Assembly (NCBI GenBank): GCA_013215775.1
Contig: JABSQO010000004.1
Location: forward strand, 62,001-126,000
Direction: 5' to 3'
Origin: Piscirickettsiaceae bacterium
GTDB taxonomy: Bacteria > Pseudomonadota > Gammaproteobacteria > Nitrosococcales > Methylophagaceae
DNA: 64,000 nucleotides
In this document: one piece after another, positions 1-64,000 of the stretch
Position numbering within the stretch: position 1 is the stretch's first letter
How the letters are laid out: each line of letters starts with the position of its first letter
Notes under the pieces: generated by a model
The model's database searches: none
The model's input: only the letters and a program-made list of their open reading frames with translations
What the model was told of the DNA's origin: nothing
Translations under genes and position numbers: made by a program

Positions 1-65
1 TTGGTGTAGTTGCGCGTTATGGTGACTTTACGTAATTCATTAGCTTGACGACCGCTGGGACGCAT
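1..65 (-). CDS. rph: RNase PH, N-terminal fragment (partial at window edge)
   Basis: The leftward frame starts at the ATG at 65-63 and runs off the window after 21 codons. It reads MRPSGRQANELRKVTITRNY, the characteristic opening of RNase PH, a phosphorolytic 3'-5' exoribonuclease that trims tRNA 3' ends. An AAGGA-type ribosome binding site lies about 8 bases upstream. It is divergent from yicC, as in many gammaproteobacteria. A perfect TATAAT on the minus strand at 103-98 is a possible -10 box, but no good -35 accompanies it. Confidence 0.9.
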   Translation of the reverse strand, partial: MRPSGRQANELRKVTITRNYT

Positions 66-171
66 AGTGACGGATCCTTATAAAAAATAATGACAGTATT
101 ATACGTGGCTTGAATGATATTACCGATGCTTTTAGTTAAGATGTCTGTTTTAGATGTGTTTAGGAAATAAT

Positions 172-1038
172 GTGACATTAAGTATGACCGCATTTGCTCG
201 TCGAGAAGAGCAAACTGATCAAGGTAGCCTGACATGGGAGATCCGAAGTGTAAATCACCGATATCTTGAAGTGTCACTGCGTTTGGAAGAAAAATTCCGC
301 CCATTGGAAATGCAGATAAGAAAGCGGTTTAATGATAAGTTAGGCCGAGGGAAAGTGGATGCAGTATTGCGCTATAAAGCGCCAGAACAGCAACAAACCA
401 CATTAGATTTTGATCAAGATTTGGCTCAAAGTATTATTAAAAACTGTGATCAACTTGCTCAATTGAGTGACAATTCAGCACCGATTGACATGTTAAAAGT
501 CTTACAGTGGCCGGGCGTTATTGTTGCGGATACGTTTGATCAAACTACGTTGAACAAGTCAGTTATAGACGCGCTTAATCATGCGATTGATGAATTAATT
601 GTCACTCGGGAAACAGAAGGTTCCGCATTACAAAAAATGATTGAACAGCGTTGTAATGAGATTAATAAGATTGCGATGGCAACACGTAAAATAATGCCAG
701 AAATTTTGGAGCAACAACGCAGTCGTTTGGCCGATAAGGTGGCAGAATTACAAGTGAATCTTGATTCAGAACGATTAGAGCAAGAGATGGTTATATTGGC
801 CCAAAAAAGTGATGTGGCAGAAGAATTAGATCGATTAGAGAGTCACATTGTTGAAGTTCAGAATGTGTTAAAACGTGATGAACCGATTGGACGCCGCTTA
901 GATTTTTTGATGCAAGAATTGAATCGTGAAGCCAATACATTAGGTTCAAAATCGATTAGCACTGATACCACACGTAACTCAGTTGAGCTGAAAGTTCTAA
1001 TTGAACAAATGCGTGAACAAATTCAGAATATTGAATAG
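172..1038 (+). CDS. yicC: YicC family endoribonuclease
   Basis: The 288-residue product matches the usual YicC length (about 287). It opens MTLSMTAFARRE, the family signature, and has the conserved C-terminal helical region ending near EQMREQIQNIE. The family is a conserved endoribonuclease linked to RNA decay and stationary-phase survival. An in-frame ATG at 154 exists, but the GTG at 172 has an AGGA 6 bases upstream and gives the conserved N terminus, so I chose GTG. It heads a rightward run with gmk 10 bases downstream. Confidence 0.93.
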   Translation: MTLSMTAFARREEQTDQGSLTWEIRSVNHRYLEVSLRLEEKFRPLEMQIRKRFNDKLGRGKVDAVLRYKAPEQQQTTLDFDQDLAQSIIKNCDQLAQLSDNSAPIDMLKVLQWPGVIVADTFDQTTLNKSVIDALNHAIDELIVTRETEGSALQKMIEQRCNEINKIAMATRKIMPEILEQQRSRLADKVAELQVNLDSERLEQEMVILAQKSDVAEELDRLESHIVEVQNVLKRDEPIGRRLDFLMQELNREANTLGSKSISTDTTRNSVELKVLIEQMREQIQNIE

Positions 1039-1048
1039 GGAGAAGGTT

Positions 1049-1660
1049 ATGAGTGGCAGTCTATTTATTGTGGCCGCACCATCAGGCGCTGGCAAAACCA
1101 GCTTGGTGAATGCGCTAGTCAATCAGCACGAAAATATAAAGCTATCGGTATCGCATACCACTCGTTCCGCTCGTGAAGCGGAGACTCATGGCCAAGATTA
1201 TTTCTTTATCAGTCAGGATTTATTTGCGCAGATGCGTGATGACGGGGAGTTTTTAGAGTCTGCGACGGTATTTGATAATTCGTATGGTACGTCATCTGAA
1301 GCAGTAACAGCACAATTGCAACAAGGCAATGATGTGATTCTGGAAATTGATTGGCAAGGTGCTCAGCAGGTACGAAAAAACCATCCAAATTGTACGAGCA
1401 TATTTATTTTGCCTCCATCGAAAACAGCTCTAGAGCAACGATTACGCGGCCGTGGACAAGATGATGATGACACTATTGCCCGTCGGATGTGTGATGCTGA
1501 AAATGAAATGTCACATTATGTTGAGTTCGATTATTTAATTGTGAATGATGATTTTGATGTGGCTTTGCATGATTTGGAAGCTATTATTCTAGCGAAACGA
1601 CATTCAATAGCCGTTCAGAATAGGGTTCAGGAAAAATTATTGGCAGAACTTCTAGCTTAA
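1049..1660 (+). CDS. gmk: Guanylate kinase
   Basis: Cytosolic enzyme that phosphorylates GMP to GDP with ATP, in guanine nucleotide recycling. The 203-residue product has the P-loop APSGAGKTSL near residues 9-18, followed by the GMP-binding region (SHTTRSAR, then GQDYFF). The start at 1049 follows a GGGAGAAGG ribosome binding site; an upstream in-frame start at 1001 would overlap yicC and add non-family residues. Its position before rpoZ and spoT links GTP supply with ppGpp metabolism, the classical gmk-rpoZ-spoT arrangement. Confidence 0.97.
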   Translation: MSGSLFIVAAPSGAGKTSLVNALVNQHENIKLSVSHTTRSAREAETHGQDYFFISQDLFAQMRDDGEFLESATVFDNSYGTSSEAVTAQLQQGNDVILEIDWQGAQQVRKNHPNCTSIFILPPSKTALEQRLRGRGQDDDDTIARRMCDAENEMSHYVEFDYLIVNDDFDVALHDLEAIILAKRHSIAVQNRVQEKLLAELLA

Positions 1661-1708
1661 GTGCTGAATTTTTCGTAAAATTATAGGTTTTCAGTTTGGG
1701 ATAAAAAC

Positions 1709-1969
1709 ATGGCACGTACAACAATAGAAGATTGTTTAGATAATGTAGATAACCGATTTCAATTGGTATTAATTGCCTCTAAACGTGCTCGTCAAATTTC
1801 GATGGGTGCTGATCCTCTGGTTCCTATTGATAACGATAAACCAACAGTTATCGCATTACGTGAGATTGCTCAAGGTTTAGTTGATGCCTCTATCTTGGAA
1901 AAGACGAGTGCGCGCGAACATGCTGAAGTAAGCATTGTGAAAGAAGAAGAGTTACAAGCGGAAAAATAA
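1709..1969 (+). CDS. rpoZ: DNA-directed RNA polymerase omega subunit
   Basis: The 86-residue protein begins [20 protein letters not shown] and contains the conserved ASKRARQI segment and the [10 protein letters not shown] helix, diagnostic for omega. Omega chaperones the beta' subunit and forms part of ppGpp site 1 on RNA polymerase. It sits 48 bases after gmk and 5 bases before spoT, so the three are probably co-transcribed. Length is close to that of E. coli RpoZ (91). Confidence 0.97.
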
Positions 1970-1974
1970 ATCTT

Positions 1975-4140
1975 GTGATCGCCAAACCGACAGTCGCCTC
2001 GGAGCTTGCGTTAATTCATGAAGCTGAACCTAAGCTCGCGATTGAAGATCTTTGTTTTGTAACGGCTAACTATTTAGACTCAAGTCAGGTTGAAGATATT
2101 CGGCGAGCCTACTTTTTTGCAAAACAAGCACATGAAGGCCAATTTCGCCGTTCTGGTGAAGAATATATCACTCACCCACTTGCCGTAGCACATGTTTTGG
2201 CCATAATGCACATGGATCAAGAATGCATTATGGCGGGACTATTACACGATGTTATTGAAGATACTAAAGTCAGCCGTGAGGAACTTGCTGCTGAATTTAG
2301 TGAAGAGGTTGCGTTATTAGTTGATGGAGTCAGTAAGTTAGCTAAAGCGGCATTTGAAACTCAACAACAGGCTCAAGCAGAAAACTTAAGAAAAATGATG
2401 TTGGCGATGTCGCAAGACATTCGAGTCATTATCGTTAAGTTGGCAGACCGCCTTCACAATATGCGTACTCTAGGTCATTTGCCTTCAGAAAAACGTCGCC
2501 GTATTGCGAATGAGACATTAGATATTTATGCGCCTATCGCACAACGATTAGGTATGAATCTGATGCGTTGTGAACTTGAAGAATTAGGCTTCCATGTCTT
2601 ACATCCTATCCGTTATCGTGTGTTATCAGATGCAGTTCGGAAAGCTCGTGGACACCGTAAGGAAGTGGTTGGCCAGATAACCGCCTCCATTTTAAATCGG
2701 ATGGAACAAGAAGGTATCGTCGCTGATATTCAAGGGCGTGAAAAAGACCTTTATAGTCTTTATCTGAAAATGATAGCGAAGAAATTATCGTTTTCAGAAG
2801 TCATGGATGTGTATGCATTTCGTATTGTGGTGGATGATGTGGACACGTGTTATCGCATGTTGGGTATCGTTCATAACTTATATAAACCTGTGCAAAGCTT
2901 GTTCAAGGATTACATTGCGATCCCCAAAGCAAATGGCTATCAATCTTTACACACGGTAGTCTTTGGTCCTCATGGTATACCGATTGAGGTGCAAATTCGT
3001 TCACGTGATATGGATCAAATGGCAGAAGCTGGCGTTGCGGCACATTGGTTATATAAAACAGGTGAAAATGAAGGCAGTAACCAATCTCACCGGCGGGCGA
3101 GAAAATGGTTGCAAGGGATTTTAGAAATGCAAAAGGATTCTGGAGATTCAGTAGAGTTTCTTGAAAACCTAAAAATTGATTTATTCCCCGAAGAAATTTA
3201 TGTATTTAGCCCTAAAGGTGAGATATTGTCGTTACCACGGGGTGCGACGGCAGTAGATTTTGCTTATGCTGTGCATTCTGATGTCGGCAATAACTGTGTA
3301 GCAGCACGTATAGGCCGAAGTTTAGTGCCATTAAGAACAAAACTTCAAACTGGGCAAACAGTTGAAATTATTACGGCAAAGATATCTCATCCCAATCCTG
3401 ATTGGTTGAATTTCGTTACCACCGCGAAAGCTCGTACGAATATTCGACATTACTTGAAACAACTTCAGAATGAAGATGCCGTTATCCTTGGTCGGCAATT
3501 ACTGATCAAAAATTTAGCTGTATTTGACACAAAATTGGATGATATTCCTAAGCAACGTATAGCTGATGTGGTGACTGAATTTGAATTAGACAATTTTATT
3601 CAGGTATTAGAAGATATCGGTTTAGGAAATAGGGCGGTATTGCAGGTGGCACAAAAGCTTGCTCATAATACATCCTCATTGGACAATGAAAATCCTCAAC
3701 CTTTGATGATTGCGGGTACGGAAGGCATGGTGGTCGATTTTGGTCGTTGTTGTCGGCCTATTCCTGGTGATCCTATACATGGTTACATTAGTGCTGGTCG
3801 AGGAATCGTTGTTCATCGAGTAGATTGTAAAACAACGTTAAATCTACGCGATCAGCATGAAAAATGGCTAGATGTTATGTGGGCTCCTGAAACGGAACGT
3901 GATTTTTCAGTAGAGATCATGGTCAATGCTAAAAATCAGCGAGGAGTATTAGCAACGATTGCCGCTGCTGTTTCTGAAAGCGATTCAAATATCGATAATG
4001 TTGTTATCGTTGAACGGGATAGTGGTTATTCAGATTTGCGATTAACCATTGAAGTGCTAGATAGGCAGCATTTGGCTCGAGTGATACGTCGATTACGTCG
4101 TATTGAGATGGTGGAACGGATTACTCGACTCAAACAGTAA
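1975..4140 (+). CDS. spoT: Bifunctional (p)ppGpp synthetase/hydrolase SpoT
   Basis: The 721-residue protein has the full long-RSH layout. The HD hydrolase has LLHDVIEDT near residues 89-97 with both metal ligands. The synthetase domain has GREKDLYS and the KANGYQSLHT motif (about 320-330). TGS (about 408-470), Cys-containing FGRCCRPIPGDP (about 590) and C-terminal ACT domains follow. The REKD motif is of the type found in bifunctional Rel/SpoT rather than RelA (EXDD). The intact HD supports ppGpp hydrolysis. The start is a GTG 5 bases after rpoZ. Confidence 0.96.
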   Translation: MIAKPTVASELALIHEAEPKLAIEDLCFVTANYLDSSQVEDIRRAYFFAKQAHEGQFRRSGEEYITHPLAVAHVLAIMHMDQECIMAGLLHDVIEDTKVSREELAAEFSEEVALLVDGVSKLAKAAFETQQQAQAENLRKMMLAMSQDIRVIIVKLADRLHNMRTLGHLPSEKRRRIANETLDIYAPIAQRLGMNLMRCELEELGFHVLHPIRYRVLSDAVRKARGHRKEVVGQITASILNRMEQEGIVADIQGREKDLYSLYLKMIAKKLSFSEVMDVYAFRIVVDDVDTCYRMLGIVHNLYKPVQSLFKDYIAIPKANGYQSLHTVVFGPHGIPIEVQIRSRDMDQMAEAGVAAHWLYKTGENEGSNQSHRRARKWLQGILEMQKDSGDSVEFLENLKIDLFPEEIYVFSPKGEILSLPRGATAVDFAYAVHSDVGNNCVAARIGRSLVPLRTKLQTGQTVEIITAKISHPNPDWLNFVTTAKARTNIRHYLKQLQNEDAVILGRQLLIKNLAVFDTKLDDIPKQRIADVVTEFELDNFIQVLEDIGLGNRAVLQVAQKLAHNTSSLDNENPQPLMIAGTEGMVVDFGRCCRPIPGDPIHGYISAGRGIVVHRVDCKTTLNLRDQHEKWLDVMWAPETERDFSVEIMVNAKNQRGVLATIAAAVSESDSNIDNVVIVERDSGYSDLRLTIEVLDRQHLARVIRRLRRIEMVERITRLKQ

Positions 4141-4329
4141 TATCTTTACATGATTCGTCTTTTTCACCATAACTGTGTTAATAAAGCATCTCAAAATACT
4201 CATTTACTATAGTAAACTGCGCTTTTTCGGTGTTTTTCGCCTTGTTATGATAAAAAATACTTTCATGAAAATAGATTACAATAATTTAATGTTTAATCGT
4301 CGTGAAAACGGCAATAATGGAGAATAACA

Positions 4330-4716
4330 ATGGCGCGTGAAATTATTCACACATCAAAAGCACCAGAAGCAATCGGAACATATTCACAGGCGGTGAAAGT
4401 CGGAGATGTGGTGTACATGTCTGGTCAAATTCCACTGGTTCCTGAAACAATGACGGTGATTGAAGGTGATTTTTCAACCCAAGTGCGTCGAGTGTTTGAT
4501 AATTTATCGGCAGTCGCAGAGGCGGCTGGTGGTAATTTACAGAATATTGTTAAGTTAAATATTTTCTTAACTGATCTTAGCCACTTCGGAACTGTTAATG
4601 AAGTTATGGCTGAATATTTTCAGCAACCTTACCCTGCTCGTGCAGCAATTGGTGTTGCTTCTTTACCCAAAGAGGTACCCGTTGAAATGGATGCAATAAT
4701 GGATTTAAGTGCGTAG
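4330..4716 (+). CDS. ridA: RidA family 2-iminopropanoate deaminase
   Basis: This 128-residue trimeric enzyme hydrolyses reactive enamine/imine intermediates such as 2-aminoacrylate made by PLP dehydratases. It shows the family start ([16 protein letters not shown]), SGQIPLVP, the RVFDNL helix and [13 protein letters not shown], which carries the conserved active-site arginine. A GGAG precedes the ATG. The 189-base gap after spoT is AT-rich with no clear terminator or consensus promoter that I can defend. The position between spoT and recG matches Xanthomonas- and Pseudomonas-like orders. The substrate-producing threonine dehydratase lies at 48206-49720. Confidence 0.95.
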
Positions 4717-4747
4717 CTAAGAATCACCTACATTAAGGTAATAGGCT

Positions 4748-6838
4748 GTGAGCAATAAAATGATGTTGTCGGAGCCTGTTACCTCATTAAAAGGTGTTGG
4801 TAGTAAGGTTGCAGAGCGGTTGCAAAAATTGGGCATTACCCAGGTTCAAGACCTCTTATTTCACTTGCCATTACGCTATCAAGATCGCACGCGATTATTA
4901 CCGTTAGGCAGTCTTAGAACTCATCAAGAATGCCTAGTTGAAGGTACAGTAAAACTAAGCCAAATCAAATTTGGCCGTCGCCGATCATTACTTTGTTATA
5001 TTGAAGATGGCACTGGCTCATTAGTCCTGCGGTTTTTTCATTTTTCTAAGGTACAACAACAGCAATTATCTCAGGGTGTTCGTGTACGTTGTTTTGGTGA
5101 GGTGAGATCAGGGCCGTCATCATTAGAGATGGTGCATCCTGAATATCAGATCATTGCTGACGGTAGTATCGCTTCGGTTGATGTTGATTTAACACCCGTT
5201 TATCCCACTACAGAAGGCATACATCAGATAGGCTTTCGTAAGTTAATTAGCCAAGCATTAGTTTATCTTGACGATGAGCAAACCTTACCTGAATTATTAC
5301 CTGATAGCGCACGATTGCATGAAGCTGCTCATTATTCATTAGTAGAGGCATTGAAGTTTGTTCATAAACCACCACCTGAAGTGGATGTGCAATTATTACT
5401 AGAACGCCGGCACCCAACACAAAGACGATTAGCGTTTGAAGAGTTGTTAGCTCAACAACTAAGTATGAGGAAATTAAGAGCACGTACTCAACAGCATCAA
5501 GCTCCAATACTAAAAGGGGATGGCCAACATCGGCAAGCTTTATTGAATCATCTTCCCTTCCCTCTAACGGGAGCACAACAGCGCGTTATAAATGAAATTT
5601 TGACCGATATAAGCCAAACGATACCGATGCAACGTTTGGTGCAAGGTGATGTTGGATCTGGAAAGACAGTAGTTGCGGCAATGGCAGTGTTAGAAGCAGT
5701 CTCTGCTGGTTATCAAGCGGTGATGATGGCGCCTACAGAATTATTAGCAGAACAACATTATCAGACATTTAAAACATGGTTAGATCCATTAGGAATTCAA
5801 CTAGGTTGGTGTGCAGGAAAACAGACAGCATCTGAGCGAAGGAAAGTGCTTACAGAGTTGAGTGAAGGAACTATTCAGGTTGCAGTCGGTACCCATGCCT
5901 TATTTCAAGATGAAGTTGTTTTTAATAATCTTGGATTGGTGGTGATTGATGAGCAGCATCGTTTTGGAGTGCATCAACGATTAGCACTACGAGATAAAGG
6001 CCGCCATGCAGATAGCTTTCCTCATCAATTAGTGATGACCGCGACACCTATCCCTCGAACATTAGCAATGACAGCTTATGCTGATTTGAATGTATCGGTG
6101 ATCGATGAGTTGCCACCAGGTCGGAGTCCAGTGACGACTGTCGTCATTCCGAATACGCGTCGTAATGATATTGTTCAACGAGTACATGTTGCTTGCCAAG
6201 AAAAGAGGCAAGTATATTGGGTTTGTACCTTGATTGAAGAATCAGAACATTTACAATGTCAGGCAGCCGAGGATGCGGCGACAGAATTACAACAAGCGTT
6301 ACCCGATTGTCGTATTGCACTGGTTCATGGTCGAATGAAATCGGTTCAAAAAGAACAAGTAATGCAAGCGTTTAAAGAAGGAAATATAGATTTATTGGTG
6401 GCGACCACCGTGATAGAAGTCGGGGTAGATGTACCGAATGCCAGTTTGATGGTAATAGAAAATGCTGAACGTTTAGGTTTAGCTCAATTACATCAATTAC
6501 GTGGGCGGGTAGGGCGAGGTAGTGTACAAAGTCATTGTGTGTTGATGTATCGCGCACCTTTATCTGAAAATGGCCAATCACGATTGAGTTGCATGCGTGA
6601 TACTAATGATGGATTTGAAATTGCCCAGCGTGATTTAGAATTACGCGGCCCCGGGGAGTTATTAGGAACAAGGCAAACGGGATTACCTCAATTTAGAGTG
6701 GCTAATGTGATGGAAGATCAAGATTTGATTAATATCATGCCGCAAGCCGCCGATAAATTCTTAGCCGAGGCACCTGAAAACAATGACGCTTTGATAGCAA
6801 GATGGTTTGGACATAAAATTGATTTTGGACATGTATAG
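4748..6838 (+). CDS. recG: ATP-dependent DNA helicase RecG
   Basis: This branch-migration helicase processes stalled replication forks and recombination intermediates. The 696-residue product is of normal length. It has an N-terminal wedge/OB region (from SLKGVGSKVAERLQKLG), Walker A GDVGSGKT near residues 300-307, DEQH near 400, TATPIPRTLAMT, and motif VI HQLRGRVGRG near 580. The GTG at 4748 follows AAGG about 10 bases upstream; an ATG at 4760 is an alternative. It is followed by ubiC after 16 bases. Confidence 0.97.
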   Translation: MSNKMMLSEPVTSLKGVGSKVAERLQKLGITQVQDLLFHLPLRYQDRTRLLPLGSLRTHQECLVEGTVKLSQIKFGRRRSLLCYIEDGTGSLVLRFFHFSKVQQQQLSQGVRVRCFGEVRSGPSSLEMVHPEYQIIADGSIASVDVDLTPVYPTTEGIHQIGFRKLISQALVYLDDEQTLPELLPDSARLHEAAHYSLVEALKFVHKPPPEVDVQLLLERRHPTQRRLAFEELLAQQLSMRKLRARTQQHQAPILKGDGQHRQALLNHLPFPLTGAQQRVINEILTDISQTIPMQRLVQGDVGSGKTVVAAMAVLEAVSAGYQAVMMAPTELLAEQHYQTFKTWLDPLGIQLGWCAGKQTASERRKVLTELSEGTIQVAVGTHALFQDEVVFNNLGLVVIDEQHRFGVHQRLALRDKGRHADSFPHQLVMTATPIPRTLAMTAYADLNVSVIDELPPGRSPVTTVVIPNTRRNDIVQRVHVACQEKRQVYWVCTLIEESEHLQCQAAEDAATELQQALPDCRIALVHGRMKSVQKEQVMQAFKEGNIDLLVATTVIEVGVDVPNASLMVIENAERLGLAQLHQLRGRVGRGSVQSHCVLMYRAPLSENGQSRLSCMRDTNDGFEIAQRDLELRGPGELLGTRQTGLPQFRVANVMEDQDLINIMPQAADKFLAEAPENNDALIARWFGHKIDFGHV

Positions 6839-6854
6839 AGAGATAGCGTATTAA

Positions 6855-7391
6855 ATGAAATATTGGACACGTTGGCATACGCCACAAAGACGTTTAATGC
6901 CTGCTAAATTAGTATCATGGTTAACCGATGTGGATTCACTGACTAGGCGATTACAACAGCATAATCAATATGATTTTTCTGTACAGTTATTGAGCAATAG
7001 TTGGATAAAACCATTAACGGATGAATGTCAGTGTTTGAATGTGTCTAATACGGCTCTGGCTTATCAACGAGAAGTGCGATTAATGGATGGTGGTGTAGCG
7101 AATGTTTATGCTCGAACAATTGTACCGAGAGATACCTTTATGGTGATGCCCAGCCGGTTTAATAATCTGGGAAATAAATCATTAGGTGAGCTATTGTTTA
7201 CCGATCCATCAGTCAAACGAGGTCCGATAGAAGTGGCGTGTTTAAAGCCGGGTCAGTGGTTATATGAAATGGCAGTATTAGATGAAACATATCGTCCAGA
7301 TGAATTGTGGGGAAGACGTTCACATTTTTATTTGGGCGGCAAAAAACTGCTCGTTAATGAGATATTTTTGCCGACTTTGGAGTGGGATTAA
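6855..7391 (+). CDS. ubiC: Chorismate lyase
   Basis: The enzyme converts chorismate to 4-hydroxybenzoate and pyruvate, the first committed step of ubiquinone synthesis. The 178-residue product carries the REVRLMDGG segment with the substrate-binding arginine, [11 protein letters not shown], and the C-terminal [21 protein letters not shown] with the catalytic glutamate. It directly precedes ubiA, which uses its product. The ubiCA pair downstream of recG is probably one transcriptional unit. Confidence 0.95.
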
Positions 7392-7393
7392 CA

Positions 7394-8260
7394 GTGCAAA
7401 GCATGACAGCGTCATTCAAGCCATATATAGAATTAATGCGTTTAGATAGGCCAATTGGTATTTTATTATTGTTGTGGCCGACATTAGCTGCATTATGGAT
7501 TGCAGCGGAAGGTATCCCTGATCTGACGGTATTAACGGTATTTGTCTTAGGTGTGATTATTATGCGCAGTGCGGGCTGTGTGATTAATGACTATGCTGAT
7601 AGAGATATTGATGGATTAGTGAGCAGAACAGAAAATCGCCCTTTAGCCATTGGCTCTGTTTCACCTCGCAGTGCATTGTTATTGTTTTCTGGATTAGGAA
7701 TATTAGCATTTTATTTGGTATTAAAACTCAATACCCTGACGATTTTAATGTCGATAGTGGGGCTGATATTAGCGGTAAGCTATCCATTCATGAAGCGTTA
7801 CACTTATTTACCTCAAGTCTATTTAGGTATGGCATTTGGATGGGCAATCCCCATGGCCTTTGCAGCTCAAACCAATACCGTTCCTGTCATCGGATGGTTA
7901 TTGTTTTTAGCCAATATCATGTGGGCAACGGCTTATGATACGTTTTATGCCATGGCTGACCGTGAAGATGATTTATTGGCTGGTGTGAAATCCACAGCGA
8001 TTTTGTTTGGTGAAGATGACAAAATTATTATAGGTATTTTACAACTCGGTTTCCTAATTGTGATGCTATTGATCGGTGGTCAATTAGCAATGGGATTTAT
8101 TTACTATATTGGTGTTTTGATTGCAGCAGGATTATCGGTTTATCAGCAAAAATTAACGGCAGATAGGGAGCCGGCACAGTGCTTGCGAGCATTCTTGAAC
8201 AATAATTGGGTGGGAGCTGCGTTGTTTATCGGTATCGTCTTACATTATGGATTAGGCTGA
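7394..8260 (+). CDS. ubiA: 4-hydroxybenzoate octaprenyltransferase
   Basis: This inner-membrane prenyltransferase attaches the polyprenyl tail to 4-hydroxybenzoate. It has many hydrophobic segments and both Asp-rich motifs, [10 protein letters not shown] in the first half and [13 protein letters not shown] in the second, which bind Mg-diphosphate. The GTG at 7394 has GGGA 6 bases upstream and gives 288 residues, close to E. coli (290). Starts at 7382 (GTG, overlapping ubiC) or 7403 (ATG) are possible. It forms a pathway pair with ubiC. Confidence 0.95.
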
Positions 8261-8282
8261 TGTTGCATACTAGTCTACAAGA

Positions 8283-8990
8283 ATGGCGATGAGCGAAGAC
8301 AGGGATAACCAAAAGATTAGAGAAACTTACAGTGCGATTTTTCGACAATGTGTCAGCTTAAATACAGAATTATATAAGTTAGCCCCACTAGCGAAACAGA
8401 TACATTTATTGTCATCAAATGCAGTAAGTTCAGCCGCAAGGGCAGGCAGTGAAGGTGATGCCTTTCGTGTTTTAGCCCAAGACATCCAACTGCTGGGAGA
8501 AGATGTATCTCATTGCGTTAATGATACTCAGCAAGTCATTAGTGAAATTGTCATGTTATCGTCAAAATTTTCTAAATTATTTGAACATTTCACGATATAC
8601 AACAAGTTGGTGAATCATACTAATTTTGAGAATCAAGACATTGATGTGAAAACATCATTAAAACTATCTGAAAAACCACAGAAAAAAATAGCAGAAGAAA
8701 TTATTACCAATAATCATAAATTAACGCGATATCTGGGGCAGTTGAGTAATTTAATGTCACCGTTAGTGATGTTAGTTAAGAAAGGAGAATATCTTGCTGT
8801 CTTTTCTTCTGTAGAAGCAGCGAGTGTTGGTGAGCATGGCACTAGTTTTGAAGCTATTTCAGCAATGTTACGAGAATTGGTAGGTCAGCTTGGCATTCAG
8901 TCTGGTCGCCAACGTTTGATACTGCGAGATCTGACAGAGTTGATGGAAAAACAACAGAATATTCTGAGGAATATGCTTTATACGCACTGA
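8283..8990 (+). CDS. Soluble chemoreceptor-like signalling protein
   Basis: The 235-residue protein has no membrane segment or signal peptide and is almost entirely helical with many heptads. Residues about 38-66 (QIHLLSSNAVSSAARAGSEG, then AFRVLAQDIQLLG) resemble the hairpin tip of methyl-accepting chemotaxis proteins. The rest lacks a recognisable ligand-binding or HAMP domain. The gene directly precedes a remnant of a di-iron oxygen-binding protein, a family known to pair with chemoreceptors. It may have lost its sensory partner. It could instead be an unrelated coiled-coil protein; the hairpin resemblance is by eye. Confidence 0.6.
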   Translation: MAMSEDRDNQKIRETYSAIFRQCVSLNTELYKLAPLAKQIHLLSSNAVSSAARAGSEGDAFRVLAQDIQLLGEDVSHCVNDTQQVISEIVMLSSKFSKLFEHFTIYNKLVNHTNFENQDIDVKTSLKLSEKPQKKIAEEIITNNHKLTRYLGQLSNLMSPLVMLVKKGEYLAVFSSVEAASVGEHGTSFEAISAMLRELVGQLGIQSGRQRLILRDLTELMEKQQNILRNMLYTH

Positions 8991-9153
8991 ACGCCTTTAT
9001 AAAAAAAATAACCATAGCTGGTTAACGCTTATACGTGATGTTGACATGTTATGTCCTCAACATGGTGCGATATTTAAAGGTGAAGATGTCGAGCGATTTT
9101 TAGCATGGTTTGAAAATTTATATGTTGGTTCGGACTGGTCTAGTGTGCATTAA
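8968..9153 (+). pseudogene. C-terminal remnant of an ODP/FprA-type metallo-beta-lactamase-fold di-iron protein
   Basis: A frame open from 8968 to the TAA at 9151-9153 has no plausible start and overlaps the 3' end of the upstream gene in another frame. From about 9013 it reads HSWLTLIRDVDMLCPQHGAI, then FKGEDVERFLAWFENL. This is the C-terminal signature of oxygen-binding di-iron proteins, where the His of P-x-HG is the last iron ligand. Intact members are about 250 residues, so some 200 N-terminal residues are gone. I infer a deletion that fused the end of the chemoreceptor-like gene to this stump. Recognition is from memory of the family. Confidence 0.7.
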
Positions 9154-9190
9154 ATTATAATTATTATCAGTTTTATGGAAGAATAAACCC

Positions 9191-10024
9191 ATGAAGGGAA
9201 TACTCAATGGATTGATGTTAATTGGCCTGCTAATACAGGCTGATTTTTTGATTGCCGATATTTTTCGAAGTGAAGATGAACAAGGCAATGTCAGCTTCTC
9301 TGATCAGCCATCATCTAATGCGACTACTGTAAACTCAACGGTTAAAAGCTATCGTTACAAATATCATATTGCAACGGTCTATGATGGTGATACAGTCGTT
9401 TTGACGAATGGCGAAAAACTTCGCTTATTGGGGATTAATACACCAGAGATTGAAAGTCGTTATCGACAAGGTGAAGCGGGCGGTCAAGCTGCAAAAAAAT
9501 GGCTAAAAGATAAGTTGCAGCAAGCAGAAGTATTGGTTGAATATGATAGTCAGCAGCGAGATAAATATAATCGATTATTAGTGCATTTATTTTTACCGAG
9601 TGGCGAACATATCAATGAATCTATAGTTAGAGAGGGTTTAGCGACACTGAGTATTATTCCTCCTAATCTCCGCTATGTTGAAAGACTTATAAAAGCTGAG
9701 CGTGAAGCTCAACAATATGGCTTAGGTATTTGGTCTAGATCAGAATATCAACCCATATCCGTGACAACATTATCAAAGCCACAAAGACCTTCTGGTTGGC
9801 AGCGTTTTTTAGCGATGCCTAATAGAATAAAGATTGCTCGAAAGTATGTGTATTTAATACTTAGCAAAGATGTCGATATCCGTATTCCTAAAGAGAACTT
9901 AGATTTATTCCCCGAGTTAGAACTTTATCTTGGAGAAGAATTAGAAGTACGTGGGTGGGCATCACGTAATAAAGAACATTATTCAATATTAGTGCGACAT
10001 CCTAGTGCCATCATTTTTCTTTAG
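9191..10024 (+). CDS. Secreted thermonuclease (SNase) with N-terminal DUF4124-like segment
   Basis: The 277-residue protein has an N-terminal signal peptide (about residues 1-22). A short DUF4124-like strand follows (IFRSEDEQGNVSFSDQPS). Then comes a staphylococcal-nuclease domain (about 58-185) with VYDGDTVVL, LRLLGINTPEIES and DKYNRLLVHLFL carrying the acidic and arginine residues expected in the active site. A C-terminal stretch of about 90 residues has OB-like character (LELYLGEELEVRGWASR). It probably degrades extracellular or periplasmic nucleic acid. It converges with and overlaps the next gene by 14 bases. Confidence 0.85.
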   Translation: MKGILNGLMLIGLLIQADFLIADIFRSEDEQGNVSFSDQPSSNATTVNSTVKSYRYKYHIATVYDGDTVVLTNGEKLRLLGINTPEIESRYRQGEAGGQAAKKWLKDKLQQAEVLVEYDSQQRDKYNRLLVHLFLPSGEHINESIVREGLATLSIIPPNLRYVERLIKAEREAQQYGLGIWSRSEYQPISVTTLSKPQRPSGWQRFLAMPNRIKIARKYVYLILSKDVDIRIPKENLDLFPELELYLGEELEVRGWASRNKEHYSILVRHPSAIIFL

Positions 10025-10598
10025 CTAATTTTTTACGTAGTGTCATAAGTCGCTTATGATAATTTTCGGGATCACCATAAGCGATGAAATTACGGTAAAG
10101 ACGATGAGTGCCTACGACTTTTCGAGCATGTTTTATCGGGCAAAAATATTGTTCAGTTCGAGCGAGAATTTCTTTAATATAGGCAATTAATCCATTAGCA
10201 TAGGCACAATAGACACAATGAAATTTCTCAAAGATATTGAGATAAGCCAGCTGGTGGCGATCAACAACAATATAGTCACGTCGGCGAACTTTGTTGATTT
10301 TGTAAATGGGAAAGCAACTGATTTGATAAAAACTAACAAATAAGTCACTTATCAGCAGAGGGATAATCATACTGTAGATGATGGGTGCGGTTAAAATATT
10401 GATAGGACGGATGCCAAATAGCCAGCGCAAGGCACCTTTTTTCAATTTGCGGTGAGCCTGTTTGATATTGTGCTCAAACTCGACTTTTTTGCCTTTTATT
10501 CGGAATAATATCGACTCTTCATATTGGTGAAGTTCATTGTTTAAATCATTTTCTAATTGTTTTATCTGGTCGATGATTTGTTGAATGCGATCACTCAT
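10011..10598 (-). CDS. Conserved protein of unknown function with a CxxC motif
   Basis: This 195-residue protein begins with a charged coiled-coil (residues 1-55). A hydrophobic stretch follows (about 67-95, LTAPIIYSMIIPLLISDLFV), then a Cys-rich region, FEKFHCVYCAYANGLIAYI and EQYFCPIKHARK. The three cysteines and nearby His residues suggest a bound metal. I recall similar conserved hypothetical proteins in marine gammaproteobacteria but know no function. It overlaps the convergent nuclease gene by 14 bases and lies downstream of a channel-like gene. Confidence 0.75.
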   Translation of the reverse strand: MSDRIQQIIDQIKQLENDLNNELHQYEESILFRIKGKKVEFEHNIKQAHRKLKKGALRWLFGIRPINILTAPIIYSMIIPLLISDLFVSFYQISCFPIYKINKVRRRDYIVVDRHQLAYLNIFEKFHCVYCAYANGLIAYIKEILARTEQYFCPIKHARKVVGTHRLYRNFIAYGDPENYHKRLMTLRKKLAKEK

Positions 10599-10621
10599 CG
10601 CGGCAACTCCTTTAGGTAAAT

Positions 10622-11047
10622 CTATCTTTTAGGCCAGTATTTCTGCATTTCTAGGAATAAAAATGAAGCAGACCAAGTGATTAATACCAGACCTGTTAAT
10701 GATTCTAATCCGGTTAAAAAACGTATGTGACCTGTCGGTTCTATATCACCGAATCCTAAAGTGGAGTAGGTAGTAAATGAGAAATAACTACAATCGAGTA
10801 AGCTTTGATTGAAATTGCCTGTGAGTGTGCCAAAGCCATCAATGGAGATCATTAGGTAATAAGCCATAGCAAATAACCAGATTTCAATAATATGAGCACA
10901 TAGAATGGTAAAAACACCGATTAAAACACGATAACGTGGTTGTATCGGTACACCGGGTAATGTCTTTGCTAATTGATACAGTACTTCGTAATGGATAATG
11001 ACCGTGACGGAGACTAAAACTGTATTAATTATAAAAGTAAGAAGCAT
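10622..11047 (-). CDS. Small potassium-channel-like protein
   Basis: The 141-residue membrane protein has two N-terminal hydrophobic segments. A pore-loop/TM unit follows, containing FSFTTYSTLGFGDIEPTG and a final helix LTGLVLITWSASFLFLEM. TLGFGD corresponds to the potassium selectivity filter (usually TVGYGD), so ion selectivity may be relaxed. Such two-TM-pore proteins assemble as oligomers in the inner membrane. No cytoplasmic RCK domain is present. It sits between the unknown Cys protein and the diguanylate cyclase on the same strand. Confidence 0.85.
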   Translation of the reverse strand: MLLTFIINTVLVSVTVIIHYEVLYQLAKTLPGVPIQPRYRVLIGVFTILCAHIIEIWLFAMAYYLMISIDGFGTLTGNFNQSLLDCSYFSFTTYSTLGFGDIEPTGHIRFLTGLESLTGLVLITWSASFLFLEMQKYWPKR

Positions 11048-11062
11048 TAGATTTAGCTAGTT

Positions 11063-12166
11063 TTAATTGGCATGGTGAACGCGGTTTCTACCAGAAATTT
11101 TGGCTGCATAGACTGCTTGGTCAGCAGCGCTAATCAGTTGAGTGCTGGTATTGATAGATGTATCGTCTTCTCCCATGGTTGCAAGACCAATAGATAATGT
11201 GATTGATAATGATTCTGGTCGATCGATATTAAACTCGGTATCAGCAATAGTTTTACGGATCCTGTCTGCGATTTCATAGGCGACTTGGCTGTTGGTATCG
11301 GCTAATAGAATGACGAATTCTTCACCACCGTATCGAGCCAAGACATCACTGGTACGCATAATGTCAGTGAAGATATGGGCAGCCTGTTTTAATACACTAT
11401 CACCAGCTTGGTGGCCATAATCATCATTAACACGTTTGAAATGATCAAGATCGATAAACAGGCATGATAAGGGAGTTTTATTTCGCTTTGCAATGGTGAC
11501 CTCTTCTTCAACACGCTGATCAAAGAAACGACGATTATTCACACCGGTCAGGGGATCTAATAAGCCAACTTGCTTAATGCGTTCTTGTAATCGGCCATTT
11601 TCGATACAGGCTGAAATGACGGCCGCTAAATGTTGTAAAAAGGTGGTACCGATATTTGCTTGAAATCGCTCACGACTACGACTACCTAAATTGAGACTGC
11701 CAATTAATTTGTTTTGGCGTACTAAAGGTAAAATGGCAACGGATTGAAGCATTGTGGCTTTGGGAAATAATCGCTGATGACTGGGTGCTGAAAATGTCAT
11801 TAAACGCGGCTTTCTAACCACACTAAAGTATTGGCGGACAGATCGTTCATTATCAGTAAATAATAAACGGTCTTGCCATGTGTCGGGTATTGCAATGGAA
11901 TCAAGTAGGCGTTGTAATTCATATTCAGGATCAAGCAGTAATAAAGTGACTTCAGAAAGCTGAAATCGGTCACGATGTTGCTCTAGGATGATGGAGAGTA
12001 AATCAATTAAATCGGCGCTATTGAGTAGATTTAATTCGTATTCTTGGAAGTTATTGTGTTTTTGTTCGTTGTTTTTGGCAATGCGTAGAAAAGCATCAAG
12101 TTTTGCTTGTAATATTTCAACATCTTGTGGCATCTGAGGGCCCTGTGAGTATGAAATTCTCTCCAT
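11063..12166 (-). CDS. Diguanylate cyclase with N-terminal GAF/DUF484-like domain
   Basis: The product has a GAF-like sensory region at about residues 15-190 (VAILPLVRQNKLIGSLNLGS resembles DUF484). A GGDEF domain follows, with DPLTGVNNRRFF, FIDLDHFKRVNDDYGH and the intact active-site motif RYGGEEFVILL. It should make c-di-GMP in the cytoplasm. No membrane segment is seen. I chose the ATG at 12166, 6 bases after the comF stop; an ATG at 12205 would overlap comF by 34 bases. No inhibitory RxxD is obvious just before GGEEF. Confidence 0.9.
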   Translation of the reverse strand: MERISYSQGPQMPQDVEILQAKLDAFLRIAKNNEQKHNNFQEYELNLLNSADLIDLLSIILEQHRDRFQLSEVTLLLLDPEYELQRLLDSIAIPDTWQDRLLFTDNERSVRQYFSVVRKPRLMTFSAPSHQRLFPKATMLQSVAILPLVRQNKLIGSLNLGSRSRERFQANIGTTFLQHLAAVISACIENGRLQERIKQVGLLDPLTGVNNRRFFDQRVEEEVTIAKRNKTPLSCLFIDLDHFKRVNDDYGHQAGDSVLKQAAHIFTDIMRTSDVLARYGGEEFVILLADTNSQVAYEIADRIRKTIADTEFNIDRPESLSITLSIGLATMGEDDTSINTSTQLISAADQAVYAAKISGRNRVHHAN

Positions 12167-12171
12167 AGCTT

Positions 12172-12900
12172 CTAATGATGTCTTATTGTTCGGGCAATTG
12201 TCCATAACTCAATCTGATGTGCACCTGCTTGACGCAATGCTTTTGCAGCAACATTAGCGGTATGTCCCGTTGTTAATACATCATCAATTAATGCGATATG
12301 TTGTGGAATTGTGATCTTGCTCACATTGAATGCACGTTTAATATTTTGTTTGCGCTGTGAATAGGGTAGCGATGTTTGAGGTGCCGTATTACGAATCCGC
12401 ATCAAGATGTCATTGCGGGCAGGGATATTGAGTTGCGAAGATAAATCTTTTGTTAATTCCCAAGCTTGATTATAACCTCGCTGACGTAATCGATGCGGAT
12501 GCAAGGGGATAGGGATTAATAATTGAGGTAAAAGACGATCTTTGAGTCGATTTGCCATTTGTTGTGCAAAAAATCGAATTAACATTAAACCATCATGATA
12601 TTTCATATTAGCAATCAAGCGATCAACGGGTGGTTGATAACGGAATAAGCTGAAGCTAGTATCTTGTTCGGGTGGTGAATGTAAACATTGCCCACAAAGA
12701 GCAGTTTGATTGAGTGGTGATGCACAGCGAGGACAAACATGGTCAAATGTAGCTAAGTTTTGTATGCAAGCATTGCATAAACATGAGTGCGGGTTATTCG
12801 CTCCGCATAGTAGACACGGTGTTGGCATCAGTTTGCTGTATAATTGCGCTAATTGATGTGCTGATTTTTGTCGGTAAACTGATAGAAAATTCCGTATCAT
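12172..12900 (-). CDS. comF: ComF family phosphoribosyltransferase-like protein
   Basis: The N terminus has paired zinc-ribbon cysteines (CLLCGANN, CLCNAC, CPRCASP, CGQC). A type I PRTase domain follows, with IPIPLHPHRLRQRGYNQA and the PRPP loop IALIDDVLTTGHT. ComF proteins take part in DNA uptake and transformation; comEC at 42569-44842 would fit. The ATG at 12900 has GGAA about 9 bases upstream; an ATG at 12915 adds five residues and is equally conceivable. It is divergent from bioB, as in many gammaproteobacteria. Confidence 0.92.
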   Translation of the reverse strand: MIRNFLSVYRQKSAHQLAQLYSKLMPTPCLLCGANNPHSCLCNACIQNLATFDHVCPRCASPLNQTALCGQCLHSPPEQDTSFSLFRYQPPVDRLIANMKYHDGLMLIRFFAQQMANRLKDRLLPQLLIPIPLHPHRLRQRGYNQAWELTKDLSSQLNIPARNDILMRIRNTAPQTSLPYSQRKQNIKRAFNVSKITIPQHIALIDDVLTTGHTANVAAKALRQAGAHQIELWTIARTIRHH

Positions 12901-12935
12901 TAAGACTAATTCCATTTATCTAATGAAGTAGTATC

Positions 12936-13946
12936 ATGCCTGAAAATGTATCTAATGCCGATCAATTAATACGCCATAACTGGCAAGTTGAAGAAGTAAC
13001 CGCTCTTTATGATTTACCCTTTGCGGATCTAATGTATCGTGCACAGACAGTTCATCGCGAGAATTTTGATCCCAACTCAGTGCAAGTCAGCACCTTATTG
13101 AGTATCAAAACGGGTGGTTGTGCGGAAGATTGTGGTTATTGTCCACAAAGCGTTCATCATGAATCAGCAGTGAAAGCTGAGCCACTGATGAAGCTAGATA
13201 AAGTGCTGGAAAGTGCTAGCCAAGCTAAAGAAAGTGGTGCCAGTCGTTTTTGTATGGGCGCGGCATGGCGTAATTTAAAAGATCGTGATCTTGAGCGAAT
13301 TGTTGATATGGTCTCGGGTGTTAAAGAGTTAGGTTTAGAAACCTGTGTGACTCTCGGTATGTTAGAAGAGCATCAGGCTAAACGCTTAAAAGAAGCGGGT
13401 TTAGATTATTACAATCATAACCTTGATACCTCACCTGAGTTTTATGGCGATATTATCAGTACTCGTACCTATCAAGACCGTTTAGATACCTTGAGTTACG
13501 TTCGTGATGCGGATATTCATGTATGTAGTGGCGGCATTGTGGGCATGGGTGAAAGCCGTAATGACCGTGCTGGATTATTGATAAATTTAGCTAATATGCC
13601 AAGTCATCCTGAAAGTGTACCGATTAACCTGTTGGTACAGGTTGAAGGAACACCAATGGCGGAGATGGATGATCTTGACCCTTTAGATTTTGTTCGTACC
13701 ATAGCTGTTGCGCGATTGATGATGCCAAAATCCTATGTACGATTATCAGCAGGCCGCGAAAGCATGAGTGATGAATTGCAAGCCATGTGTTTCTTAGCGG
13801 GTGCCAATTCTATTTTTTATGGTGAAAAATTACTCACGACAGATAATCCTGATACTGACCATGATCAGCAATTGTTTAACCGTTTGGGTATCACTACTTT
13901 GGCAGGGCAACACACTTCCCCTGCTAAGGAAGCCTGTAGCCATTAA
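12936..13946 (+). CDS. bioB: Biotin synthase
   Basis: Radical SAM enzyme inserting sulfur into dethiobiotin, the last step of biotin synthesis. The 336-residue product has the 4Fe-4S motif [11 protein letters not shown] near residues 66-76. Conserved [13 protein letters not shown] and the C-terminal [17 protein letters not shown] are also present. It heads a tight operon bioB-F-H-C-D covering pimeloyl-ACP formation to biotin. Only 35 bases separate it from comF, so the promoters must overlap the comF start. I see no clear BirA operator palindrome. Confidence 0.97.
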
Positions 13947-13962
13947 TAAAGGCTGTTATTAA

Positions 13963-15138
13963 ATGGCAAGCCTGCCTTGGTCAAAAAAATTAATTGCCGA
14001 TTTAGACCAACGTAAAGCAGTTGGTCGATATCGTCAACAACGTACACGGTTCGGTGAGCAAGGTATTGATGTTGTAATTGATGGTAAGAAATTACTGTCA
14101 TTTTGCAGTAATGATTATCTAGGACTTGCTAGTCATTCAGACTTAAAAAAAGCGTTTATTGATGCTGTTGATAAAGAAGGTGTTGGCAGCGGTGCCGCAC
14201 ATTTACTGACTGGTCATAGTCATTATCATCAAGCATTAGAACAAGCCTTAGCCGAATTTACTGGTCAACAACGAGTATTGCTCTTTTCATCGGGTTATCA
14301 GGCTAATTTAGGTGTGATTGATGGTTTAATGAACCGCAGTGATGTCCTTATTCAAGATAAATTAAACCATGCTTCGTTATTAGATGGCGGGCGTCTATCG
14401 GCTGCTGATCAGTTACGTTATAAACATGCTGATATATCAGCACTATCAACACGATTACAGCAATCTGAACAAGCAAATAATCGTTTAATAGTCAGTGATG
14501 GTGTATTCAGTATGGATGGTGATATAGCGCCATTGCCAGAAATTATTAGCCTAGCTAAACAACATCATACTGCTGTTATGATTGATGATGCTCATGGCTT
14601 CGGTGTGCTAGGTAAACATGGCAAAGGCTGTGTCGAACATTGGAAGATTGCAGATGAAGATGCGCCTATTATTATGGGTACATTTGGCAAAGCCTTTGGT
14701 ACCGCTGGTGCTTTTGTTGCAGCGGATGAAGAGGTAATTGAAACCTTAATCCAACAAGCTAGAACCTATATTTATACTACGGCTCAACCTGCAGCCATTG
14801 CAGCAGCCACATTGGCAAGCCTGAAATTAGTTGAACAAGAAGGCTGGCGACGTGAAAAATTACAGACCTTAATCAGTCAATTCAGAACCGGTGCAAAAAC
14901 GTTAGGTTTACAACTAATGGATTCTGCTACCCCGATACAGCCGATATTAATTGGTAATGACCAGCAGGCCATATCGATAGGAAAATCATTGGAAGAGAAA
15001 GGTCTATTAGTCGGTGTGATTAGACCACCTACTGTAGCGGAAGGGTCTGCACGATTACGCATTACTTTCTCCGCTAATCATAGTGAGCAAGATGTAAGCC
15101 GATTATTAGATGCATTGGAATCTGCTAGTGCACATTAA
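13963..15138 (+). CDS. bioF: 8-amino-7-oxononanoate synthase
   Basis: PLP enzyme condensing pimeloyl-ACP with alanine. The 391-residue product shows FCSNDYLGLASH, the Gly-rich GSGAAHLLTGH, the DDAHGFG Asp/His that bind PLP, and the Schiff-base lysine in MGTFGKAFGTAGAF. Length matches the family (about 385). The start is 17 bases after bioB. The BioH reading frame begins inside its last codons. Confidence 0.97.
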   Translation: MASLPWSKKLIADLDQRKAVGRYRQQRTRFGEQGIDVVIDGKKLLSFCSNDYLGLASHSDLKKAFIDAVDKEGVGSGAAHLLTGHSHYHQALEQALAEFTGQQRVLLFSSGYQANLGVIDGLMNRSDVLIQDKLNHASLLDGGRLSAADQLRYKHADISALSTRLQQSEQANNRLIVSDGVFSMDGDIAPLPEIISLAKQHHTAVMIDDAHGFGVLGKHGKGCVEHWKIADEDAPIIMGTFGKAFGTAGAFVAADEEVIETLIQQARTYIYTTAQPAAIAAATLASLKLVEQEGWRREKLQTLISQFRTGAKTLGLQLMDSATPIQPILIGNDQQAISIGKSLEEKGLLVGVIRPPTVAEGSARLRITFSANHSEQDVSRLLDALESASAH

Positions 15139-15884
15139 AGTGATGGGTAGAGGCCCAGATCTAGTGATGTTGCATGGTTGGAGCATGAATAGTGCTGTTT
15201 GGAATGACTTAGCGAATACGTTATCAGAGAGCTTTACCTTACATTTAGTCGATCTACCTGGGCATGGTCAAAGTGATTGGCAACAGGGCGATTTAAATCT
15301 TGAGGTGATGATTAACAAACTAGCGCAAGCGTTGCCAGACACAGCTTATTGGCTCGGCTGGTCGCTAGGCGGGTTGATTAGTATTGCTTTTGCGGACCGT
15401 TTTCCTCATCGTGTGACCAAACTTATTTTGATGGCGGCTACGCCCTGTTTTGTGAAAGAAGATGACTGGGATTGTGCTATGGATGCATCAATATTTAAGC
15501 AGTTTGCAGAAAATCTCAATGACAATCAGGCTGAAACATTACAACGGTTTTTACTGTTGCAAGCGCGAGGATCGGAGCATAGTCGTGACACCATTCGACA
15601 ATTGAGTGAACAATTAGCGATAGAAAACCCACCACCGAGAGCAGAAGCGTTACAGGCTGGACTAGAATTATTGATAAATACTGATATGAGAACTGCATTA
15701 TCTAATATTACTTGCCCAATAAAGATGATTCTAGGTGATCGAGATACTATGATCCCAAAAGAGATGTTGCTAGCAGTAAAGCAATTACAGCCTAAAGTGG
15801 AGATAAGCTTACTTGCCGGAGCTGGTCATGCCCCTTTTATATCTCAAGCTGTAGAATGTCAGACAATTATTGAACAATTTATTA

Positions 15885-15892
<8 letters not shown>
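15128..15892 (+). CDS. bioH: Pimeloyl-ACP methyl ester carboxylesterase
   Basis: Alpha/beta hydrolase releasing pimeloyl-ACP from its methyl ester after chain extension. The oxyanion region is VMLHGWSMNSAVW, the catalytic serine lies in GWSLGG, the Asp in ILGDRDTM and the His in AGAGHAPF. The GTG at 15128 has GGAA 7 bases upstream, overlaps bioF by 11 bases and gives 254 residues, close to E. coli BioH (256). An upstream ATG at 15110 seems less likely. It is paired with bioC in the same operon. Confidence 0.95.
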
Positions 15893-18134
<2,242 letters not shown>

Positions 18135-18135
18135 G

Positions 18136-18373
18136 TTAACCTGAACTCTGGATAAGAACAGCCATCCATCACACCTATTTTAGCGGCTCTTAGCGTTGAA
18201 TTTACCTACAATAGAATAACTATTGCTAAGTAAATTCACCTTGATATCCACTAAAACAAATGCACTGGTTAACATCAGTGCACCCTGTTTTCTTTGTTAA
18301 ATTGAGTGGTATTTATTGTTTAGTCACTGACATTAAAGGCTTGCTGACTATTCTTATCCAGAGTTCAGGTTAA
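18136..18373 (+). repeat. MITE-like element with 26-bp terminal inverted repeats
   Basis: The arms at 18136-18161 and 18348-18373 are inverted copies with one mismatch, beginning TTAACCTGAACTCTGGATAA. The 238-bp element has no coding capacity. TTAA at both outer ends may be a target duplication or part of the repeat. Inside are a nested hairpin (18198-18237, arms GAATTTAC and CAATAG) and a second hairpin (18262-18281, GCACTG). It fills the gap between two convergent genes exactly. I cannot assign a parent IS family, and no second copy is in this window. Confidence 0.8.
18198..18237. other. Nested hairpin inside the inverted-repeat element
   Basis: GAATTTAC (18198-18205) pairs with GTAAATTC (18230-18237), and an inner CAATAG (18209-18214) pairs with CTATTG (18220-18225). 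A second simple hairpin, GCACTG with loop GTTAACAT, lies at 18262-18281. There is no T-run typical of a terminator, so the structure is probably intrinsic to the mobile element. Confidence 0.6.
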
Positions 18374-19020
18374 GTTAGAAATAAAGTGACATTATCACCT
18401 TCCTGCCATGGCGGATATTTAAGCATGATGGATGAAAACAAGTCTGAGTTTAAAAAATTATCCAACCATGTTTTAAGTAGTGGATAAGGTGAAGTATCAA
18501 ACCAAGCTTTATCGACAAAAGCGAACTGACGAATAAACGGCAAGATAGCCATATCGGCTAAGCTAATTTTATCTGCTACCAAATAGCCATTTTTTGCTAA
18601 CAATAGTTCTAAGTTAACTAAGGTTTTTTCAGCCTGCTGGCGGTAATACTCTTGAGGGTGTTCGGGATAACGATCAGCGTATTTATAACGATCGAGAAAA
18701 TCTTTAAATTCACCATCATTATTTTCAATTAACTGTTGGCTAAGCTGATGTTGAGCTGAATTTAGGTCATATAGCCATGATTGAGGATCAGCTTGTTGTA
18801 ATGCCCAGAACATAATATCAATACTTTCATCTATAACGGTTTGATCAGCTGTGATTAATACTGGCACTGTTGCTTTTGATGAATAATCGAGTAATGACGG
18901 AGGTTTATCTCTTAGTACTACTTCACGCAATTCAACATGAACGCTACTAATAGCAATAGCTAATCGCGCTCGGATGGCATAAGGACAGCGGCGGAAGCTG
19001 TATAGAACGGTTTGTGTCAT
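18370..19020 (-). CDS. Glutathione S-transferase family protein
   Basis: The 216-residue cytosolic protein has an N-terminal thioredoxin-like domain with YSFRRCPYAIRARLAIA, whose Cys suggests a glutaredoxin- or omega-like GST chemistry rather than Tyr/Ser types. The SKATVPVL cis-Pro and DESIDIMFWALQ follow. The C-terminal helical domain has LADKISLADMAILPFIRQF-type residues (VADKISLADMAILP). Substrate unknown. Its stop codon (18372-18370) lies in the terminal repeat of the adjacent element, so the C terminus may have been altered by that insertion. Confidence 0.9.
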   Translation of the reverse strand: MTQTVLYSFRRCPYAIRARLAIAISSVHVELREVVLRDKPPSLLDYSSKATVPVLITADQTVIDESIDIMFWALQQADPQSWLYDLNSAQHQLSQQLIENNDGEFKDFLDRYKYADRYPEHPQEYYRQQAEKTLVNLELLLAKNGYLVADKISLADMAILPFIRQFAFVDKAWFDTSPYPLLKTWLDNFLNSDLFSSIMLKYPPWQEGDNVTLFLT

Positions 19021-19094
19021 AGCGGTCTGCTTAGAATCTTAATGCTGACGATATCATGTCGATATACGGCAAGAGTGTTGCTAATTATTCAGGA

Positions 19095-19697
19095 TCACCT
19101 ATTGAAAGTTTTAGCACGTAATGCTTCTGCTTGACGGGATAGTGTGTGTTTTACTAAGAAATTACGATCACATTCGCTCATATGAGTAAATACAAGTCTC
19201 AGGTGATAAGGGGTTTCTTTAGGAGCATCTAATATTTTGTCACAGGCGACGACATGGGCAACCGCATGAATAATATCGCCAGATGGACGAAGTTCGATAC
19301 TGATTTCGAATGCGTTTTTGCTCGAAAATTTTTCTGCGGCGAGGAATGCAATACCACCACCACTTAAGTTAACGTCTACTGGTTTACTGTTATTAGACGT
19401 ATTCTGTTCTCGGCGAACCGTTTGCGATATTAGATTAATCTTTTCATCTAGCATGCGGAGTGCACGGGCAACGTCCCGATCAGTTTGATTAATTTGATCT
19501 GCTAAATGATTAAAAGCAGTTTGTAATGCATTTAGCTGTTGCTTTTCTTGATTTTCATCATTGTGTAAAGGGCTTCTAATGACGTTACCTAAACGTTCGG
19601 CCTCATCTTCATCAAGAGATGAAATCTCGATAAAGACAGTGTCATTTATTCGAAAGAATTTGCGGCGATCACTATTAAATTCTGCCATGTTTTCCAT
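19095..19697 (-). CDS. PilZ domain protein (putative c-di-GMP receptor)
   Basis: The 200-residue protein has RRKFFRI near residues 11-17. A helical, heptad-rich middle (about 50-100) follows, then PVDVNLSGGGIAFLA (about 108-122) matching the second PilZ motif (D/NxSxxG). Both halves of the c-di-GMP binding signature are thus present, but the first lies far upstream of the second. The tail contains HLRLVFTHMSECDRNFLVKH. No output domain is recognisable. It probably links c-di-GMP from the local GGDEF proteins to motility or attachment. Confidence 0.88.
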   Translation of the reverse strand: MENMAEFNSDRRKFFRINDTVFIEISSLDEDEAERLGNVIRSPLHNDENQEKQQLNALQTAFNHLADQINQTDRDVARALRMLDEKINLISQTVRREQNTSNNSKPVDVNLSGGGIAFLAAEKFSSKNAFEISIELRPSGDIIHAVAHVVACDKILDAPKETPYHLRLVFTHMSECDRNFLVKHTLSRQAEALRAKTFNR

Positions 19698-19740
19698 GAT
19701 GTGTGATTCCTAGTTCGTCTATATCGATATTATGCCAGAT

Positions 19741-21153
19741 TTATAAACGTTCAGAGGCGAAGTCCGCTAAACGTGAACGTTCCCCTCGCAATAAGGTGAT
19801 ATGGCCGCTATGTTCCCAATCTTTGAATCTATCGACAACATAGGTTAAACCTGATGTTGTTTCGCTTAGGTAGGGTGTATCGATTTGTGAAATGTTACCA
19901 AGGCAAACCACTTTTGTGCCGGGACCTGCACGAGTAACCAATGTTTTCATTTGCTTGGAGGTGAGATTTTGGGCTTCATCAATAATAATGAATCGTTTGA
20001 GGAAGGTTCGGCCACGCATAAAGTTTAGCGAGCGAATTTTAATCCATTTATGTAATAAATCTTGTGTGGCCATTCGGCCCCATTCACTCCCTTCAGTTTC
20101 ATTAAGCACTTCGAGGTTATCCATCAGAGCTCCCATCCATGGTGTCATTTTTTCTTCTTCGGTACCGGGTAAAAAACCAATATCTTCACCGACAGGTATC
20201 GTGACACGAGTCATAACAATTTCAGTATATGTTTTTTGTTCAGTGACTTGGTTCAGGGCTGCGGCAAGTGTGAGCAAGGTTTTACCCGTTCCTGCTTGGC
20301 CAAGCAGGCTAACAAAATCCACCTCTGGGTCCATCAATAAATTGAGGGCAAAATTTTGTTCACGGTTACGCGCGGTTATTCCCCAGATAGCATGACTTTC
20401 CTTGCGATAATCATGAAGTAACTCAATAGTAGCCGTTGTATCGGTCGTACTTCTGACTATTGCTTCAATAGAGTTACTTTCACCAGGTGAAAAAATAAGT
20501 TGATTGGGATACCAATTTTTAGCAACATCACCTTCAATTTCATAAAAGGTTCGACTACCTTCAGTCCATGATTCAAGGCGATTAAGATCATCCCAAAAAT
20601 CAGCTGCTAATTCGGTTGCACCAAGATAAAGTAAATCAACATCATCTAATACTTTATCGTTGAAATAATCCTCGGCATGCACACCTAATACTGTGGCTTT
20701 AATGCGTAAATTAATATCTTTAGAAACCAGTGTGACGGTCGTGTCGGGTTTTGATTTTTGTAGGCTAATTGCAATACCAAGGATGGCATTGTCTACTAAT
20801 TGGCCCGGTAAATCCTTAGGTAAATCATGGCTGATTTGTGTTGTTTGGAAAAATAATCGTCCGCTGGCATTTGGCATATCACCATTATTATTGACGTTAG
20901 GTAATGGAATTCCTTGGGCAATGGTATCCGTATCACTAGCGTGCAACACCAGCTCATCAAGGAAACGACTTACTTGACGGACATTTCGAGATACTTCAGA
21001 TAAGCCTTTTTTACCCCGGTCAAGTTCTTCCAGTACCACCATAGGTAGAAAAATATCGTGTTCGTCAAAACGAAATAATGCGGTGGGATCGTGCATTAAT
21101 ACATTGGTATCAAGTACCAGTAACCGTTTTCCTGCGATAGTTTTTTTAATCAT
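19741..21153 (-). CDS. PhoH family ATPase with N-terminal PIN domain
   Basis: The 470-residue protein joins a PIN RNase domain (residues about 8-160; VLDTNVLMHDP, LEELDRGKKGL) to a PhoH P-loop ATPase. Walker A is LLGQAGTGKTLL near residue 275, Walker B FIIIDEAQNL near 395. Proteins of this layout (PhoH2-like) act as RNA helicase/ribonucleases in stress or toxin-antitoxin settings. No antitoxin-sized gene is adjacent. It is divergent from metH. Confidence 0.93.
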   Translation of the reverse strand: MIKKTIAGKRLLVLDTNVLMHDPTALFRFDEHDIFLPMVVLEELDRGKKGLSEVSRNVRQVSRFLDELVLHASDTDTIAQGIPLPNVNNNGDMPNASGRLFFQTTQISHDLPKDLPGQLVDNAILGIAISLQKSKPDTTVTLVSKDINLRIKATVLGVHAEDYFNDKVLDDVDLLYLGATELAADFWDDLNRLESWTEGSRTFYEIEGDVAKNWYPNQLIFSPGESNSIEAIVRSTTDTTATIELLHDYRKESHAIWGITARNREQNFALNLLMDPEVDFVSLLGQAGTGKTLLTLAAALNQVTEQKTYTEIVMTRVTIPVGEDIGFLPGTEEEKMTPWMGALMDNLEVLNETEGSEWGRMATQDLLHKWIKIRSLNFMRGRTFLKRFIIIDEAQNLTSKQMKTLVTRAGPGTKVVCLGNISQIDTPYLSETTSGLTYVVDRFKDWEHSGHITLLRGERSRLADFASERL

Positions 21154-21272
21154 AAGAAACGTATTTTTCCTTTATTTTAATAAGGGTACTATTTGATTAT
21201 GAGCCAAGAGTAGCAGTGATGGAAGTGCTATTTAATATCACTATTTCATCGCTAAGAACAACCATTATCATC

Positions 21273-21281
21273 TGATATAAT
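21273..21281 (+). promoter_or_regulatory. Candidate extended -10 promoter for metH
   Basis: TGATATAAT at 21273-21281 is a perfect extended -10 (TGn plus TATAAT). The -35 region about 17 bases upstream (TAAGAA) is weak, which extended -10 promoters tolerate. Transcription would start near 21288, leaving a leader of about 44 bases, too short for a cobalamin or SAM riboswitch. Confidence 0.5.
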
Positions 21282-21331
21282 AAGCAGTTAAATCTAATTT
21301 TATATGTTCACTCAAACTTGGAAAGTCTATT

Positions 21332-24300
21332 TTGACCACATCGACTCACGATATTAAACATCTATTGCAACAACGCATTCTTATCCTTGATGGTGCGATG
21401 GGTACGATGATTCAAAGTTATAAGCTTGAAGAAGCAGATTATCGTGGCGAACGGTTTGCCGATCATCCTTGTGATGTAAAAGGTAATAACGATCTTTTAT
21501 CGTTAACTCAACCTAAAATTATCAGTGATATCCACCGCGCTTATTTTGATGCAGGTGCCGATATTGTTGAAACCAATACTTTTAATGGTACATCGATCGC
21601 GATGGCTGATTATCAGATGGAAGATTTGGTTTATGAATTAAACAAGGAATCTGCCAGATTAGCACGTGTTATTGCCGATGAGTTTACCGCTAATGATCCT
21701 GATAAACCGCGTTTTGTCGCGGGTGTATTAGGCCCTACAAATCGTACGGCTAGTATTTCTCCTGATGTTAATAATCCTGGTTTTCGTAATGTAAGTTATG
21801 ACGAATTAGTTGAATCTTATCTAGAGTCGATAGCGGGTCTTGTCGATGGTGGTTCTGATTTATTATTAGTGGAAACAGTTTTTGATACCTTAAATGCCAA
21901 AGCGGCCTTGTTCGCTATTGAAAGTTATTATGACCAGCATGATATTCATCTTCCGATCATGATTTCCGGCACAATCACCGATGCAAGTGGACGTACATTA
22001 TCAGGTCAAACGGCTGAAGCTTTTTGGAATTCTTTAGCTCATGTACAACCGATCAGTGTTGGTTTGAACTGTGCATTAGGTGCTGACCAATTACGTCAAT
22101 ATGTTGAGGAGTTATCAGGTTTAGTCACCTGTTACATCAGTGCCCATCCTAATGCTGGTTTGCCAAATGAATTTGGTGAGTATGATGAATCACCAGAGGT
22201 GATGTCAGCACAAATTAAAGAATGGGCTGAGTCAGGGTTTTTAAATATTGTCGGTGGTTGCTGTGGTACCTCACCAGCTCATATCAAAGCGATTGCCGAA
22301 GCCGTTGCAGATATTGCACCACGAGTCCCCGTTGAAAATAAACATTACTGTCGTTTAAGTGGTCTTGAACCTTTTACCATTACCCCCGAAAGTCTTTATG
22401 TCAATGTTGGTGAGCGTACTAATGTGACCGGTTCTGCTCGTTTTGCTCGTCTGATCAAAGAAGGCGATTACGATACGGCCTTAGATGTTGCCCGCCAACA
22501 AGTTGAAAGTGGCGCACCTATTATTGACATTAATATGGATGAAGGCATGTTGGATTCGAAGGAGGCGATGGTCATCTTTTTGAATTTAATTGCGGCAGAA
22601 CCTGATATCAGTCGTGTTCCGATCATGATCGATTCCTCCAAATGGGAAGTTATTGAAGCAGGTCTAAAATGCATTCAAGGTAAAGGCATCGTCAACTCGA
22701 TTAGTATGAAAGAGGGTGAAGATAAATTTATCGAACAAGCCAAGTTAGTTCGTCGATATGGCGCTGCTGTCATTGTGATGGCCTTTGATGAACTAGGGCA
22801 GGCTGATACACGGCAACGAAAACGTGAGATTTGTACTCGATCGTATGAATTATTGACGGAAGTAGTGGGTTTCCCGCCAGAAGATATTATCTTTGACCCG
22901 AATATTTTTGCCATTGCGACCGGTATTGATGAGCATAATAATTATGCAGTCGATTTTATTGAAGCTGTCCGTGATATTAAGAAGGCTTTACCTCACGCCA
23001 TGGTGAGTGGTGGTGTCAGTAACGTATCATTTTCATTTCGTGGCAACAATCCAATACGTGAAGCCATTCATGCGGTATTTCTTTACCATGCCATTCAGGC
23101 TGGTATGGACATGGGTATTGTCAATGCAGGTCAATTAGCCATCTATGATGATTTGCCCGAAGAATTACGTGAACGGGTAGAGGATGTCGTCCTAAATCGA
23201 CGTGATGATGCGACTGAACGGTTACTGGATATTGCTGAAAAGTATCGTGGCGATGGGAAAAAAGTTGACGTTAAAGAAGACCTTGAATGGCGTTCATGGC
23301 CTGTAGAAAAACGATTGGAACATGCCCTAGTTAAAGGTATTACTGATTTTATCGACGAAGATACTGAGTTATGCCGACAAAATGCTCAACGCCCAATACA
23401 TGTGATCGAAGGTGCATTAATGGATGGGATGAATGTGGTTGGTGACTTGTTTGGGGCAGGAAAGATGTTTTTACCCCAAGTGGTGAAATCGGCACGAGTG
23501 ATGAAAAAAGCGGTAGCCTATTTGATGCCATTCATCGAAGATGAAAAAGAAGAGGGCGAAGAAGGCCCCAGTAGTAATGGCAAGATCTTAATGGCTACCG
23601 TTAAAGGTGATGTGCATGACATCGGCAAAAATATTGTTGGTGTCGTATTACAGTGTAATAACTTTGAGATCATTGACCTTGGTGTAATGGTGTCATGTGC
23701 CACGATTTTAGAAGTTGCTAAGAAAGAAAATGTCGATATTATCGGCCTTTCTGGTTTGATTACCCCATCCTTGGATGAAATGGTACATGTGGCTAAAGAG
23801 ATGGAGCGACTTGGTTTTAATATCCCAGTGATGATTGGTGGTGCAACGACATCGTTAATTCATACTGCAGTGAAAATTGAGCATCATTATCACGGTGCCA
23901 GTATCTATGTAAAAGATGCCTCGCGTGCCGTAGGTGTTGCCCAGAGTTTGATTAGCCCTGATTTACGTGATGATTTCATGGCTAAAGCTAAAACTGATTA
24001 TGCTGAAAAACGTGCTCGCCATAAAGGCCGTAAGCGTACTCGTCGCCAATTAAATATTGCCGATGCGCGTGCTAATAAAACCAAAATTGATTGGTCGGCA
24101 TATCAACCAACTACCCCTGAAAAATTAGGCGTACAGACATTGAATGATTACCCTTTGGCTGATTTAGTTGATCGTATTGACTGGACGCCTTTTTTCCAAA
24201 CATGGGAGTTGGCAGGGCGTTATCCAAAAATTTTAGAAGATGAAATCGTTGGCGAACATGCAACACATTTATTCCGTGATGCTAAGGATATGCTAGCTAA

Positions 24301-25036
24301 GATTGTTGATCAAAAATGGTTAACAGCAAATGCAGTCTTTGGCTTCTTTCCCGCTAATAGCATTAACGATGATGATATTGAAGTGTATACCGATGAGACT
24401 CGCAGCGAAGTATTGATGACGTTACACAGTTTACGTCAACAGGGAGAGCGACCACCGGGCAGGCCTAATGCCGCATTAGCGGATTTTATTGCGCCTAAAG
24501 AGAGTGGTGTGAAAGATTATATTGGTTCATTTGCCGTTACTGCAGGTATCGGTATTGATGAGCATGTGGATCGATTTGAAGATGACCATGATGATTATCA
24601 AAGTATTATGTTGAAAGCCTTGGCAGATCGTTTTGCTGAAGCCTTTGCTGAACATTTACATCAGTTAGTGCGTAAAGAGCTCTGGGGTTACATGCCTGAT
24701 GAAAAGTTGAATAATGAAGACTTAATTGATGAAAAATATCAGGGAATTCGACCTGCTCCAGGTTATCCTGCCTGCCCAGATCATACTGAAAAAGCGTTGT
24801 TATGGGATTTATTAAAACCTGAACAAAATGCCAGTATGACCATTACCGAAAGTTTTGCTATGTTGCCAACTGCTGCGGTCAGTGGTTTCTATTTCGCACA
24901 TCCTGAGTCACGTTATTTTGGTTTGGGTAAAATTGATCGTGACCAAGTAGAAGATTATACCCAGCGTAAAGGATGGACAATGGATGTAGCTGAGCGATGG
25001 TTGGCACCTGCACTCTCTTATGATGGTGATGAATAA
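21332..25036 (+). CDS. metH: Cobalamin-dependent methionine synthase
   Basis: The 1234-residue, four-module enzyme transfers a methyl group from methyl-THF through B12 to homocysteine. The homocysteine domain has [10 protein letters not shown] and the zinc cysteines in GLNCALGAD and GGCCGTSP. A pterin domain spans about 350-620. The B12 domain has the lower-ligand His in DVHDIGKN near 759-766, and the C-terminal SAM activation domain has [15 protein letters not shown]. The start must be the TTG at 21332, preceded by GGAAAG; no ATG or GTG fits. Length equals E. coli MetH (1227). Confidence 0.97.
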
Positions 25037-25061
25037 TGAAAACACTATCTTTTTATCTGAT

Positions 25062-25140
25062 TTCGGCGTTGAATAAATTTTTCCGATTCTCATGTACTTT
25101 TTGTACATTGCGATTCTCAAAAATAATTCGCCTTGAACTC
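25062..25140. repeat. Imperfect intergenic palindrome with ATGTAC/GTACAT core
   Basis: A perfect stem ATGTAC (25092-25097) and GTACAT (25103-25108) around TTTTT is flanked by GATTCTCA copies in direct orientation (25085 and 25112). Outer GGCG (25065-25068) pairs with CGCC (25129-25132), with AT-rich partly complementary sequence between. The element fills the metH-slyX gap. It has the look of a dispersed intergenic repeat, but no second copy is in this window. It might also act as a metH terminator, though no U-run follows. Confidence 0.5.
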
Positions 25141-25173
25141 AAATAAAAATCTTAGTTTTTAGAGGACACTAAT

Positions 25174-25377
25174 GTGAATGATGAGATTATTGATTTACAA
25201 ACAAAACTATCATTTCAGGATGGTTTGTTAGAAGAGTTAAACCAAGTAGTGATTGATCAACAAAAGCAAATATCACGCATAGAATTGGCTCTTGAAACAA
25301 TGAAGATACAAATTAATACGATGCAATCCACACAAGCTGAAGGCGAGACCATTGAGCCACCGCCACCGCATTATTAG
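25174..25377 (+). CDS. slyX: SlyX family protein
   Basis: The 67-residue coiled-coil protein has the SlyX layout: an N-terminal heptad region (LQTKLSFQDGLLEELNQVV) and the characteristic proline-rich end EPPPPHY. Molecular role is unknown; the family is widespread in proteobacteria. The GTG at 25174 follows AGAGGA at a good distance. It lies alone between metH and a small secreted protein. Confidence 0.9.
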   Translation: MNDEIIDLQTKLSFQDGLLEELNQVVIDQQKQISRIELALETMKIQINTMQSTQAEGETIEPPPPHY

Positions 25378-25397
25378 AGGGACTGAAAATTTAGTCA

Positions 25398-25416
25398 GTT
25401 GGAAGTGGTTTCCAAC
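25398..25416 (+). other. Short hairpin downstream of slyX
   Basis: GTTGGAA (25398-25404) and TTCCAAC (25410-25416) form a 7-bp stem with a 5-base loop, 20 bases after the slyX stop. The following sequence has only a broken T-run, so it is a weak terminator candidate at most. Confidence 0.35.
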
Positions 25417-25540
25417 GTCCATTAATTTTATGTTCTAATAGCGTTTATTCAATCTGTCAGTAATGTAGGTGATTAGCTAAAAGTAACAATACTAGCTAAT
25501 AGTGAAAACTAATTTAGATTAATTATTAGGGTTATTAAAC

Positions 25541-25990
25541 ATGAAAAAGATTATCGGATTATTATCTCTGCTTTTAGTTTTAAACGGTGCTGCTGTTTTT
25601 GCTGAAGAAGCAATGACATTAGAGCAAGCACTGGAAAAGAAAAAAGCGCTAGTACTGAATACATTGAGACTTTCAAATGAAACGGTAGCTGAGTTTTTAC
25701 CCGTTTATGATGCCTATCAGCAAGCCAAATTTGAGTCGAATGTTAAGTTAGGAAATATAGTTACCGAGTTTGCAGAAAATTATAATGCGTTAACTAATGT
25801 GAAAGCTCAAGAGTTAATAGCTAAGTGGTTGGCAGCGAAACAAGTTCAATTGGATATTCAAAAGGATTATGTCGCTAAGTTTGAAAAAGTAATGTCTAAA
25901 AAAGAACTAATGCGTTATTACCAACTTGAAAACAAGATGCAAGTAGAGGCTGAGTATAAGTTAGGGAAAATGATTCCACTTGCTAAATAG
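25541..25990 (+). CDS. Small secreted helical protein of unknown function
   Basis: The 149-residue protein has a clear signal peptide (MKKIIGLLSLLLVLNGAAVFA, cleavage near AVFA-EE). A highly helical mature part follows, with conserved-looking charged residues and no cysteines. The pattern (short periplasmic helices, LEKKKALVLNTLRLS, KKELMRYYQLENKM) resembles Spy/CpxP-like periplasmic proteins, but the LTxxQ motif is not seen, so this is only a resemblance. It is a single-gene unit ended by a strong terminator. Confidence 0.75.
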   Translation: MKKIIGLLSLLLVLNGAAVFAEEAMTLEQALEKKKALVLNTLRLSNETVAEFLPVYDAYQQAKFESNVKLGNIVTEFAENYNALTNVKAQELIAKWLAAKQVQLDIQKDYVAKFEKVMSKKELMRYYQLENKMQVEAEYKLGKMIPLAK

Positions 25991-26024
25991 TCAGTTTTAT
26001 TAGCTCTCAACGATAACGTAAAAC

Positions 26025-26065
26025 GATTCTTACCATTTTAAGCTCGGTAAGAATCATTGTTTTTT
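26025..26065 (+). terminator. Rho-independent terminator
   Basis: A perfect 10-bp stem, GATTCTTACC (26025-26034) with GGTAAGAATC (26046-26055), has an 11-base loop and is followed by a T-run at 26060-26065. It lies 35 bases after the secreted-protein gene and before tmcA. Confidence 0.9.
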
Positions 26066-26176
26066 ACAGCAAAAAATTAACTCGAATGCTATCGGCTAAA
26101 TTTATATTGAGATCATAAAGAAAAGCCGCTTTTGAATTAGATATAAGACCATTAGCTACAAAATTGTAGGAACACG

Positions 26177-28207
26177 ATGAAGCAACGGCAATGTTTGGTA
26201 CTTAAAGGTGACTCTGATTGGTGCCGTCTTTCATTACTCGCACTGCAGTCAGAGTTTGCCAATGAGCGAGTTATTTGTCTATCTAATCATCTGCTATTAG
26301 ACACTGTTTTAACGATTCCTCATAAAAATGCTCAAAGTCAGTTAGGTAAAGAGTTTGACTTAGTTATTTTTGATGTTGCTGAGCAGATCGATCTAGATAG
26401 CCTCGGCGCCATTATGGGCACAATTAGAGCTGGTGGCGCGTTAGTCTTAGTTATTTCTAAAAATATAAAATCCAGTCTCTGGATGAAACGTTTTGATACG
26501 ATTGTTGCTGAATTTAGTCAGCAGAATGACTCATTTATAGTGATACAGCAGGAGCAGGTGTTACCCAAGCTTTCTCCGCCAACACCACAAAAAATATCTG
26601 ACAAAATTTATCAGACAGATGACCAGCAACAAGCTGTTGCGGCTATTTTAAAAGTAGTTCATGGCCATAGGCGTAGACCGTTGGTTATTTCATCTGATCG
26701 TGGTCGAGGAAAATCAGCGGCTTTAGGTATTGCTGCTGCTGAACTGATTTTACAAGGCAAAAGAAATATTATTGTTACTGCGCCGAGTATGGCAACCGCC
26801 GACACTTTATTTGAGCATGCTCGTCGATTATTAGCAGATGCAGAATTTTCAGCTGGCCTGATTTCAGTGAATGATGCCGAGATTAGATTTTTAGCACCCG
26901 ATGCGTTGATTGAATCTGAACAAAAAGCGGATTTAGTGCTGGTGGATGAGGCAGCAGCTATACCGGCATCAATGCTCGAAAAAATGGTGAAAAAATATTC
27001 CCGAGTTGTTTTTGCCACTACATTACATGGTTATGAAGGTACTGGTCGCGGCTTTGCTATCCGTTTCCAACAGATTCTTGACCGGCAAACACCTAATTGG
27101 CATCACTATCGAATGACAACCCCCATTCGTTGGGCTGAAAACGATATGTTGGAAGCGTTTAGTTTTCAGGCTTTGTTACTTGATGCCACACCTGCTTCTG
27201 ACGAACGAATCAATGGGGCACGAGTTGATCTATGCGAGTTTGAGAGACTTGATCGACACCAGTTAGTTAAAGATGAACAAAGCTTGCGAGAATTGTTCGG
27301 TTTAATGGTGTTAGCTCATTATCGTACTCGACCTTCTGATTTACAAATGATGTTAGATCGAGATGATATCTCTGTTTATGCAATGCGATATCAGGGGCAT
27401 ATTGTAGCCACTGCGTGGGTAGTAGAGGAAGGTGCATTGGAAGATAATATTTCTACTGCAATTTATAATGGCCAACGACGTTTAAAAGGTCATTTATTAC
27501 CACAATCTTTATTAGCACATTGCGGTATTACTTCAGCAGGCTCTCTCCGATATCAACGTATCATTCGTATTGCTGTTCATCCATTATTGCAGCAACGAAA
27601 GATTGGAAAAACATTGTTAAACCAGATAATCGAACAGTCAGTGAAGAATGATTATGACATGGTGGGGGCAAGCTTTGGTATGAGCACTGAGTTATTAACA
27701 TTTTGGACAAAATCAGATTTTATTCCTGTCAGGTTAGGCATTCATCATGATGACGTGAGTGGTAGTCATTCTGTGATGATGTTACAAGCCGTGTCTTCAG
27801 CAGGGCGACAAGTCTTAATGGCAGCAAAACAGCGATTTCAACTGCAATGGTTTGATGTGTTACATAATCAGTTTAAGCGACTTAATGCCGATATTGTTAT
27901 AGCATTATCTCAGCTGTTTTCTGCTGAAAAAAGAGTATTATCAGCTGTAGATGAACAAGAAATAACAGCATTCAGTCATGCCCAACGTGGTTATGATTTT
28001 AGCCAAATCGCTTTATGGCATTATTTGAAAATCATGATTAGTCACCCTGTCTTTTTGACATTGACCGAACAACAGCAACATTTATGTATTGAGAAGGTAT
28101 TGCAGCAACGTGATTGGACCGACATTGCTAAGCGGCTAGGTTATAGTGGTAAAGCTCAGACGATTAACGCCTTACGACAAGCGATTCAATTATTGCAGGA
28201 TCAGTAA
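26177..28207 (+). CDS. tmcA: tRNA(Met) cytidine acetyltransferase
   Basis: The enzyme forms N4-acetylcytidine at the wobble position of elongator tRNA(Met), using acetyl-CoA and ATP. The 676-residue product has an N-terminal DUF1726-like region. The RNA helicase module has SDRGRGKSAALG near residue 172 and VLVDEAAAIP near 255. A GNAT acetyltransferase region follows (RIAVHPLLQQRKIGKTLL near 470), then a C-terminal tRNA-binding part. Length equals E. coli TmcA (671). Confidence 0.96.
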   Translation: MKQRQCLVLKGDSDWCRLSLLALQSEFANERVICLSNHLLLDTVLTIPHKNAQSQLGKEFDLVIFDVAEQIDLDSLGAIMGTIRAGGALVLVISKNIKSSLWMKRFDTIVAEFSQQNDSFIVIQQEQVLPKLSPPTPQKISDKIYQTDDQQQAVAAILKVVHGHRRRPLVISSDRGRGKSAALGIAAAELILQGKRNIIVTAPSMATADTLFEHARRLLADAEFSAGLISVNDAEIRFLAPDALIESEQKADLVLVDEAAAIPASMLEKMVKKYSRVVFATTLHGYEGTGRGFAIRFQQILDRQTPNWHHYRMTTPIRWAENDMLEAFSFQALLLDATPASDERINGARVDLCEFERLDRHQLVKDEQSLRELFGLMVLAHYRTRPSDLQMMLDRDDISVYAMRYQGHIVATAWVVEEGALEDNISTAIYNGQRRLKGHLLPQSLLAHCGITSAGSLRYQRIIRIAVHPLLQQRKIGKTLLNQIIEQSVKNDYDMVGASFGMSTELLTFWTKSDFIPVRLGIHHDDVSGSHSVMMLQAVSSAGRQVLMAAKQRFQLQWFDVLHNQFKRLNADIVIALSQLFSAEKRVLSAVDEQEITAFSHAQRGYDFSQIALWHYLKIMISHPVFLTLTEQQQHLCIEKVLQQRDWTDIAKRLGYSGKAQTINALRQAIQLLQDQ

Positions 28208-28290
28208 ACTTCACGTTTAAAGATAATGTTATCGCTACCACTGAATAGTCCAAAGCTAGCACGGCCGGTCGCTTCTATATTCTGTTTAGC
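28201..28290 (-). pseudogene. C-terminal scrap, possibly of MshQ (DUF6701-type) protein
   Basis: Directly after the pilin stop codon the same leftward frame stays open for 29 codons to a TGA at 28203-28201. It contains EATGRASFGLFSGSDNIIFK then REVY. This FG-x-F-x-G-x-D-x-I-x-x-x-RE-x-Y pattern is what I remember at the C terminus of MshQ-like proteins at the end of MSHA operons. There is no start codon of its own, so I read it as a decayed stump. The assignment is from memory and moderate at best. Confidence 0.45.
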
Positions 28291-28722
28291 TTAACAACCG
28301 CCTGTCGATATCGTTACCGTTGGTTGAGCACTTGCTGATACAGCCTGAACATAAGCAACTTGGCATGTAGCTGAACTATTAAGTCGGATAACTCCACTGC
28401 TAGGAATTGCATAATCATTCGTATCAATCCCTGCAGCCTCATTGATATGAGCTGTAGATGGATAACCATAGACAAGATCGATTGTCGCACCTTCCACTGA
28501 AGCTGTATTACCTGATGCAGCTACTTCTGTGCCATCAACTAATGACTTAGCATGCACAATGGCCATAGCAGATTTAAGTGCTCCTGATGCTGCCTGTATT
28601 GAAGATGTTCGAGCATCAGATTGTAAGCTAGCAAATTTAGGTAAAGCAGTAGCTGCTAAAATACCTAAAATAATAATTACCATCACTAATTCTATTAATG
28701 TGAAACCTTGCTGATTTTTCAT
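28291..28722 (-). CDS. Type IV pilin, MSHA major-pilin-like
   Basis: The 143-residue prepilin has a short leader cut at G-F (KNQQG|FTLIELVMVIIILGILA). A long hydrophobic helix follows, then a small globular domain with two cysteines (CQVAYVQ and terminal GGC) that could form the C-terminal disulfide loop. Ser/Ala-rich sequence and the VDGTEVA...GYPSTAHI pattern resemble MshA. Flanking stumps of other MSHA genes suggest it is a survivor of a deleted operon. No assembly ATPase or prepilin peptidase gene is present here. Confidence 0.85.
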   Translation of the reverse strand: MKNQQGFTLIELVMVIIILGILAATALPKFASLQSDARTSSIQAASGALKSAMAIVHAKSLVDGTEVAASGNTASVEGATIDLVYGYPSTAHINEAAGIDTNDYAIPSSGVIRLNSSATCQVAYVQAVSASAQPTVTISTGGC

Positions 28723-28793
28723 CAGTAATCAATCCATTTTTATTAAAATAACCTAGCAGTACAACAGTTTATAACACATGGTTAACGGAATGT

Positions 28794-28925
28794 CTAACGA
28801 CCAAGCGCGGGCACCAGCCAAATCTGATTATAGGCATAAATATCAGTTGGATCGGCTAATCCGACCACAATTCGGTCACTTTCTTTTTTGAGAGCAATAG
28901 CACGAAAACGGCGAGCATGATGCAC
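28794..28925 (-). pseudogene. Remnant of MshE/GspE-type ATPase N-terminal (MshEN) domain
   Basis: A leftward 43-codon frame from a GTG at 28925 (open from 28952) to a TAG at 28796-28794 reads ARRFRAIALKKESDRIVVGL then ADPTDIYAYNQI. This matches the N-terminal c-di-GMP-binding region of pilus/secretion ATPases such as MshE (R-x-x-x-A-x-x-L...VG-x-x-DPTD). It then ends in unrelated residues and a stop. Intact MshE is about 570 residues. It lies just upstream of the pilin on the same strand, as mshE does in MSHA operons. Confidence 0.68.
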
Positions 28926-28933
28926 TTTAATTT

Positions 28934-29272
28934 TTAAAGTTGTAGCCACACTTCATCATCATCACGTTGTTCAAGAGTCAAAACACGTAGGTTTTCACCT
29001 GCACACGGTCCAATGATGCAGTTACCTTTATCTATAGTGAATAAGGCACCGTGAGTTGAGCATTGGATATTGATGCCATCTACAGACATAAATTGATCTG
29101 GTTGCCAATTCAAGGGGATTTCTAGATGAGGACATTGATTCTTATAGGCATGAACTTGGTCATCTTGTCGGACCAGAAATAGATCAAGCTGACCTTGATC
29201 TGTTTCAACTTTAAATTCACGGGCTTGTTGATCGGGTATATCTTGTTTACTACATAAAAAAAATTGTGTCAT
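28934..29272 (-). CDS. Rieske [2Fe-2S] domain protein
   Basis: The 112-residue soluble protein has both Rieske cluster motifs, CPHLEIPL (C-x-H) and CSTHGALF (C-x2-H), plus GPCAGENLRV. It resembles ferredoxin components or small Rieske proteins fed by an unidentified reductase. The ATG at 29272 begins 11 bases after the PfkB stop; a longer frame to 29353 would overlap PfkB and lacks family character. It is the last gene of the leftward adk-containing run. Confidence 0.88.
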   Translation of the reverse strand: MTQFFLCSKQDIPDQQAREFKVETDQGQLDLFLVRQDDQVHAYKNQCPHLEIPLNWQPDQFMSVDGINIQCSTHGALFTIDKGNCIIGPCAGENLRVLTLEQRDDDEVWLQL

Positions 29273-29283
29273 AAGCGCTACTG

Positions 29284-30156
29284 TTAATATTTGAAATGAG
29301 AAACTAAATTGGCAAAACCTTGTTGACCACATTTGTGGCCGGCAAGTTGGCAAGCAAAAGTTAGTGCGGATTGTAAATCATCATTATTAATTAAACGATG
29401 AATCATACCTGCATTAAAGCTGTCACCGGCACCCAGTGTATCAATGACTTGTGATGGAGGAAATGCTTTGCTGTGTAAAAGTTGACCATCAGCGTTGATT
29501 GCACAGGCACCTTGTTGACCCCAAGTGCAACTAGCCACTGTGTTTTGGGGTAGTGTTCTCAAAAAATCATCGGGTTTGTTGAAACAATGATAAGTCGCAT
29601 AGTGTTGCGAAAACATCAGTAGAGTCGGTAGTTCAAATAAAACGTCAATATTAGGCCGTGGTTTTTCGACTTCTAATGAGCAAGGTAAATCAGGATAGTG
29701 TGTTTTGATGTGTTCTAACATTAATAATGTTTCATCAATATTTCGACCTTCAAAATGTAACCAATCAAATTCGCTCAAATCGATAGTTTTAAAATGATTG
29801 AAGCTATATTCAGGACAATCCCGGTGATGCACAATACTGCGGCTACCCGATTGTTGGTTCAGAGTGATGTATGACGTAGGCATCTTACCTTCAGACAGGC
29901 GAGTACAAGCAGCTATATTAATCTGATAGTGTTCCAGATCGTTTAAAATGAGCTGTGAGTCAGGTTCATCAATCAATACACCAGCCCAATGACAGGAATG
30001 GTCAAATTGGCTAAGAATAGTGAGTGTATTGGTGGCATTACCTCCACGTGTTTGGTATTGAGATAGAGCACGAACCTCACTGTCTTCAGCAGGGTAATCA
30101 TCAACAAGATTGATGATATCGAGTGTCGCGATACCAATGGCGAGAATTCGTGCCAT
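29284..30156 (-). CDS. PfkB family carbohydrate kinase (ketohexokinase-like)
   Basis: The 290-residue ribokinase-fold enzyme has the N-terminal glycine pair region TRGGNATNTLTILSQF. The catalytic signature DTLGAGDSFNAGMIHRL near residue 245 carries the catalytic Asp. GGNA-x-N and the LHFEGRN segment resemble animal ketohexokinase and bacterial relatives, but the sugar substrate cannot be told from sequence. It lies 6 bases downstream of adk, so it is probably in the same transcript. Confidence 0.88.
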   Translation of the reverse strand: MARILAIGIATLDIINLVDDYPAEDSEVRALSQYQTRGGNATNTLTILSQFDHSCHWAGVLIDEPDSQLILNDLEHYQINIAACTRLSEGKMPTSYITLNQQSGSRSIVHHRDCPEYSFNHFKTIDLSEFDWLHFEGRNIDETLLMLEHIKTHYPDLPCSLEVEKPRPNIDVLFELPTLLMFSQHYATYHCFNKPDDFLRTLPQNTVASCTWGQQGACAINADGQLLHSKAFPPSQVIDTLGAGDSFNAGMIHRLINNDDLQSALTFACQLAGHKCGQQGFANLVSHFKY

Positions 30157-30162
30157 AACAGC

Positions 30163-30810
30163 CTAAAATTTATCGAATATTGCACCAACAGCAGCGGTAA
30201 TACCTTCAACGTCACCAGTACCTGCAACACTGTGCAATTTATGTTGATTTTGGTAATAAGCTATTAGAGGTTCTGTTTGCTGTTGATATGTATTTAAACG
30301 ATTACCGATGGTTGATTCGTTATCATCATCACGTTGAAATAATTCACCACCACATACATCACATTGACCTTCAACTTTTGGAGGAGACAAGTGAACATTA
30401 TAAATAGCGCCACAGTCTGTACATGTCCGACGTCCGGTTAAACGTTGTAGTAATTCTCCAAAATCAACATCAAGCAAAACGACACCTTGTAGTGGCTGAT
30501 CAAGCTCGGCCAACATGGCATCTAATGCTTCTGCCTGTGGAATATTACGTGGGAAACCATCAAGGATATAACCATTTTGGGCATCATCTTGTGATAAACG
30601 TTCTCGAATCAAGCCAATCACAATATCATCGGATACTAATGCACCAGCATCCATTGCGGATTTAGCTTGTTGACCTAATTCAGATCCAGATTTAACGGCG
30701 GCTCTCAACAAGTCACCAGTAGATATTTGAGGAATAGTATATTTTTTAGATAATACGACCCCTTGAGTACCTTTGCCTGAGCCGGGTGCGCCTAATAAAA
30801 CTGTTCTCAT
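30163..30810 (-). CDS. adk: Adenylate kinase with zinc-binding LID
   Basis: The enzyme interconverts AMP, ADP and ATP. The 215-residue long-form protein has the P-loop LLGAPGSGKGTQ, the NMP region STGDLLRAAV and DGFPRNIPQAE. The LID contains CTDCG and CDVCG, four cysteines spaced as in zinc-binding adenylate kinases, whereas E. coli Adk lacks them. It is followed closely by the PfkB kinase. Confidence 0.97.
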   Translation of the reverse strand: MRTVLLGAPGSGKGTQGVVLSKKYTIPQISTGDLLRAAVKSGSELGQQAKSAMDAGALVSDDIVIGLIRERLSQDDAQNGYILDGFPRNIPQAEALDAMLAELDQPLQGVVLLDVDFGELLQRLTGRRTCTDCGAIYNVHLSPPKVEGQCDVCGGELFQRDDDNESTIGNRLNTYQQQTEPLIAYYQNQHKLHSVAGTGDVEGITAAVGAIFDKF

Positions 30811-30845
30811 AAATTTCCTCGTTGCAATTTGGTATGGATTTAAAA

Positions 30846-31688
30846 TTAGGTGAGTGATGCGGTTAAACTATCAAGTTGTTCAGCTACTTGCTGCATTATT
30901 TCAGCTAATACTGATTCATCAAGTTGCAGTGTTTGCCACGCATTAGGGTCAAGTGGTGGTACATGATGATCGCCACTATGACCGAATTGTGCAGATGTCA
31001 CCATGATATCTGCGACGTGAACAATAGCAACTTCTAATAGAAACTCTTTAGCATCAGTTGGATTATGATGAAATTGTGTTATTTCAATTAATGATTTAGG
31101 TAGACGCCAAGATTTAATAAGAGCCGCGCCAACATGAGTGTGGTCAAACCCTAAGACATGTTGTTCTGCTTGGTAAATAATTTCATTACCAAATTGTGCT
31201 CTATTAATCGCTTCTCGGGATAATTCTGGAATAGATTGGTACATCACTAAACAGCCGATATTATGTAAGAGACCGGCTATAAAGAAAGATTCGGGAACAT
31301 CAACATTACATTTTTTTGCCAGTAAACGAGATGTTAATGCACAGGCAAGACTGTGTCGCCAAAATTCAGCCATATTGATCAAATTATCGGGAATGCCTTT
31401 AAATGCATTGATCACTGACGTGGCAAGGACTAATTGAACCAGTTCATTAGTGCCAATAATCGTAATGGCACGAGAGATAGTATTGATTTGTGACGGAAAG
31501 CCATAAAAGGGACTGTTCACTACTTTTAATAATCGAGTGGCCAGAGCAGGATCAGTGTTGATAACTTCACTGATTTGATCGACAGAGGTATTAGAATTTT
31601 GTATGAGAGCATCAAGTTGAGTATATGTGCTCGGCGGAGAAACTAACTTAAGTGATTTATTAACCAACGCATCGGGAGTGAGTGCCAT
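30846..31688 (-). CDS. HDOD domain signalling protein
   Basis: The 280-residue protein is nearly all HDOD domain: TDPALATRLLKVVNSPFYG, SRAITIIGTNELVQLVLA, and FIAGLLHNIGCLVMYQ, where LLHNIG shows the HD-like site. HDOD proteins are regulatory and usually lack hydrolase activity. They occur in motility and c-di-GMP networks. The start is 5 bases after the stop of a 49-residue gene upstream. Confidence 0.9.
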   Translation of the reverse strand: MALTPDALVNKSLKLVSPPSTYTQLDALIQNSNTSVDQISEVINTDPALATRLLKVVNSPFYGFPSQINTISRAITIIGTNELVQLVLATSVINAFKGIPDNLINMAEFWRHSLACALTSRLLAKKCNVDVPESFFIAGLLHNIGCLVMYQSIPELSREAINRAQFGNEIIYQAEQHVLGFDHTHVGAALIKSWRLPKSLIEITQFHHNPTDAKEFLLEVAIVHVADIMVTSAQFGHSGDHHVPPLDPNAWQTLQLDESVLAEIMQQVAEQLDSLTASLT

Positions 31689-31693
31689 TATTC

Positions 31694-31843
31694 TTACTCT
31701 GCTGTAGATGATTGAACATCATCAATTTGCAGATCAAATAAGACTTGTATGACAGGATGATCAAGATCGGTATAACGGAAAAGCTCCTTCCGTTGTTCGA
31801 TTTGCTGTTCAGTGCGTTCTGAATGTGTATTTCCCTCAGTCAT
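31694..31843 (-). CDS. Small acidic protein of unknown function (49 aa)
   Basis: The ATG at 31843 directly abuts the sppA stop (TAAATG), and the TAA at 31696-31694 lies 5 bases before the HDOD start. The tight packing argues that it is a real gene. The product is acidic and helical (SERTEQQIEQRKELFRYTDL, then DHPVIQVLFDLQIDD). A GGTATTCGG-type region gives only a weak ribosome binding site, so coupling to sppA translation is likely. I do not recognise a family. Confidence 0.7.
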   Translation of the reverse strand: MTEGNTHSERTEQQIEQRKELFRYTDLDHPVIQVLFDLQIDDVQSSTAE

Positions 31844-32827
31844 TTACCGAATACCTACTGTTGATGATTGAAAGATAAATTGGCTTATGCTTGCGCCTAA
31901 TTTACCTGCAAAACGATCCAAATAATTAGGGCGAGGGGTGTAATCGATAATATCTTCAGCCCCAATTATGTCTCTTGCTACAGTACTACTGTTTGCTAAA
32001 CCATCAATTAAACCTAATGGTAAGGCTTGTTCGCCTGACCAGAACAGTCCAGAAAATAGATCAGGATTATCAGCAAGACGATCGCCACGGCCGTCTTTCA
32101 CAACATCAATGAATTGCTGGTGGATATTATCCAGCATGGCATGTGCATGTTTCACATCTTGCTCTCTCATGGGTAAGAAAGGATCCAGGAATGCTTTATT
32201 CTCACCGGCAGTCAACGAACGACGTTCAATACCCAATTTTTTTATAGTTTCAGTAAAACCAAAACTGTCCATACGAACACCAATTGAGCCGACAATACTG
32301 GCTTTGTCTGCATAAATTTCTTTAGCGGCCACAGCAATGTAATAGCCACCCGAAGCACAAATATCTTGAATAACCGCATAAACGGGGAAGTCAGGACGGG
32401 TTTCTTGTAGGCGTTTTATTTCATCGTTAATAATGCCTGCTTGTACGGGACTACCACCTGGCGTATTGAGTCTTATAATTAGCCCTTGAGCATTAGGGCT
32501 ATCGAAAGCATTCCGAATGCCTGTCACGATCGTATCGGCATTAGCCTCAGCGTCAGCGGCAATCACACCATTTATTTCAACGAGGGCAGTATGTTTTTCT
32601 GAAGGGGTAGTAATATCACTAGATGGAATAGCCAGCATCAGTATGGCCACTAAGTAGGCAAACATTAATCCTTTAAAGACATAACCCCAACGGCGACTAG
32701 TACGTTGTTCTTTCAGCGCAGCAAAAGCGAGATCTTCCAAGACCTGACGTTCCCATGTGCTTGAATTATCAGTTGCGTCACCTGCGTTATTTGAACTAGA
32801 AGGTGGAAAGTCACCAAATGTAGCCAT
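31844..32827 (-). CDS. sppA: Signal peptide peptidase SppA (short form)
   Basis: This inner-membrane serine peptidase digests cleaved signal peptides. The 327-residue product has one N-terminal membrane helix (about 48-66, FKGLMFAYLVAILMLAIP). A ClpP-fold S49 domain follows, with LNTPGGSPVQAG, the nucleophile Ser in CASGGYYIAVAA, and the general-base Lys in AGENKAFLDPF. SIVGSIGVRMDSFG lies between them. It is the half-length form that oligomerises, unlike the 618-residue E. coli enzyme. Confidence 0.94.
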   Translation of the reverse strand: MATFGDFPPSSSNNAGDATDNSSTWERQVLEDLAFAALKEQRTSRRWGYVFKGLMFAYLVAILMLAIPSSDITTPSEKHTALVEINGVIAADAEANADTIVTGIRNAFDSPNAQGLIIRLNTPGGSPVQAGIINDEIKRLQETRPDFPVYAVIQDICASGGYYIAVAAKEIYADKASIVGSIGVRMDSFGFTETIKKLGIERRSLTAGENKAFLDPFLPMREQDVKHAHAMLDNIHQQFIDVVKDGRGDRLADNPDLFSGLFWSGEQALPLGLIDGLANSSTVARDIIGAEDIIDYTPRPNYLDRFAGKLGASISQFIFQSSTVGIR

Positions 32828-32880
32828 GTCAGTATTCGTCCTGTTACTTAGATCGTGAGGTAATCATAACAATTATCTCA

Positions 32881-33531
32881 CTACAAGTCGTTTAGAAAAT
32901 GTTCAACTTGTTGCAGATTGTCAATAATCGCTTGAGGTTGGCAGGCTCGGAGTGTCGTTATGTCATGAGCGCCATGGCTAATGGCTAAACTGTCTGCTCC
33001 TGCATTATGAGCCATCTGTAGATCATATTCAGTATCTCCAATCATCAGCGTTTCTTTGGCCGTAACACCAAAATAGTTGATCAATTCTTCTATCATCTGA
33101 GGATGAGGTTTGGAATGGCATTCATCAGCACAGCGTGTGGCGTGAAAATAGCTTTCTAAATCCGTGCTTTTTAATACCTTGTCTAGACCACGACGACTTT
33201 TACCCGTGGCTACGCCTAGAAAATAATTTTGTTCAGAGAGCCGTTTAATAAGATTATAGGCATGATCAAATAAGGGTGAGTCGATAGGATTGTTTAACCA
33301 TGTTTGCCGATAGGTATTTGCTAAGTGCTCAACAGTCTCAAGACTAGCATCAGGATAAAGTGCAACAATCGCTTCATTAAGACCAAGACCAATGATGTGA
33401 CTGATCGCGGTGTCTTCTAACGGTGGTAGAGACAATTGTGTAATGGCTTGTTGCATGCAGTTGACGATATGACTAGTCGAGTCCATTAGCGTGCCATCCC
33501 AATCAAATACAATTAGTTGATAGCGACTCAT
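32881..33531 (-). CDS. HAD family phosphatase (Gph-like)
   Basis: The 216-residue HAD-IA hydrolase has motif I VFDWDGTLMDS, motif II VATGKSRRGLD, and motif III/IV MIGDTEYDLQMAHNAG. Sequence style matches phosphoglycolate phosphatase-like proteins commonly encoded beside rluC. Its ATG overlaps the rluC stop by 4 bases, so the two are translationally coupled. Exact substrate is unknown. Confidence 0.9.
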   Translation of the reverse strand: MSRYQLIVFDWDGTLMDSTSHIVNCMQQAITQLSLPPLEDTAISHIIGLGLNEAIVALYPDASLETVEHLANTYRQTWLNNPIDSPLFDHAYNLIKRLSEQNYFLGVATGKSRRGLDKVLKSTDLESYFHATRCADECHSKPHPQMIEELINYFGVTAKETLMIGDTEYDLQMAHNAGADSLAISHGAHDITTLRACQPQAIIDNLQQVEHFLNDL

Positions 33532-34487
33532 GATGATTCTTTTAATTTTTGAAGGACACTTTGTAACTTCTCTGGCAAAGGTGCTTCAAGTAATAGTTCT
33601 TGTCCGCTAGTTGGATGGCGAATTCCTAGTTTCCATGCATGTAAAAATAATCGTTTTAAGCCAAATTTTTTCATGTCTTTATTGAAATTGCGTTGACCAT
33701 ATTTATCATCGCCAGCGACGGGATGATTCATATGCGCAGCATGAACACGGATTTGATGGGTGCGGCCGGTGTATAGAACCACCTCTGTTAACTGTGCTTG
33801 TGGAAAAGTTTCGATGGGGATAAAAACTGTTTTAGCTTGTTTTCCATTAGGATCGACACGCACCATGCGTTCACCAGATGACACAGTATTTTTCTGCAAT
33901 GGTTGCTCAACTAAACGTTGTTGGCCAGTCCAACTGCTTCTTAGTAGGGTGAGATAACGTTTATTGAGATCATGATTGATCATTTGTTGTTGTAGATTAA
34001 GTAAAGCTTTACGACTTTTCGCTAGTAATAAACAACCAGATGTATCGCGATCAAGTCGGTGCACTAATTCGAGATAAGGCAGTTCTGCACGAATAATGCG
34101 TAATGCTTCAATGATGCCTTGTTTAATATTGCTACCAGCATGAACTGCTATGCCAGGGGGTTTATTAAGAACTAATAAGTCGTCATCTTCGAATAAAATA
34201 CTGTCAGTCAGTTGTTGTGATAAATGATCGTTAACGGTAGTTGGAGTCGTGTTTTCTGCGGTACGAAGTGGGGGTATACGAACGGTATCGCCGAGTTGTA
34301 TTTTGTATGTTTGTTTGATCCGACCTTTATTAACACGCACTTCACCTTTGCGAATGGCACGATAAATACGACTTTTGGGCACCCCTTTTTCTAAGGACAG
34401 CAAAAAGTTATCAATTCGTTGCCCAGCATTCGAGGCTGTGATGTTAATAAATTGAACAGGATTAAGCTTGGTATCGCTATTTGTCAT
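33528..34487 (-). CDS. rluC: 23S rRNA pseudouridine(955/2504/2580) synthase
   Basis: The 319-residue protein has an N-terminal S4 RNA-binding domain (QRIDNFLLSLEKGVPKSRIY, then RAIRKGEVRVN). The RluA-type catalytic domain follows, with the nucleophilic Asp in LVHRLDRDTSGCLLL near residue 141, and then HQIRVHAAHMNHPVAGDDKYG. The rluC-rne divergent arrangement is conserved in gammaproteobacteria and supports RluC over other RluA paralogues. Confidence 0.95.
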   Translation of the reverse strand: MTNSDTKLNPVQFINITASNAGQRIDNFLLSLEKGVPKSRIYRAIRKGEVRVNKGRIKQTYKIQLGDTVRIPPLRTAENTTPTTVNDHLSQQLTDSILFEDDDLLVLNKPPGIAVHAGSNIKQGIIEALRIIRAELPYLELVHRLDRDTSGCLLLAKSRKALLNLQQQMINHDLNKRYLTLLRSSWTGQQRLVEQPLQKNTVSSGERMVRVDPNGKQAKTVFIPIETFPQAQLTEVVLYTGRTHQIRVHAAHMNHPVAGDDKYGQRNFNKDMKKFGLKRLFLHAWKLGIRHPTSGQELLLEAPLPEKLQSVLQKLKESS

Positions 34488-35059
34488 AAAAAGATCGATT
34501 TCTATTGCTGATAGTGCAATGGACTGTTATATTTAGAAGTTGGTCTGTTTGTTAGTGGTATCAGTATACCGACTTTTAATTAATATGGCCTGAAAATAGC
34601 GTCGTCGCTCCTTCAAGATAAGAAGTTGATGCGGCAGAACGCATGAACAAGTTTTGAACGACACGTTTAACATAGGTTAGGCGTGATAGGTGCTCATTAT
34701 AGAGCATATAGTTAAATGGTTCCCACGTCTTGGCAATAACAATAAATAATGCACAAGACAGGACAACAGCAAGTAATTAATAAAAATGTAGGTGTCCGGC
34801 AGCTACACCATGGGGTGAAGCGCTGATACTGAGATATGTGTCGCAAATAATGTTGTGACGTGATTTTTTCGGAATACTACTGGCTAGTACAAGATCACAA
34901 AAATAGCTAAAAGCAATGTGTTAACAGAAAGATACAAATACATTGTGACTATTAATTGCGGATAGGCAATTTGTCCTGTAATCGTCACTAAATTGATGAT
35001 GCATTGTCCTTGGAAACAAGGATGAACCAGCGTGTGAACCTCCAATAAGAGGTTAGTGC
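34488..35059 (+). promoter_or_regulatory. Long intergenic region holding the rne leader
   Basis: This 572-base gap between divergent rluC and rne has no convincing coding frame. By analogy with E. coli, whose rne mRNA has a leader of about 360 bases that RNase E itself recognises, most of it is probably untranslated rne leader plus two divergent promoters. The last 55 bases hold two clear hairpins (listed separately). A GGTGT/ACACC pairing near 34791-34809 may be another stem. I cannot place the promoters with confidence. Confidence 0.65.
35007..35054 (+). promoter_or_regulatory. Paired hairpins at the rne translation start
   Basis: The first stem, TCCTTG (35007-35012) and CAAGGA (35017-35022), has a GAAA tetraloop. 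The second, AACCTC (35037-35042) and GAGGTT (35049-35054), has a six-base loop. The second stem contains the GAGG ribosome binding site 6-9 bases before the ATG at 35060, so folding would hide it. This fits feedback control of RNase E, but the mechanism here is inferred. Confidence 0.7.
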
Positions 35060-37481
<2,422 letters not shown>

Positions 37482-37498
<17 letters not shown>

Positions 37499-37757
37499 AT
37501 TTAATAATGAACACCTGCTGACCTTAATCGGTCGGCAGGTGGAATATATGCAACAGCAATGTGAAATTATTGAGTTACTTGATGGCTGTGAATTTGTTTT
37601 ACAGGTGCTGAAAGATGATACAAATATTCAAGCAACACAATATGGTGAAGGCCATCGTGCTGTGCCTGTAACGTATATTTTACCGGTGTTTGATGGAGAA
37701 GGTGATCTCCATGCAGAATTGATTTCGGCTGGTTTGGATAAATTATTAACCGATTAA
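37482..37757 (+). CDS. Small conserved protein of unknown function
   Basis: The 91-residue product (from MPANHKFNN) is predicted cytosolic, with [20 protein letters not shown] and a beta-rich remainder ending in ISAGLDKLL. It overlaps the last 17 bases of rne and the convergent kdsB end by 12, showing strong packing. An in-frame ATG at 37452 would overlap rne further and seems unlikely. I do not recognise a characterised family; the position directly after rne suggests co-transcription. Confidence 0.75.
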
Positions 37758-38498
37758 TTGGCGAACTTCATCTAAATCTTGTTGTGTATCAACACCATGT
37801 CCTGGATTTACTTTAGCAGCGGTTAAATGAATTCTTTTGCCGTGGTACAAAGCCCGTAATTGTTCCAAAGATTCTTCCTGCTCTAATACGCATGGACTTA
37901 GTTCAGCATAGTGGTTCAAAAAACTTGCACGATAGCCATATAAACCAAGATGGCGGTAATGTGGCAAATCTGGTGGTAGCGTAGATTGTTGATCAAAGTG
38001 ATCGCGCATCCAAGGAATAGGTGCACGACTAAAATACAAAGCATAGCCTTGTTTATCCATGATGACTTTAACTACATTAGGGTCAAAAATATGTTTTTCC
38101 TGATCAATTTGACTATATAAACTTGTGATATCAGCATCTTGATGTTGCTGCATATCATCTGCCACTTGATTGATCAAACTAGCAGGCAGACAAGGTTCAT
38201 CACCTTGAACGTTAATAATAATATCGTCATCTGCAAAATGCATTAGCTTAGCAACTTCAGCAAGCCGATCGGTACCAGAAGGATGATCAGAACGTGTCAT
38301 ACAAACATTGGCCCCGAAATTTTTAGCAACCTGCTCAATTCGCTTATCGTCTGTTGCGATAATGACCTCTGTGGCAAGGCTTTCTTTAGCTCGGTCATAA
38401 ACATGTTGTATCATTGGTTTGCCAGCAATATCTAGCAGAGGTTTTCCCGGTAAACGGGTAGAAGCATAGCGAGCAGGGATAACAATTTTGAAAGTCAT
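37746..38498 (-). CDS. kdsB: 3-deoxy-manno-octulosonate cytidylyltransferase
   Basis: CMP-Kdo synthetase, activating Kdo for lipid A core assembly. The 250-residue product has IVIPARYASTRLPGKPL at the N terminus, TRSDHPSGTDRLAEV, VQGDEPCLPASLI with the metal-binding Asp, and PGHGVDTQQDL at the end. I chose the ATG at 38498 because it gives the family N terminus; 38519 would overlap the trm112 gene. It is the last gene of the leftward lipid A/envelope cluster. Confidence 0.96.
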   Translation of the reverse strand: MTFKIVIPARYASTRLPGKPLLDIAGKPMIQHVYDRAKESLATEVIIATDDKRIEQVAKNFGANVCMTRSDHPSGTDRLAEVAKLMHFADDDIIINVQGDEPCLPASLINQVADDMQQHQDADITSLYSQIDQEKHIFDPNVVKVIMDKQGYALYFSRAPIPWMRDHFDQQSTLPPDLPHYRHLGLYGYRASFLNHYAELSPCVLEQEESLEQLRALYHGKRIHLTAAKVNPGHGVDTQQDLDEVRQLIG

Positions 38499-38505
38499 CT
38501 TATCG

Positions 38506-38685
38506 TTATAGCCCTTCATCAGCCGCTAATTCACGAGCCTCATCGGTCAACATAACCGGAATATCATCACGAATAGGGTAAGCCAGACGGCAAGCAGGGC
38601 AGATGAGTTCTTGTTCTTTTTTAAGGTAATTCAGGCTGCCTTTACAACTTGGGCAAGCTAGAATTTCGAGTAAGGTTTTATCCAT
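38506..38685 (-). CDS. Trm112 family zinc-ribbon protein (YcaR-like)
   Basis: The 59-residue protein begins [18 protein letters not shown] and has a second Cys pair in [20 protein letters not shown], the usual Trm112/YcaR pattern for one zinc. It lies between lpxK and kdsB exactly as ycaR does in E. coli and Pseudomonas. It overlaps the lpxK end by 8 bases and is 7 bases from the kdsB start. Role in bacteria is not settled; eukaryotic Trm112 activates methyltransferases. Confidence 0.93.
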
Positions 38686-39661
38686 GAGATGAGAGTCCTG
38701 CTAGTTTTTGTAGAATTTGTTGTTCAAGTTTACCGCTTATTGTTGCTTCTATGGGAATGAACCACATATTTTTATTGGCAAATGATTGGCATTTTACCGA
38801 ATCTTTTTCAGTCATAAGAATTGGCTTATCGTCGTCAAATTGTAAATCAGTTATTACAAAGCGGTGATGATCGAAAAAAGCATGAGGCTGGATGGTTAAT
38901 CCTTGTTCCGACAACTGATTAAAAAATCGTTGTGGGTTGCCAATGCCAGCGATGGCGTGAACTGATTCGTTGATAAAATGAGATAAGTCTTTTTTGAGTT
39001 CGGAATCGGCAAGGTTAATCGCCTGTCCTTGTAATAGCTCCATATTATAGTCAGCTGATGGGTTGCCATTATGCACCATAAAATCAATTTTTTTTAAACG
39101 AGACAATGGCTCACGTAAGGGTCCTGCAGGTAGACAATATTGATTGCCAAAAAGACGTTGGCCATCGGCCACTACAATTTCAATATCACGGCCTAAAGCA
39201 TAATGTTGCAAGCCATCATCAGCGATGATGATATTGCAATCAGATTGTTGTAATAGCATCATGCTTGCAGCAACACGGTTGGGTGCAACGACCATCGGAC
39301 AGCCAGTGTGTCGGCTGATAATAATGGGTTCATCACCGACAATGCTGGGATCACTTTGTGGGCTGACAAGTTGTGGGTAATGGTCAGCTTTTCCACCATA
39401 ACCTCGGCTAATAATTCCGGGCTGTAAACCAGCATGTTTAAGTTGCTTAACTAGCCATATAACAAAAGGCGTTTTCCCTGTGCCACCCACTGTAATATTG
39501 CCGACAATGATAACGGGGACGGGAAATCGGTATTGTTTAAAAATACCCACATTATAAAGTGCTTGCCGGCACCAAATAATAAGGCGATATAAAAGGCTTA
39601 GAGGCCATAATAACCAGCGAATAGGGTGTAATTGATACCAACTGTTAATAAGCCAGTTCAT
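38678..39661 (-). CDS. lpxK: Tetraacyldisaccharide 4'-kinase
   Basis: Membrane-associated kinase phosphorylating the lipid A precursor at the 4' position. The 327-residue product has an N-terminal amphipathic/membrane segment ([17 protein letters not shown]). The P-loop is [15 protein letters not shown] near residues 53-67, followed by [15 protein letters not shown] and [15 protein letters not shown]. It follows msbA by 22 bases and probably shares its transcript. Confidence 0.96.
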
Positions 39662-39683
39662 GGTTTATTAATCATTACTTTTA

Positions 39684-41459
39684 CTACTTAGTCGTTTCAA
39701 CCGACTTGTCCTGAAATTGCAGGCTGTGCAATTGAGCATAATGTTGGCCTTTAGCTAATAATTCGCTATGTGTGCCCGCTTCAATAATATTGCCATCATG
39801 CATCACCACGATTTGGTCTGCATTTTCAATCGTTGATAAACGATGAGCAATGACTAATGTAGTACGATGTTCCATTAGTGTTTCTAGCGCAGCTTGAATA
39901 TGCCTTTCTGCTTTGGTATCTAGTGAGGCTGTAGCTTCGTCCAGAATAAGGATAGGCGCATTACGTAATATTGCCCGAGCGATAGCAAGCCGTTGACGTT
40001 GTCCACCTGATAACAACACGCCATTTTGTCCCACTTGGGTGGCAAGACCATCCGGTAATCGTTCAATAAAATCCCAAGCATGAGCTGCTTTAGCAGCCGC
40101 AATGATTTTTTCATTACTAATATGTTGCGTATGACCGTAAGTGATATTGTTAGCAACAGTGTCGTTAAACAGCACTATCTGTTGATTCACCAGTGATATT
40201 TGTTGGCGTAGATTCGTTAAATTCAAGTCGTTGATATTAATTCCATCTAGTAATATTTCCCCACTGTTTAACGTGTAAAACCGTGTTAATAGACTAACTA
40301 ATGTTGTTTTACCACTACCAGATTGGCCAACAAATGCAATGGTTTGCCCTGGTTTAATATGGAAAGATATGTCTTCTAGCACCTTTCCATTGGTCGAGTT
40401 ATAACTGAAATTAACGTTTTTATATTGAATATCACCTTGAGCACGATCAATTGTTTTAGTGCCGGTATCGGGTTCTGACGGCTCATCTAATAAAGAAAAA
40501 ATACTTTGGGCAGCAGCAATCCCTTGTTGTAATTTGCCATTAATTTTTGTCAGCCGTTTAATAGGTGTCAGAATCATAAACATGGCGGTCACAAAAGAGA
40601 TGAAACTCCCAGGCGTTATTTGCTCAAGCATTTCAGGTACGGTCGCTAGATAAATCACAAGTGACAAACCTAAAACGGTAATGAATTGAATAATAGGTTG
40701 GCTTATGGCATCCGTTGCTAGCATTTTCATACGCTGACGGCGATTGTGCTGGTTTATTTTATCGAAACGTTTTATTTCATATTGTTGGGCACCAAATGTT
40801 TTGACTTCACGATGACCTTCAATAATTTCACTACTAACATGGCTGACATCACCCATGGATGCTTGAATCATTTTACTGATACGACGAAAGCGACCACTGA
40901 TTTTATAAATAAGAAGGGCGATGATGGGAACGGTTAATAAAATAATTAAAGCCAATGTGCCATTAAGATAAATCATCCATGCTAGTAAACCGACAATCGT
41001 AATACTGTCTCGGATAACAACAATAATGGCATCCGTCACTGCGTTGGCAACTTGTTCTACATCATAGAGTAGTTTAGACATAAGTTGGCCAGGTGTACTT
41101 TGATCGTAAAAACTAGCGGGTAAAGAGATTAGCCTTGCAAACATTTCTTCTCGTAACGTTTTAATCACATTGCGAGCAATCCATCCTAAACCATATGAAG
41201 TCACAAAATTAGCAATTCCTCGAATGATGAATATGCCAATAAATGCTAATGGGATAAGCCGGATAGTGTCAGGGTCACGTTCGACAAAACTACCGTCGAC
41301 TAACGGCTCCATAATGGCCGCTAAGCTTATTTCAGTGGCAGAAAATATCACTATTGCAATGATAGATATTGCAAAAGCTGACCAGTAAGGTTTGGTGTAA
41401 TTAAATAAACGCCGATAAGTTTGATTAGCACTTGCTGTTTTTACGTGTTCAATTGTCAT
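39684..41459 (-). CDS. msbA: Lipid A export ATP-binding/permease protein MsbA
   Basis: Homodimeric ABC exporter flipping lipid A-core across the inner membrane. The 591-residue half-transporter has six membrane helices (about 28-310). The NBD has Walker A VGQSGSGKTTLV, Q-loop SLVNQQIVLF, signature LLSGGQRQRLAIARA, Walker B ILILDEATASLD and H-loop VIAHRLSTI. EPLVDGSFVERD near residue 53 is typical of MsbA. It overlaps exbD by 4 bases. Confidence 0.96.
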   Translation of the reverse strand: MTIEHVKTASANQTYRRLFNYTKPYWSAFAISIIAIVIFSATEISLAAIMEPLVDGSFVERDPDTIRLIPLAFIGIFIIRGIANFVTSYGLGWIARNVIKTLREEMFARLISLPASFYDQSTPGQLMSKLLYDVEQVANAVTDAIIVVIRDSITIVGLLAWMIYLNGTLALIILLTVPIIALLIYKISGRFRRISKMIQASMGDVSHVSSEIIEGHREVKTFGAQQYEIKRFDKINQHNRRQRMKMLATDAISQPIIQFITVLGLSLVIYLATVPEMLEQITPGSFISFVTAMFMILTPIKRLTKINGKLQQGIAAAQSIFSLLDEPSEPDTGTKTIDRAQGDIQYKNVNFSYNSTNGKVLEDISFHIKPGQTIAFVGQSGSGKTTLVSLLTRFYTLNSGEILLDGININDLNLTNLRQQISLVNQQIVLFNDTVANNITYGHTQHISNEKIIAAAKAAHAWDFIERLPDGLATQVGQNGVLLSGGQRQRLAIARAILRNAPILILDEATASLDTKAERHIQAALETLMEHRTTLVIAHRLSTIENADQIVVMHDGNIIEAGTHSELLAKGQHYAQLHSLQFQDKSVETTK

Positions 41460-41881
41460 GGTGTATTTGAAGTGGTTTGGCGTGTTGCCAATGTTAATCG
41501 AGTGTAGCCAAGCTGTTGCGCTGTATCCATCGCAGTTACAATATTTTGGTATTCAGCATTGGCATCGGCGCTGATAATAATATGTGGGTCCTCATTATCA
41601 CCAACAACTTGTTTGAGATGAGCTGATAATTGTTCGTGGCTCGGATTATCAAGTGTTACGTTATTAATAATAAATTCGCCATCTGCATTAATAATAATAT
41701 CAACAGCTTTCTCTTGTGCTACCAGTGATTGCCCAGTTGCCTCGGGTAGATCAACTTTAAGAGAACTTTCGCGTATAAAACTAGTGGAAACCATAAAGAA
41801 CAGTAGTAATAAAAACACGACATCAATCATTGGGGTCAGATTAACATCAGGCTCCTCTGAATGTTGAACTGATAATTTCAT
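41456..41881 (-). CDS. exbD: ExbD/TolR family biopolymer transport protein
   Basis: The 141-residue protein has one N-terminal membrane helix with the proton-path Asp in NLTPMIDVVFLLLLFFMV. A periplasmic domain follows, with DLPEATGQSL and HIIISADANAEYQNIV. It works with ExbB to energise an outer-membrane process. It overlaps exbB and msbA by 4 bases on each side, indicating one coupled operon. No tonB is nearby. Confidence 0.94.
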   Translation of the reverse strand: MKLSVQHSEEPDVNLTPMIDVVFLLLLFFMVSTSFIRESSLKVDLPEATGQSLVAQEKAVDIIINADGEFIINNVTLDNPSHEQLSAHLKQVVGDNEDPHIIISADANAEYQNIVTAMDTAQQLGYTRLTLATRQTTSNTP

Positions 41882-42513
41882 TTGTTGTTCTCATCATCAG
41901 GATCAAACTGTCGATCACCATGTAATATTTCAATTAATTTCATGGCTTTTTCTTCCATATCAACCACTAATTTACTGATTTTTCCTCTAAAGAACCGATA
42001 GAAAATGACACTAGGGATGGCAATGAGTAGGCCGGCCGCAGTAGTCAGTAGTGCTTCAGAAATACCGCCTGCGAGGGTTTCAGGATTGCCCACACCTTCA
42101 GTAGTAATAACGGCAAATACTTTTATCATACCGATAACGGTACCCAATAATCCCATCAGTGGTGCAATGGCAGCAATAGTGCCGAGTGTGTTTAGATTTC
42201 TTTCCAATTCTACGGTAACGTGACGGCCGACATCTTCAATGGCTTCACGGGTGACTTGCCGTGAGCAGTCTCGATTGACTAAGCCAGCGGCTAATATTTG
42301 GCCTAAAGGCGAGTTGTTTCGCATGGATTCGATGCGGTGGTCATCTACTTGGTCATAGCGTAACCATTGCCAGATTTGAGTAATTAATTCGGGGGGAGAT
42401 ATGCGTTTCGTTTGCAAGCTCCAAAAACGCTCAACAACAATAGCGGTAGCAATTGCAACCGAAATAAACAGTGGGTACATTATCCAACCACCTGCGATAA
42501 AAAACTCCAACAT
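41878..42513 (-). CDS. exbB: MotA/TolQ/ExbB proton channel family protein
   Basis: The 211-residue inner-membrane protein has three hydrophobic segments. The conserved core is LNTLGTIAAIAPLMGLLGTV, IGMIKVF, and ALLTTAAGLLIAIPSVIFYRF. With ExbD it forms a proton-driven motor. It is the first gene of an exbB-exbD-msbA-lpxK-trm112-kdsB unit, an order seen in Pseudomonas-like bacteria. Confidence 0.95.
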   Translation of the reverse strand: MLEFFIAGGWIMYPLFISVAIATAIVVERFWSLQTKRISPPELITQIWQWLRYDQVDDHRIESMRNNSPLGQILAAGLVNRDCSRQVTREAIEDVGRHVTVELERNLNTLGTIAAIAPLMGLLGTVIGMIKVFAVITTEGVGNPETLAGGISEALLTTAAGLLIAIPSVIFYRFFRGKISKLVVDMEEKAMKLIEILHGDRQFDPDDENNK

Positions 42514-42568
42514 AATATTTCTATCTCAATTAAGTATTAATTGGCGACCATGATACGTGAAAAATGCC

Positions 42569-44842
42569 TTAGTCAGTAGCATCCGATCTCCAAATTCGTG
42601 ATGTTGATTGCCGAGTTGTTATCACAACTGGCAGTAAGGGTGAATTGAAGGTAAATTGGAGCGCACCTTGGTTGGCAGTATTGAACATGGTGATGTCTTG
42701 TTGTTGGTAACGTTCTACAACCTTAGAATGGGGAAAATGGTAGCGATTACGATAACCAGTAGCAAACAATGCAATATCGGGTTGAACGGCATTAATAAAG
42801 GCCTTGCTCGAAGAAGTTTTACTGCCATGATGCGGTGCCACTAAAATCGATGAATTTAGACTGTTTCCATAACGGCTCACGAGTAATCTCTCTGTTTGAT
42901 ATTCAATATCGCCCGCCAATAAAACACTGCCAAATTGATTTGAAATTTTTAAAACGCAAGATAGATTATTTTCACTGCCATTATCGCTAGTTTGGGGATG
43001 CAATATAGAAAAATGAACATTGTCCCAACTCCACGATTGACCGGCACGACATGGCGTTGCTGAGGATAGAAGTTCAGGGGTGCTACTCACAACATTATCA
43101 ATTGGCATCACGTCTATCAGTGGTTTAGCACCACCAATATGATCATTATCGCCATGACTGATTATCAATGTGTCGATTTTATCAATACCTTGATGTTGAA
43201 GAAATGGCCACACAACGGCCGATCCAGTATTAAATTTATCATTAAATTTGGGGCCAGCGTCATAAACCAAGGTATGGTTCTGTGTTTGGATGATTGCCGA
43301 TAATCCTTGGCCAACATCTAATAATGTAAACCAGAATTCACCCTTGTCAGGCAGAGTTGGGGAATATAAAAATAAGGGTGCTAATCCTAGTAATCCTATC
43401 CATTTAGCTGGGAAATTTTTAGGTGCTAGTAAGAGTAGACTGCCCAATATGACCGGTATCCAATACAGTGCGGGAATAGGCGGGCTAGACCAATGTGAGA
43501 AAGGCAGTGATGCTAAATAGTCAAGTATTGGCCAAAGCAAACTTAAAATTAGGTCGGCCACTTGCAATAACAAAATACCAATGGGTTCAAAACACCATAG
43601 AAATAAACTGCATAGTAATAGTATAGGCACGACCAATAAACTGATAATCGGTACGGCTATAACGTTGGCAATAGGTGATATTAATGAGGTTTGCATGAAA
43701 AAGATCAGTAATAAAGGTGTGAGTCCAAATGCAATCAAAATATGAATTTTCGCCCACTGCCAACGGGGTGATGGTTGTCGATTTTGACTGGTAAATAAGA
43801 TGATCGCTACAGCAGAAAAGGATAGCCAGAAACCAACGGATAAAACAGCCAAGGGATCAAAAATTAAAACGGAGACTAAGCTGGTGGCCAGAATATGACT
43901 GCTTGCAATTGGGCGGCGAATTAATAATGACAACATGACAATGGCCACCATAATAAGTGCACGTTGACTTGGAATGGAGAATCCTGCCAGGGCAGCATAG
44001 AATAATGCCACGAGAAAACCACCAATCGCACCCGCTTCATTAGCCGGTAATTGCAATAAATTTTTGGAGCGCCGTGACCATATCCAGCGAGTGCAAAAAA
44101 AACCAATGGCAGCAGCAAGTCCGATATGTAATCCCGAAATAGCTAATAAATGGCTAGTACCGGATAAACGTAATGTTTGCCACTGTTCGGCAGTGATATT
44201 GTGGCGAATCCCTGTGGTTAAACCTTGAATGAGTCCAATATTAGCACTGCCACTAAGATGAATAGTAATGGCATCAATTAGGGATTGCCGTATCACATTG
44301 ATTGAATAAATTGGCGCTTCAGCTAAGCGTTTATTATTCGTGTTAGCACGCACATATCCTGTCGCACCTATCTGTTGCTGGAATAGCCATTTTTCATAAT
44401 CAAAGGTGCCAGGATTGATCATACCGCGAGGTTTTTTTAACCGAACGGTGAGTTGCCATTGTTCACCTGAATTTAGATTATCAGGAAGTGGTTGATACCA
44501 ATTAAGACGTATTTTGGAAGGTAGAGAGGAATGAATTGTTTGATCGGGTTTAAATTCAAATCGGAGTTGTCTATCTTCATATTTAGGGATATTTGATATT
44601 GTGCCTATTACGACCAAATCTTGTCCGACTAGATTATCATCTAGTCGATCATTTAAGATTAAGCTGGTATGTAAAAACGCCCATAGTGCTCCGAATATAA
44701 TGATTGCTAATAGACGCGATTTATTAAATAGTAATAAACAGCATGCAGGTAAAAATCCCCAAAACCATAGTGAGGATGGTAAATTGGAAAGCTGTACAAA
44801 TAATACGCAACCCAATGCAAATGAAATGGCAGTTTTAATCAT
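42569..44842 (-). CDS. comEC: DNA internalization competence protein ComEC/Rec2
   Basis: The 757-residue inner-membrane channel moves single-stranded DNA into the cytoplasm. It has an N-terminal DUF4131-like region and the competence core with many membrane helices (LLAISGLHIGLAAAIGFF near 230). A C-terminal metallo-beta-lactamase domain has LLDVGQGLSAII, LIISHGDNDHIGG and VAPHHGSKTS, with the metal ligands intact. With comF and a pilin in the window it suggests natural-transformation ability, although pilus assembly genes are not seen here. Confidence 0.95.
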   Translation of the reverse strand: MIKTAISFALGCVLFVQLSNLPSSLWFWGFLPACCLLLFNKSRLLAIIIFGALWAFLHTSLILNDRLDDNLVGQDLVVIGTISNIPKYEDRQLRFEFKPDQTIHSSLPSKIRLNWYQPLPDNLNSGEQWQLTVRLKKPRGMINPGTFDYEKWLFQQQIGATGYVRANTNNKRLAEAPIYSINVIRQSLIDAITIHLSGSANIGLIQGLTTGIRHNITAEQWQTLRLSGTSHLLAISGLHIGLAAAIGFFCTRWIWSRRSKNLLQLPANEAGAIGGFLVALFYAALAGFSIPSQRALIMVAIVMLSLLIRRPIASSHILATSLVSVLIFDPLAVLSVGFWLSFSAVAIILFTSQNRQPSPRWQWAKIHILIAFGLTPLLLIFFMQTSLISPIANVIAVPIISLLVVPILLLCSLFLWCFEPIGILLLQVADLILSLLWPILDYLASLPFSHWSSPPIPALYWIPVILGSLLLLAPKNFPAKWIGLLGLAPLFLYSPTLPDKGEFWFTLLDVGQGLSAIIQTQNHTLVYDAGPKFNDKFNTGSAVVWPFLQHQGIDKIDTLIISHGDNDHIGGAKPLIDVMPIDNVVSSTPELLSSATPCRAGQSWSWDNVHFSILHPQTSDNGSENNLSCVLKISNQFGSVLLAGDIEYQTERLLVSRYGNSLNSSILVAPHHGSKTSSSKAFINAVQPDIALFATGYRNRYHFPHSKVVERYQQQDITMFNTANQGALQFTFNSPLLPVVITTRQSTSRIWRSDATD

Positions 44843-44886
44843 ATATCCTTATAATGACGACCGACTCTATAACACAATGAGACGCC

Positions 44887-45402
44887 ATGCCTCGTAAGTT
44901 CCTAAAACGTATTTTGCCAGATCATCAAACAATGCGCGAACATCCGCATTTGCAAAAGTTTGGTCAACGTTTGACTGAACCAAGAATCTGGCATTTAAAT
45001 CGTCGTTCAGTTGCGGGTGGTTTGGCATTGGGGCTGTTTATGGGGTTTATGCCCATACTGGGACAGATGTTTATTGCCGCCGCGTTGGCCATTGTTTTTA
45101 GGGTTAATTTACCTATTGCCGTGATCGGATCATGGTTTAGCAACCCCTTTACCTTTGCCCCTATTTTCTTCTTTGCTTATAAAGTTGGAGCCTGGTTCTT
45201 ACAAGTGCCTGTGGAACATCATACTTTTAATTTATCATGGCAATGGTTAACGCACGAATTTCTACTTATCTGGCAACCATTGTTATTGGGTAGCTTGATC
45301 TGTGGGCTGGTTTCGGCTCTGATAGGAATGTTGTTTGTTCATTTGATCTGGCGACGCATGGTGATTCGTAATTGGGCCATAAGACAACGTAGAAAGAAAT
45401 AA
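44887..45402 (+). CDS. DUF2062 domain membrane protein
   Basis: The 171-residue membrane protein has three to four hydrophobic segments. The DUF2062 core is RRSVAGGLALGLFMGFMPIL, then IGSWFSNPFTFAPIFFFAYK. Function is unknown. The gene often lies between lol genes and comEC in Pseudomonas-type genomes, as here. It is divergent from comEC and converges with lolD, with 7 bases between stops. Confidence 0.9.
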   Translation: MPRKFLKRILPDHQTMREHPHLQKFGQRLTEPRIWHLNRRSVAGGLALGLFMGFMPILGQMFIAAALAIVFRVNLPIAVIGSWFSNPFTFAPIFFFAYKVGAWFLQVPVEHHTFNLSWQWLTHEFLLIWQPLLLGSLICGLVSALIGMLFVHLIWRRMVIRNWAIRQRRKK

Positions 45403-45409
45403 AATAAGT

Positions 45410-46114
45410 CTACGGAGTAATGACTGAAGATTTTAAATCCTCTAGTGTCCCATCTTGTAATGTTAAAACACGATCCATTTGTGATGCCAATTGGGGATCA
45501 TGAGTGACGATTATTAGCGCCGTTCCAAGCGATTCATTTAGCTCAAGAATCAAATTAAAAATAGACTGTGCAGTACGGTGATCGAGATTACCGGTTGGTT
45601 CGTCAGCTAGTAAACAATCAGGTTGGGTAATTAATGCTCTTGCTAATGCAGCTCGCTGACGTTCACCGCCTGACAATTCACTTGGTTTATGGATGAGGCG
45701 GTGACTTAATCCGACTTTAGATAATAAGTCTTCGGCTTGTTGATGGGCTATTTTAGGATTTAGTCCACCAATGACAAGGGGTATCGCGACGTTTTCCAGA
45801 GCAGTGAACTCGGGCAATAAATGATGAAATTGATAAACAAAACCTAGACTTTGATTTCGTAGTTTACTAAGCGCATTGACCGACAAGGTACTAATGTCCT
45901 GACCATGAATTTCAACGCTGCCGCTTGTTGGCTCATCAAGCCCGCCCAACAAGTGTAATAAGGTACTTTTCCCTGAGCCGGAGCTGCCCACAATAGCGAG
46001 ACGATCACCCTTATTTACCGACAGATTAACATTACGGAGTACGTCAGTTTCCAAGCTTCCATCAGCAAATCTTTTAGCTAAATTATGACATTGAATAACG
46101 GTTGGATTAGTCAT
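45410..46114 (-). CDS. lolD: Lipoprotein-releasing ABC transporter ATPase LolD
   Basis: The 234-residue ATPase powers release of outer-membrane lipoproteins from the inner membrane to LolA. It has Walker [18 protein letters not shown], signature [15 protein letters not shown], and Walker [13 protein letters not shown]. The [11 protein letters not shown] and [16 protein letters not shown] segments are typical of LolD. It overlaps lolC/E by 8 bases, so the pair is coupled. Confidence 0.95.
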
Positions 46115-47354
46115 AACGTAATGCCTCTGCAGGTCGGATTTTAGAGGCGCGCCAAGATGGGTAAATTGTTGATAATAATGACAATAAAAAAGCGGTAATA
46201 CCGATAATAGTCACATCATTCCAACGTAAATCAGACGGTAAGCTACTAATATAATAAACATCGGCAGGTAAGAACTGATAGCCTAATACGTGCTCTAAAT
46301 TGGCAATAATCGTTTCGACATTGAGTGCTAAAGTAACACCGCCAACGATGCCTAATAAGGTGCCAAATATGCCAATCATGGTGCCTTGAACCATGAAAAT
46401 TGTCATGATATCGCGAGGAGTCATGCCAAGGGTGCGTAATATGGCAATATCGGCTTGTTTATCAGTCACCATCATAATGAGTGTGGACACGATATTAAAG
46501 GCAGCGACGGCTACGATAAGCAGTAAAATTACGAACATGACGGTTTTTTCAGTTTTAAGTGCGCGGAAGAAATTAGCGTGTTGATATGTCCAATCTGCAG
46601 CACGAAAACTAGAGGGTAGTGTCGCCAGTAACTCACTGGTGATGCGTGGTGCTTGGAAGACATCATCAAGTTTTAAACGTAATCCTGTGACTTTATCGGG
46701 AATACGGAATAGCTTGGCCGCATCTTTGATATTCATTATCGCTAAAGCGCTATCATATTCATACATGCCTATTTCAAATATACCGACCACATTGAGTCGT
46801 TTTAAACGCGGCATAACACCAGCAGGTGTTGGTGTGACATGAGGTGTAATTAAAGTGATTTTATCGCCCGTGGCAACGCGCATAGCAATAGCAAGATCTT
46901 TTCCGAGGATAATGCCAAAGTCACCTTCTTTAAGCGCATCAAAATCTCCTTGAACGACTTTGTCACCAATCGTTGAAACACGACTTTCTAGTTGCGGATC
47001 AACACCACGGATTAAGGTGCCACGTACACGACTTCCTTGACTTAACATGGCTTGACCTTCGACAAACGGTGCGGAATCAACGACGTGAGGAGCTCCTGAA
47101 ATCAGTGATTCTAAAGAGCGCCAATCTTTGAGTGTGCCGTTTGCTCCAGTGATAAAAGCGTGGGATGTCATGCCTAAAATACGTTCACGGAGCTCTTTTT
47201 CAAAGCCATTCATTACTGATAGCACAGTAATGAGTGCTGCAACACCCAGAGCAACACCAAACATGGAGGTGAGTGAAATGAAAGAGATGAAGTGATCTCG
47301 CCGTTTGGCACGGGTATAGCGCAGACCAACAAAGACACTTAAAGGTTTGAACAT
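46107..47354 (-). CDS. Lipoprotein-releasing system permease LolC/LolE (possibly LolF)
   Basis: The 415-residue MacB/FtsX-type permease has an N-terminal membrane helix ([20 protein letters not shown]), the conserved [14 protein letters not shown], and a large periplasmic domain. Three C-terminal helices follow, with [20 protein letters not shown]. The ATG at 47354 gives the standard start [20 protein letters not shown] longer frame to 47420 would read through a hairpin. Only one permease gene is present, whereas E. coli has lolC and lolE. Confidence 0.92.
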
Positions 47355-47377
47355 AATATTATGAAATACGTATAGGT

Positions 47378-47417
47378 AAAATTTCTTTACTGCACCCTCT
47401 GGAGAGGGCGAGTAAAG
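47378..47417 (-). terminator. Hairpin between rpiA and lolC/E, probable terminator
   Basis: On the minus strand CTTTACT (47417-47411) pairs with AGTAAAG (47391-47385), and an inner CCCTCT pairs with AGAGGG around a CC turn. AAATTTT follows. The stem is strong but the U-run is short, so termination of rpiA may be partial. Confidence 0.6.
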
Positions 47418-47425
47418 CATTAGGG

Positions 47426-48088
47426 TTATTTTGCGTAAACAGTCTTAGTGCCATTTGCACTACCGAGTAGTAATACATCAGCTGGGCGCATAGCAAATAG
47501 GCCGTTGGTGACAACACCAACAAGATTATTGAGATCTTTTTCTAATTTTATTGCTTCCATAATATCCCAGCCATGAACATCAAGAATAACGTTGCTGTTA
47601 TCAGTGATAAAACCATCACGGTAAACAGGTTGACCACCCATTTTTACAATTTCACGAGCTACATAACTACGTGACATTGGTACAACTTCAACTGGCAATG
47701 GGAACTTACCAAGCACATCAACTAGTTTACTTTCATCCGCAATACAAACAAATTTTTCACTGGCTGCAGCAATGATTTTTTCGCGAGTCAGTGCACCACC
47801 ACCACCTTTAATAAGTTGTAAGTTGTCGTTAGATTCATCAGCACCATCAACATAGACAGCAACACTACTGACTTCATTGAGATCAAAAACATGAATGCCG
47901 TGTTCTTCAAGGCGTTTGGTAGAAACGATTGAGCTAGAAACAGCACCTTCAATACGGCCTTTGATAGTGGCAAGCGCATCGATGAAATGGTTAACAGTAG
48001 AACCTGTTCCTACACCCACCACACCATCAGTATTAATATGTTCCAGTGCTGCATAGGCGGCTTGTTTTTTCATTTCATCAGGTGTCAT
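47426..48088 (-). CDS. rpiA: Ribose-5-phosphate isomerase A
   Basis: The enzyme interconverts ribose-5-phosphate and ribulose-5-phosphate in the pentose phosphate pathway. The 220-residue product has the phosphate-binding [15 protein letters not shown], the [22 protein letters not shown] region with catalytic residues, and [12 protein letters not shown]. Length equals E. coli RpiA (219). It is divergent from ilvA. Confidence 0.96.
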
Positions 48089-48205
48089 TATTTATTCCTT
48101 AATAATTGAGCGAAAGTGATTTATGACCCCAATTATAGAGATAAATTGGTGGCAATGGTAACGTAAGCATCATTAATTCAATATTTAACAAAGTAGTGTG
48201 TGGTC

Positions 48206-49720
48206 ATGTTGACTGAATATGTAGAGAAAATCCGTAAAGCACAGGTATACGATGTGGCAATCAACACGCCACTGGATAAAATGCCACGACTGTCAGATCG
48301 ATTGGAAAATACCATATGGTTGAAGCGGGAAGATTTGCAACCCGTATTTTCATTCAAATTACGGGGTGCATATAATCGGATGTGCCATCTTTCAGATGCA
48401 GAACGCGCACAAGGAGTGGTGGCTGCATCTGCAGGGAATCATGCTCAAGGTGTGGCGCTATCAGCACAGAAAATGGGAATTTCAGCTTTAATCGTAATGC
48501 CTAAAACGACACCCTCTATCAAAGTTGATGCTGTCAGAAGTTTTGGTGCTGAAATTGTTTTGCATGGTAATAGTTATGATGATGCATATAGCTATGCATT
48601 GGATATGGCGAAACAACAAAATAGAACCTTTATCCATCCTTATGACGATCCTGAAGTGATTGCTGGTCAGGGCACAATTGCGATGGAAATTCTTCAACAA
48701 CACCAAGGGGAAATACACGCAATTTTTGTTCCCGTCGGTGGTGGTGGATTGATTGCTGGTATTGCTGCTTATGTCAAAGCATTGAAGCCTGAGATTAAAA
48801 TTATTGGTGTTGAGCCTGCCGATGCTGCTTGTTTGAAGGCAGCATTAGAAGCAGATGAGCGTGTTATTTTGGATCAGGTTGGCTTGTTTGCAGATGGTAC
48901 TGCGGTCAAACAAGTAGGAGCAGAACCTTTCAGAATTGCACGCGAAACAGTTGATGAAGTCATTGTGGTAGATAGTGATGAGCTGTGTGCTGCAATTATG
49001 GATATTTTTGATGATACTCGCTCAATAGCAGAACCTTCTGGGGCATTGGCAGTAGCAGGTGCAAAGAAATATATTGCCCGTGAAAATATTACTGCCCAAA
49101 ATGTGGTGGCGATTGATAGTGGCGCTAATATTAACTTTGACCGTTTGCGACATGTTGCTGAACGCGCTGAATTAGGTGAGCGGCGCGAAGTATTATTTGC
49201 CACAACAATTGATGAGGAGCCTGGTAGTTTTCAGCGCTTTTGCCAATTATTATCTGAGTATGGAATCACAGAGTTTAATTATCGTTATGCGGATAACCAG
49301 AAAGCTCACGTCTTCGTCGGTGTGCGTATTGATGGTGGACAGGATGAATGTCAGGCTCTGTTTTCAAGTATGGACCAAGCAGGCTACCAGTGGACAGACT
49401 TCAGTGATAATGAAATGGCTAAACTTCACGTGCGATATATGGTTGGCGGCCATGCGCCACAGGTAGAAAATGAACAATTATATCGGTTTGAGTTTCCAGA
49501 ACGGCCAGGAGCCCTATTGAGATTTTTAACACGTGTAGGGCAACGCTGGAATATCAGTTTATTCCATTATCGTAATCATGGCGCAGCTTATGGACGTGTA
49601 TTGATTGGTGTTCAAGTGGTTGATTCGGAGCAAGATTATTTTCAAGAATTCTTGGATGTGTTGGGGTATGTGTATTGGCAAGAGACGGATAATCCTGCTT
49701 ATCAATTATTCTTAAAATAA
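48206..49720 (+). CDS. ilvA: Threonine ammonia-lyase (biosynthetic threonine dehydratase)
   Basis: PLP enzyme converting threonine to 2-oxobutanoate for isoleucine synthesis. The 504-residue long form has the Schiff-base lysine in PVFSFKLRGAYNRM, the Gly loop VPVGGGGLIAGIAAYVK, and two C-terminal ACT-like regulatory repeats (FQRFCQLLSEYGITEFNYRY and YRFEFPERPGALLRFLTRVG). These imply isoleucine/valine control. I took the ATG at 48206; a GTG at 48200 is possible. Its enamine by-products are targets for RidA at 4330. Confidence 0.96.
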   Translation: MLTEYVEKIRKAQVYDVAINTPLDKMPRLSDRLENTIWLKREDLQPVFSFKLRGAYNRMCHLSDAERAQGVVAASAGNHAQGVALSAQKMGISALIVMPKTTPSIKVDAVRSFGAEIVLHGNSYDDAYSYALDMAKQQNRTFIHPYDDPEVIAGQGTIAMEILQQHQGEIHAIFVPVGGGGLIAGIAAYVKALKPEIKIIGVEPADAACLKAALEADERVILDQVGLFADGTAVKQVGAEPFRIARETVDEVIVVDSDELCAAIMDIFDDTRSIAEPSGALAVAGAKKYIARENITAQNVVAIDSGANINFDRLRHVAERAELGERREVLFATTIDEEPGSFQRFCQLLSEYGITEFNYRYADNQKAHVFVGVRIDGGQDECQALFSSMDQAGYQWTDFSDNEMAKLHVRYMVGGHAPQVENEQLYRFEFPERPGALLRFLTRVGQRWNISLFHYRNHGAAYGRVLIGVQVVDSEQDYFQEFLDVLGYVYWQETDNPAYQLFLK

Positions 49721-49839
49721 GTGCGTAATGAACAGGGTGGCTCAGTATAGATTTAGATGCAGACAATATTGATTCGTAACAATTACTCCGATTGAGCGTC
49801 TTTGAAGAGTGCAGTTTTGTGAGCAACATGCAAAGTTGG

Positions 49840-49848
49840 TGGTATATT
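49840..49848 (+). promoter_or_regulatory. Candidate extended -10 promoter for the GltB-like gene
   Basis: TGGTATATT at 49840-49848 fits an extended -10 (TGn plus TATATT). The -35 region (TGAGCA, 17 bases upstream) is poor. It would give a leader of about 35 bases to the ATG at 49890. Confidence 0.35.
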
Positions 49849-49889
49849 GGAGGGCAAAATATCGCCACATATAACTAAGGATGAGTGGT

Positions 49890-51404
49890 ATGAATGAATT
49901 GTCAGTACAATTTGGTGAATTCTTAACGTCCGCGATGTATTTTATGGCAGCGTTATTTATTTTAGCGATAGTGTTATTGATATTATGGGTAATGGTGGTC
50001 TATGTTATTGATGTCACACAAACCGATCAAACTATTCGTAGAAATTATCCAGTTATAGGGCGTTTTCGCTACCTTTTTGAACATGTTGGTGAATTTTTTA
50101 GACAATACTTTTTTGCGATGGATCGTGAAGAATTACCCTTCAATAGGGCACAACGTTCTTGGGTTTATCGTGCTGCTAAAAATGTTGATAGCACTGTTGC
50201 TTTTGGTTCAACTGATAACGTTAATGGTCCAGGGCGAGTCCTCTTCATAAATTGTACCTTTCCGACACTAGGTGAGGATGCGGTGCCACCGATACCCGTT
50301 ACGATCGGTGAACAATGCAAGGAGCCTTATACCACCGACTCCATTATCAATATTTCTGGGATGAGCTTTGGTGCGATTTCTCGGCCAGCAGTTCAAGCCT
50401 TATCGGCGGGAGCTAAAGCTGCAGGTTGTTGGATGAACACGGGTGAGGGTGGTTTGTCGCAGTATCATCTGGAGGGCGGTGCAGATATTGTTTTTCAGAT
50501 TGGCACGGCTAAAAATGGCGTGCGAGATATAGAGGGTAACCTCAATGATGAAAAACTAAAAGAGGTCGCAGCACACGCCGAAGTTAAAATGTTTGAAATC
50601 AAAATGAGTCAAGGTGCGAAACCGGGTAAAGGCGGTATTTTACCGGGTGAAAAAGTAACTGAAGAAATTGCCAATATTCGAGGAATTGAAGTAGGTCAGG
50701 ATGCATTAAGTCCTAATCGCCACACCGATATTAATAGTTTTGATGATTTGATTGATATGATCAATCAAGTCCGTAATGTAACGGGCAAACCGACGGGTTT
50801 TAAAATGGTCGTGGGTGCGCCCCGGCAATTAGATGATCTATTTTCTGCGATCAAAAACCGTGGCATAGAATCTGCTCCAGACTTTATCACTATTGATGGA
50901 GCAGAAGGTGGTACTGGTGCTGCACCAATGGCATTAATCGATACTGTGGGTATGCCGCTACGTGCAAGCTTGCCTATAGTGATAGATAAATTGAATGAAT
51001 ATGGTCTTCGAGATCGTATCAGAGTAATTGCGTCCGGGAAGCTCATCACACCTGCGGCAGTAGCTTGGGCATTATGTATTGGTACGGATTTTGTTACTAG
51101 TGCTCGTGGATTTATGTTTTCACTAGGCTGTATTCAGGCGTTGCAATGTAATAAAAATACTTGTCCAACAGGTATCACAACACATGATCCAAAATTGCAA
51201 CGGGGTCTACATCCAGCATCAAAAGCCGTTCGTGTTACCAGCTATGTTAAAAACATGGTAAAAGAGGTTGGTGTCATCGCGCATTCATGTGGTGTAAAAA
51301 ACCCGAGAGCCTTAAATCGCAGTCATGCTTTAATATCATTGGGCAGTGGTAAGATTGTTGCTATGGATGAACTGTACCCTAATGTGGTACCAACGCAGGA
51401 GTAG
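49890..51404 (+). CDS. Membrane-anchored FMN-binding glutamate synthase-like protein
   Basis: The 504-residue protein has an N-terminal membrane helix (MAALFILAIVLLILWVMVVY), then a GltB-type FMN barrel. Motifs are ISGMSFGAISRPAVQALSAG, MSQGAKPGKGGILPG, IDGAEGGTGAAP and the Cys cluster LGCIQALQCNKNTCPTGI, which parallels the iron-sulfur site of glutamate synthase. It lacks the glutaminase domain, so its electron donor and substrate are unknown. The ATG at 49890 has AAGG 9 bases upstream. It is 3 bases from the antiporter gene. Confidence 0.9.
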   Translation: MNELSVQFGEFLTSAMYFMAALFILAIVLLILWVMVVYVIDVTQTDQTIRRNYPVIGRFRYLFEHVGEFFRQYFFAMDREELPFNRAQRSWVYRAAKNVDSTVAFGSTDNVNGPGRVLFINCTFPTLGEDAVPPIPVTIGEQCKEPYTTDSIINISGMSFGAISRPAVQALSAGAKAAGCWMNTGEGGLSQYHLEGGADIVFQIGTAKNGVRDIEGNLNDEKLKEVAAHAEVKMFEIKMSQGAKPGKGGILPGEKVTEEIANIRGIEVGQDALSPNRHTDINSFDDLIDMINQVRNVTGKPTGFKMVVGAPRQLDDLFSAIKNRGIESAPDFITIDGAEGGTGAAPMALIDTVGMPLRASLPIVIDKLNEYGLRDRIRVIASGKLITPAAVAWALCIGTDFVTSARGFMFSLGCIQALQCNKNTCPTGITTHDPKLQRGLHPASKAVRVTSYVKNMVKEVGVIAHSCGVKNPRALNRSHALISLGSGKIVAMDELYPNVVPTQE

Positions 51405-51407
51405 GTC

Positions 51408-52643
51408 ATGGCAATTAGCACTGGCTTGATGTTGTTGGCATTTATGCTGTTGTTGGCATTATTGGCGAAACCATTATCAGAGAAATATCATATTCCATTT
51501 GCTGGATTATTGGTGGTGATTGGATTTGTGGGTAGTGAAATATTGATTAGCTTTGGTGGTGATACGGGTATTCGATATGATTCATTCCATGATTTGATCC
51601 TATTTGTTTTTTTACCGCTATTAATTTTTGAAGCAGCATTTAAAATTGATGCTAAAAACCTATTCAAGCAACTGATCGTTATACTTTTCTTTGCTATCCC
51701 AGTGATGTTGTTGTCAACCTGTATTGCCGCTGTAATGATTTATTATGGTATTGACCATCCGACAGGTTTTCCATGGATTGCTGCATTGATAACAGGTGCT
51801 TTATTGTCAGCGACAGATCCGGTTGCAGTGATTGAAGTGATGCGTAAACTAGGCGTGCCAGATCGGCTCTGTATGTTACTGGATGGTGAAGCATTATTTA
51901 ATGATGCGACCTCAATTGTGACTTTTAGTATCTTTCTTTATATTGCACAACATCCAATGGAAGAGGTTGTGGTGAGTGACATTGTGGCCCGTTTCTTTGT
52001 GGTCTTTTTGGGCGGCATTATTGTGGGTTTGATTATTGGTCTTGGTTTTCTGTTTTTATCGCGTTTATTACAGGAGCATGTCCAACAGGCTATTGTGACC
52101 CTAATCTCTGCCTATGCATCATATTTGCTTGCTGAACAATGGCTTCATGTATCGGGTGTAATGGCAGTCTTGGTGACAGGATTAGTGATGAGCCGCGTTA
52201 TTCATCATGATTTTAAAGAGCATAATAAGGCTAATTTTGTCGATGATTTTTGGACATTTAATGTCTATGTTGCTGAGGCGTTAATGTTCTTACTGATGGG
52301 AGTGACGATTACGGTTGGTATGTTCATTGATAACTGGTTAGCGATGTTAATAGGTATTGTTGCAGTGTTGATTGCCCGCGCAGTGGGCGTATTTGGCGGT
52401 GCACCATTGATCTCATTATTGCCAGGTGTTGAGCGAATTTCACTGAGCTACCAGCGTATTATGTTTGTCGGTGGCTTACGTGGTGCGATAACGCTTGCTT
52501 TGGCACTATCGTTGCCAACTAATTTAAGTTATTGGTGGACGGTGCAATCAATCGCCTTTGGTGTCGTGCTCTTTACTTTGTTTGTACAGGCACCCATTAT
52601 TTCACCATTATTGAAACGACAAAATTTTAACAGCATGTCTTAG
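51408..52643 (+). CDS. CPA1-type Na+(K+)/H+ antiporter
   Basis: The 411-residue protein has about twelve membrane helices. The CPA1/NhaP core SATDPVAVIEVMRKLGVPDR and LDGEALFNDATSIV contains the Asp residues of the ion-binding site. GLRGAITLALALSLP lies near the C terminus. It exchanges Na+ or K+ for protons across the inner membrane. GGAG lies 6 bases before the ATG. No cytoplasmic regulatory domain is fused. Confidence 0.92.
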   Translation: MAISTGLMLLAFMLLLALLAKPLSEKYHIPFAGLLVVIGFVGSEILISFGGDTGIRYDSFHDLILFVFLPLLIFEAAFKIDAKNLFKQLIVILFFAIPVMLLSTCIAAVMIYYGIDHPTGFPWIAALITGALLSATDPVAVIEVMRKLGVPDRLCMLLDGEALFNDATSIVTFSIFLYIAQHPMEEVVVSDIVARFFVVFLGGIIVGLIIGLGFLFLSRLLQEHVQQAIVTLISAYASYLLAEQWLHVSGVMAVLVTGLVMSRVIHHDFKEHNKANFVDDFWTFNVYVAEALMFLLMGVTITVGMFIDNWLAMLIGIVAVLIARAVGVFGGAPLISLLPGVERISLSYQRIMFVGGLRGAITLALALSLPTNLSYWWTVQSIAFGVVLFTLFVQAPIISPLLKRQNFNSMS

Positions 52644-53335
52644 TGCTCAGAGATCAATTCAATTGCTCCACGGACCGTAATACTAATTTTATTTTTTCCA
52701 GCAGATAATGTTGGCGGAACTCCGCGTGCTTCACTCATCGCCATAGAGCGAGCCATCATAGGTTGTGGTTGATAAGAATTGCTGTCTATTGAAACGTGAA
52801 TAATACGATAACTATCTTCATTAAATTGTTTAGCGATCATCGATGCTTTGCTACGAAATTTGCTGATAGCCTCTTTGGTTAGTTGTTCTTTGACCCGTTC
52901 AACCGTTTGGTCTGAAACACTAAAATTCATTGATTGTACATTGGCTAAATCATTCAGCTCACCGACTAATTCACTTAATTGTTCAAAATTTTGGCTAGTA
53001 AGTTTAATATTTTGACTCACTTGCCAAGAGGTAATTTTACCTTTGTTATAGAGAGCGCGACTGTTATAGCTAGTCGTGTGAGTGCTGATGTCTTCGAATT
53101 TAACCGCTTTCTCTAAGATTAATGCCATTCTTTGATTAACGTGTTTAGTTAGAATAGCTGGAGATTGACCATTTTCTTGTACGACTAACATGGCAATTAA
53201 TTTATCATTTTCGGTGTCTAAGGATGCGGATGCCTGCAAGTTTATTTGGTTATAACGCAAGTCATCATCAGCATTGGCAGTAGTGACAGTAAAAGAGAGT
53301 AAACAAGCAAGTAGTAGTACATGTAATTTATTCAT
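52640..53335 (-). CDS. SIMPL (DUF541) domain periplasmic protein
   Basis: The 231-residue product has a signal peptide (MNKLHVLLLACLLSFTVTTANA). A DUF541 domain follows, with LQASASLDTENDKLIAMLVV, the LTKHVNQRMALIL segment and a KNKISITVRGAIEL end. The ATG at 53335 follows AAGGAT about 9 bases upstream; the frame continues to 53395 without better support. Family members are periplasmic, oligomeric and linked to oxidative stress in some bacteria. It overlaps the antiporter end by 4 bases convergently. Confidence 0.88.
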   Translation of the reverse strand: MNKLHVLLLACLLSFTVTTANADDDLRYNQINLQASASLDTENDKLIAMLVVQENGQSPAILTKHVNQRMALILEKAVKFEDISTHTTSYNSRALYNKGKITSWQVSQNIKLTSQNFEQLSELVGELNDLANVQSMNFSVSDQTVERVKEQLTKEAISKFRSKASMIAKQFNEDSYRIIHVSIDSNSYQPQPMMARSMAMSEARGVPPTLSAGKNKISITVRGAIELISEH

Positions 53336-53404
53336 AGTCGACCGATCCTTGATTAATATAATGGAAATCAAAGATAAGACTATCTCAAATGCCACAAGGT
53401 TTCA

Positions 53405-53445
53405 TATAATAAGCGTATTCAACCAACATCCGGTTGCGGTTGGTT
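53405..53445 (+). promoter_or_regulatory. Candidate -10 box and leader hairpin upstream of pgl
   Basis: A perfect TATAAT lies at 53405-53410, though no good -35 is seen. Downstream, AACCAA (53421-53426) pairs with TTGGTT (53440-53445) and CCG with CGG around a GTTG loop, giving a bulged stem at the expected start of the transcript. It could stabilise the mRNA or serve as an operator; I cannot decide. Confidence 0.4.
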
Positions 53446-53476
53446 TACTTTAAGAGAACAAGTTGAGGGGAAATAA

Positions 53477-54187
53477 GTGAAAGCAAAACAAAAAATCCTA
53501 GCCGATGGTGCAAGTTTGATTAATGCGGCCACTGAACAATTTGTCACTTCAGCGCGTTCAGCAATCGCTAAACGTGGTGTATTTCATGTGGCATTAGCGG
53601 GTGGTTCAACACCAAAAGGTCTATATCAAAAGTTAACAACATCACCTTATATGGAGCAAGTTGATTGGTCGCGAGTTCATTTGTTTTTTGGTGATGAACG
53701 TTGTGTATTACCCACTCACGATGATAGTAATTTCAAAATGGCTCGGCAGGCGATGATCGATCATCTGCCTATTCCACAAGGAAATGTACATCGTATGCCA
53801 ACTGAAAATGGTGATGCATCTGAAGTGGCGCTGAGTTATGCCCAAACAATGAATGAAGTGTTACAAGGTGAGCCGTTAGACTTAGTGTTATTAGGTTTGG
53901 GACCGGATGGTCATATTGCATCACTATTCCCAGGTACAGAGGCATTGGATGTCACGGAGACGTTAACGACGAGTCTTTATGTGGAGAAATTTGACTCGTG
54001 GCGAGTGACAATGACCTACCCTACTATTAATGCGGCAAGGCAAGTAATTGTCTTCATTGGTGGTGAAGCAAAAGCACCTATTGTCAGTGATATTACGAAT
54101 GATGTTGTACAGGGTCTACCTGTACAACGTTTAGCGCCACAGGGTGATTATTATTGGTATATGGATGCTGCAGCGGCTGGTCAATAA
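53477..54187 (+). CDS. pgl: 6-phosphogluconolactonase
   Basis: The enzyme hydrolyses 6-phosphogluconolactone in the oxidative pentose phosphate and Entner-Doudoroff routes. The 236-residue DevB-type product has ALAGGSTPKGLYQKL, HLFFGDERCVLPTHDDSN and LLGLGPDGHIASLFPG. The GTG start at 53477 has a strong AGGGGA 6 bases upstream. It overlaps glk by 1 base. zwf, usually adjacent, is not in this window. Confidence 0.95.
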   Translation: MKAKQKILADGASLINAATEQFVTSARSAIAKRGVFHVALAGGSTPKGLYQKLTTSPYMEQVDWSRVHLFFGDERCVLPTHDDSNFKMARQAMIDHLPIPQGNVHRMPTENGDASEVALSYAQTMNEVLQGEPLDLVLLGLGPDGHIASLFPGTEALDVTETLTTSLYVEKFDSWRVTMTYPTINAARQVIVFIGGEAKAPIVSDITNDVVQGLPVQRLAPQGDYYWYMDAAAAGQ

Positions 54188-55173
54188 TGCGTCAATTATT
54201 AGCTGTCGATATAGGGGGTACTAAAACCTTATTTCAGTTAAGTAGCGAGCAGGGCGAAGTTATTTTAGAACAAGAATATCCTAGCCAAGGCTATGACAGT
54301 TTTGATGATGTGTTAGCAGAGTTTGTAGCACAACAATCAATCAAGGATTATTCTATTGATAGTGCTTGTTTTGCGATGGCTGGCCCAGTATTAGGTCGAG
54401 AAGGAAAGGTCACTAATTTACCCTGGCAGTTAAACGCTGATGAACTGGCTGCTAAATTTAATATTACGCATGTTCATTTATGTAATGATTTTGAAGCAGT
54501 TGCTTATGGAATCTCTTGTCTTACAGATGATGAAATTGTGACTTTACAACAAGGAAAACCGATTGATAACGCACCTAGAGCTGTAATCGGTGCAGGGACA
54601 GGTTTAGGGCAGGCATTGTTGTTACCTGAAGGTAAACAATGGCGAGTTGTCCCGACAGAAGGTGGCCATACTGACTTTGCTCCAACCGATTCTAAACAAA
54701 TTTTGTTGTTGGAGCATTTAATAGAACGGTTTGGGCATGTTTCATACGAGCGTGTGGTGTCGGGTGTCGGTTTGGTATCAATTTATGAATTTTTACGTGC
54801 TTACCAGCAAGTGGATGAAAACCCAGATTTGCGCCAGGCAATGATGGAAAGTGATCCGGGAGAAGCGATTAGTCAATATGCGCTTGAGCATCAAGATACA
54901 TTAGCATTAGAAGCATTAGATATGTTTATTCAGATTTATGGTGCACAAGCTGGCAATATGGCATTAAACGTCTTACCAAGAGCTGGTTTATATATTGCTG
55001 GTGGTATTGCTGCCAAGAATTTGCAACGCTTTAAACAGGGTGGTTTCATGGATGCTTTTATTGCCAAAGGAAAAATGATGGGATTAGTAAAAGATATCCC
55101 TGTACGATTAATATTGCAGCCTAAAGTAGGTTTGCTTGGAGCACGACAATTAGCACAACAAATAATGGTATAA
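54187..55173 (+). CDS. glk: Glucokinase
   Basis: The 328-residue enzyme phosphorylates glucose with ATP and belongs to the proteobacterial Glk group. It has the phosphate loop LLAVDIGGTKTLFQL, the sugar-binding LCNDFEAVAYGI, GAGTGLGQALLL and PTEGGHTDFAPTD. The ATG at 54187 shares its A with the pgl stop; an upstream start at 54154 lies within pgl and is not needed. It is coupled to pgl in a sugar-phosphate module. Confidence 0.95.
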   Translation: MRQLLAVDIGGTKTLFQLSSEQGEVILEQEYPSQGYDSFDDVLAEFVAQQSIKDYSIDSACFAMAGPVLGREGKVTNLPWQLNADELAAKFNITHVHLCNDFEAVAYGISCLTDDEIVTLQQGKPIDNAPRAVIGAGTGLGQALLLPEGKQWRVVPTEGGHTDFAPTDSKQILLLEHLIERFGHVSYERVVSGVGLVSIYEFLRAYQQVDENPDLRQAMMESDPGEAISQYALEHQDTLALEALDMFIQIYGAQAGNMALNVLPRAGLYIAGGIAAKNLQRFKQGGFMDAFIAKGKMMGLVKDIPVRLILQPKVGLLGARQLAQQIMV

Positions 55174-55180
55174 CAAAACG

Positions 55181-55567
55181 ATGAGTATGGAAAAAAAGAA
55201 CAATAATATATTGGTAGATGTTGAAACAGCCTATCTTGAACATGAGTCTGATCCAGAAAAAGCGCGATATCTGTTTGCCTATACCATTACCATTAAAAAT
55301 TCAGGTCTCATTTCAGCACGATTATTATCGCGTTATTGGAAAATAACGGGTGGTGATGGCCATGAGCAAGAAGTGCAAGGTGATGGCGTGATAGGTCAAC
55401 ATCCATATTTAACACCAGAACAAGAATTTACTTATACCAGTGCTGCAATGTTAGATACACCGGTCGGTATGATGCAAGGACATTATATTATGCTCAATGA
55501 TGATGGCGAGCGATTTGAAGTTGATATTCCTGCATTTACCTTATCGGTTCCACAAACATTACATTAG
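55181..55567 (+). CDS. apaG: ApaG protein
   Basis: The 128-residue immunoglobulin-like-fold protein has the ApaG core: YLFAYTITIKNSG, LLSRYWKITGGDG, EVQGDGVIGQHPYLTPEQEF, and GHYIMLNDDGERFEVDIPAF. The GDGVIGQ-P segment is strongly conserved. Function is not firmly known; the family has been linked to Co2+/Mg2+ tolerance. It lies 7 bases after glk, not with ksgA/apaH as in E. coli. Confidence 0.93.
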   Translation: MSMEKKNNNILVDVETAYLEHESDPEKARYLFAYTITIKNSGLISARLLSRYWKITGGDGHEQEVQGDGVIGQHPYLTPEQEFTYTSAAMLDTPVGMMQGHYIMLNDDGERFEVDIPAFTLSVPQTLH

Positions 55568-55574
55568 AGTGAAT

Positions 55575-56459
55575 TTATTTCTCAATCGCAATACATTGAC
55601 CAATTGATCTTGGGGCGCAAAGTTGGCCATTAGGCCAGATAGCGTGATCAAAGCGGGTATTAGTGAGTACACTGCCTCCTAAATTAGCACCAGTAAGATC
55701 AGTATAAGATAGATCAGCATTGGTGAGATCAGCATAACTTAAATCTGCTTTTCTCAAGTTGGCGCCAAGTAATATGCTGTTCTGCAACTGACTATAATTG
55801 AGGTTTGTAAAGCGGAGATCGGCATAGGCAAGATCAGCACCAGTCAAGGTGATATTCATTAAATTTGATCCGACAAGTCTACTGTTACGTAATTTGGCAT
55901 TACTAAGATCTTGATCTTGTAGGTTTAATTTGGGTTTTAAGCAATTATTCCAATTCACTTCAGGCATAGCTGGGGCAGAACAATTTGCGAAAGGTACTGG
56001 AATTTCGGTAGGAAAAGATACCGCTAAAAATGTGCTAATTGTCAAAATTGAAAATACGCTGATCAGCGGCCAAAAGAGATATTCTTTTTGTTGTCGAAAT
56101 TTTTGCATCAATAGGGTATGAGGCCGACGATGTTGAATGTCATCGTCATTTTCTTGTAGCCGGCGATCTTCCTTGCGTTGTTGGCTAGCAATAATGATCT
56201 CTTCAGGCTGAGGATTGCGGCGATCGAAACCATCACGTTCATCTAAATTCTTTTTCGTTTTTTCTTTGTTGAGCTCATTGTTGCCGGGATGTAATTCAGG
56301 CCTATTTCGCACAAAATGCCAATTTTTCTGATCAGTGCTGACTTCGTCATGCATCGCAAGGCGACCGAGTGTAATGTTGTTTGTCACAATCACACTAGTA
56401 AACGGGCCTTTAATACTACTTTGATGGCGGGTATACCAAAGTATTGTTTTCTTTTCCAT
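55575..56459 (-). CDS. GYF_2-like, transmembrane and pentapeptide-repeat protein
   Basis: The 294-residue protein has three parts. An N-terminal GYF_2/DUF4339-like domain (residues 1-55) has ILWYTRHQSSIKGPFTS, GRLAMHDEVS and NWHFVRNRPEL. A charged linker and one membrane helix (about 130-150, FWPLISVFSILTISTFLAVSF) follow. The periplasmic end holds about 15 pentapeptide repeats of the A(D/N)LxY/A type (about 183-270). The repeats likely form a right-handed beta-helix. I know no function for this combination. Confidence 0.82.
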   Translation of the reverse strand: MEKKTILWYTRHQSSIKGPFTSVIVTNNITLGRLAMHDEVSTDQKNWHFVRNRPELHPGNNELNKEKTKKNLDERDGFDRRNPQPEEIIIASQQRKEDRRLQENDDDIQHRRPHTLLMQKFRQQKEYLFWPLISVFSILTISTFLAVSFPTEIPVPFANCSAPAMPEVNWNNCLKPKLNLQDQDLSNAKLRNSRLVGSNLMNITLTGADLAYADLRFTNLNYSQLQNSILLGANLRKADLSYADLTNADLSYTDLTGANLGGSVLTNTRFDHAIWPNGQLCAPRSIGQCIAIEK

Positions 56460-56513
56460 GATGCTTTCTCTAAGCGAGTAAGTTGCTTGTTATACTAGCA
56501 CTGTGAATAACAA

Positions 56514-58238
56514 ATGTGGGCTGATATTATCGTGTTGATTCCACAATCAATACAAATTCCAGTTGGCTTGATTCAAGACATTCCTCCAAGACTGTTAGTA
56601 GATCTAGCTATTGGGCAACAACTTGAAGCTGTTGTGGCGAAAGCCGCTCTCGCAGGTGAACTAGTGACTATTAAGGTAGGTGATAGTTTATTAACGATTC
56701 GTACACAAGAATCATTGCAGGCGGGACAACGTATACAGCTCGAATTGATTTTAGAGAATGGCAAACCAGTATTAAAGTTTGTGTCATCGCAGAGCGGTCA
56801 ATCCACTATACCGTTGATTGATACAACAACTCAGCTTAACAATCCCAATATCAATACAGCTGTTAATAGTATAAAAGCAGGTCAACACGTTAATAATCTC
56901 AATATCAATACGGCTGTTAATAGTATAAAAGTGGGTCAACATGTGGCAGTCGAGGTTGTTAAATTATTGGCAGAGAATAGAGTGTTGGTGCAAACGATAA
57001 CAAGCGACAATCGGTCTCAAGTTATAACAAAACCTGAAATTCAACGCTTTGATATTGATGTTTCTCAACTTTCACAACGATATAAACAAGGTGATAAATT
57101 AACGCTGGAGATAGTTGGCATCAAACCTCTCACCATAAATTTACGGCCAGAACAGCCTCCAGCCCGCGAAAAAATAATTTTAGAACGGTTACAACAATTG
57201 ATCCGTCAGCAAGTGGACAAGCCAAGTTTAAATACCATAGCAAAAGCATTTCATAATCAACAAGTCCCTGCACCAGTACAAAGTGAAGTCCGACAACTTC
57301 TACAACATGCTTTAGATAAGCCGGCGCTGACCAAATCAAATGCTTTTAAACAGGCCTTATTGTCATCGGGTGTTTTTACCGAAAAACAATTGCTTAGCCA
57401 ACCTATTGTGATTAAACAAGATTTTAAAGCAAATGTGTTGAAGCTCATCACTGTATTAGAAACGGTCATTGCTCAAGCCAGTCAGAAAGGTAGTGATACA
57501 ACAGTGGTTCTTAATAAGCTACCGGCACAAGTACAAGCAGCATTAGCTACACAAGGAAAAACGCCGACACAACTACTTAATATTCTATTATCAGGGAGAA
57601 GTCTTTCACCCGGTCCTCAAAGTTCAATTGCCCACACAATACCGGTTATTACTAGTCAAGATCAGGCATTATTATTAGCTCAATTACTGAATACCACTAA
57701 GCCATCTATTGAGCGAGCAGTTACAGTCACTAATCGGCAAGTACCAATCATTTTGTCTGAATTACAGGCGATGCTTAGAGAGGTTGAAGGTGTGCATAGC
57801 AAATTGCAATTCAATCAGTTATCGATGTTAAAAGAACCTGAGAGTACAAATACGCTAGCAAGTTGGTTATTTGATGTGCCGATTAAAGACAAGCAAAATT
57901 TAGATTTATTACAACTTCAAATTGATCAGCATAGGCAACAATCTGACGATGAGATGGAAGATATTTGGAGTGTACATATTCGATTAGATACTCAGAATTT
58001 AGGGCCTGTCCAAGCAACAGTGACCATGCATTCTGACGATATCAAAATAATACTTCGTGCTGAACGAAAGCAAAGTGCTCAGTTATTAGAAGATAATTTA
58101 ACGTTGTTGGATGCTGCACTATCCAAATTGGGCGTTTCTATCAGTCATATGAATTGCTATTGTGGAGAAATTTCAAAGCCAGTATTGATGGAGAACGATT
58201 TAGTACAAAGTAATTCATTAGTGGATGTGTCAGTGTGA
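56514..58238 (+). CDS. FliK-like flagellar hook-length control protein
   Basis: The 574-residue protein is Gln/Leu-rich and low in structure for most of its length. It ends in a Flg_hook-type domain (about 475-560) with WSVHIRLDTQNLGPVQATVT, then LLDAALSKLGVSI. FliK secreted rulers set hook length and switch export specificity with FlhB. This copy may be the true FliK or a paralogue beside the FlhB-C-like gene downstream. The ATG at 56514 has no strong ribosome binding site. A tandem duplication lies near residues 109-144. Confidence 0.8.
   Translation: MWADIIVLIPQSIQIPVGLIQDIPPRLLVDLAIGQQLEAVVAKAALAGELVTIKVGDSLLTIRTQESLQAGQRIQLELILENGKPVLKFVSSQSGQSTIPLIDTTTQLNNPNINTAVNSIKAGQHVNNLNINTAVNSIKVGQHVAVEVVKLLAENRVLVQTITSDNRSQVITKPEIQRFDIDVSQLSQRYKQGDKLTLEIVGIKPLTINLRPEQPPAREKIILERLQQLIRQQVDKPSLNTIAKAFHNQQVPAPVQSEVRQLLQHALDKPALTKSNAFKQALLSSGVFTEKQLLSQPIVIKQDFKANVLKLITVLETVIAQASQKGSDTTVVLNKLPAQVQAALATQGKTPTQLLNILLSGRSLSPGPQSSIAHTIPVITSQDQALLLAQLLNTTKPSIERAVTVTNRQVPIILSELQAMLREVEGVHSKLQFNQLSMLKEPESTNTLASWLFDVPIKDKQNLDLLQLQIDQHRQQSDDEMEDIWSVHIRLDTQNLGPVQATVTMHSDDIKIILRAERKQSAQLLEDNLTLLDAALSKLGVSISHMNCYCGEISKPVLMENDLVQSNSLVDVSV
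56838..56945 (+). repeat. 54-bp tandem duplication inside the FliK-like gene
   Basis: Two adjacent 54-base units (56838-56891 and 56892-56945) are nearly identical and encode two copies of NN-x-NINTAVNSIK-x-GQHV. Few substitutions separate them, so the duplication looks recent. It keeps the reading frame and lengthens the ruler-like region by 18 residues. Confidence 0.9.
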
Positions 58239-58519
58239 GTGAATTCGAGACTTTGCGCGCGATAGCATTACAATATGATGGTGAAAATGCACCAACAGTC
58301 ACTGCTTCTGGTGAAGGTGTTATTGCCGAAGAAATTATTCGAATAGCACGAGAACATGGCGTGCCGTTGCGGGAAGATGCCATGTTGGCTGAGTTATTGG
58401 GTGAGCTTGAATTAGGTGAAGAAATCCCCGAGATGTTATATCGTGTCATTGCTGAAGTCATCGCTTTTGCTTACTTGGTTTCAGGTAAAGTCCCTGTAAT
58501 TCAAGATAAAAATCCTTAA
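58235..58519 (+). CDS. FlhB/YscU C-terminal domain-like protein (FhlX type)
   Basis: The 94-residue protein matches only the cytoplasmic C-terminal part of flagellar export switch FlhB: RAIALQYDGENAPTVTASGE, then EIIRIAREHGVPLREDAMLA. It lacks membrane helices and the NPTH autocleavage motif, so it resembles the cleaved FlhB-CC fragment. Similar stand-alone proteins occur beside FliK-like genes. It overlaps that gene by 4 bases (GTGA), implying coupled synthesis. Confidence 0.88.
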   Translation: MSEFETLRAIALQYDGENAPTVTASGEGVIAEEIIRIAREHGVPLREDAMLAELLGELELGEEIPEMLYRVIAEVIAFAYLVSGKVPVIQDKNP

Positions 58520-58709
58520 AAATGTGACGTATTTAACAGTTTTTATCGAAGTCTTCTGCGTGTCAAATTTACAACACTTTATAATTTAGGTTATATAAAT
58601 GTCATTAAGTGTTGATTTTTATCAATAAAACAGATATTGTCATCGCTAAGTTGGAGAGAGTTAGAGACCATAGTGATCTGAAATTGTGACAATGTTGAGA
58701 GAAAAAAAT

Positions 58710-60527
58710 ATGGAATATCAGTTAGATGTTCCCCAAAAGCAACTCGTTGAGCCATTAGTGGGCTCAGATGTTGGCGTATTGCTTGACTCAAAAATTATCA
58801 TTTCCGGCGTTAAAGAATCTGATGTCGCTTATATGAAAACCATACTGGAAATAAGTGGTTTCACTCATATCGTTACTGCGCATAGTGGTGAAGATGTCAT
58901 GAATTGCCTCCGAAAAGGGATACGTGATGATTTGTGTGATATTGATCTGGTTATTCTAGATACTAATATGGCAGATATGACGGCCCGAGCTCTACGAAAT
59001 ACTATGGATCAATTCGATGAGTGGCATTTGATCCCTATCATTTCACTCACTCAAGAATCTCAGTGGGACCATGCACAAACATTGACGGATTTAGGACATG
59101 GTGTCACGACCTTACTATACAATCCGCTAACAGCCGAATCTTTTCCACCATCTGTTATGACAGCATTAGCTGTGAAAAAAGAGCGTGACCAAACTTACCA
59201 GCAAAAATTGCAACTAGAAGAAGAGGTTGCCAGTTTAAAAGTGATGGAAGCTCGCTTACAATTTTCGGTAGATCACGATGAATTAACGGGTTTAGCTAAT
59301 CGACGAAAGTTAGAGCAGGCTATTGATTTAAGTATTATTCAAACACGCAACTTTAACACCAGTAGTGTATTGATTTACATTGATTTGGATCGATTCAAAG
59401 TGCTTAATGATGCGGAAGGCCATATTGTTGGTGATGCATTATTAATTCAAATTGCTAATACATTAAGAGGTTTCTTCTCAGCGAAAGACACATTAGTACG
59501 TATTGGTTCAGATGAATTTGCTGTTCTTGTTGATAATGTAGATAAAAGTCAGGCAGTCCTCAAGGCAGAAGAACTTCGATCCATACTTGATGGTTACAGT
59601 TTTGAGCATAAAGGTAATCATTATCATTTATCAGCCAGTATCGGTATTAAAGCCATTATTGCTGATGAAGTATTGATTGCTGGAGATGTATTGACGCATG
59701 CCAATCAAGCTTGTTACACCGCCAAGAAACGTGGCCGTAATCGGGTTCACGTCTATAATCCAGCAGATAGTGAAATGGATTCATTACGTCATAATGTCCA
59801 GTGGGCACCTCGTATTAGAACTGCTCTTGAGCGAGAAAACTTCCTATTAGAATTTCAGCCTATTTATTCTGTTGAAGAAGATAAGGTGAGTCATTATGAA
59901 TGTTTAATTAGGATGAGAGGTGAGGATAATACGATTTATTATCCAGATGATTTTATTCCAGTAGCCGAGGCAATGGGACTGGTTCAACAGATTGATTTAT
60001 GGGTGGTTAATCATGTTTTTGATTTGATGCGTTCGATGCCGGAGGATCTCTCTTTTACTATCAACTTATCGGGTAATATTTTCTTAGATCAAAAATTGTA
60101 TCCATTGGTAGAAAGAAAATTAGCACAAACGAATATTGATCCCGATAGAATTGTGTTCGAGATTACGGAGACAGCAGCCATTTCGAATGTTGAAGAAACG
60201 AAAGAGATGGTGAATAGGTTACGTTCTCTAGGTTGTCGCTTTGCGTTAGATGATTTTGGGTCGGGATTTAATTCGTATAATTATTTGAAGAACTTTCCAG
60301 TAGAAATATTGAAAATTGATGGTGCATTTATCACTGATTTGGAAAGTGACCCCATTGATCAAGTACTCGTGAAATCAATGATCGATATTGCCCATAGCCT
60401 AGGTAAGAAAACTGTGGCTGAATACGTTGAGCATCAAAGTACAATGGATTTGCTTAAAAGCTATGGGATTGACTATATTCAAGGTTATTTGGTTGGTAAA
60501 CCTCAGGTAAAATTACTTAATAATTAA
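58710..60527 (+). CDS. Receiver/GGDEF/EAL protein, probable c-di-GMP phosphodiesterase
   Basis: The 605-residue cytosolic protein has an N-terminal receiver-like domain (Asp in DLVILDTNMADM), a short coiled coil and a GGDEF domain with RIGSDEFAVL (GGDEF changed to GSDEF). The EAL domain follows, with ECL in place of EAL but with later catalytic residues present (INLSG, FEITETAAI, LDDFGSGFNSY, LKIDG, AEYVE, IQGYLVGKP). I infer phosphodiesterase activity with a degenerate cyclase domain. The ATG at 58710 has GAGAG about 9 bases upstream. It lies among motility genes. Confidence 0.9.
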   Translation: MEYQLDVPQKQLVEPLVGSDVGVLLDSKIIISGVKESDVAYMKTILEISGFTHIVTAHSGEDVMNCLRKGIRDDLCDIDLVILDTNMADMTARALRNTMDQFDEWHLIPIISLTQESQWDHAQTLTDLGHGVTTLLYNPLTAESFPPSVMTALAVKKERDQTYQQKLQLEEEVASLKVMEARLQFSVDHDELTGLANRRKLEQAIDLSIIQTRNFNTSSVLIYIDLDRFKVLNDAEGHIVGDALLIQIANTLRGFFSAKDTLVRIGSDEFAVLVDNVDKSQAVLKAEELRSILDGYSFEHKGNHYHLSASIGIKAIIADEVLIAGDVLTHANQACYTAKKRGRNRVHVYNPADSEMDSLRHNVQWAPRIRTALERENFLLEFQPIYSVEEDKVSHYECLIRMRGEDNTIYYPDDFIPVAEAMGLVQQIDLWVVNHVFDLMRSMPEDLSFTINLSGNIFLDQKLYPLVERKLAQTNIDPDRIVFEITETAAISNVEETKEMVNRLRSLGCRFALDDFGSGFNSYNYLKNFPVEILKIDGAFITDLESDPIDQVLVKSMIDIAHSLGKKTVAEYVEHQSTMDLLKSYGIDYIQGYLVGKPQVKLLNN

Positions 60528-60919
60528 TGCAAATCTTGGTGAGAGGCATGTTGCTTACCGCCATGAATACGGTCGATTAAATGTGCTTCCTCATCGCTAA
60601 GATTACAGTTATCAATTAACTGATTAACCGACACGCCTTTTTTAGCTAATCGAATAGCATGATCATAACTAGGTTGTGGTGATAGGCCAATATCCATAAT
60701 GTTTTGATGTTCTTTTAGCTTAGACAATGTTTGTTCAAAGCGGATAATGCGTTCATCCGATCCAACTGCGCCAGCAGATAAAATGGCCAATTGATTTTGT
60801 AAATCAGCAATTTTTACAGTTTGAAATTTCCTAAGTGTATAGAGGCGGTAGTAACATGTGCCGGCAATAATGAGTGTGAGTAATAAGCCAGCAGCAATCG
60901 CAATAGATAATATTGTCAT
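60524..60919 (-). CDS. DUF2802 domain protein
   Basis: The 131-residue protein has one N-terminal membrane helix (SIAIAAGLLLTLIIAGTCYY). A coiled coil follows, then a helix-turn-helix-like end (YDHAIRLAKKGVSVNQLIDN, then CNLSDEEAHLID) typical of DUF2802. Homologues close the chemotaxis operon after cheW in Pseudomonas. Function is unknown. It converges with the GGDEF/EAL gene, overlapping by 4 bases. Confidence 0.88.
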   Translation of the reverse strand: MTILSIAIAAGLLLTLIIAGTCYYRLYTLRKFQTVKIADLQNQLAILSAGAVGSDERIIRFEQTLSKLKEHQNIMDIGLSPQPSYDHAIRLAKKGVSVNQLIDNCNLSDEEAHLIDRIHGGKQHASHQDLH

Positions 60920-60955
60920 GATGTTGCTCCTTTTGAGTTGTTAAATTGGGCTTGT

Positions 60956-61144
60956 TCAAACAAATTCATCAAATAGCCCATGATGTTGTCGAGTTGTTGT
61001 TTCATTTTCATTTTCATTTTCAGATGGCTGTTTATTTTTTTTTGCCTGTTTCTTTTTGAGTAATTGTCGTCGATTATCATCCGGTGGAGGATCAACCGGT
61101 AATGATGGTGCCAGAGGTAGAGTAGGTTTAATTTCTTCGGCCAT
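60956..61144 (-). CDS. Small proline-rich protein of the chemotaxis operon
   Basis: The 62-residue protein begins MAEEIKPTLPLAPSLPVDPP, continues with a Lys/Arg/Gln-rich stretch and ends HGLFDEFV. Similar short proteins with a Pro-rich head and an acidic hydrophobic tail sit between cheW and the DUF2802 gene in Pseudomonas. The middle has a TTTCAT hexamer repeated about three times (61001-61022), encoding ENENENE. A longer frame at 60916-61209 overlaps it but shows no family features. Confidence 0.75.
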   Translation of the reverse strand: MAEEIKPTLPLAPSLPVDPPPDDNRRQLLKKKQAKKNKQPSENENENETTTRQHHGLFDEFV

Positions 61145-61153
61145 AACAATTCA

Positions 61154-61630
61154 CTAGAAATTGGACAAGTCAGGTTTTTCTTCTTCGATGAGAAATTTGT
61201 CAACATCAACTAAGATTAATAAATTATCATCTCGGCTGTGGACACCTTGGATAAATCGAGAACCATCATTACTACTCACACTTGGTGCTGTTTCAATCTC
61301 AGATTGATGTAAATAAACCACCTCAGCAACACTATCCACTAACATACCTAATACATTATCATTAACCTCAACGACAATAATTCGTGCTGATTCATTGGGT
61401 TCTTTAGATATCAAGCCGAAGCGCCGGCGTGTATCAATAACAGTAACGACATTACCTCGCAAATTAATAATACCCAACACGTAGTTAGGTGCGCCGGGTA
61501 CCGGTGCGATTTCAGTTATACGGAGTACTTCTTGTACTTGCATAACATTAATACCATAGACTTCACTATCTAAATGAAAGGTCACCCACTGCAGTACAGG
61601 ATCGTTATCTATATTGTCTTGTTGACTCAT
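61154..61630 (-). CDS. cheW: Chemotaxis adaptor CheW
   Basis: CheW bridges chemoreceptors and CheA kinase. The 158-residue product has VTFHLDSEVYGINVMQVQEV, NYVLGIINLRGNVVTVIDTR and GMLVDSVAEVVYL, the standard CheW motifs. The ATG at 61630 has AAGGA 6 bases upstream; a start at 61648 adds six residues and seems less likely. It belongs to the polar-flagellum chemotaxis operon with cheB, motC and motD. Confidence 0.95.
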   Translation of the reverse strand: MSQQDNIDNDPVLQWVTFHLDSEVYGINVMQVQEVLRITEIAPVPGAPNYVLGIINLRGNVVTVIDTRRRFGLISKEPNESARIIVVEVNDNVLGMLVDSVAEVVYLHQSEIETAPSVSSNDGSRFIQGVHSRDDNLLILVDVDKFLIEEEKPDLSNF

Positions 61631-61744
61631 GTTTGTCCTTGACATCATTTTTCCTAATACGACTACACAATGTTTAGGTCAAAATACTGACGGATAATAT
61701 TATTGAGAGAATATGCACGGTTTATGCCATCATTACACAGAGTT

Positions 61745-62635
61745 CTAATTAGGCTTCTGTGTAGGTGCAGGCCTTACTATAGGTGATTCTGTTGCTTGAT
61801 ATGGTTGTTCAGAGGTAGTAGAAGATTCGCCAAAAACTTCTAAAGAACGTCGACTCTCTTTCTTGCCAAGAACGACTAATACAACACGACGATTTTTCTG
61901 ACGCCCTTCTTCAGTGTTATTATCTGCAATAGGTTGAAATTCTCCATAACCAATAGCTGACATGCGACTTGGTTTAACACCATAGCGATCAAGTAAATGA
62001 ACCACACTTGCAGCACGTGCTGCTGATAGTTCCCAATTAGAAGGGAATTTAGGCGTGTTTATAGGATTATTATCTGTAAATCCTTCAACTTGTATTGGAT
62101 TAGCGGAGGTATTGAGAATATTGGCTACTTTACCAATGACTGGAATAGCACTATTTCCTAAGCGTGAATCACCGCTCTCGAATAGTACTTTAGATTTAAT
62201 TTCTAACTCTAACCAGTCTTCTCCTTTTTTAATAATCACATCTTCATCCTCGATGAGATCGGATAATGCTTCATCAAGTAATCGAGAGATACTATCGATT
62301 GTTTGAATTGTTTCTTCAGGAATGGGTGGAGTGATAGGGAGTTCTATAGGAGGCAATTCCAATATATTTTGCGAAGGATCTGACGCGCCTGGTTCAGGTG
62401 AAAGCTCGCCTTGGCCTCGACTAAGTTTACCTACTTGAATTGGGTTTAGGCTGCGAGGGTTATCCCTAAACACTGCTCCTAAGGTATCTGATAGAACACG
62501 ATATTTACCTTCATTAACTGATGAAATGGAGTACATAACAACGAAGAAGGCAAAAAGTAGCGTAATGAAGTCGGCATAGGATACGAGCCATCGTTCATGG
62601 TTTACATGTTCTTCTATTTTTTTTCTACGAGGCAT
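61745..62635 (-). CDS. motD: Flagellar motor stator protein MotD (MotB homologue)
   Basis: The 296-residue protein has a single membrane helix with the proton-binding Asp in WLVSYADFITLLFAFFVVMY near residue 22. A Pro-rich linker follows, then an OmpA-like peptidoglycan-binding domain with VEGFTDNNPINTPKFPSNWE and LSAARAASVV. It anchors the MotCD stator to the wall. The motC gene lies 17 bases upstream on the same strand. Confidence 0.94.
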   Translation of the reverse strand: MPRRKKIEEHVNHERWLVSYADFITLLFAFFVVMYSISSVNEGKYRVLSDTLGAVFRDNPRSLNPIQVGKLSRGQGELSPEPGASDPSQNILELPPIELPITPPIPEETIQTIDSISRLLDEALSDLIEDEDVIIKKGEDWLELEIKSKVLFESGDSRLGNSAIPVIGKVANILNTSANPIQVEGFTDNNPINTPKFPSNWELSAARAASVVHLLDRYGVKPSRMSAIGYGEFQPIADNNTEEGRQKNRRVVLVVLGKKESRRSLEVFGESSTTSEQPYQATESPIVRPAPTQKPN

Positions 62636-62652
62636 AAATTAAATGTTAATGA

Positions 62653-63393
62653 TCAGTTTAAATAGGCTTGTAAACGGCTTTCAATATTACGAGGATTATC
62701 ACCTTCTGCGACACTGACAAGTCCATCTACTAACATCATTTGTATTCGGGAGCGATGAGAAACAACTGATTTGAGTTTATTGCCAACAGGAAGAAATAAT
62801 AGATTTGCTAAGACGACACCATATATTGTGGCAACAAAGGCAACGGCGATTCCTGAACCCAGTGCGGAGGGATCGGCAAGATTTCCCATGACATGAATTA
62901 ACCCCATTACAGCACCAATAATACCGATAGTAGGTGAATAACCTCCCATAGCTTCAAATACTTTTGCTGATTCCATATCATTGTGCTCTTGTAGATCAAG
63001 ATCTGTTTCCATTATCTCCCGAATAATTTCGGGTTCAGCACCATCTGCAATAAGTTGTAATCCTTTTTGAGTGAATAAATCTTGCTCATCAAGCGCAATA
63101 GATTCAAGTCGAATTAGGCCTTCTTTACGGGCAATTCCACTCCATTCCAGTATTTTATCTAAGGTGATTTTTGCTGATGCCGGAGGAGGGATGAAAACCC
63201 ATACTAGCATCCGTAGAGCGCGTAAAAATGTATTAAGGGGGGTCTGAACCATAACAGCACCTAATGTACCGCCCATAACAATAAGAAAAGCGACAGAATT
63301 GAGTAGCGTACCGATATGGCCACCTTCGAGGTGTTGGCCACCTAGGATGGCACCGAAACCAACGATTAACCCTACAATACTCAGAATATCCAT
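62653..63393 (-). CDS. motC: Flagellar motor stator protein MotC (MotA homologue)
   Basis: The 246-residue protein has four membrane helices in two pairs. MDILSIVGLIVGFGAILGGQ is at the N terminus, and EAMGGYSPTIGIIGAVMGLI with AFVATIYGVVLANLLFLPVG lie in the second half, as in MotA/PomA. The cytoplasmic loop holds charged residues for rotor contact. Together with MotD it forms a second stator type known from Pseudomonas swarming. It is 2 bases from cheB. Confidence 0.94.
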   Translation of the reverse strand: MDILSIVGLIVGFGAILGGQHLEGGHIGTLLNSVAFLIVMGGTLGAVMVQTPLNTFLRALRMLVWVFIPPPASAKITLDKILEWSGIARKEGLIRLESIALDEQDLFTQKGLQLIADGAEPEIIREIMETDLDLQEHNDMESAKVFEAMGGYSPTIGIIGAVMGLIHVMGNLADPSALGSGIAVAFVATIYGVVLANLLFLPVGNKLKSVVSHRSRIQMMLVDGLVSVAEGDNPRNIESRLQAYLN

Positions 63394-63395
63394 AC

Positions 63396-64000
63396 TTATT
63401 TTATTTCCGCTAGCTGTTGGCCAATATCAGTCAAACTGAGAATTCTATCAGCTAACCGAGCTTTGGCAATTGCCATAGGCATGCCGTAGATGGTACTACT
63501 TTGCTCATCTTGAGACCAGATCGTAGCGCCTAATTGTTTCAATGTTTGGCAGCCTTGTTTTCCATCACTACCCATCCCCGTCAAAATAATTGCTAAAGTG
63601 TCTGCCGGAAATATCTGAGCAACTGAATTTAAGGTGATATCAATGCTTGGGTGGTAGGTTTGATCGGGTTGACTGTCCTGAAGTTTGATTTGAGGACGAT
63701 TTTTACTGTTGGATATCAGCATTTGCTTGCCTCCTGGGGCAAGATAGGCAGTGCCTGGCGTTAATACATCTCCATCATCGGCTTGTTTAATGTTGATAGC
63801 ACACTGAGTATTTAATCGTTCAGCAAATGATGGTGTAAATGCAGCGGGCATATGTTGAATGATTAAAATAGGGTGAGGGAAGTTTGCAGGTAATTGAGAA
63901 AGTACTTTTTGTAAAGCGACGGGACCGCCCGTTGACGTTCCAATGGCAACTAATTTAATAGGGTTGGTCGTTGCCGTATTTTGTGTTGATATAATCTTGT
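63396..64000 (-). CDS. cheB: Chemotaxis protein-glutamate methylesterase CheB, C-terminal part (partial)
   Basis: The leftward frame enters at the window edge and ends at 63396. It shows the CheB methylesterase domain: catalytic Ser in LVAIGTSTGGPVALQKVL, the His in LIIQHMPAAFTPSFAERL, and the Asp in LTGMGSDGKQG. The N-terminal receiver domain lies outside the window. CheB demethylates chemoreceptors for adaptation and follows cheA in this operon type. Confidence 0.95.
   Translation of the reverse strand, partial: KIISTQNTATTNPIKLVAIGTSTGGPVALQKVLSQLPANFPHPILIIQHMPAAFTPSFAERLNTQCAINIKQADDGDVLTPGTAYLAPGGKQMLISNSKNRPQIKLQDSQPDQTYHPSIDITLNSVAQIFPADTLAIILTGMGSDGKQGCQTLKQLGATIWSQDEQSSTIYGMPMAIAKARLADRILSLTDIGQQLAEIK

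Follow-up and report, generated by a model that had tools for sequence, protein, structure and literature searches.

The window, a stretch of 64,000 nucleotides, belongs to a 2.22 Mb draft genome (G000; 48 contigs, 99.8% complete). The locus lies on the forward strand and begins with a ubiC-like gene (chorismate lyase, 6855–7391) and a ubiA-like gene (4-hydroxybenzoate polyprenyltransferase, 7382–8260). These are followed by a gene for a small chemoreceptor-like protein (mini-receptor, 8283–8990), the remains of a gene for an oxygen-binding di-iron protein (ODP, 8980–9153) and a gene for a staphylococcal-nuclease-like secreted protein (9191–10024), which bounds the locus in relatives too. The conserved order in related genomes is ubiC, ubiA, receptor, ODP and nuclease, with the two ubi genes arranged in the same way in loci L002–L020 and L034–L040. 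The named relatives are Methylophaga sp. and metagenome-assembled genomes (MAGs) of Methylophagaceae and Piscirickettsiaceae, and the window most probably comes from the same family. The mini-receptor comprises 235 amino acids, is predicted to be a soluble single-chain four-helix bundle and is 46–65% identical to its orthologues, whose starts indicate that the true start may be the ATG at 8289 rather than 8283.

An intact receptor–ODP pair, which the initial annotation proposed to look for in relatives, was found in the family: an ODP gene occupies this site in 15 genomes, complete in 14 (247–248 amino acids); in the fifteenth, G019, its 5′ end is interrupted or mis-assembled. The relatives' protein belongs to the ODP family beta-lactamases (PF19583, E = 1e-72; solved ODP structures, E = 5e-69), with ligand positions H75, D77, H139 and D161 invariant and H219 nearly so. 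The di-iron metallo-beta-lactamase domain is common to ODP and the FprA/flavorubredoxin flavo-di-iron proteins (weak match to 4dik/1vme); unlike FprA, the relatives' protein has no flavodoxin domain, and its sequence falls clearly among the ODPs. In most relatives the ODP ATG lies inside the 3′ end of the receptor gene, giving an 11-nt overlap (ATGCGCGTTGA), a layout typical of translational coupling.

Remains of the ODP gene

In the window, the codon at the position of the ODP start (8980–8982) is ATA, where relatives have ATG. An N-terminal remnant extends from it to a deletion junction (8980–9039; 14 codons certain, up to 20), and a C-terminal remnant of about 37–45 codons (DVDMLCPQHGAIFKG...SSVH, stop) with the His ligand of the CPQHG motif occupies 9037–9153. 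Both were recovered in the TBLASTN check with ODP that had been suggested for the stump, the former over residues 1–22 (55% identity, E = 1.8e-7) and the latter over residues 202–247 (76% identity, E = 5.7e-24). The frame also matches solved ODP structures over its last ~42 residues (6qrq, E = 8e-10; 6qnm, E = 4.9e-6). A search with Pfam and NCBIfam gave no useful match, so the homology of the stump rests on the phmmer search of the PDB and on the alignment with relatives; the full-length ODP at the same gene position in these relatives makes it more than a chance likeness.

The frame after the receptor is open for 61 codons, and the window's version of ODP amounts to 57 codons reading IRTERLYKKNNHSWLTLIRD-VDMLCPQHGAIFKGEDVERFLAWFENLYVGSDWSSVH, in which the first 14–20 ODP codons are fused to the last 37–45. 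The net in-frame loss is 191 of 248 codons. Of the metal ligands, only the His of CPQHG survives. The metallo-beta-lactamase core is gone, and the copy is a remnant with no match to PF19583, the family of 6qrq, 6qnm and the relatives' proteins. The initial annotation had described the stump as the last ~60 codons of an ODP/FprA-type protein that had lost most of its sequence. The homology and the extent of the loss are borne out, but the stump is a fusion of both ends, and its start codon has been replaced. The junction is ambiguous between TGG and CGTGATG motifs, of which relatives have similar copies on either side; a deletion between short repeats is plausible. On the sequence, with the start codon lost and 191 codons missing in frame, the ODP gene is dead. 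A genome search found no second ODP in G000, from which PF19583 is absent.

It is very unlikely that these lesions are assembly or binning errors and that the real genome carries an intact ODP. The genome is a draft in 48 contigs, but the start substitution and the in-frame deletion are two independent lesions at a distance of 40–60 nt, the remnants are not identical to any relative's sequence, the neighbouring genes are intact, and ODP is absent at the same locus in other species too. A 57-codon product still translated by coupling and having its own function is barely credible. The open frame of 61 codons and the well-conserved C-terminal part speak for such a product; against it, ATA stands in the start position and translation from the first in-frame ATG would give ~35 amino acids, a single metal ligand is left, the metallo-beta-lactamase core has gone, no Pfam family is matched, and the low divergence of the remnant fits a recent loss, with most likely ~4% of the branch unconstrained (upper limit ~26%).

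Two divided tips in one chain

The protein encoded at 8283–8990 matches Pfam MCPsignal (PF00015) in two stretches with E = 6.7e-12 and 46 bits, against a curated cut-off of 34.6; the mini-receptor of a relative (L003) scores 51 bits, and both halves of the relatives' proteins are picked up by this family. Its best solved sequence relatives are cytoplasmic signalling domains of methyl-accepting chemotaxis proteins (MCPs; 2ch7, E = 1.8e-5). The MCP-tip-like hairpin reported in the initial annotation is thus supported as regards MCP homology; the hairpins, however, number two (residues ~35–75 and ~160–205). The two-tip, single-chain nature of the receptor, which was missing from that description, was revealed by an alignment of 62 homologues together with a match between the tip profiles.

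In tip 1 (residues 35–75, 8385–8507, forward strand), the residues corresponding to Tsr N381 (N46, 62/62 homologues), R388 (R53, 58/62) and G390 (G55, 62/62) are retained, and residue 50, at the E385 position, is Glu in none of the 62. Tip 2 (residues 160–205, 8760–8897, forward strand) keeps the E385 equivalent (E178) in all 62; position 174, corresponding to N381, is Asn in only 7 of them and position 181, corresponding to R388, is Arg in 15. N46, G55 and E178 are the only residues invariant across the whole set. The numbers N381, E385, R388 and G390 follow Tsr, and the match to the MCP tip motif is unambiguous. Tip 1 and tip 2 also match each other as profiles, shifted by a constant +128 positions (probability 95%, E = 2.2e-8). 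In the canonical MCPs found in the same loci, N, E and R occur together in one hairpin (11/11), whereas the mini-receptor has N and R in tip 1 and E in tip 2.

The AlphaFold2 model of the window protein (pLDDT 93, pTM 0.85) consists of four helices, at residues 2–53, 55–116, 123–181 and 186–233, and that of a Vibrio homologue with ~16% identity likewise has four long helices (pLDDT 91). The tip-to-tip match and this prediction together describe two receptor hairpins that form a four-helix bundle in one chain. The order and lengths of the predicted helices, only ~50–60 residues each, imply an up-down bundle with both tips at the same end. Among the natural structures matched by Foldseek are the MCP 2ch7 and, with an rmsd of 1.6 over 97 columns, the E. 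coli core-unit receptor 6s1k_E. By E-value these MCP matches are weak (E > 0.001), which is common with helical bundles, and designed bundles obtain better scores. With VIA-align, designed bundles and unrelated helical proteins rank at the top, and no MCP signalling domain is among the best 50 listed, which speaks neither for nor against an MCP fold. Judging from the model, the bundle would imitate one receptor dimer.

Natural single-chain MCP-like proteins have been noted before, with function unknown (PMC4692393). The mini-receptor resembles them in carrying two receptor hairpins in one polypeptide as a dimer-like unit. It differs in being much shorter (~50–60 residues per helix), in its diverged halves that divide the contact residues between them, and in its consistent ODP partner; engineered single-chain versions have two near-identical halves. 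It appears to represent a widespread, little-described kind of receptor, with both halves of the tip of a normal receptor dimer packed into one chain. Conventional mutants are unable to resolve the separate roles of the inner and outer subunits at the receptor tip (PMC4692393), and mini-receptors provide natural material for this question.

The residue split suggests that one half possibly sits at the inner and the other at the outer position of the trimer tip. A fuller proposal, which is tentative and to which we give somewhat less than even weight, is that the hairpins are specialised for the inner versus outer positions of the trimer of dimers (the N381/R388 side versus the E385 side), so that the protein would be a natural asymmetric "dimer" wired to ODP as a dedicated soluble input for O2 or iron; after ODP loss it could persist as a trimmed, sensor-free array component, as in Methylophaga. 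The split-tip single-chain architecture and the repeated orphaning of the receptor are candidate new points, while the coupling of ODP to a receptor is already known.

The receptor–ODP pair in other bacteria

The distribution of the pair was surveyed with an ODP alignment against one genome per species, and the best 80 loci were taken. A mini-receptor lies directly upstream of ODP on the same strand in 78 of these 80 loci (one, in L124, is a fragment), and the hosts include Vibrio, Shewanella, Pseudoalteromonas, Oceanospirillum, Legionella and others. The two loci without a recognised mini-receptor upstream are L100 and L104; in L104, the protein in this place, which has ~275 amino acids as observed in L140, may be a strongly diverged mini-receptor. 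Locus L136 (Methylomicrobium sp. RS1) has two ODP-like frames, 4280–5119 and 7944–8729, only the second of which is directly behind a mini-receptor.

The spirochaete sample contains two types of pair. In the first, a mini-receptor is followed by ODP (L141, L145, L146, L154); in the second, ODP adjoins an MCP of ~290 amino acids with one canonical tip and usually comes first (L147, L148, L150, L152). The two types agree with the published observation of two different gene orders in operons that combine ODP and MCP genes (PMC7319448). In Treponema denticola, ODP (TDE2498) is genetically coupled to the cytoplasmic MCP homologue TDE2496, a receptor with neither transmembrane nor sensing modules that modulates CheA activity; the order of CheA in the arrays is influenced by ODP (PMC7666581). 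This precedent and the 78 paired loci bear out the earlier statement that such proteins partner chemoreceptors in other bacteria. Like TDE2498/TDE2496, the family's module pairs a di-iron ODP with a soluble MCP homologue. By its gene order and by the spirochaete loci of the second type, TDE2496 appears to belong to the one-tip type of ~290 amino acids, usually encoded downstream of ODP. The module described here differs from that type in that the receptor comes first and carries two split tips in a chain of ~205–240 amino acids, and the window's copy is without ODP. Most of what has been worked out on ODP-linked oxygen taxis comes from a spirochaete, and in most of the sampled ODP loci the receptor is a compact single chain whose halves bear different trimer-contact residues.

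In the intact module, the di-iron site of ODP would bind O2 or iron, and by touching the mini-receptor ODP would then alter CheA activity in a receptor array, by analogy with what is reported for the Treponema ODP. The mini-receptor would stand in for one receptor dimer, with two hairpins in one chain, the tips pointing the same way and the trimer-contact residues divided between the halves. By its homology to MCPs, it may contact CheA and CheW.

Genome G000 encodes flagellins, two CheA, CheW proteins and three other MCPs. It is chemotaxis-competent on paper, and by its gene content there should be arrays for an orphaned receptor to join. Near the right end of the window, the minus strand (61154–63851) carries genes for CheW (61154–61648), a MotB-like protein (61745–62635), a MotA-like protein (62653–63393) and the C-terminal part of a CheB-like protein (63396–63851), all named by eye from their translations; a CheA gene lies just beyond the end of the window.

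Flagellar output of the pair is not assured, since one relative (G009, a 99% complete genome with an intact pair in locus L004) keeps it although neither a flagellin nor a CheA dimerisation domain was found there. That genome has a Pil-Chp-type CheA (C47) and a CheV-like protein, and its pair may signal to twitching motility. The combination lends some weight to an alternative in which the mini-receptor is a helical ODP adaptor outside CheA/CheW arrays with another output, e.g., Pil-Chp or c-di-GMP; such an adaptor would also agree with a protein too short for the usual methylation region, each half of which lacks part of the canonical tip. We consider this improbable: the residues kept across the 62 homologues are the equivalents of receptor-tip N381, R388, G390 and E385, the sensor-less ODP partner of T. 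denticola modulates CheA (PMC7666581), and one pair closes a complete che operon. In the latter case (L033, G023:C39:30500–50400), a divergent second mini-receptor and its ODP end the operon, after cheY, cheA, cheW, an MCP gene, cheR, cheD and cheB. The L033 mini-receptor is identical at 196 of 205 positions to that of L134 (MAG CSMAG_207), G023 is listed with 6% contamination, and the L033 contig may be a binning contaminant.

The receptor after ODP loss

Our preferred reading, which we regard as probable, is that the locus is what remains of a two-gene chemotaxis module sensing O2 or iron, with ODP inactivated, the receptor orphaned and its constraint beginning to loosen, as in related lineages without ODP. 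In the window's lineage, loss of the ODP start and of 191 codons, with the receptor frame intact, would have left the receptor orphaned.

A tree built from the UbiC, UbiA and nuclease proteins, with weak support at its deep nodes, places at least five separate losses of ODP in the family: in the window's lineage, in the G006/G001/G007 group, in G002, in the G003/G012/G010/G016/G013 group and in Methylophaga proper. This count rests on ODP-bearing lineages or well-supported stems separating the groups, and on ODP having been lost, not regained, where the site is unchanged. G001 retains an ODP pseudogene containing stops, and a small search gave a weak trace for G006 (E = 0.002), with nothing convincing in the other ODP-less loci. 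The receptor itself is a pseudogene in G001, G007 and G013. Repeated loss of ODP, followed by decay or retention of the orphan, represents a natural experiment on the purpose of a sensorless receptor.

Selection on the receptor, the dN/dS of which the initial annotation proposed to examine, was estimated with a branch-specific codon model. The omega values are approximate, as synonymous divergence is high and the foreground fits re-optimised only the foreground branch lengths and omegas; with this reservation, the pooled ODP-less terminal branches of the window's genus have an omega of 0.170 versus 0.079 elsewhere (p = 2.3e-5), a shift that ubiA and ubiC do not show on these branches. For the window branch by itself, the rise is not significant (0.125 versus 0.083, p = 0.15), and neutrality over the whole of this branch is strongly rejected for the mini-receptor, so that the receptor may still have a function. 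The check thus reveals relaxation in the pooled lineages but no significant relaxation in the window's copy by itself. The share of the window branch that may have been neutral is ~5% for the receptor (limit ~14%) and ~4–5% for the stump (a broad limit of ~26%). The loss of ODP on this lineage is, by these sequence estimates, probably recent, and for this reason the intact frame of the receptor says little about its present use. The window mini-receptor carries 8 private substitutions at otherwise invariant columns, compared with 0–2 in most ODP-bearing lineages (5 in G021).

The initial annotation left the choice between a receptor that is orphaned and one that uses another input. The first part stands, as G000 has no other ODP; there is no sign of another input in the window, whose copy is compatible with neutral drift after the loss and looks freshly orphaned. 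Both fates occur in the family, with the receptor under selection in the sister genus Methylophaga and mostly relaxed or broken in the window's genus. Co-option instead of decay, in which the receptor would do without ODP and either work through a different sensor protein or modulate the array constitutively, is unlikely for the window's copy, if far from negligible. The intact frame would agree with it, as would the ODP-less G006, whose omega (0.102) is not significantly raised, and the strong selection on the Methylophaga receptor. The 8 private changes at invariant columns argue for decay, as do the lack of a new partner gene at the window's locus and the ODP-less clade G003/G012/G010/G016/G013, in which relaxation, loss of the tip motif or a pseudogene is seen.

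In Methylophaga, the orphan mini-receptor has an omega of 0.076, compared with 0.058 for ubiA, and omega = 1 is rejected (2ΔlnL ~449). Judged by these values, it is plainly under strong purifying selection. It is kept, trimmed to ~150–165 amino acids, in 10 of the 24 sampled genomes (L161–L170), and ODP is absent from all ten. The trimming seems to have removed the tip-distal end; our guess is that ODP may dock at this end.

Follow-up and report, generated by a model that had tools for sequence, protein, structure and literature searches.

In many bacteria the rate of RNA turnover is governed by RNase E. How this enzyme feeds back on itself is known mainly from Escherichia coli, where the element in the rne 5' UTR was reportedly the subject of work by Diwa (2000) and Schuck (2009). 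The relevant part of PMC3997798 treats the autoregulation of rne via this 5' UTR as established. The same text presents the E. coli lysC riboswitch, in which exchange of the ribosome-binding-site (SD) pairing is coupled to the exposure of RNase E sites and the action of RNase E is tied to the OFF state. In Synechocystis, RNase E cuts a U-rich tract in the rne 5' UTR, and autoregulation has been proposed (PMC10989929). The portion of PMC6736130 at issue deals with rplM and not with rne. An rne leader of the kind presented here was not found in the one literature collection searched, as judged by titles and the openings of abstracts.

The window, the whole stretch of 64,000 nt that was analysed, comes from a 2.2-Mb genome (G000), which its relatives place among the Gammaproteobacteria. 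Positions 34488-35059 make up the entire spacer between rluC and rne (Table 1), and the element under study lies in the 5' leader of rne, which is also the location of rne5. A fold of a 633-nt stretch gave a z of -7.6, from 20 shuffles only. At the limits used, rne was matched in 58 of 59 relatives, and at a threshold of E<=1e-40 it was matched in 53 of the 57 genomes of the window's family. The divergent rluC is found upstream of rne at 51 of these 53 loci, with the contigs of G061 and G019 running out, and the rluC-rne spacer of the family loci is about 487-686 nt long. G019, which begins within rne at a contig end, was excluded, leaving 52 family leaders (51 distinct rows), among which that of G061 comprises 398 nt only. 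As a separate observation, the RNase E encoded in the window has an extended run of serines in its C-terminal part, and a mechanical antisense ORF overlies this run.

Comparison with the Rfam rne5 model (RF00040), which had been proposed when the leader was read from its sequence, gave no match in the window. At gathering thresholds, no Rfam family at all matched the window, and a relaxed search (E<=10) of 34400-35120 returned three chance matches, none of them to rne5. Among the 59 relatives, searched with stricter filters, RF00040 gave 14 weak matches in 11 genomes, none of which was over the cut-off and none of which lay at a contig position listed for rne. In the controls, 4 of 14 matched, E. 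coli included, and one was over the cut-off; the gathering score is 180 bits, and a truncated portion of the leader from E. coli reached 147.5 bits. By this model test, the leader is not a member of rne5.

Table 1. Features of the rluC-rne region, in window coordinates
Feature	Sequence or product	Position	Strand	Remark
rluC		33528-34487	-	divergent from rne
Promoter-like site	TTGCTG (34505-34510), 17-nt spacer, TG.TATATT (-10 at 34528-34533)	34505-34533	+	conserved
Possible 5'-terminal stem-loop	AAGUUGGU...ACCGACUU	34537-34575	+	RNAalifold consensus, 27 genus leaders
P1, 5' strand	GGUUC (34718-34722), C 34723 mismatched, CACGU (34724-34728), UGG (34731-34733)	34718-34733	+	strongly conserved block in unguided alignments of 52 leaders; putative anti-anti-SD
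A/U-rich stretch		34734-34752	+	in the domain closed by P1; candidate RNase E cutting site
P2, 5' strand	CAGGAC	34759-34764	+	pairs with 34973-34978
P3, 5' strand	GUAAUUAAUA	34773-34782	+	pairs with 34950-34959
Inner hairpin	CAAUGUG...UACAUUG	34914-34945	+	site of UAAGAC in 25 of 27 genus leaders
P3, 3' strand	UAUUAAUUGC	34950-34959	+	pairs with 34773-34782
P2, 3' strand	GUCCUG	34973-34978	+	pairs with 34759-34764
GAAA-tetraloop hairpin	UUGUCCUUG-GAAA-CAAGGAUGA	35004-35025	+	from the fold; just upstream of the SD hairpin
P1, 3' strand	CCAGCGUG.GAACC	35027-35040	+	AACC (35037-35040) common to P1 and the SD hairpin
Anti-SD arm	AACCUC	35037-35042	+	fold and family conservation
Ribosome binding site	GAGGUU	35049-35054	+	3' arm of the SD hairpin; fold and family conservation
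rne	RNase E, 812 aa	35060-37498	+	

The sequence-only reading had placed two hairpins in the last 55 bases before rne, the second with GAGG in its 3' arm, and had supposed that access to the start is gated. Both hairpins are present as described, and the final 55 nt fold at -17.1 kcal/mol, a stability reached by none of 200 shuffles (z -3.6). The SD hairpin itself (AACCUC-CAAUAA-GAGGUU, 35037-35054) is unremarkable in the single sequence, as 97 of 2000 shuffles scored as high and a score of at least 13 was obtained at 5 of the 25 window starts with an SD-like motif, rne included. It is nevertheless found in all 52 rne leaders recovered from the family, with arms of 5 to 7 pairs, which supports the supposed gating. 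In A1, an alignment of the 52 leaders made unguided and holding 51 distinct rows, 98.4% of the 306 cells were paired, compared with 24-55% when the partner strand was slid. We therefore regard the SD hairpin as real because of its conservation in the family and not because of its single-sequence score. Since the SD arm is nearly invariant, double changes do not occur, and covariation is silent for or against this hairpin. In G008, G014, G017, and G023 the two arms lie 38 nt apart instead of 6, with their complementarity kept. A possible lower stem, CGUGU/GCAUG, would take in the AUG below the hairpin. The GAAA loop next to it is not conserved; within the genus, a stem at its position is kept with changed letters, with 20-24 of the 27 genus leaders pairing per position. 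The stems thus recur in relatives, which was one of the two points on which the earlier reading had made itself depend, and the ribosome binding site is predicted to be sequestered by the anti-SD arm, as in a translational switch working by SD exchange.

A scan for the SD hairpin was positive in 51 of 51 full-length family leaders, although in G074 it picked a second, overlapping arm. The same scan was applied to 88 leaders from outside the family (79 loci among the matches listed, eight others, and E. coli); 4 of these scored at least 13 and 11 gave any score, in a scan that requires an SD motif, which many of the 88 do not have. Of 63 genomes belonging to the order, 28 contain the exact pattern GAACCTC-loop-GAGGTT-ATGAA, every time at the start of rne; it was absent from all six sister-family genomes.

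A distant partner of the anti-SD arm, at 34718-34733, had escaped the earlier reading, and it turns a static block into a candidate switch. This partner and 35027-35040 form the helix P1, which spans about 310 nt and has an energy of -16.0 kcal/mol in the window. It emerged unprompted in RNAalifold (GGUUC.CACG with CGUG.GAAC) from an unguided alignment of 27 genus leaders, and in the unguided alignments of all 52 leaders its 5' block is co-aligned, being off by about one base in a few. P1 ranks 15 or better among the sites of its own leader in 42 of the 52. A coarse scan of the window gave the rival partner CCAUGGGGUGAAGCGCUGAUAC (34808-34829) at -17.3 kcal/mol, compared with -16.0 kcal/mol for P1, the stretches compared being different. 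CCAUGGGGUGAAGCGCUGAUAC can pair with CAGCGU..AACCUCC across the anti-SD arm and could be a second competitor or part of a pseudoknot.

On A1, 85.6% of the P1 cells were paired, compared with 24-76% in slid versions, the highest of these being the slide of +2; A1 is shifted by two bases in G030, G035, and G070, which counts against P1 there. Double-changed cells numbered 24 against 9.2 in shuffles, and the covariation score was 0.279 against 0.230, neither value being reached in 500 shuffles. The slid versions held 2 to 22 double-changed cells, and that of -2, with 22, comes near the observed 24. Shuffles did as well in how many pairs had a double change (5 vs 4.3) and in how many pair types occurred (15 vs 14.3). 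When the P1 strands of 44 strand pairs were swapped, the energy changed from -15.9 kcal/mol for own strands to -13.3 kcal/mol, a difference equalled in 0 of 20,000 permutations; within genus g1 (24 pairs) the count was 16 of 20,000, and within genus g3 (16 pairs) 0 of 20,000. These shuffles and swaps leave the relatedness among the leaders in place. In a phylogeny-preserving null over all column pairs, an R-scape-like test written in Python that has little power, no P1 pair was significant and hardly any pair was, the best in the whole alignment having an E of only 0.23. The covariation that had been called for across relatives is therefore seen for P1 against shuffles and is not significant under the phylogeny-preserving null. 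The sequences thus contain an alternative helix that could capture the anti-SD arm, with covariation support, as would be expected of a switch, though the phylogeny-preserving test was negative, a slid control came close, and the shared pairs vary by wobble only.

Both strands of P1 are expected on the same transcript. In 50 of 51 leaders scanned, a TTG-type -35 with 3-4 of 6 consensus letters is followed, after a 17-nt spacer, by TATA(T/G)T after TG., an extended -10 that lies at -476 to -558 from the start codon; in G031 the scan gave other promoter-like sites only. The transcript would thus start near 34540, giving a leader of about 520 nt, and this conserved site far upstream would place the P1 5' strand well inside it. 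The start would also lie upstream of the hairpins, as the sequence-only reading needed, as far as can be told from a promoter-like site that precedes all the elements. A generic promoter scan omitted the site, whose -35 is under the scan threshold, and returned three others, fewer than in shuffles. The matches of this generic scan include 34683-34712 and 34823-34851, no more than in shuffles, and one of them is downstream of the P1 5' strand. The possible stem-loop at 34537-34575, where 19-27 of 27 genus leaders pair at each of 6 consensus pairs, would stand at the extreme 5' end of the transcript, followed by a U-rich run; its role could be 5'-end protection or attenuation.

P1 and the SD hairpin are unable to form both in full, which makes them a candidate ON/OFF switch. 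We consider it very probable that the two competing helices are real and regulatory in form. In the OFF state, the anti-SD arm would be paired with GAGGUU and the ribosome binding site hidden. In the ON state, AACC and the preceding CCAGCGUG.G would be captured by GGUUC.CACGU..UGG about 310 nt upstream, freeing the site. P1 would close a large folded domain that contains P2 and P3, and an intact leader would keep P1 and expose the ribosome binding site. One RNase E cut in the exposed A/U-rich stretch of the domain would separate the P1 strands, because they flank the domain on either side. The SD hairpin would then be the default fold and the message, left untranslated, would be degraded, so that plentiful RNase E would lead to little new RNase E, a feedback at the start site. 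That the leader is such a two-state translation switch, in which cutting of the P1 domain by RNase E lets the SD hairpin close, stands for us at an even chance as a full explanation. The choice of RNase E cleavage or binding as what flips the helices falls somewhat short of that; it is suggested by the gene controlled, the published feedback in E. coli, the proposal for Synechocystis, and the A/U-rich stretch beside P1, where A+U averages 72% in the 52 leaders compared with 59% over the aligned leaders as a whole. More tentative still is the notion of the leader as a sensor of nuclease activity, in which P1 would hold only while the domain of about 310 nt is uncut, and one cut would flip the start from open to hidden with neither ligand nor repressor.

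In modelled folds, the mean probability that the SD is unpaired was 0.12 when folding was free, 0.40 when P1 was forced, and 0.01 once the leader had been cut in silico behind the 5' strand. Exposure was higher with P1 forced than after the cut in 52 of 52 leaders, partly by construction, and even with P1 forced the SD was on average paired more often than unpaired.

In the window's genus, a hairpin resembles GCAAUGGCGUAAGACGUAUUG of the E. coli rne leader, which we take to be the published hp2, and the 25 of 27 genus leaders that carry UAAGAC, a motif also present in the E. coli leader, have it there. This likeness, together with the E. coli precedent as given in the cited part of PMC3997798, favours a feedback by decay only, in which leader-bound RNase E would cut the message and the SD hairpin would merely keep ribosomes sparse so that decay responds. 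However, the window and G005, its nearest relative, keep the stem at 34914-34945 but lack UAAGAC, and in other genera the motif is absent or stands in other surroundings (G031, G032, G033, and G076). Such a feedback would also leave unexplained why the anti-SD arm keeps its complementarity to a site 310 nt away, and we regard it as rather unlikely.

A static architecture, in which the SD hairpin would form together with the outer half of P1 (CACGU/GCGUG) and the leader would hold rne translation at a constant, lowered level, with no switch, has to be weighed against the behaviour of the shared strand. The free folds of G016, G032, G034, and G078 hold five pairs of each helix. In constrained folds of 430-nt leader pieces, with fewer pairs imposed for misaligned rows, the SD hairpin was favoured by a mean of 2.9 kcal/mol (range -5.6 to 13.1; 52 leaders) and the P1 state was lower in energy in 10 of 52, so that most leaders are more stable with the SD hairpin formed. 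Moreover, the four shared GGUU/AACC pairs change to G-U only and show no double changes; this fits a strand under double constraint and is not independent proof of competition. The case for competition between P1 and the SD hairpin consequently rests on complementarity, conservation, and the compensating pair alongside. All four shared bases are paired in the P1 duplex in 47 of 52 leaders. Against the static architecture, GGUUC adjoins CAC, or lies one base away from it, in nearly all leaders, and all 51 of the 51 distinct rows have a standard pair at 211-678. At the base beside the C of GGUUC, the 52 duplexes have a mismatch in 33, A-U in 6, U-A in 3, G-C in 2, C-G in 2, and a pair past a bulge in 6. 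The compensating pairs (U-A in G006, G007, and G027; A-U in G003, G011, and G070; G-C in G002 and G024; C-G in G030 and G035) extend the helix into GGUUC, suggesting that GGUUC belongs to one helix with the remainder of P1; the A-U of G010, G018, and G031 stands in a shifted or diverged register. We therefore consider a purely static arrangement distinctly unlikely.

Within the domain closed by P1, 83.2% of the P2 cells and 86.7% of the P3 cells were paired, with double changes at 3 of 6 and 5 of 10 pairs, respectively. The three helices together had 48 double-changed cells against 23.0 in shuffles, and one slid version had 50. In the window, a short ORF (ATGAACCAGCGTGTGAACCTCCAATAA, 35022-35048, ATG at 35022) overlaps the anti-SD arm and the P1 3' strand; as a functional part it was dropped because the ATG is ATA in G005. 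The size of the domain, and the use of the same SD exchange by translational riboswitches, would suit a riboswitch-like domain in which one state is favoured when a small molecule, a ribosomal protein, or CsrA binds to P2, P3, and the inner hairpins. Yet genera g1 and g3 have very different inner domains, which is unlike a ligand pocket, and the window has no Rfam match at gathering, which makes this reading improbable. A temperature switch of the type seen in RNA thermometers or cold-shock leaders, with warming or cooling shifting the balance of P1 and the SD hairpin, would profit from the shortness of the SD hairpin and from two states that are, as modelled, close in energy, but is highly improbable, since nothing in the analysis links rne to temperature in the family and a long leader with P2, P3, and further hairpins exceeds the needs of such a device.

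The reach of P1 beyond the family was examined in eight leaders, six of them from the sister family, each compared with six mononucleotide shuffles. Seven of the eight had no P1-like helix beyond all of their shuffles; L120 alone beat its own six (-16.8 vs -12.1 to -14.6). R1, which models the sequence of the P1 5' block, had matches in 47 of the 57 family genomes, most of which are the sources of R1. When 369 genomes sampled from the class were scanned with R1, three family members matched, at least one family member (G013) was missed, and the partial matches in G191 and G220 were weak. Because 12 candidates per genome were scored, absence of R1 elsewhere is weakly supported.

With the exchange between P1 and the SD hairpin, one can test cleanly whether a distant upstream cut controls translation through the loss of a long-range helix, and a conserved rne leader that is built differently in another gammaproteobacterial family would illustrate how the same homeostasis may be reached by a different route. 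Compared with the E. coli rne 5' UTR (RF00040), the window likewise has an rne leader, a divergent rluC, and a spacer that is 572 nt long in both, with yceQ annotated inside that of E. coli K-12. By the same scan, E. coli has no SD hairpin, and its feedback acts via decay in the account of PMC3997798 cited here, whereas in the window the start site appears to be gated by a long-range exchange. With the lysC riboswitch, the window leader shares competing anti-SD and anti-anti-SD strands; it differs in having no known ligand domain, in controlling the nuclease itself, and in a P1 that spans about 310 nt. An action of RNase E on its own leader is proposed both here and for Synechocystis, where the cited portion of PMC10989929 invokes early termination and stability and describes no SD exchange. 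It is plausible that the leader is a variant of the E. coli RNase E feedback, as had been suggested at first sight; it appears to operate as a translational switch does, and its purpose is probably that of rne5.
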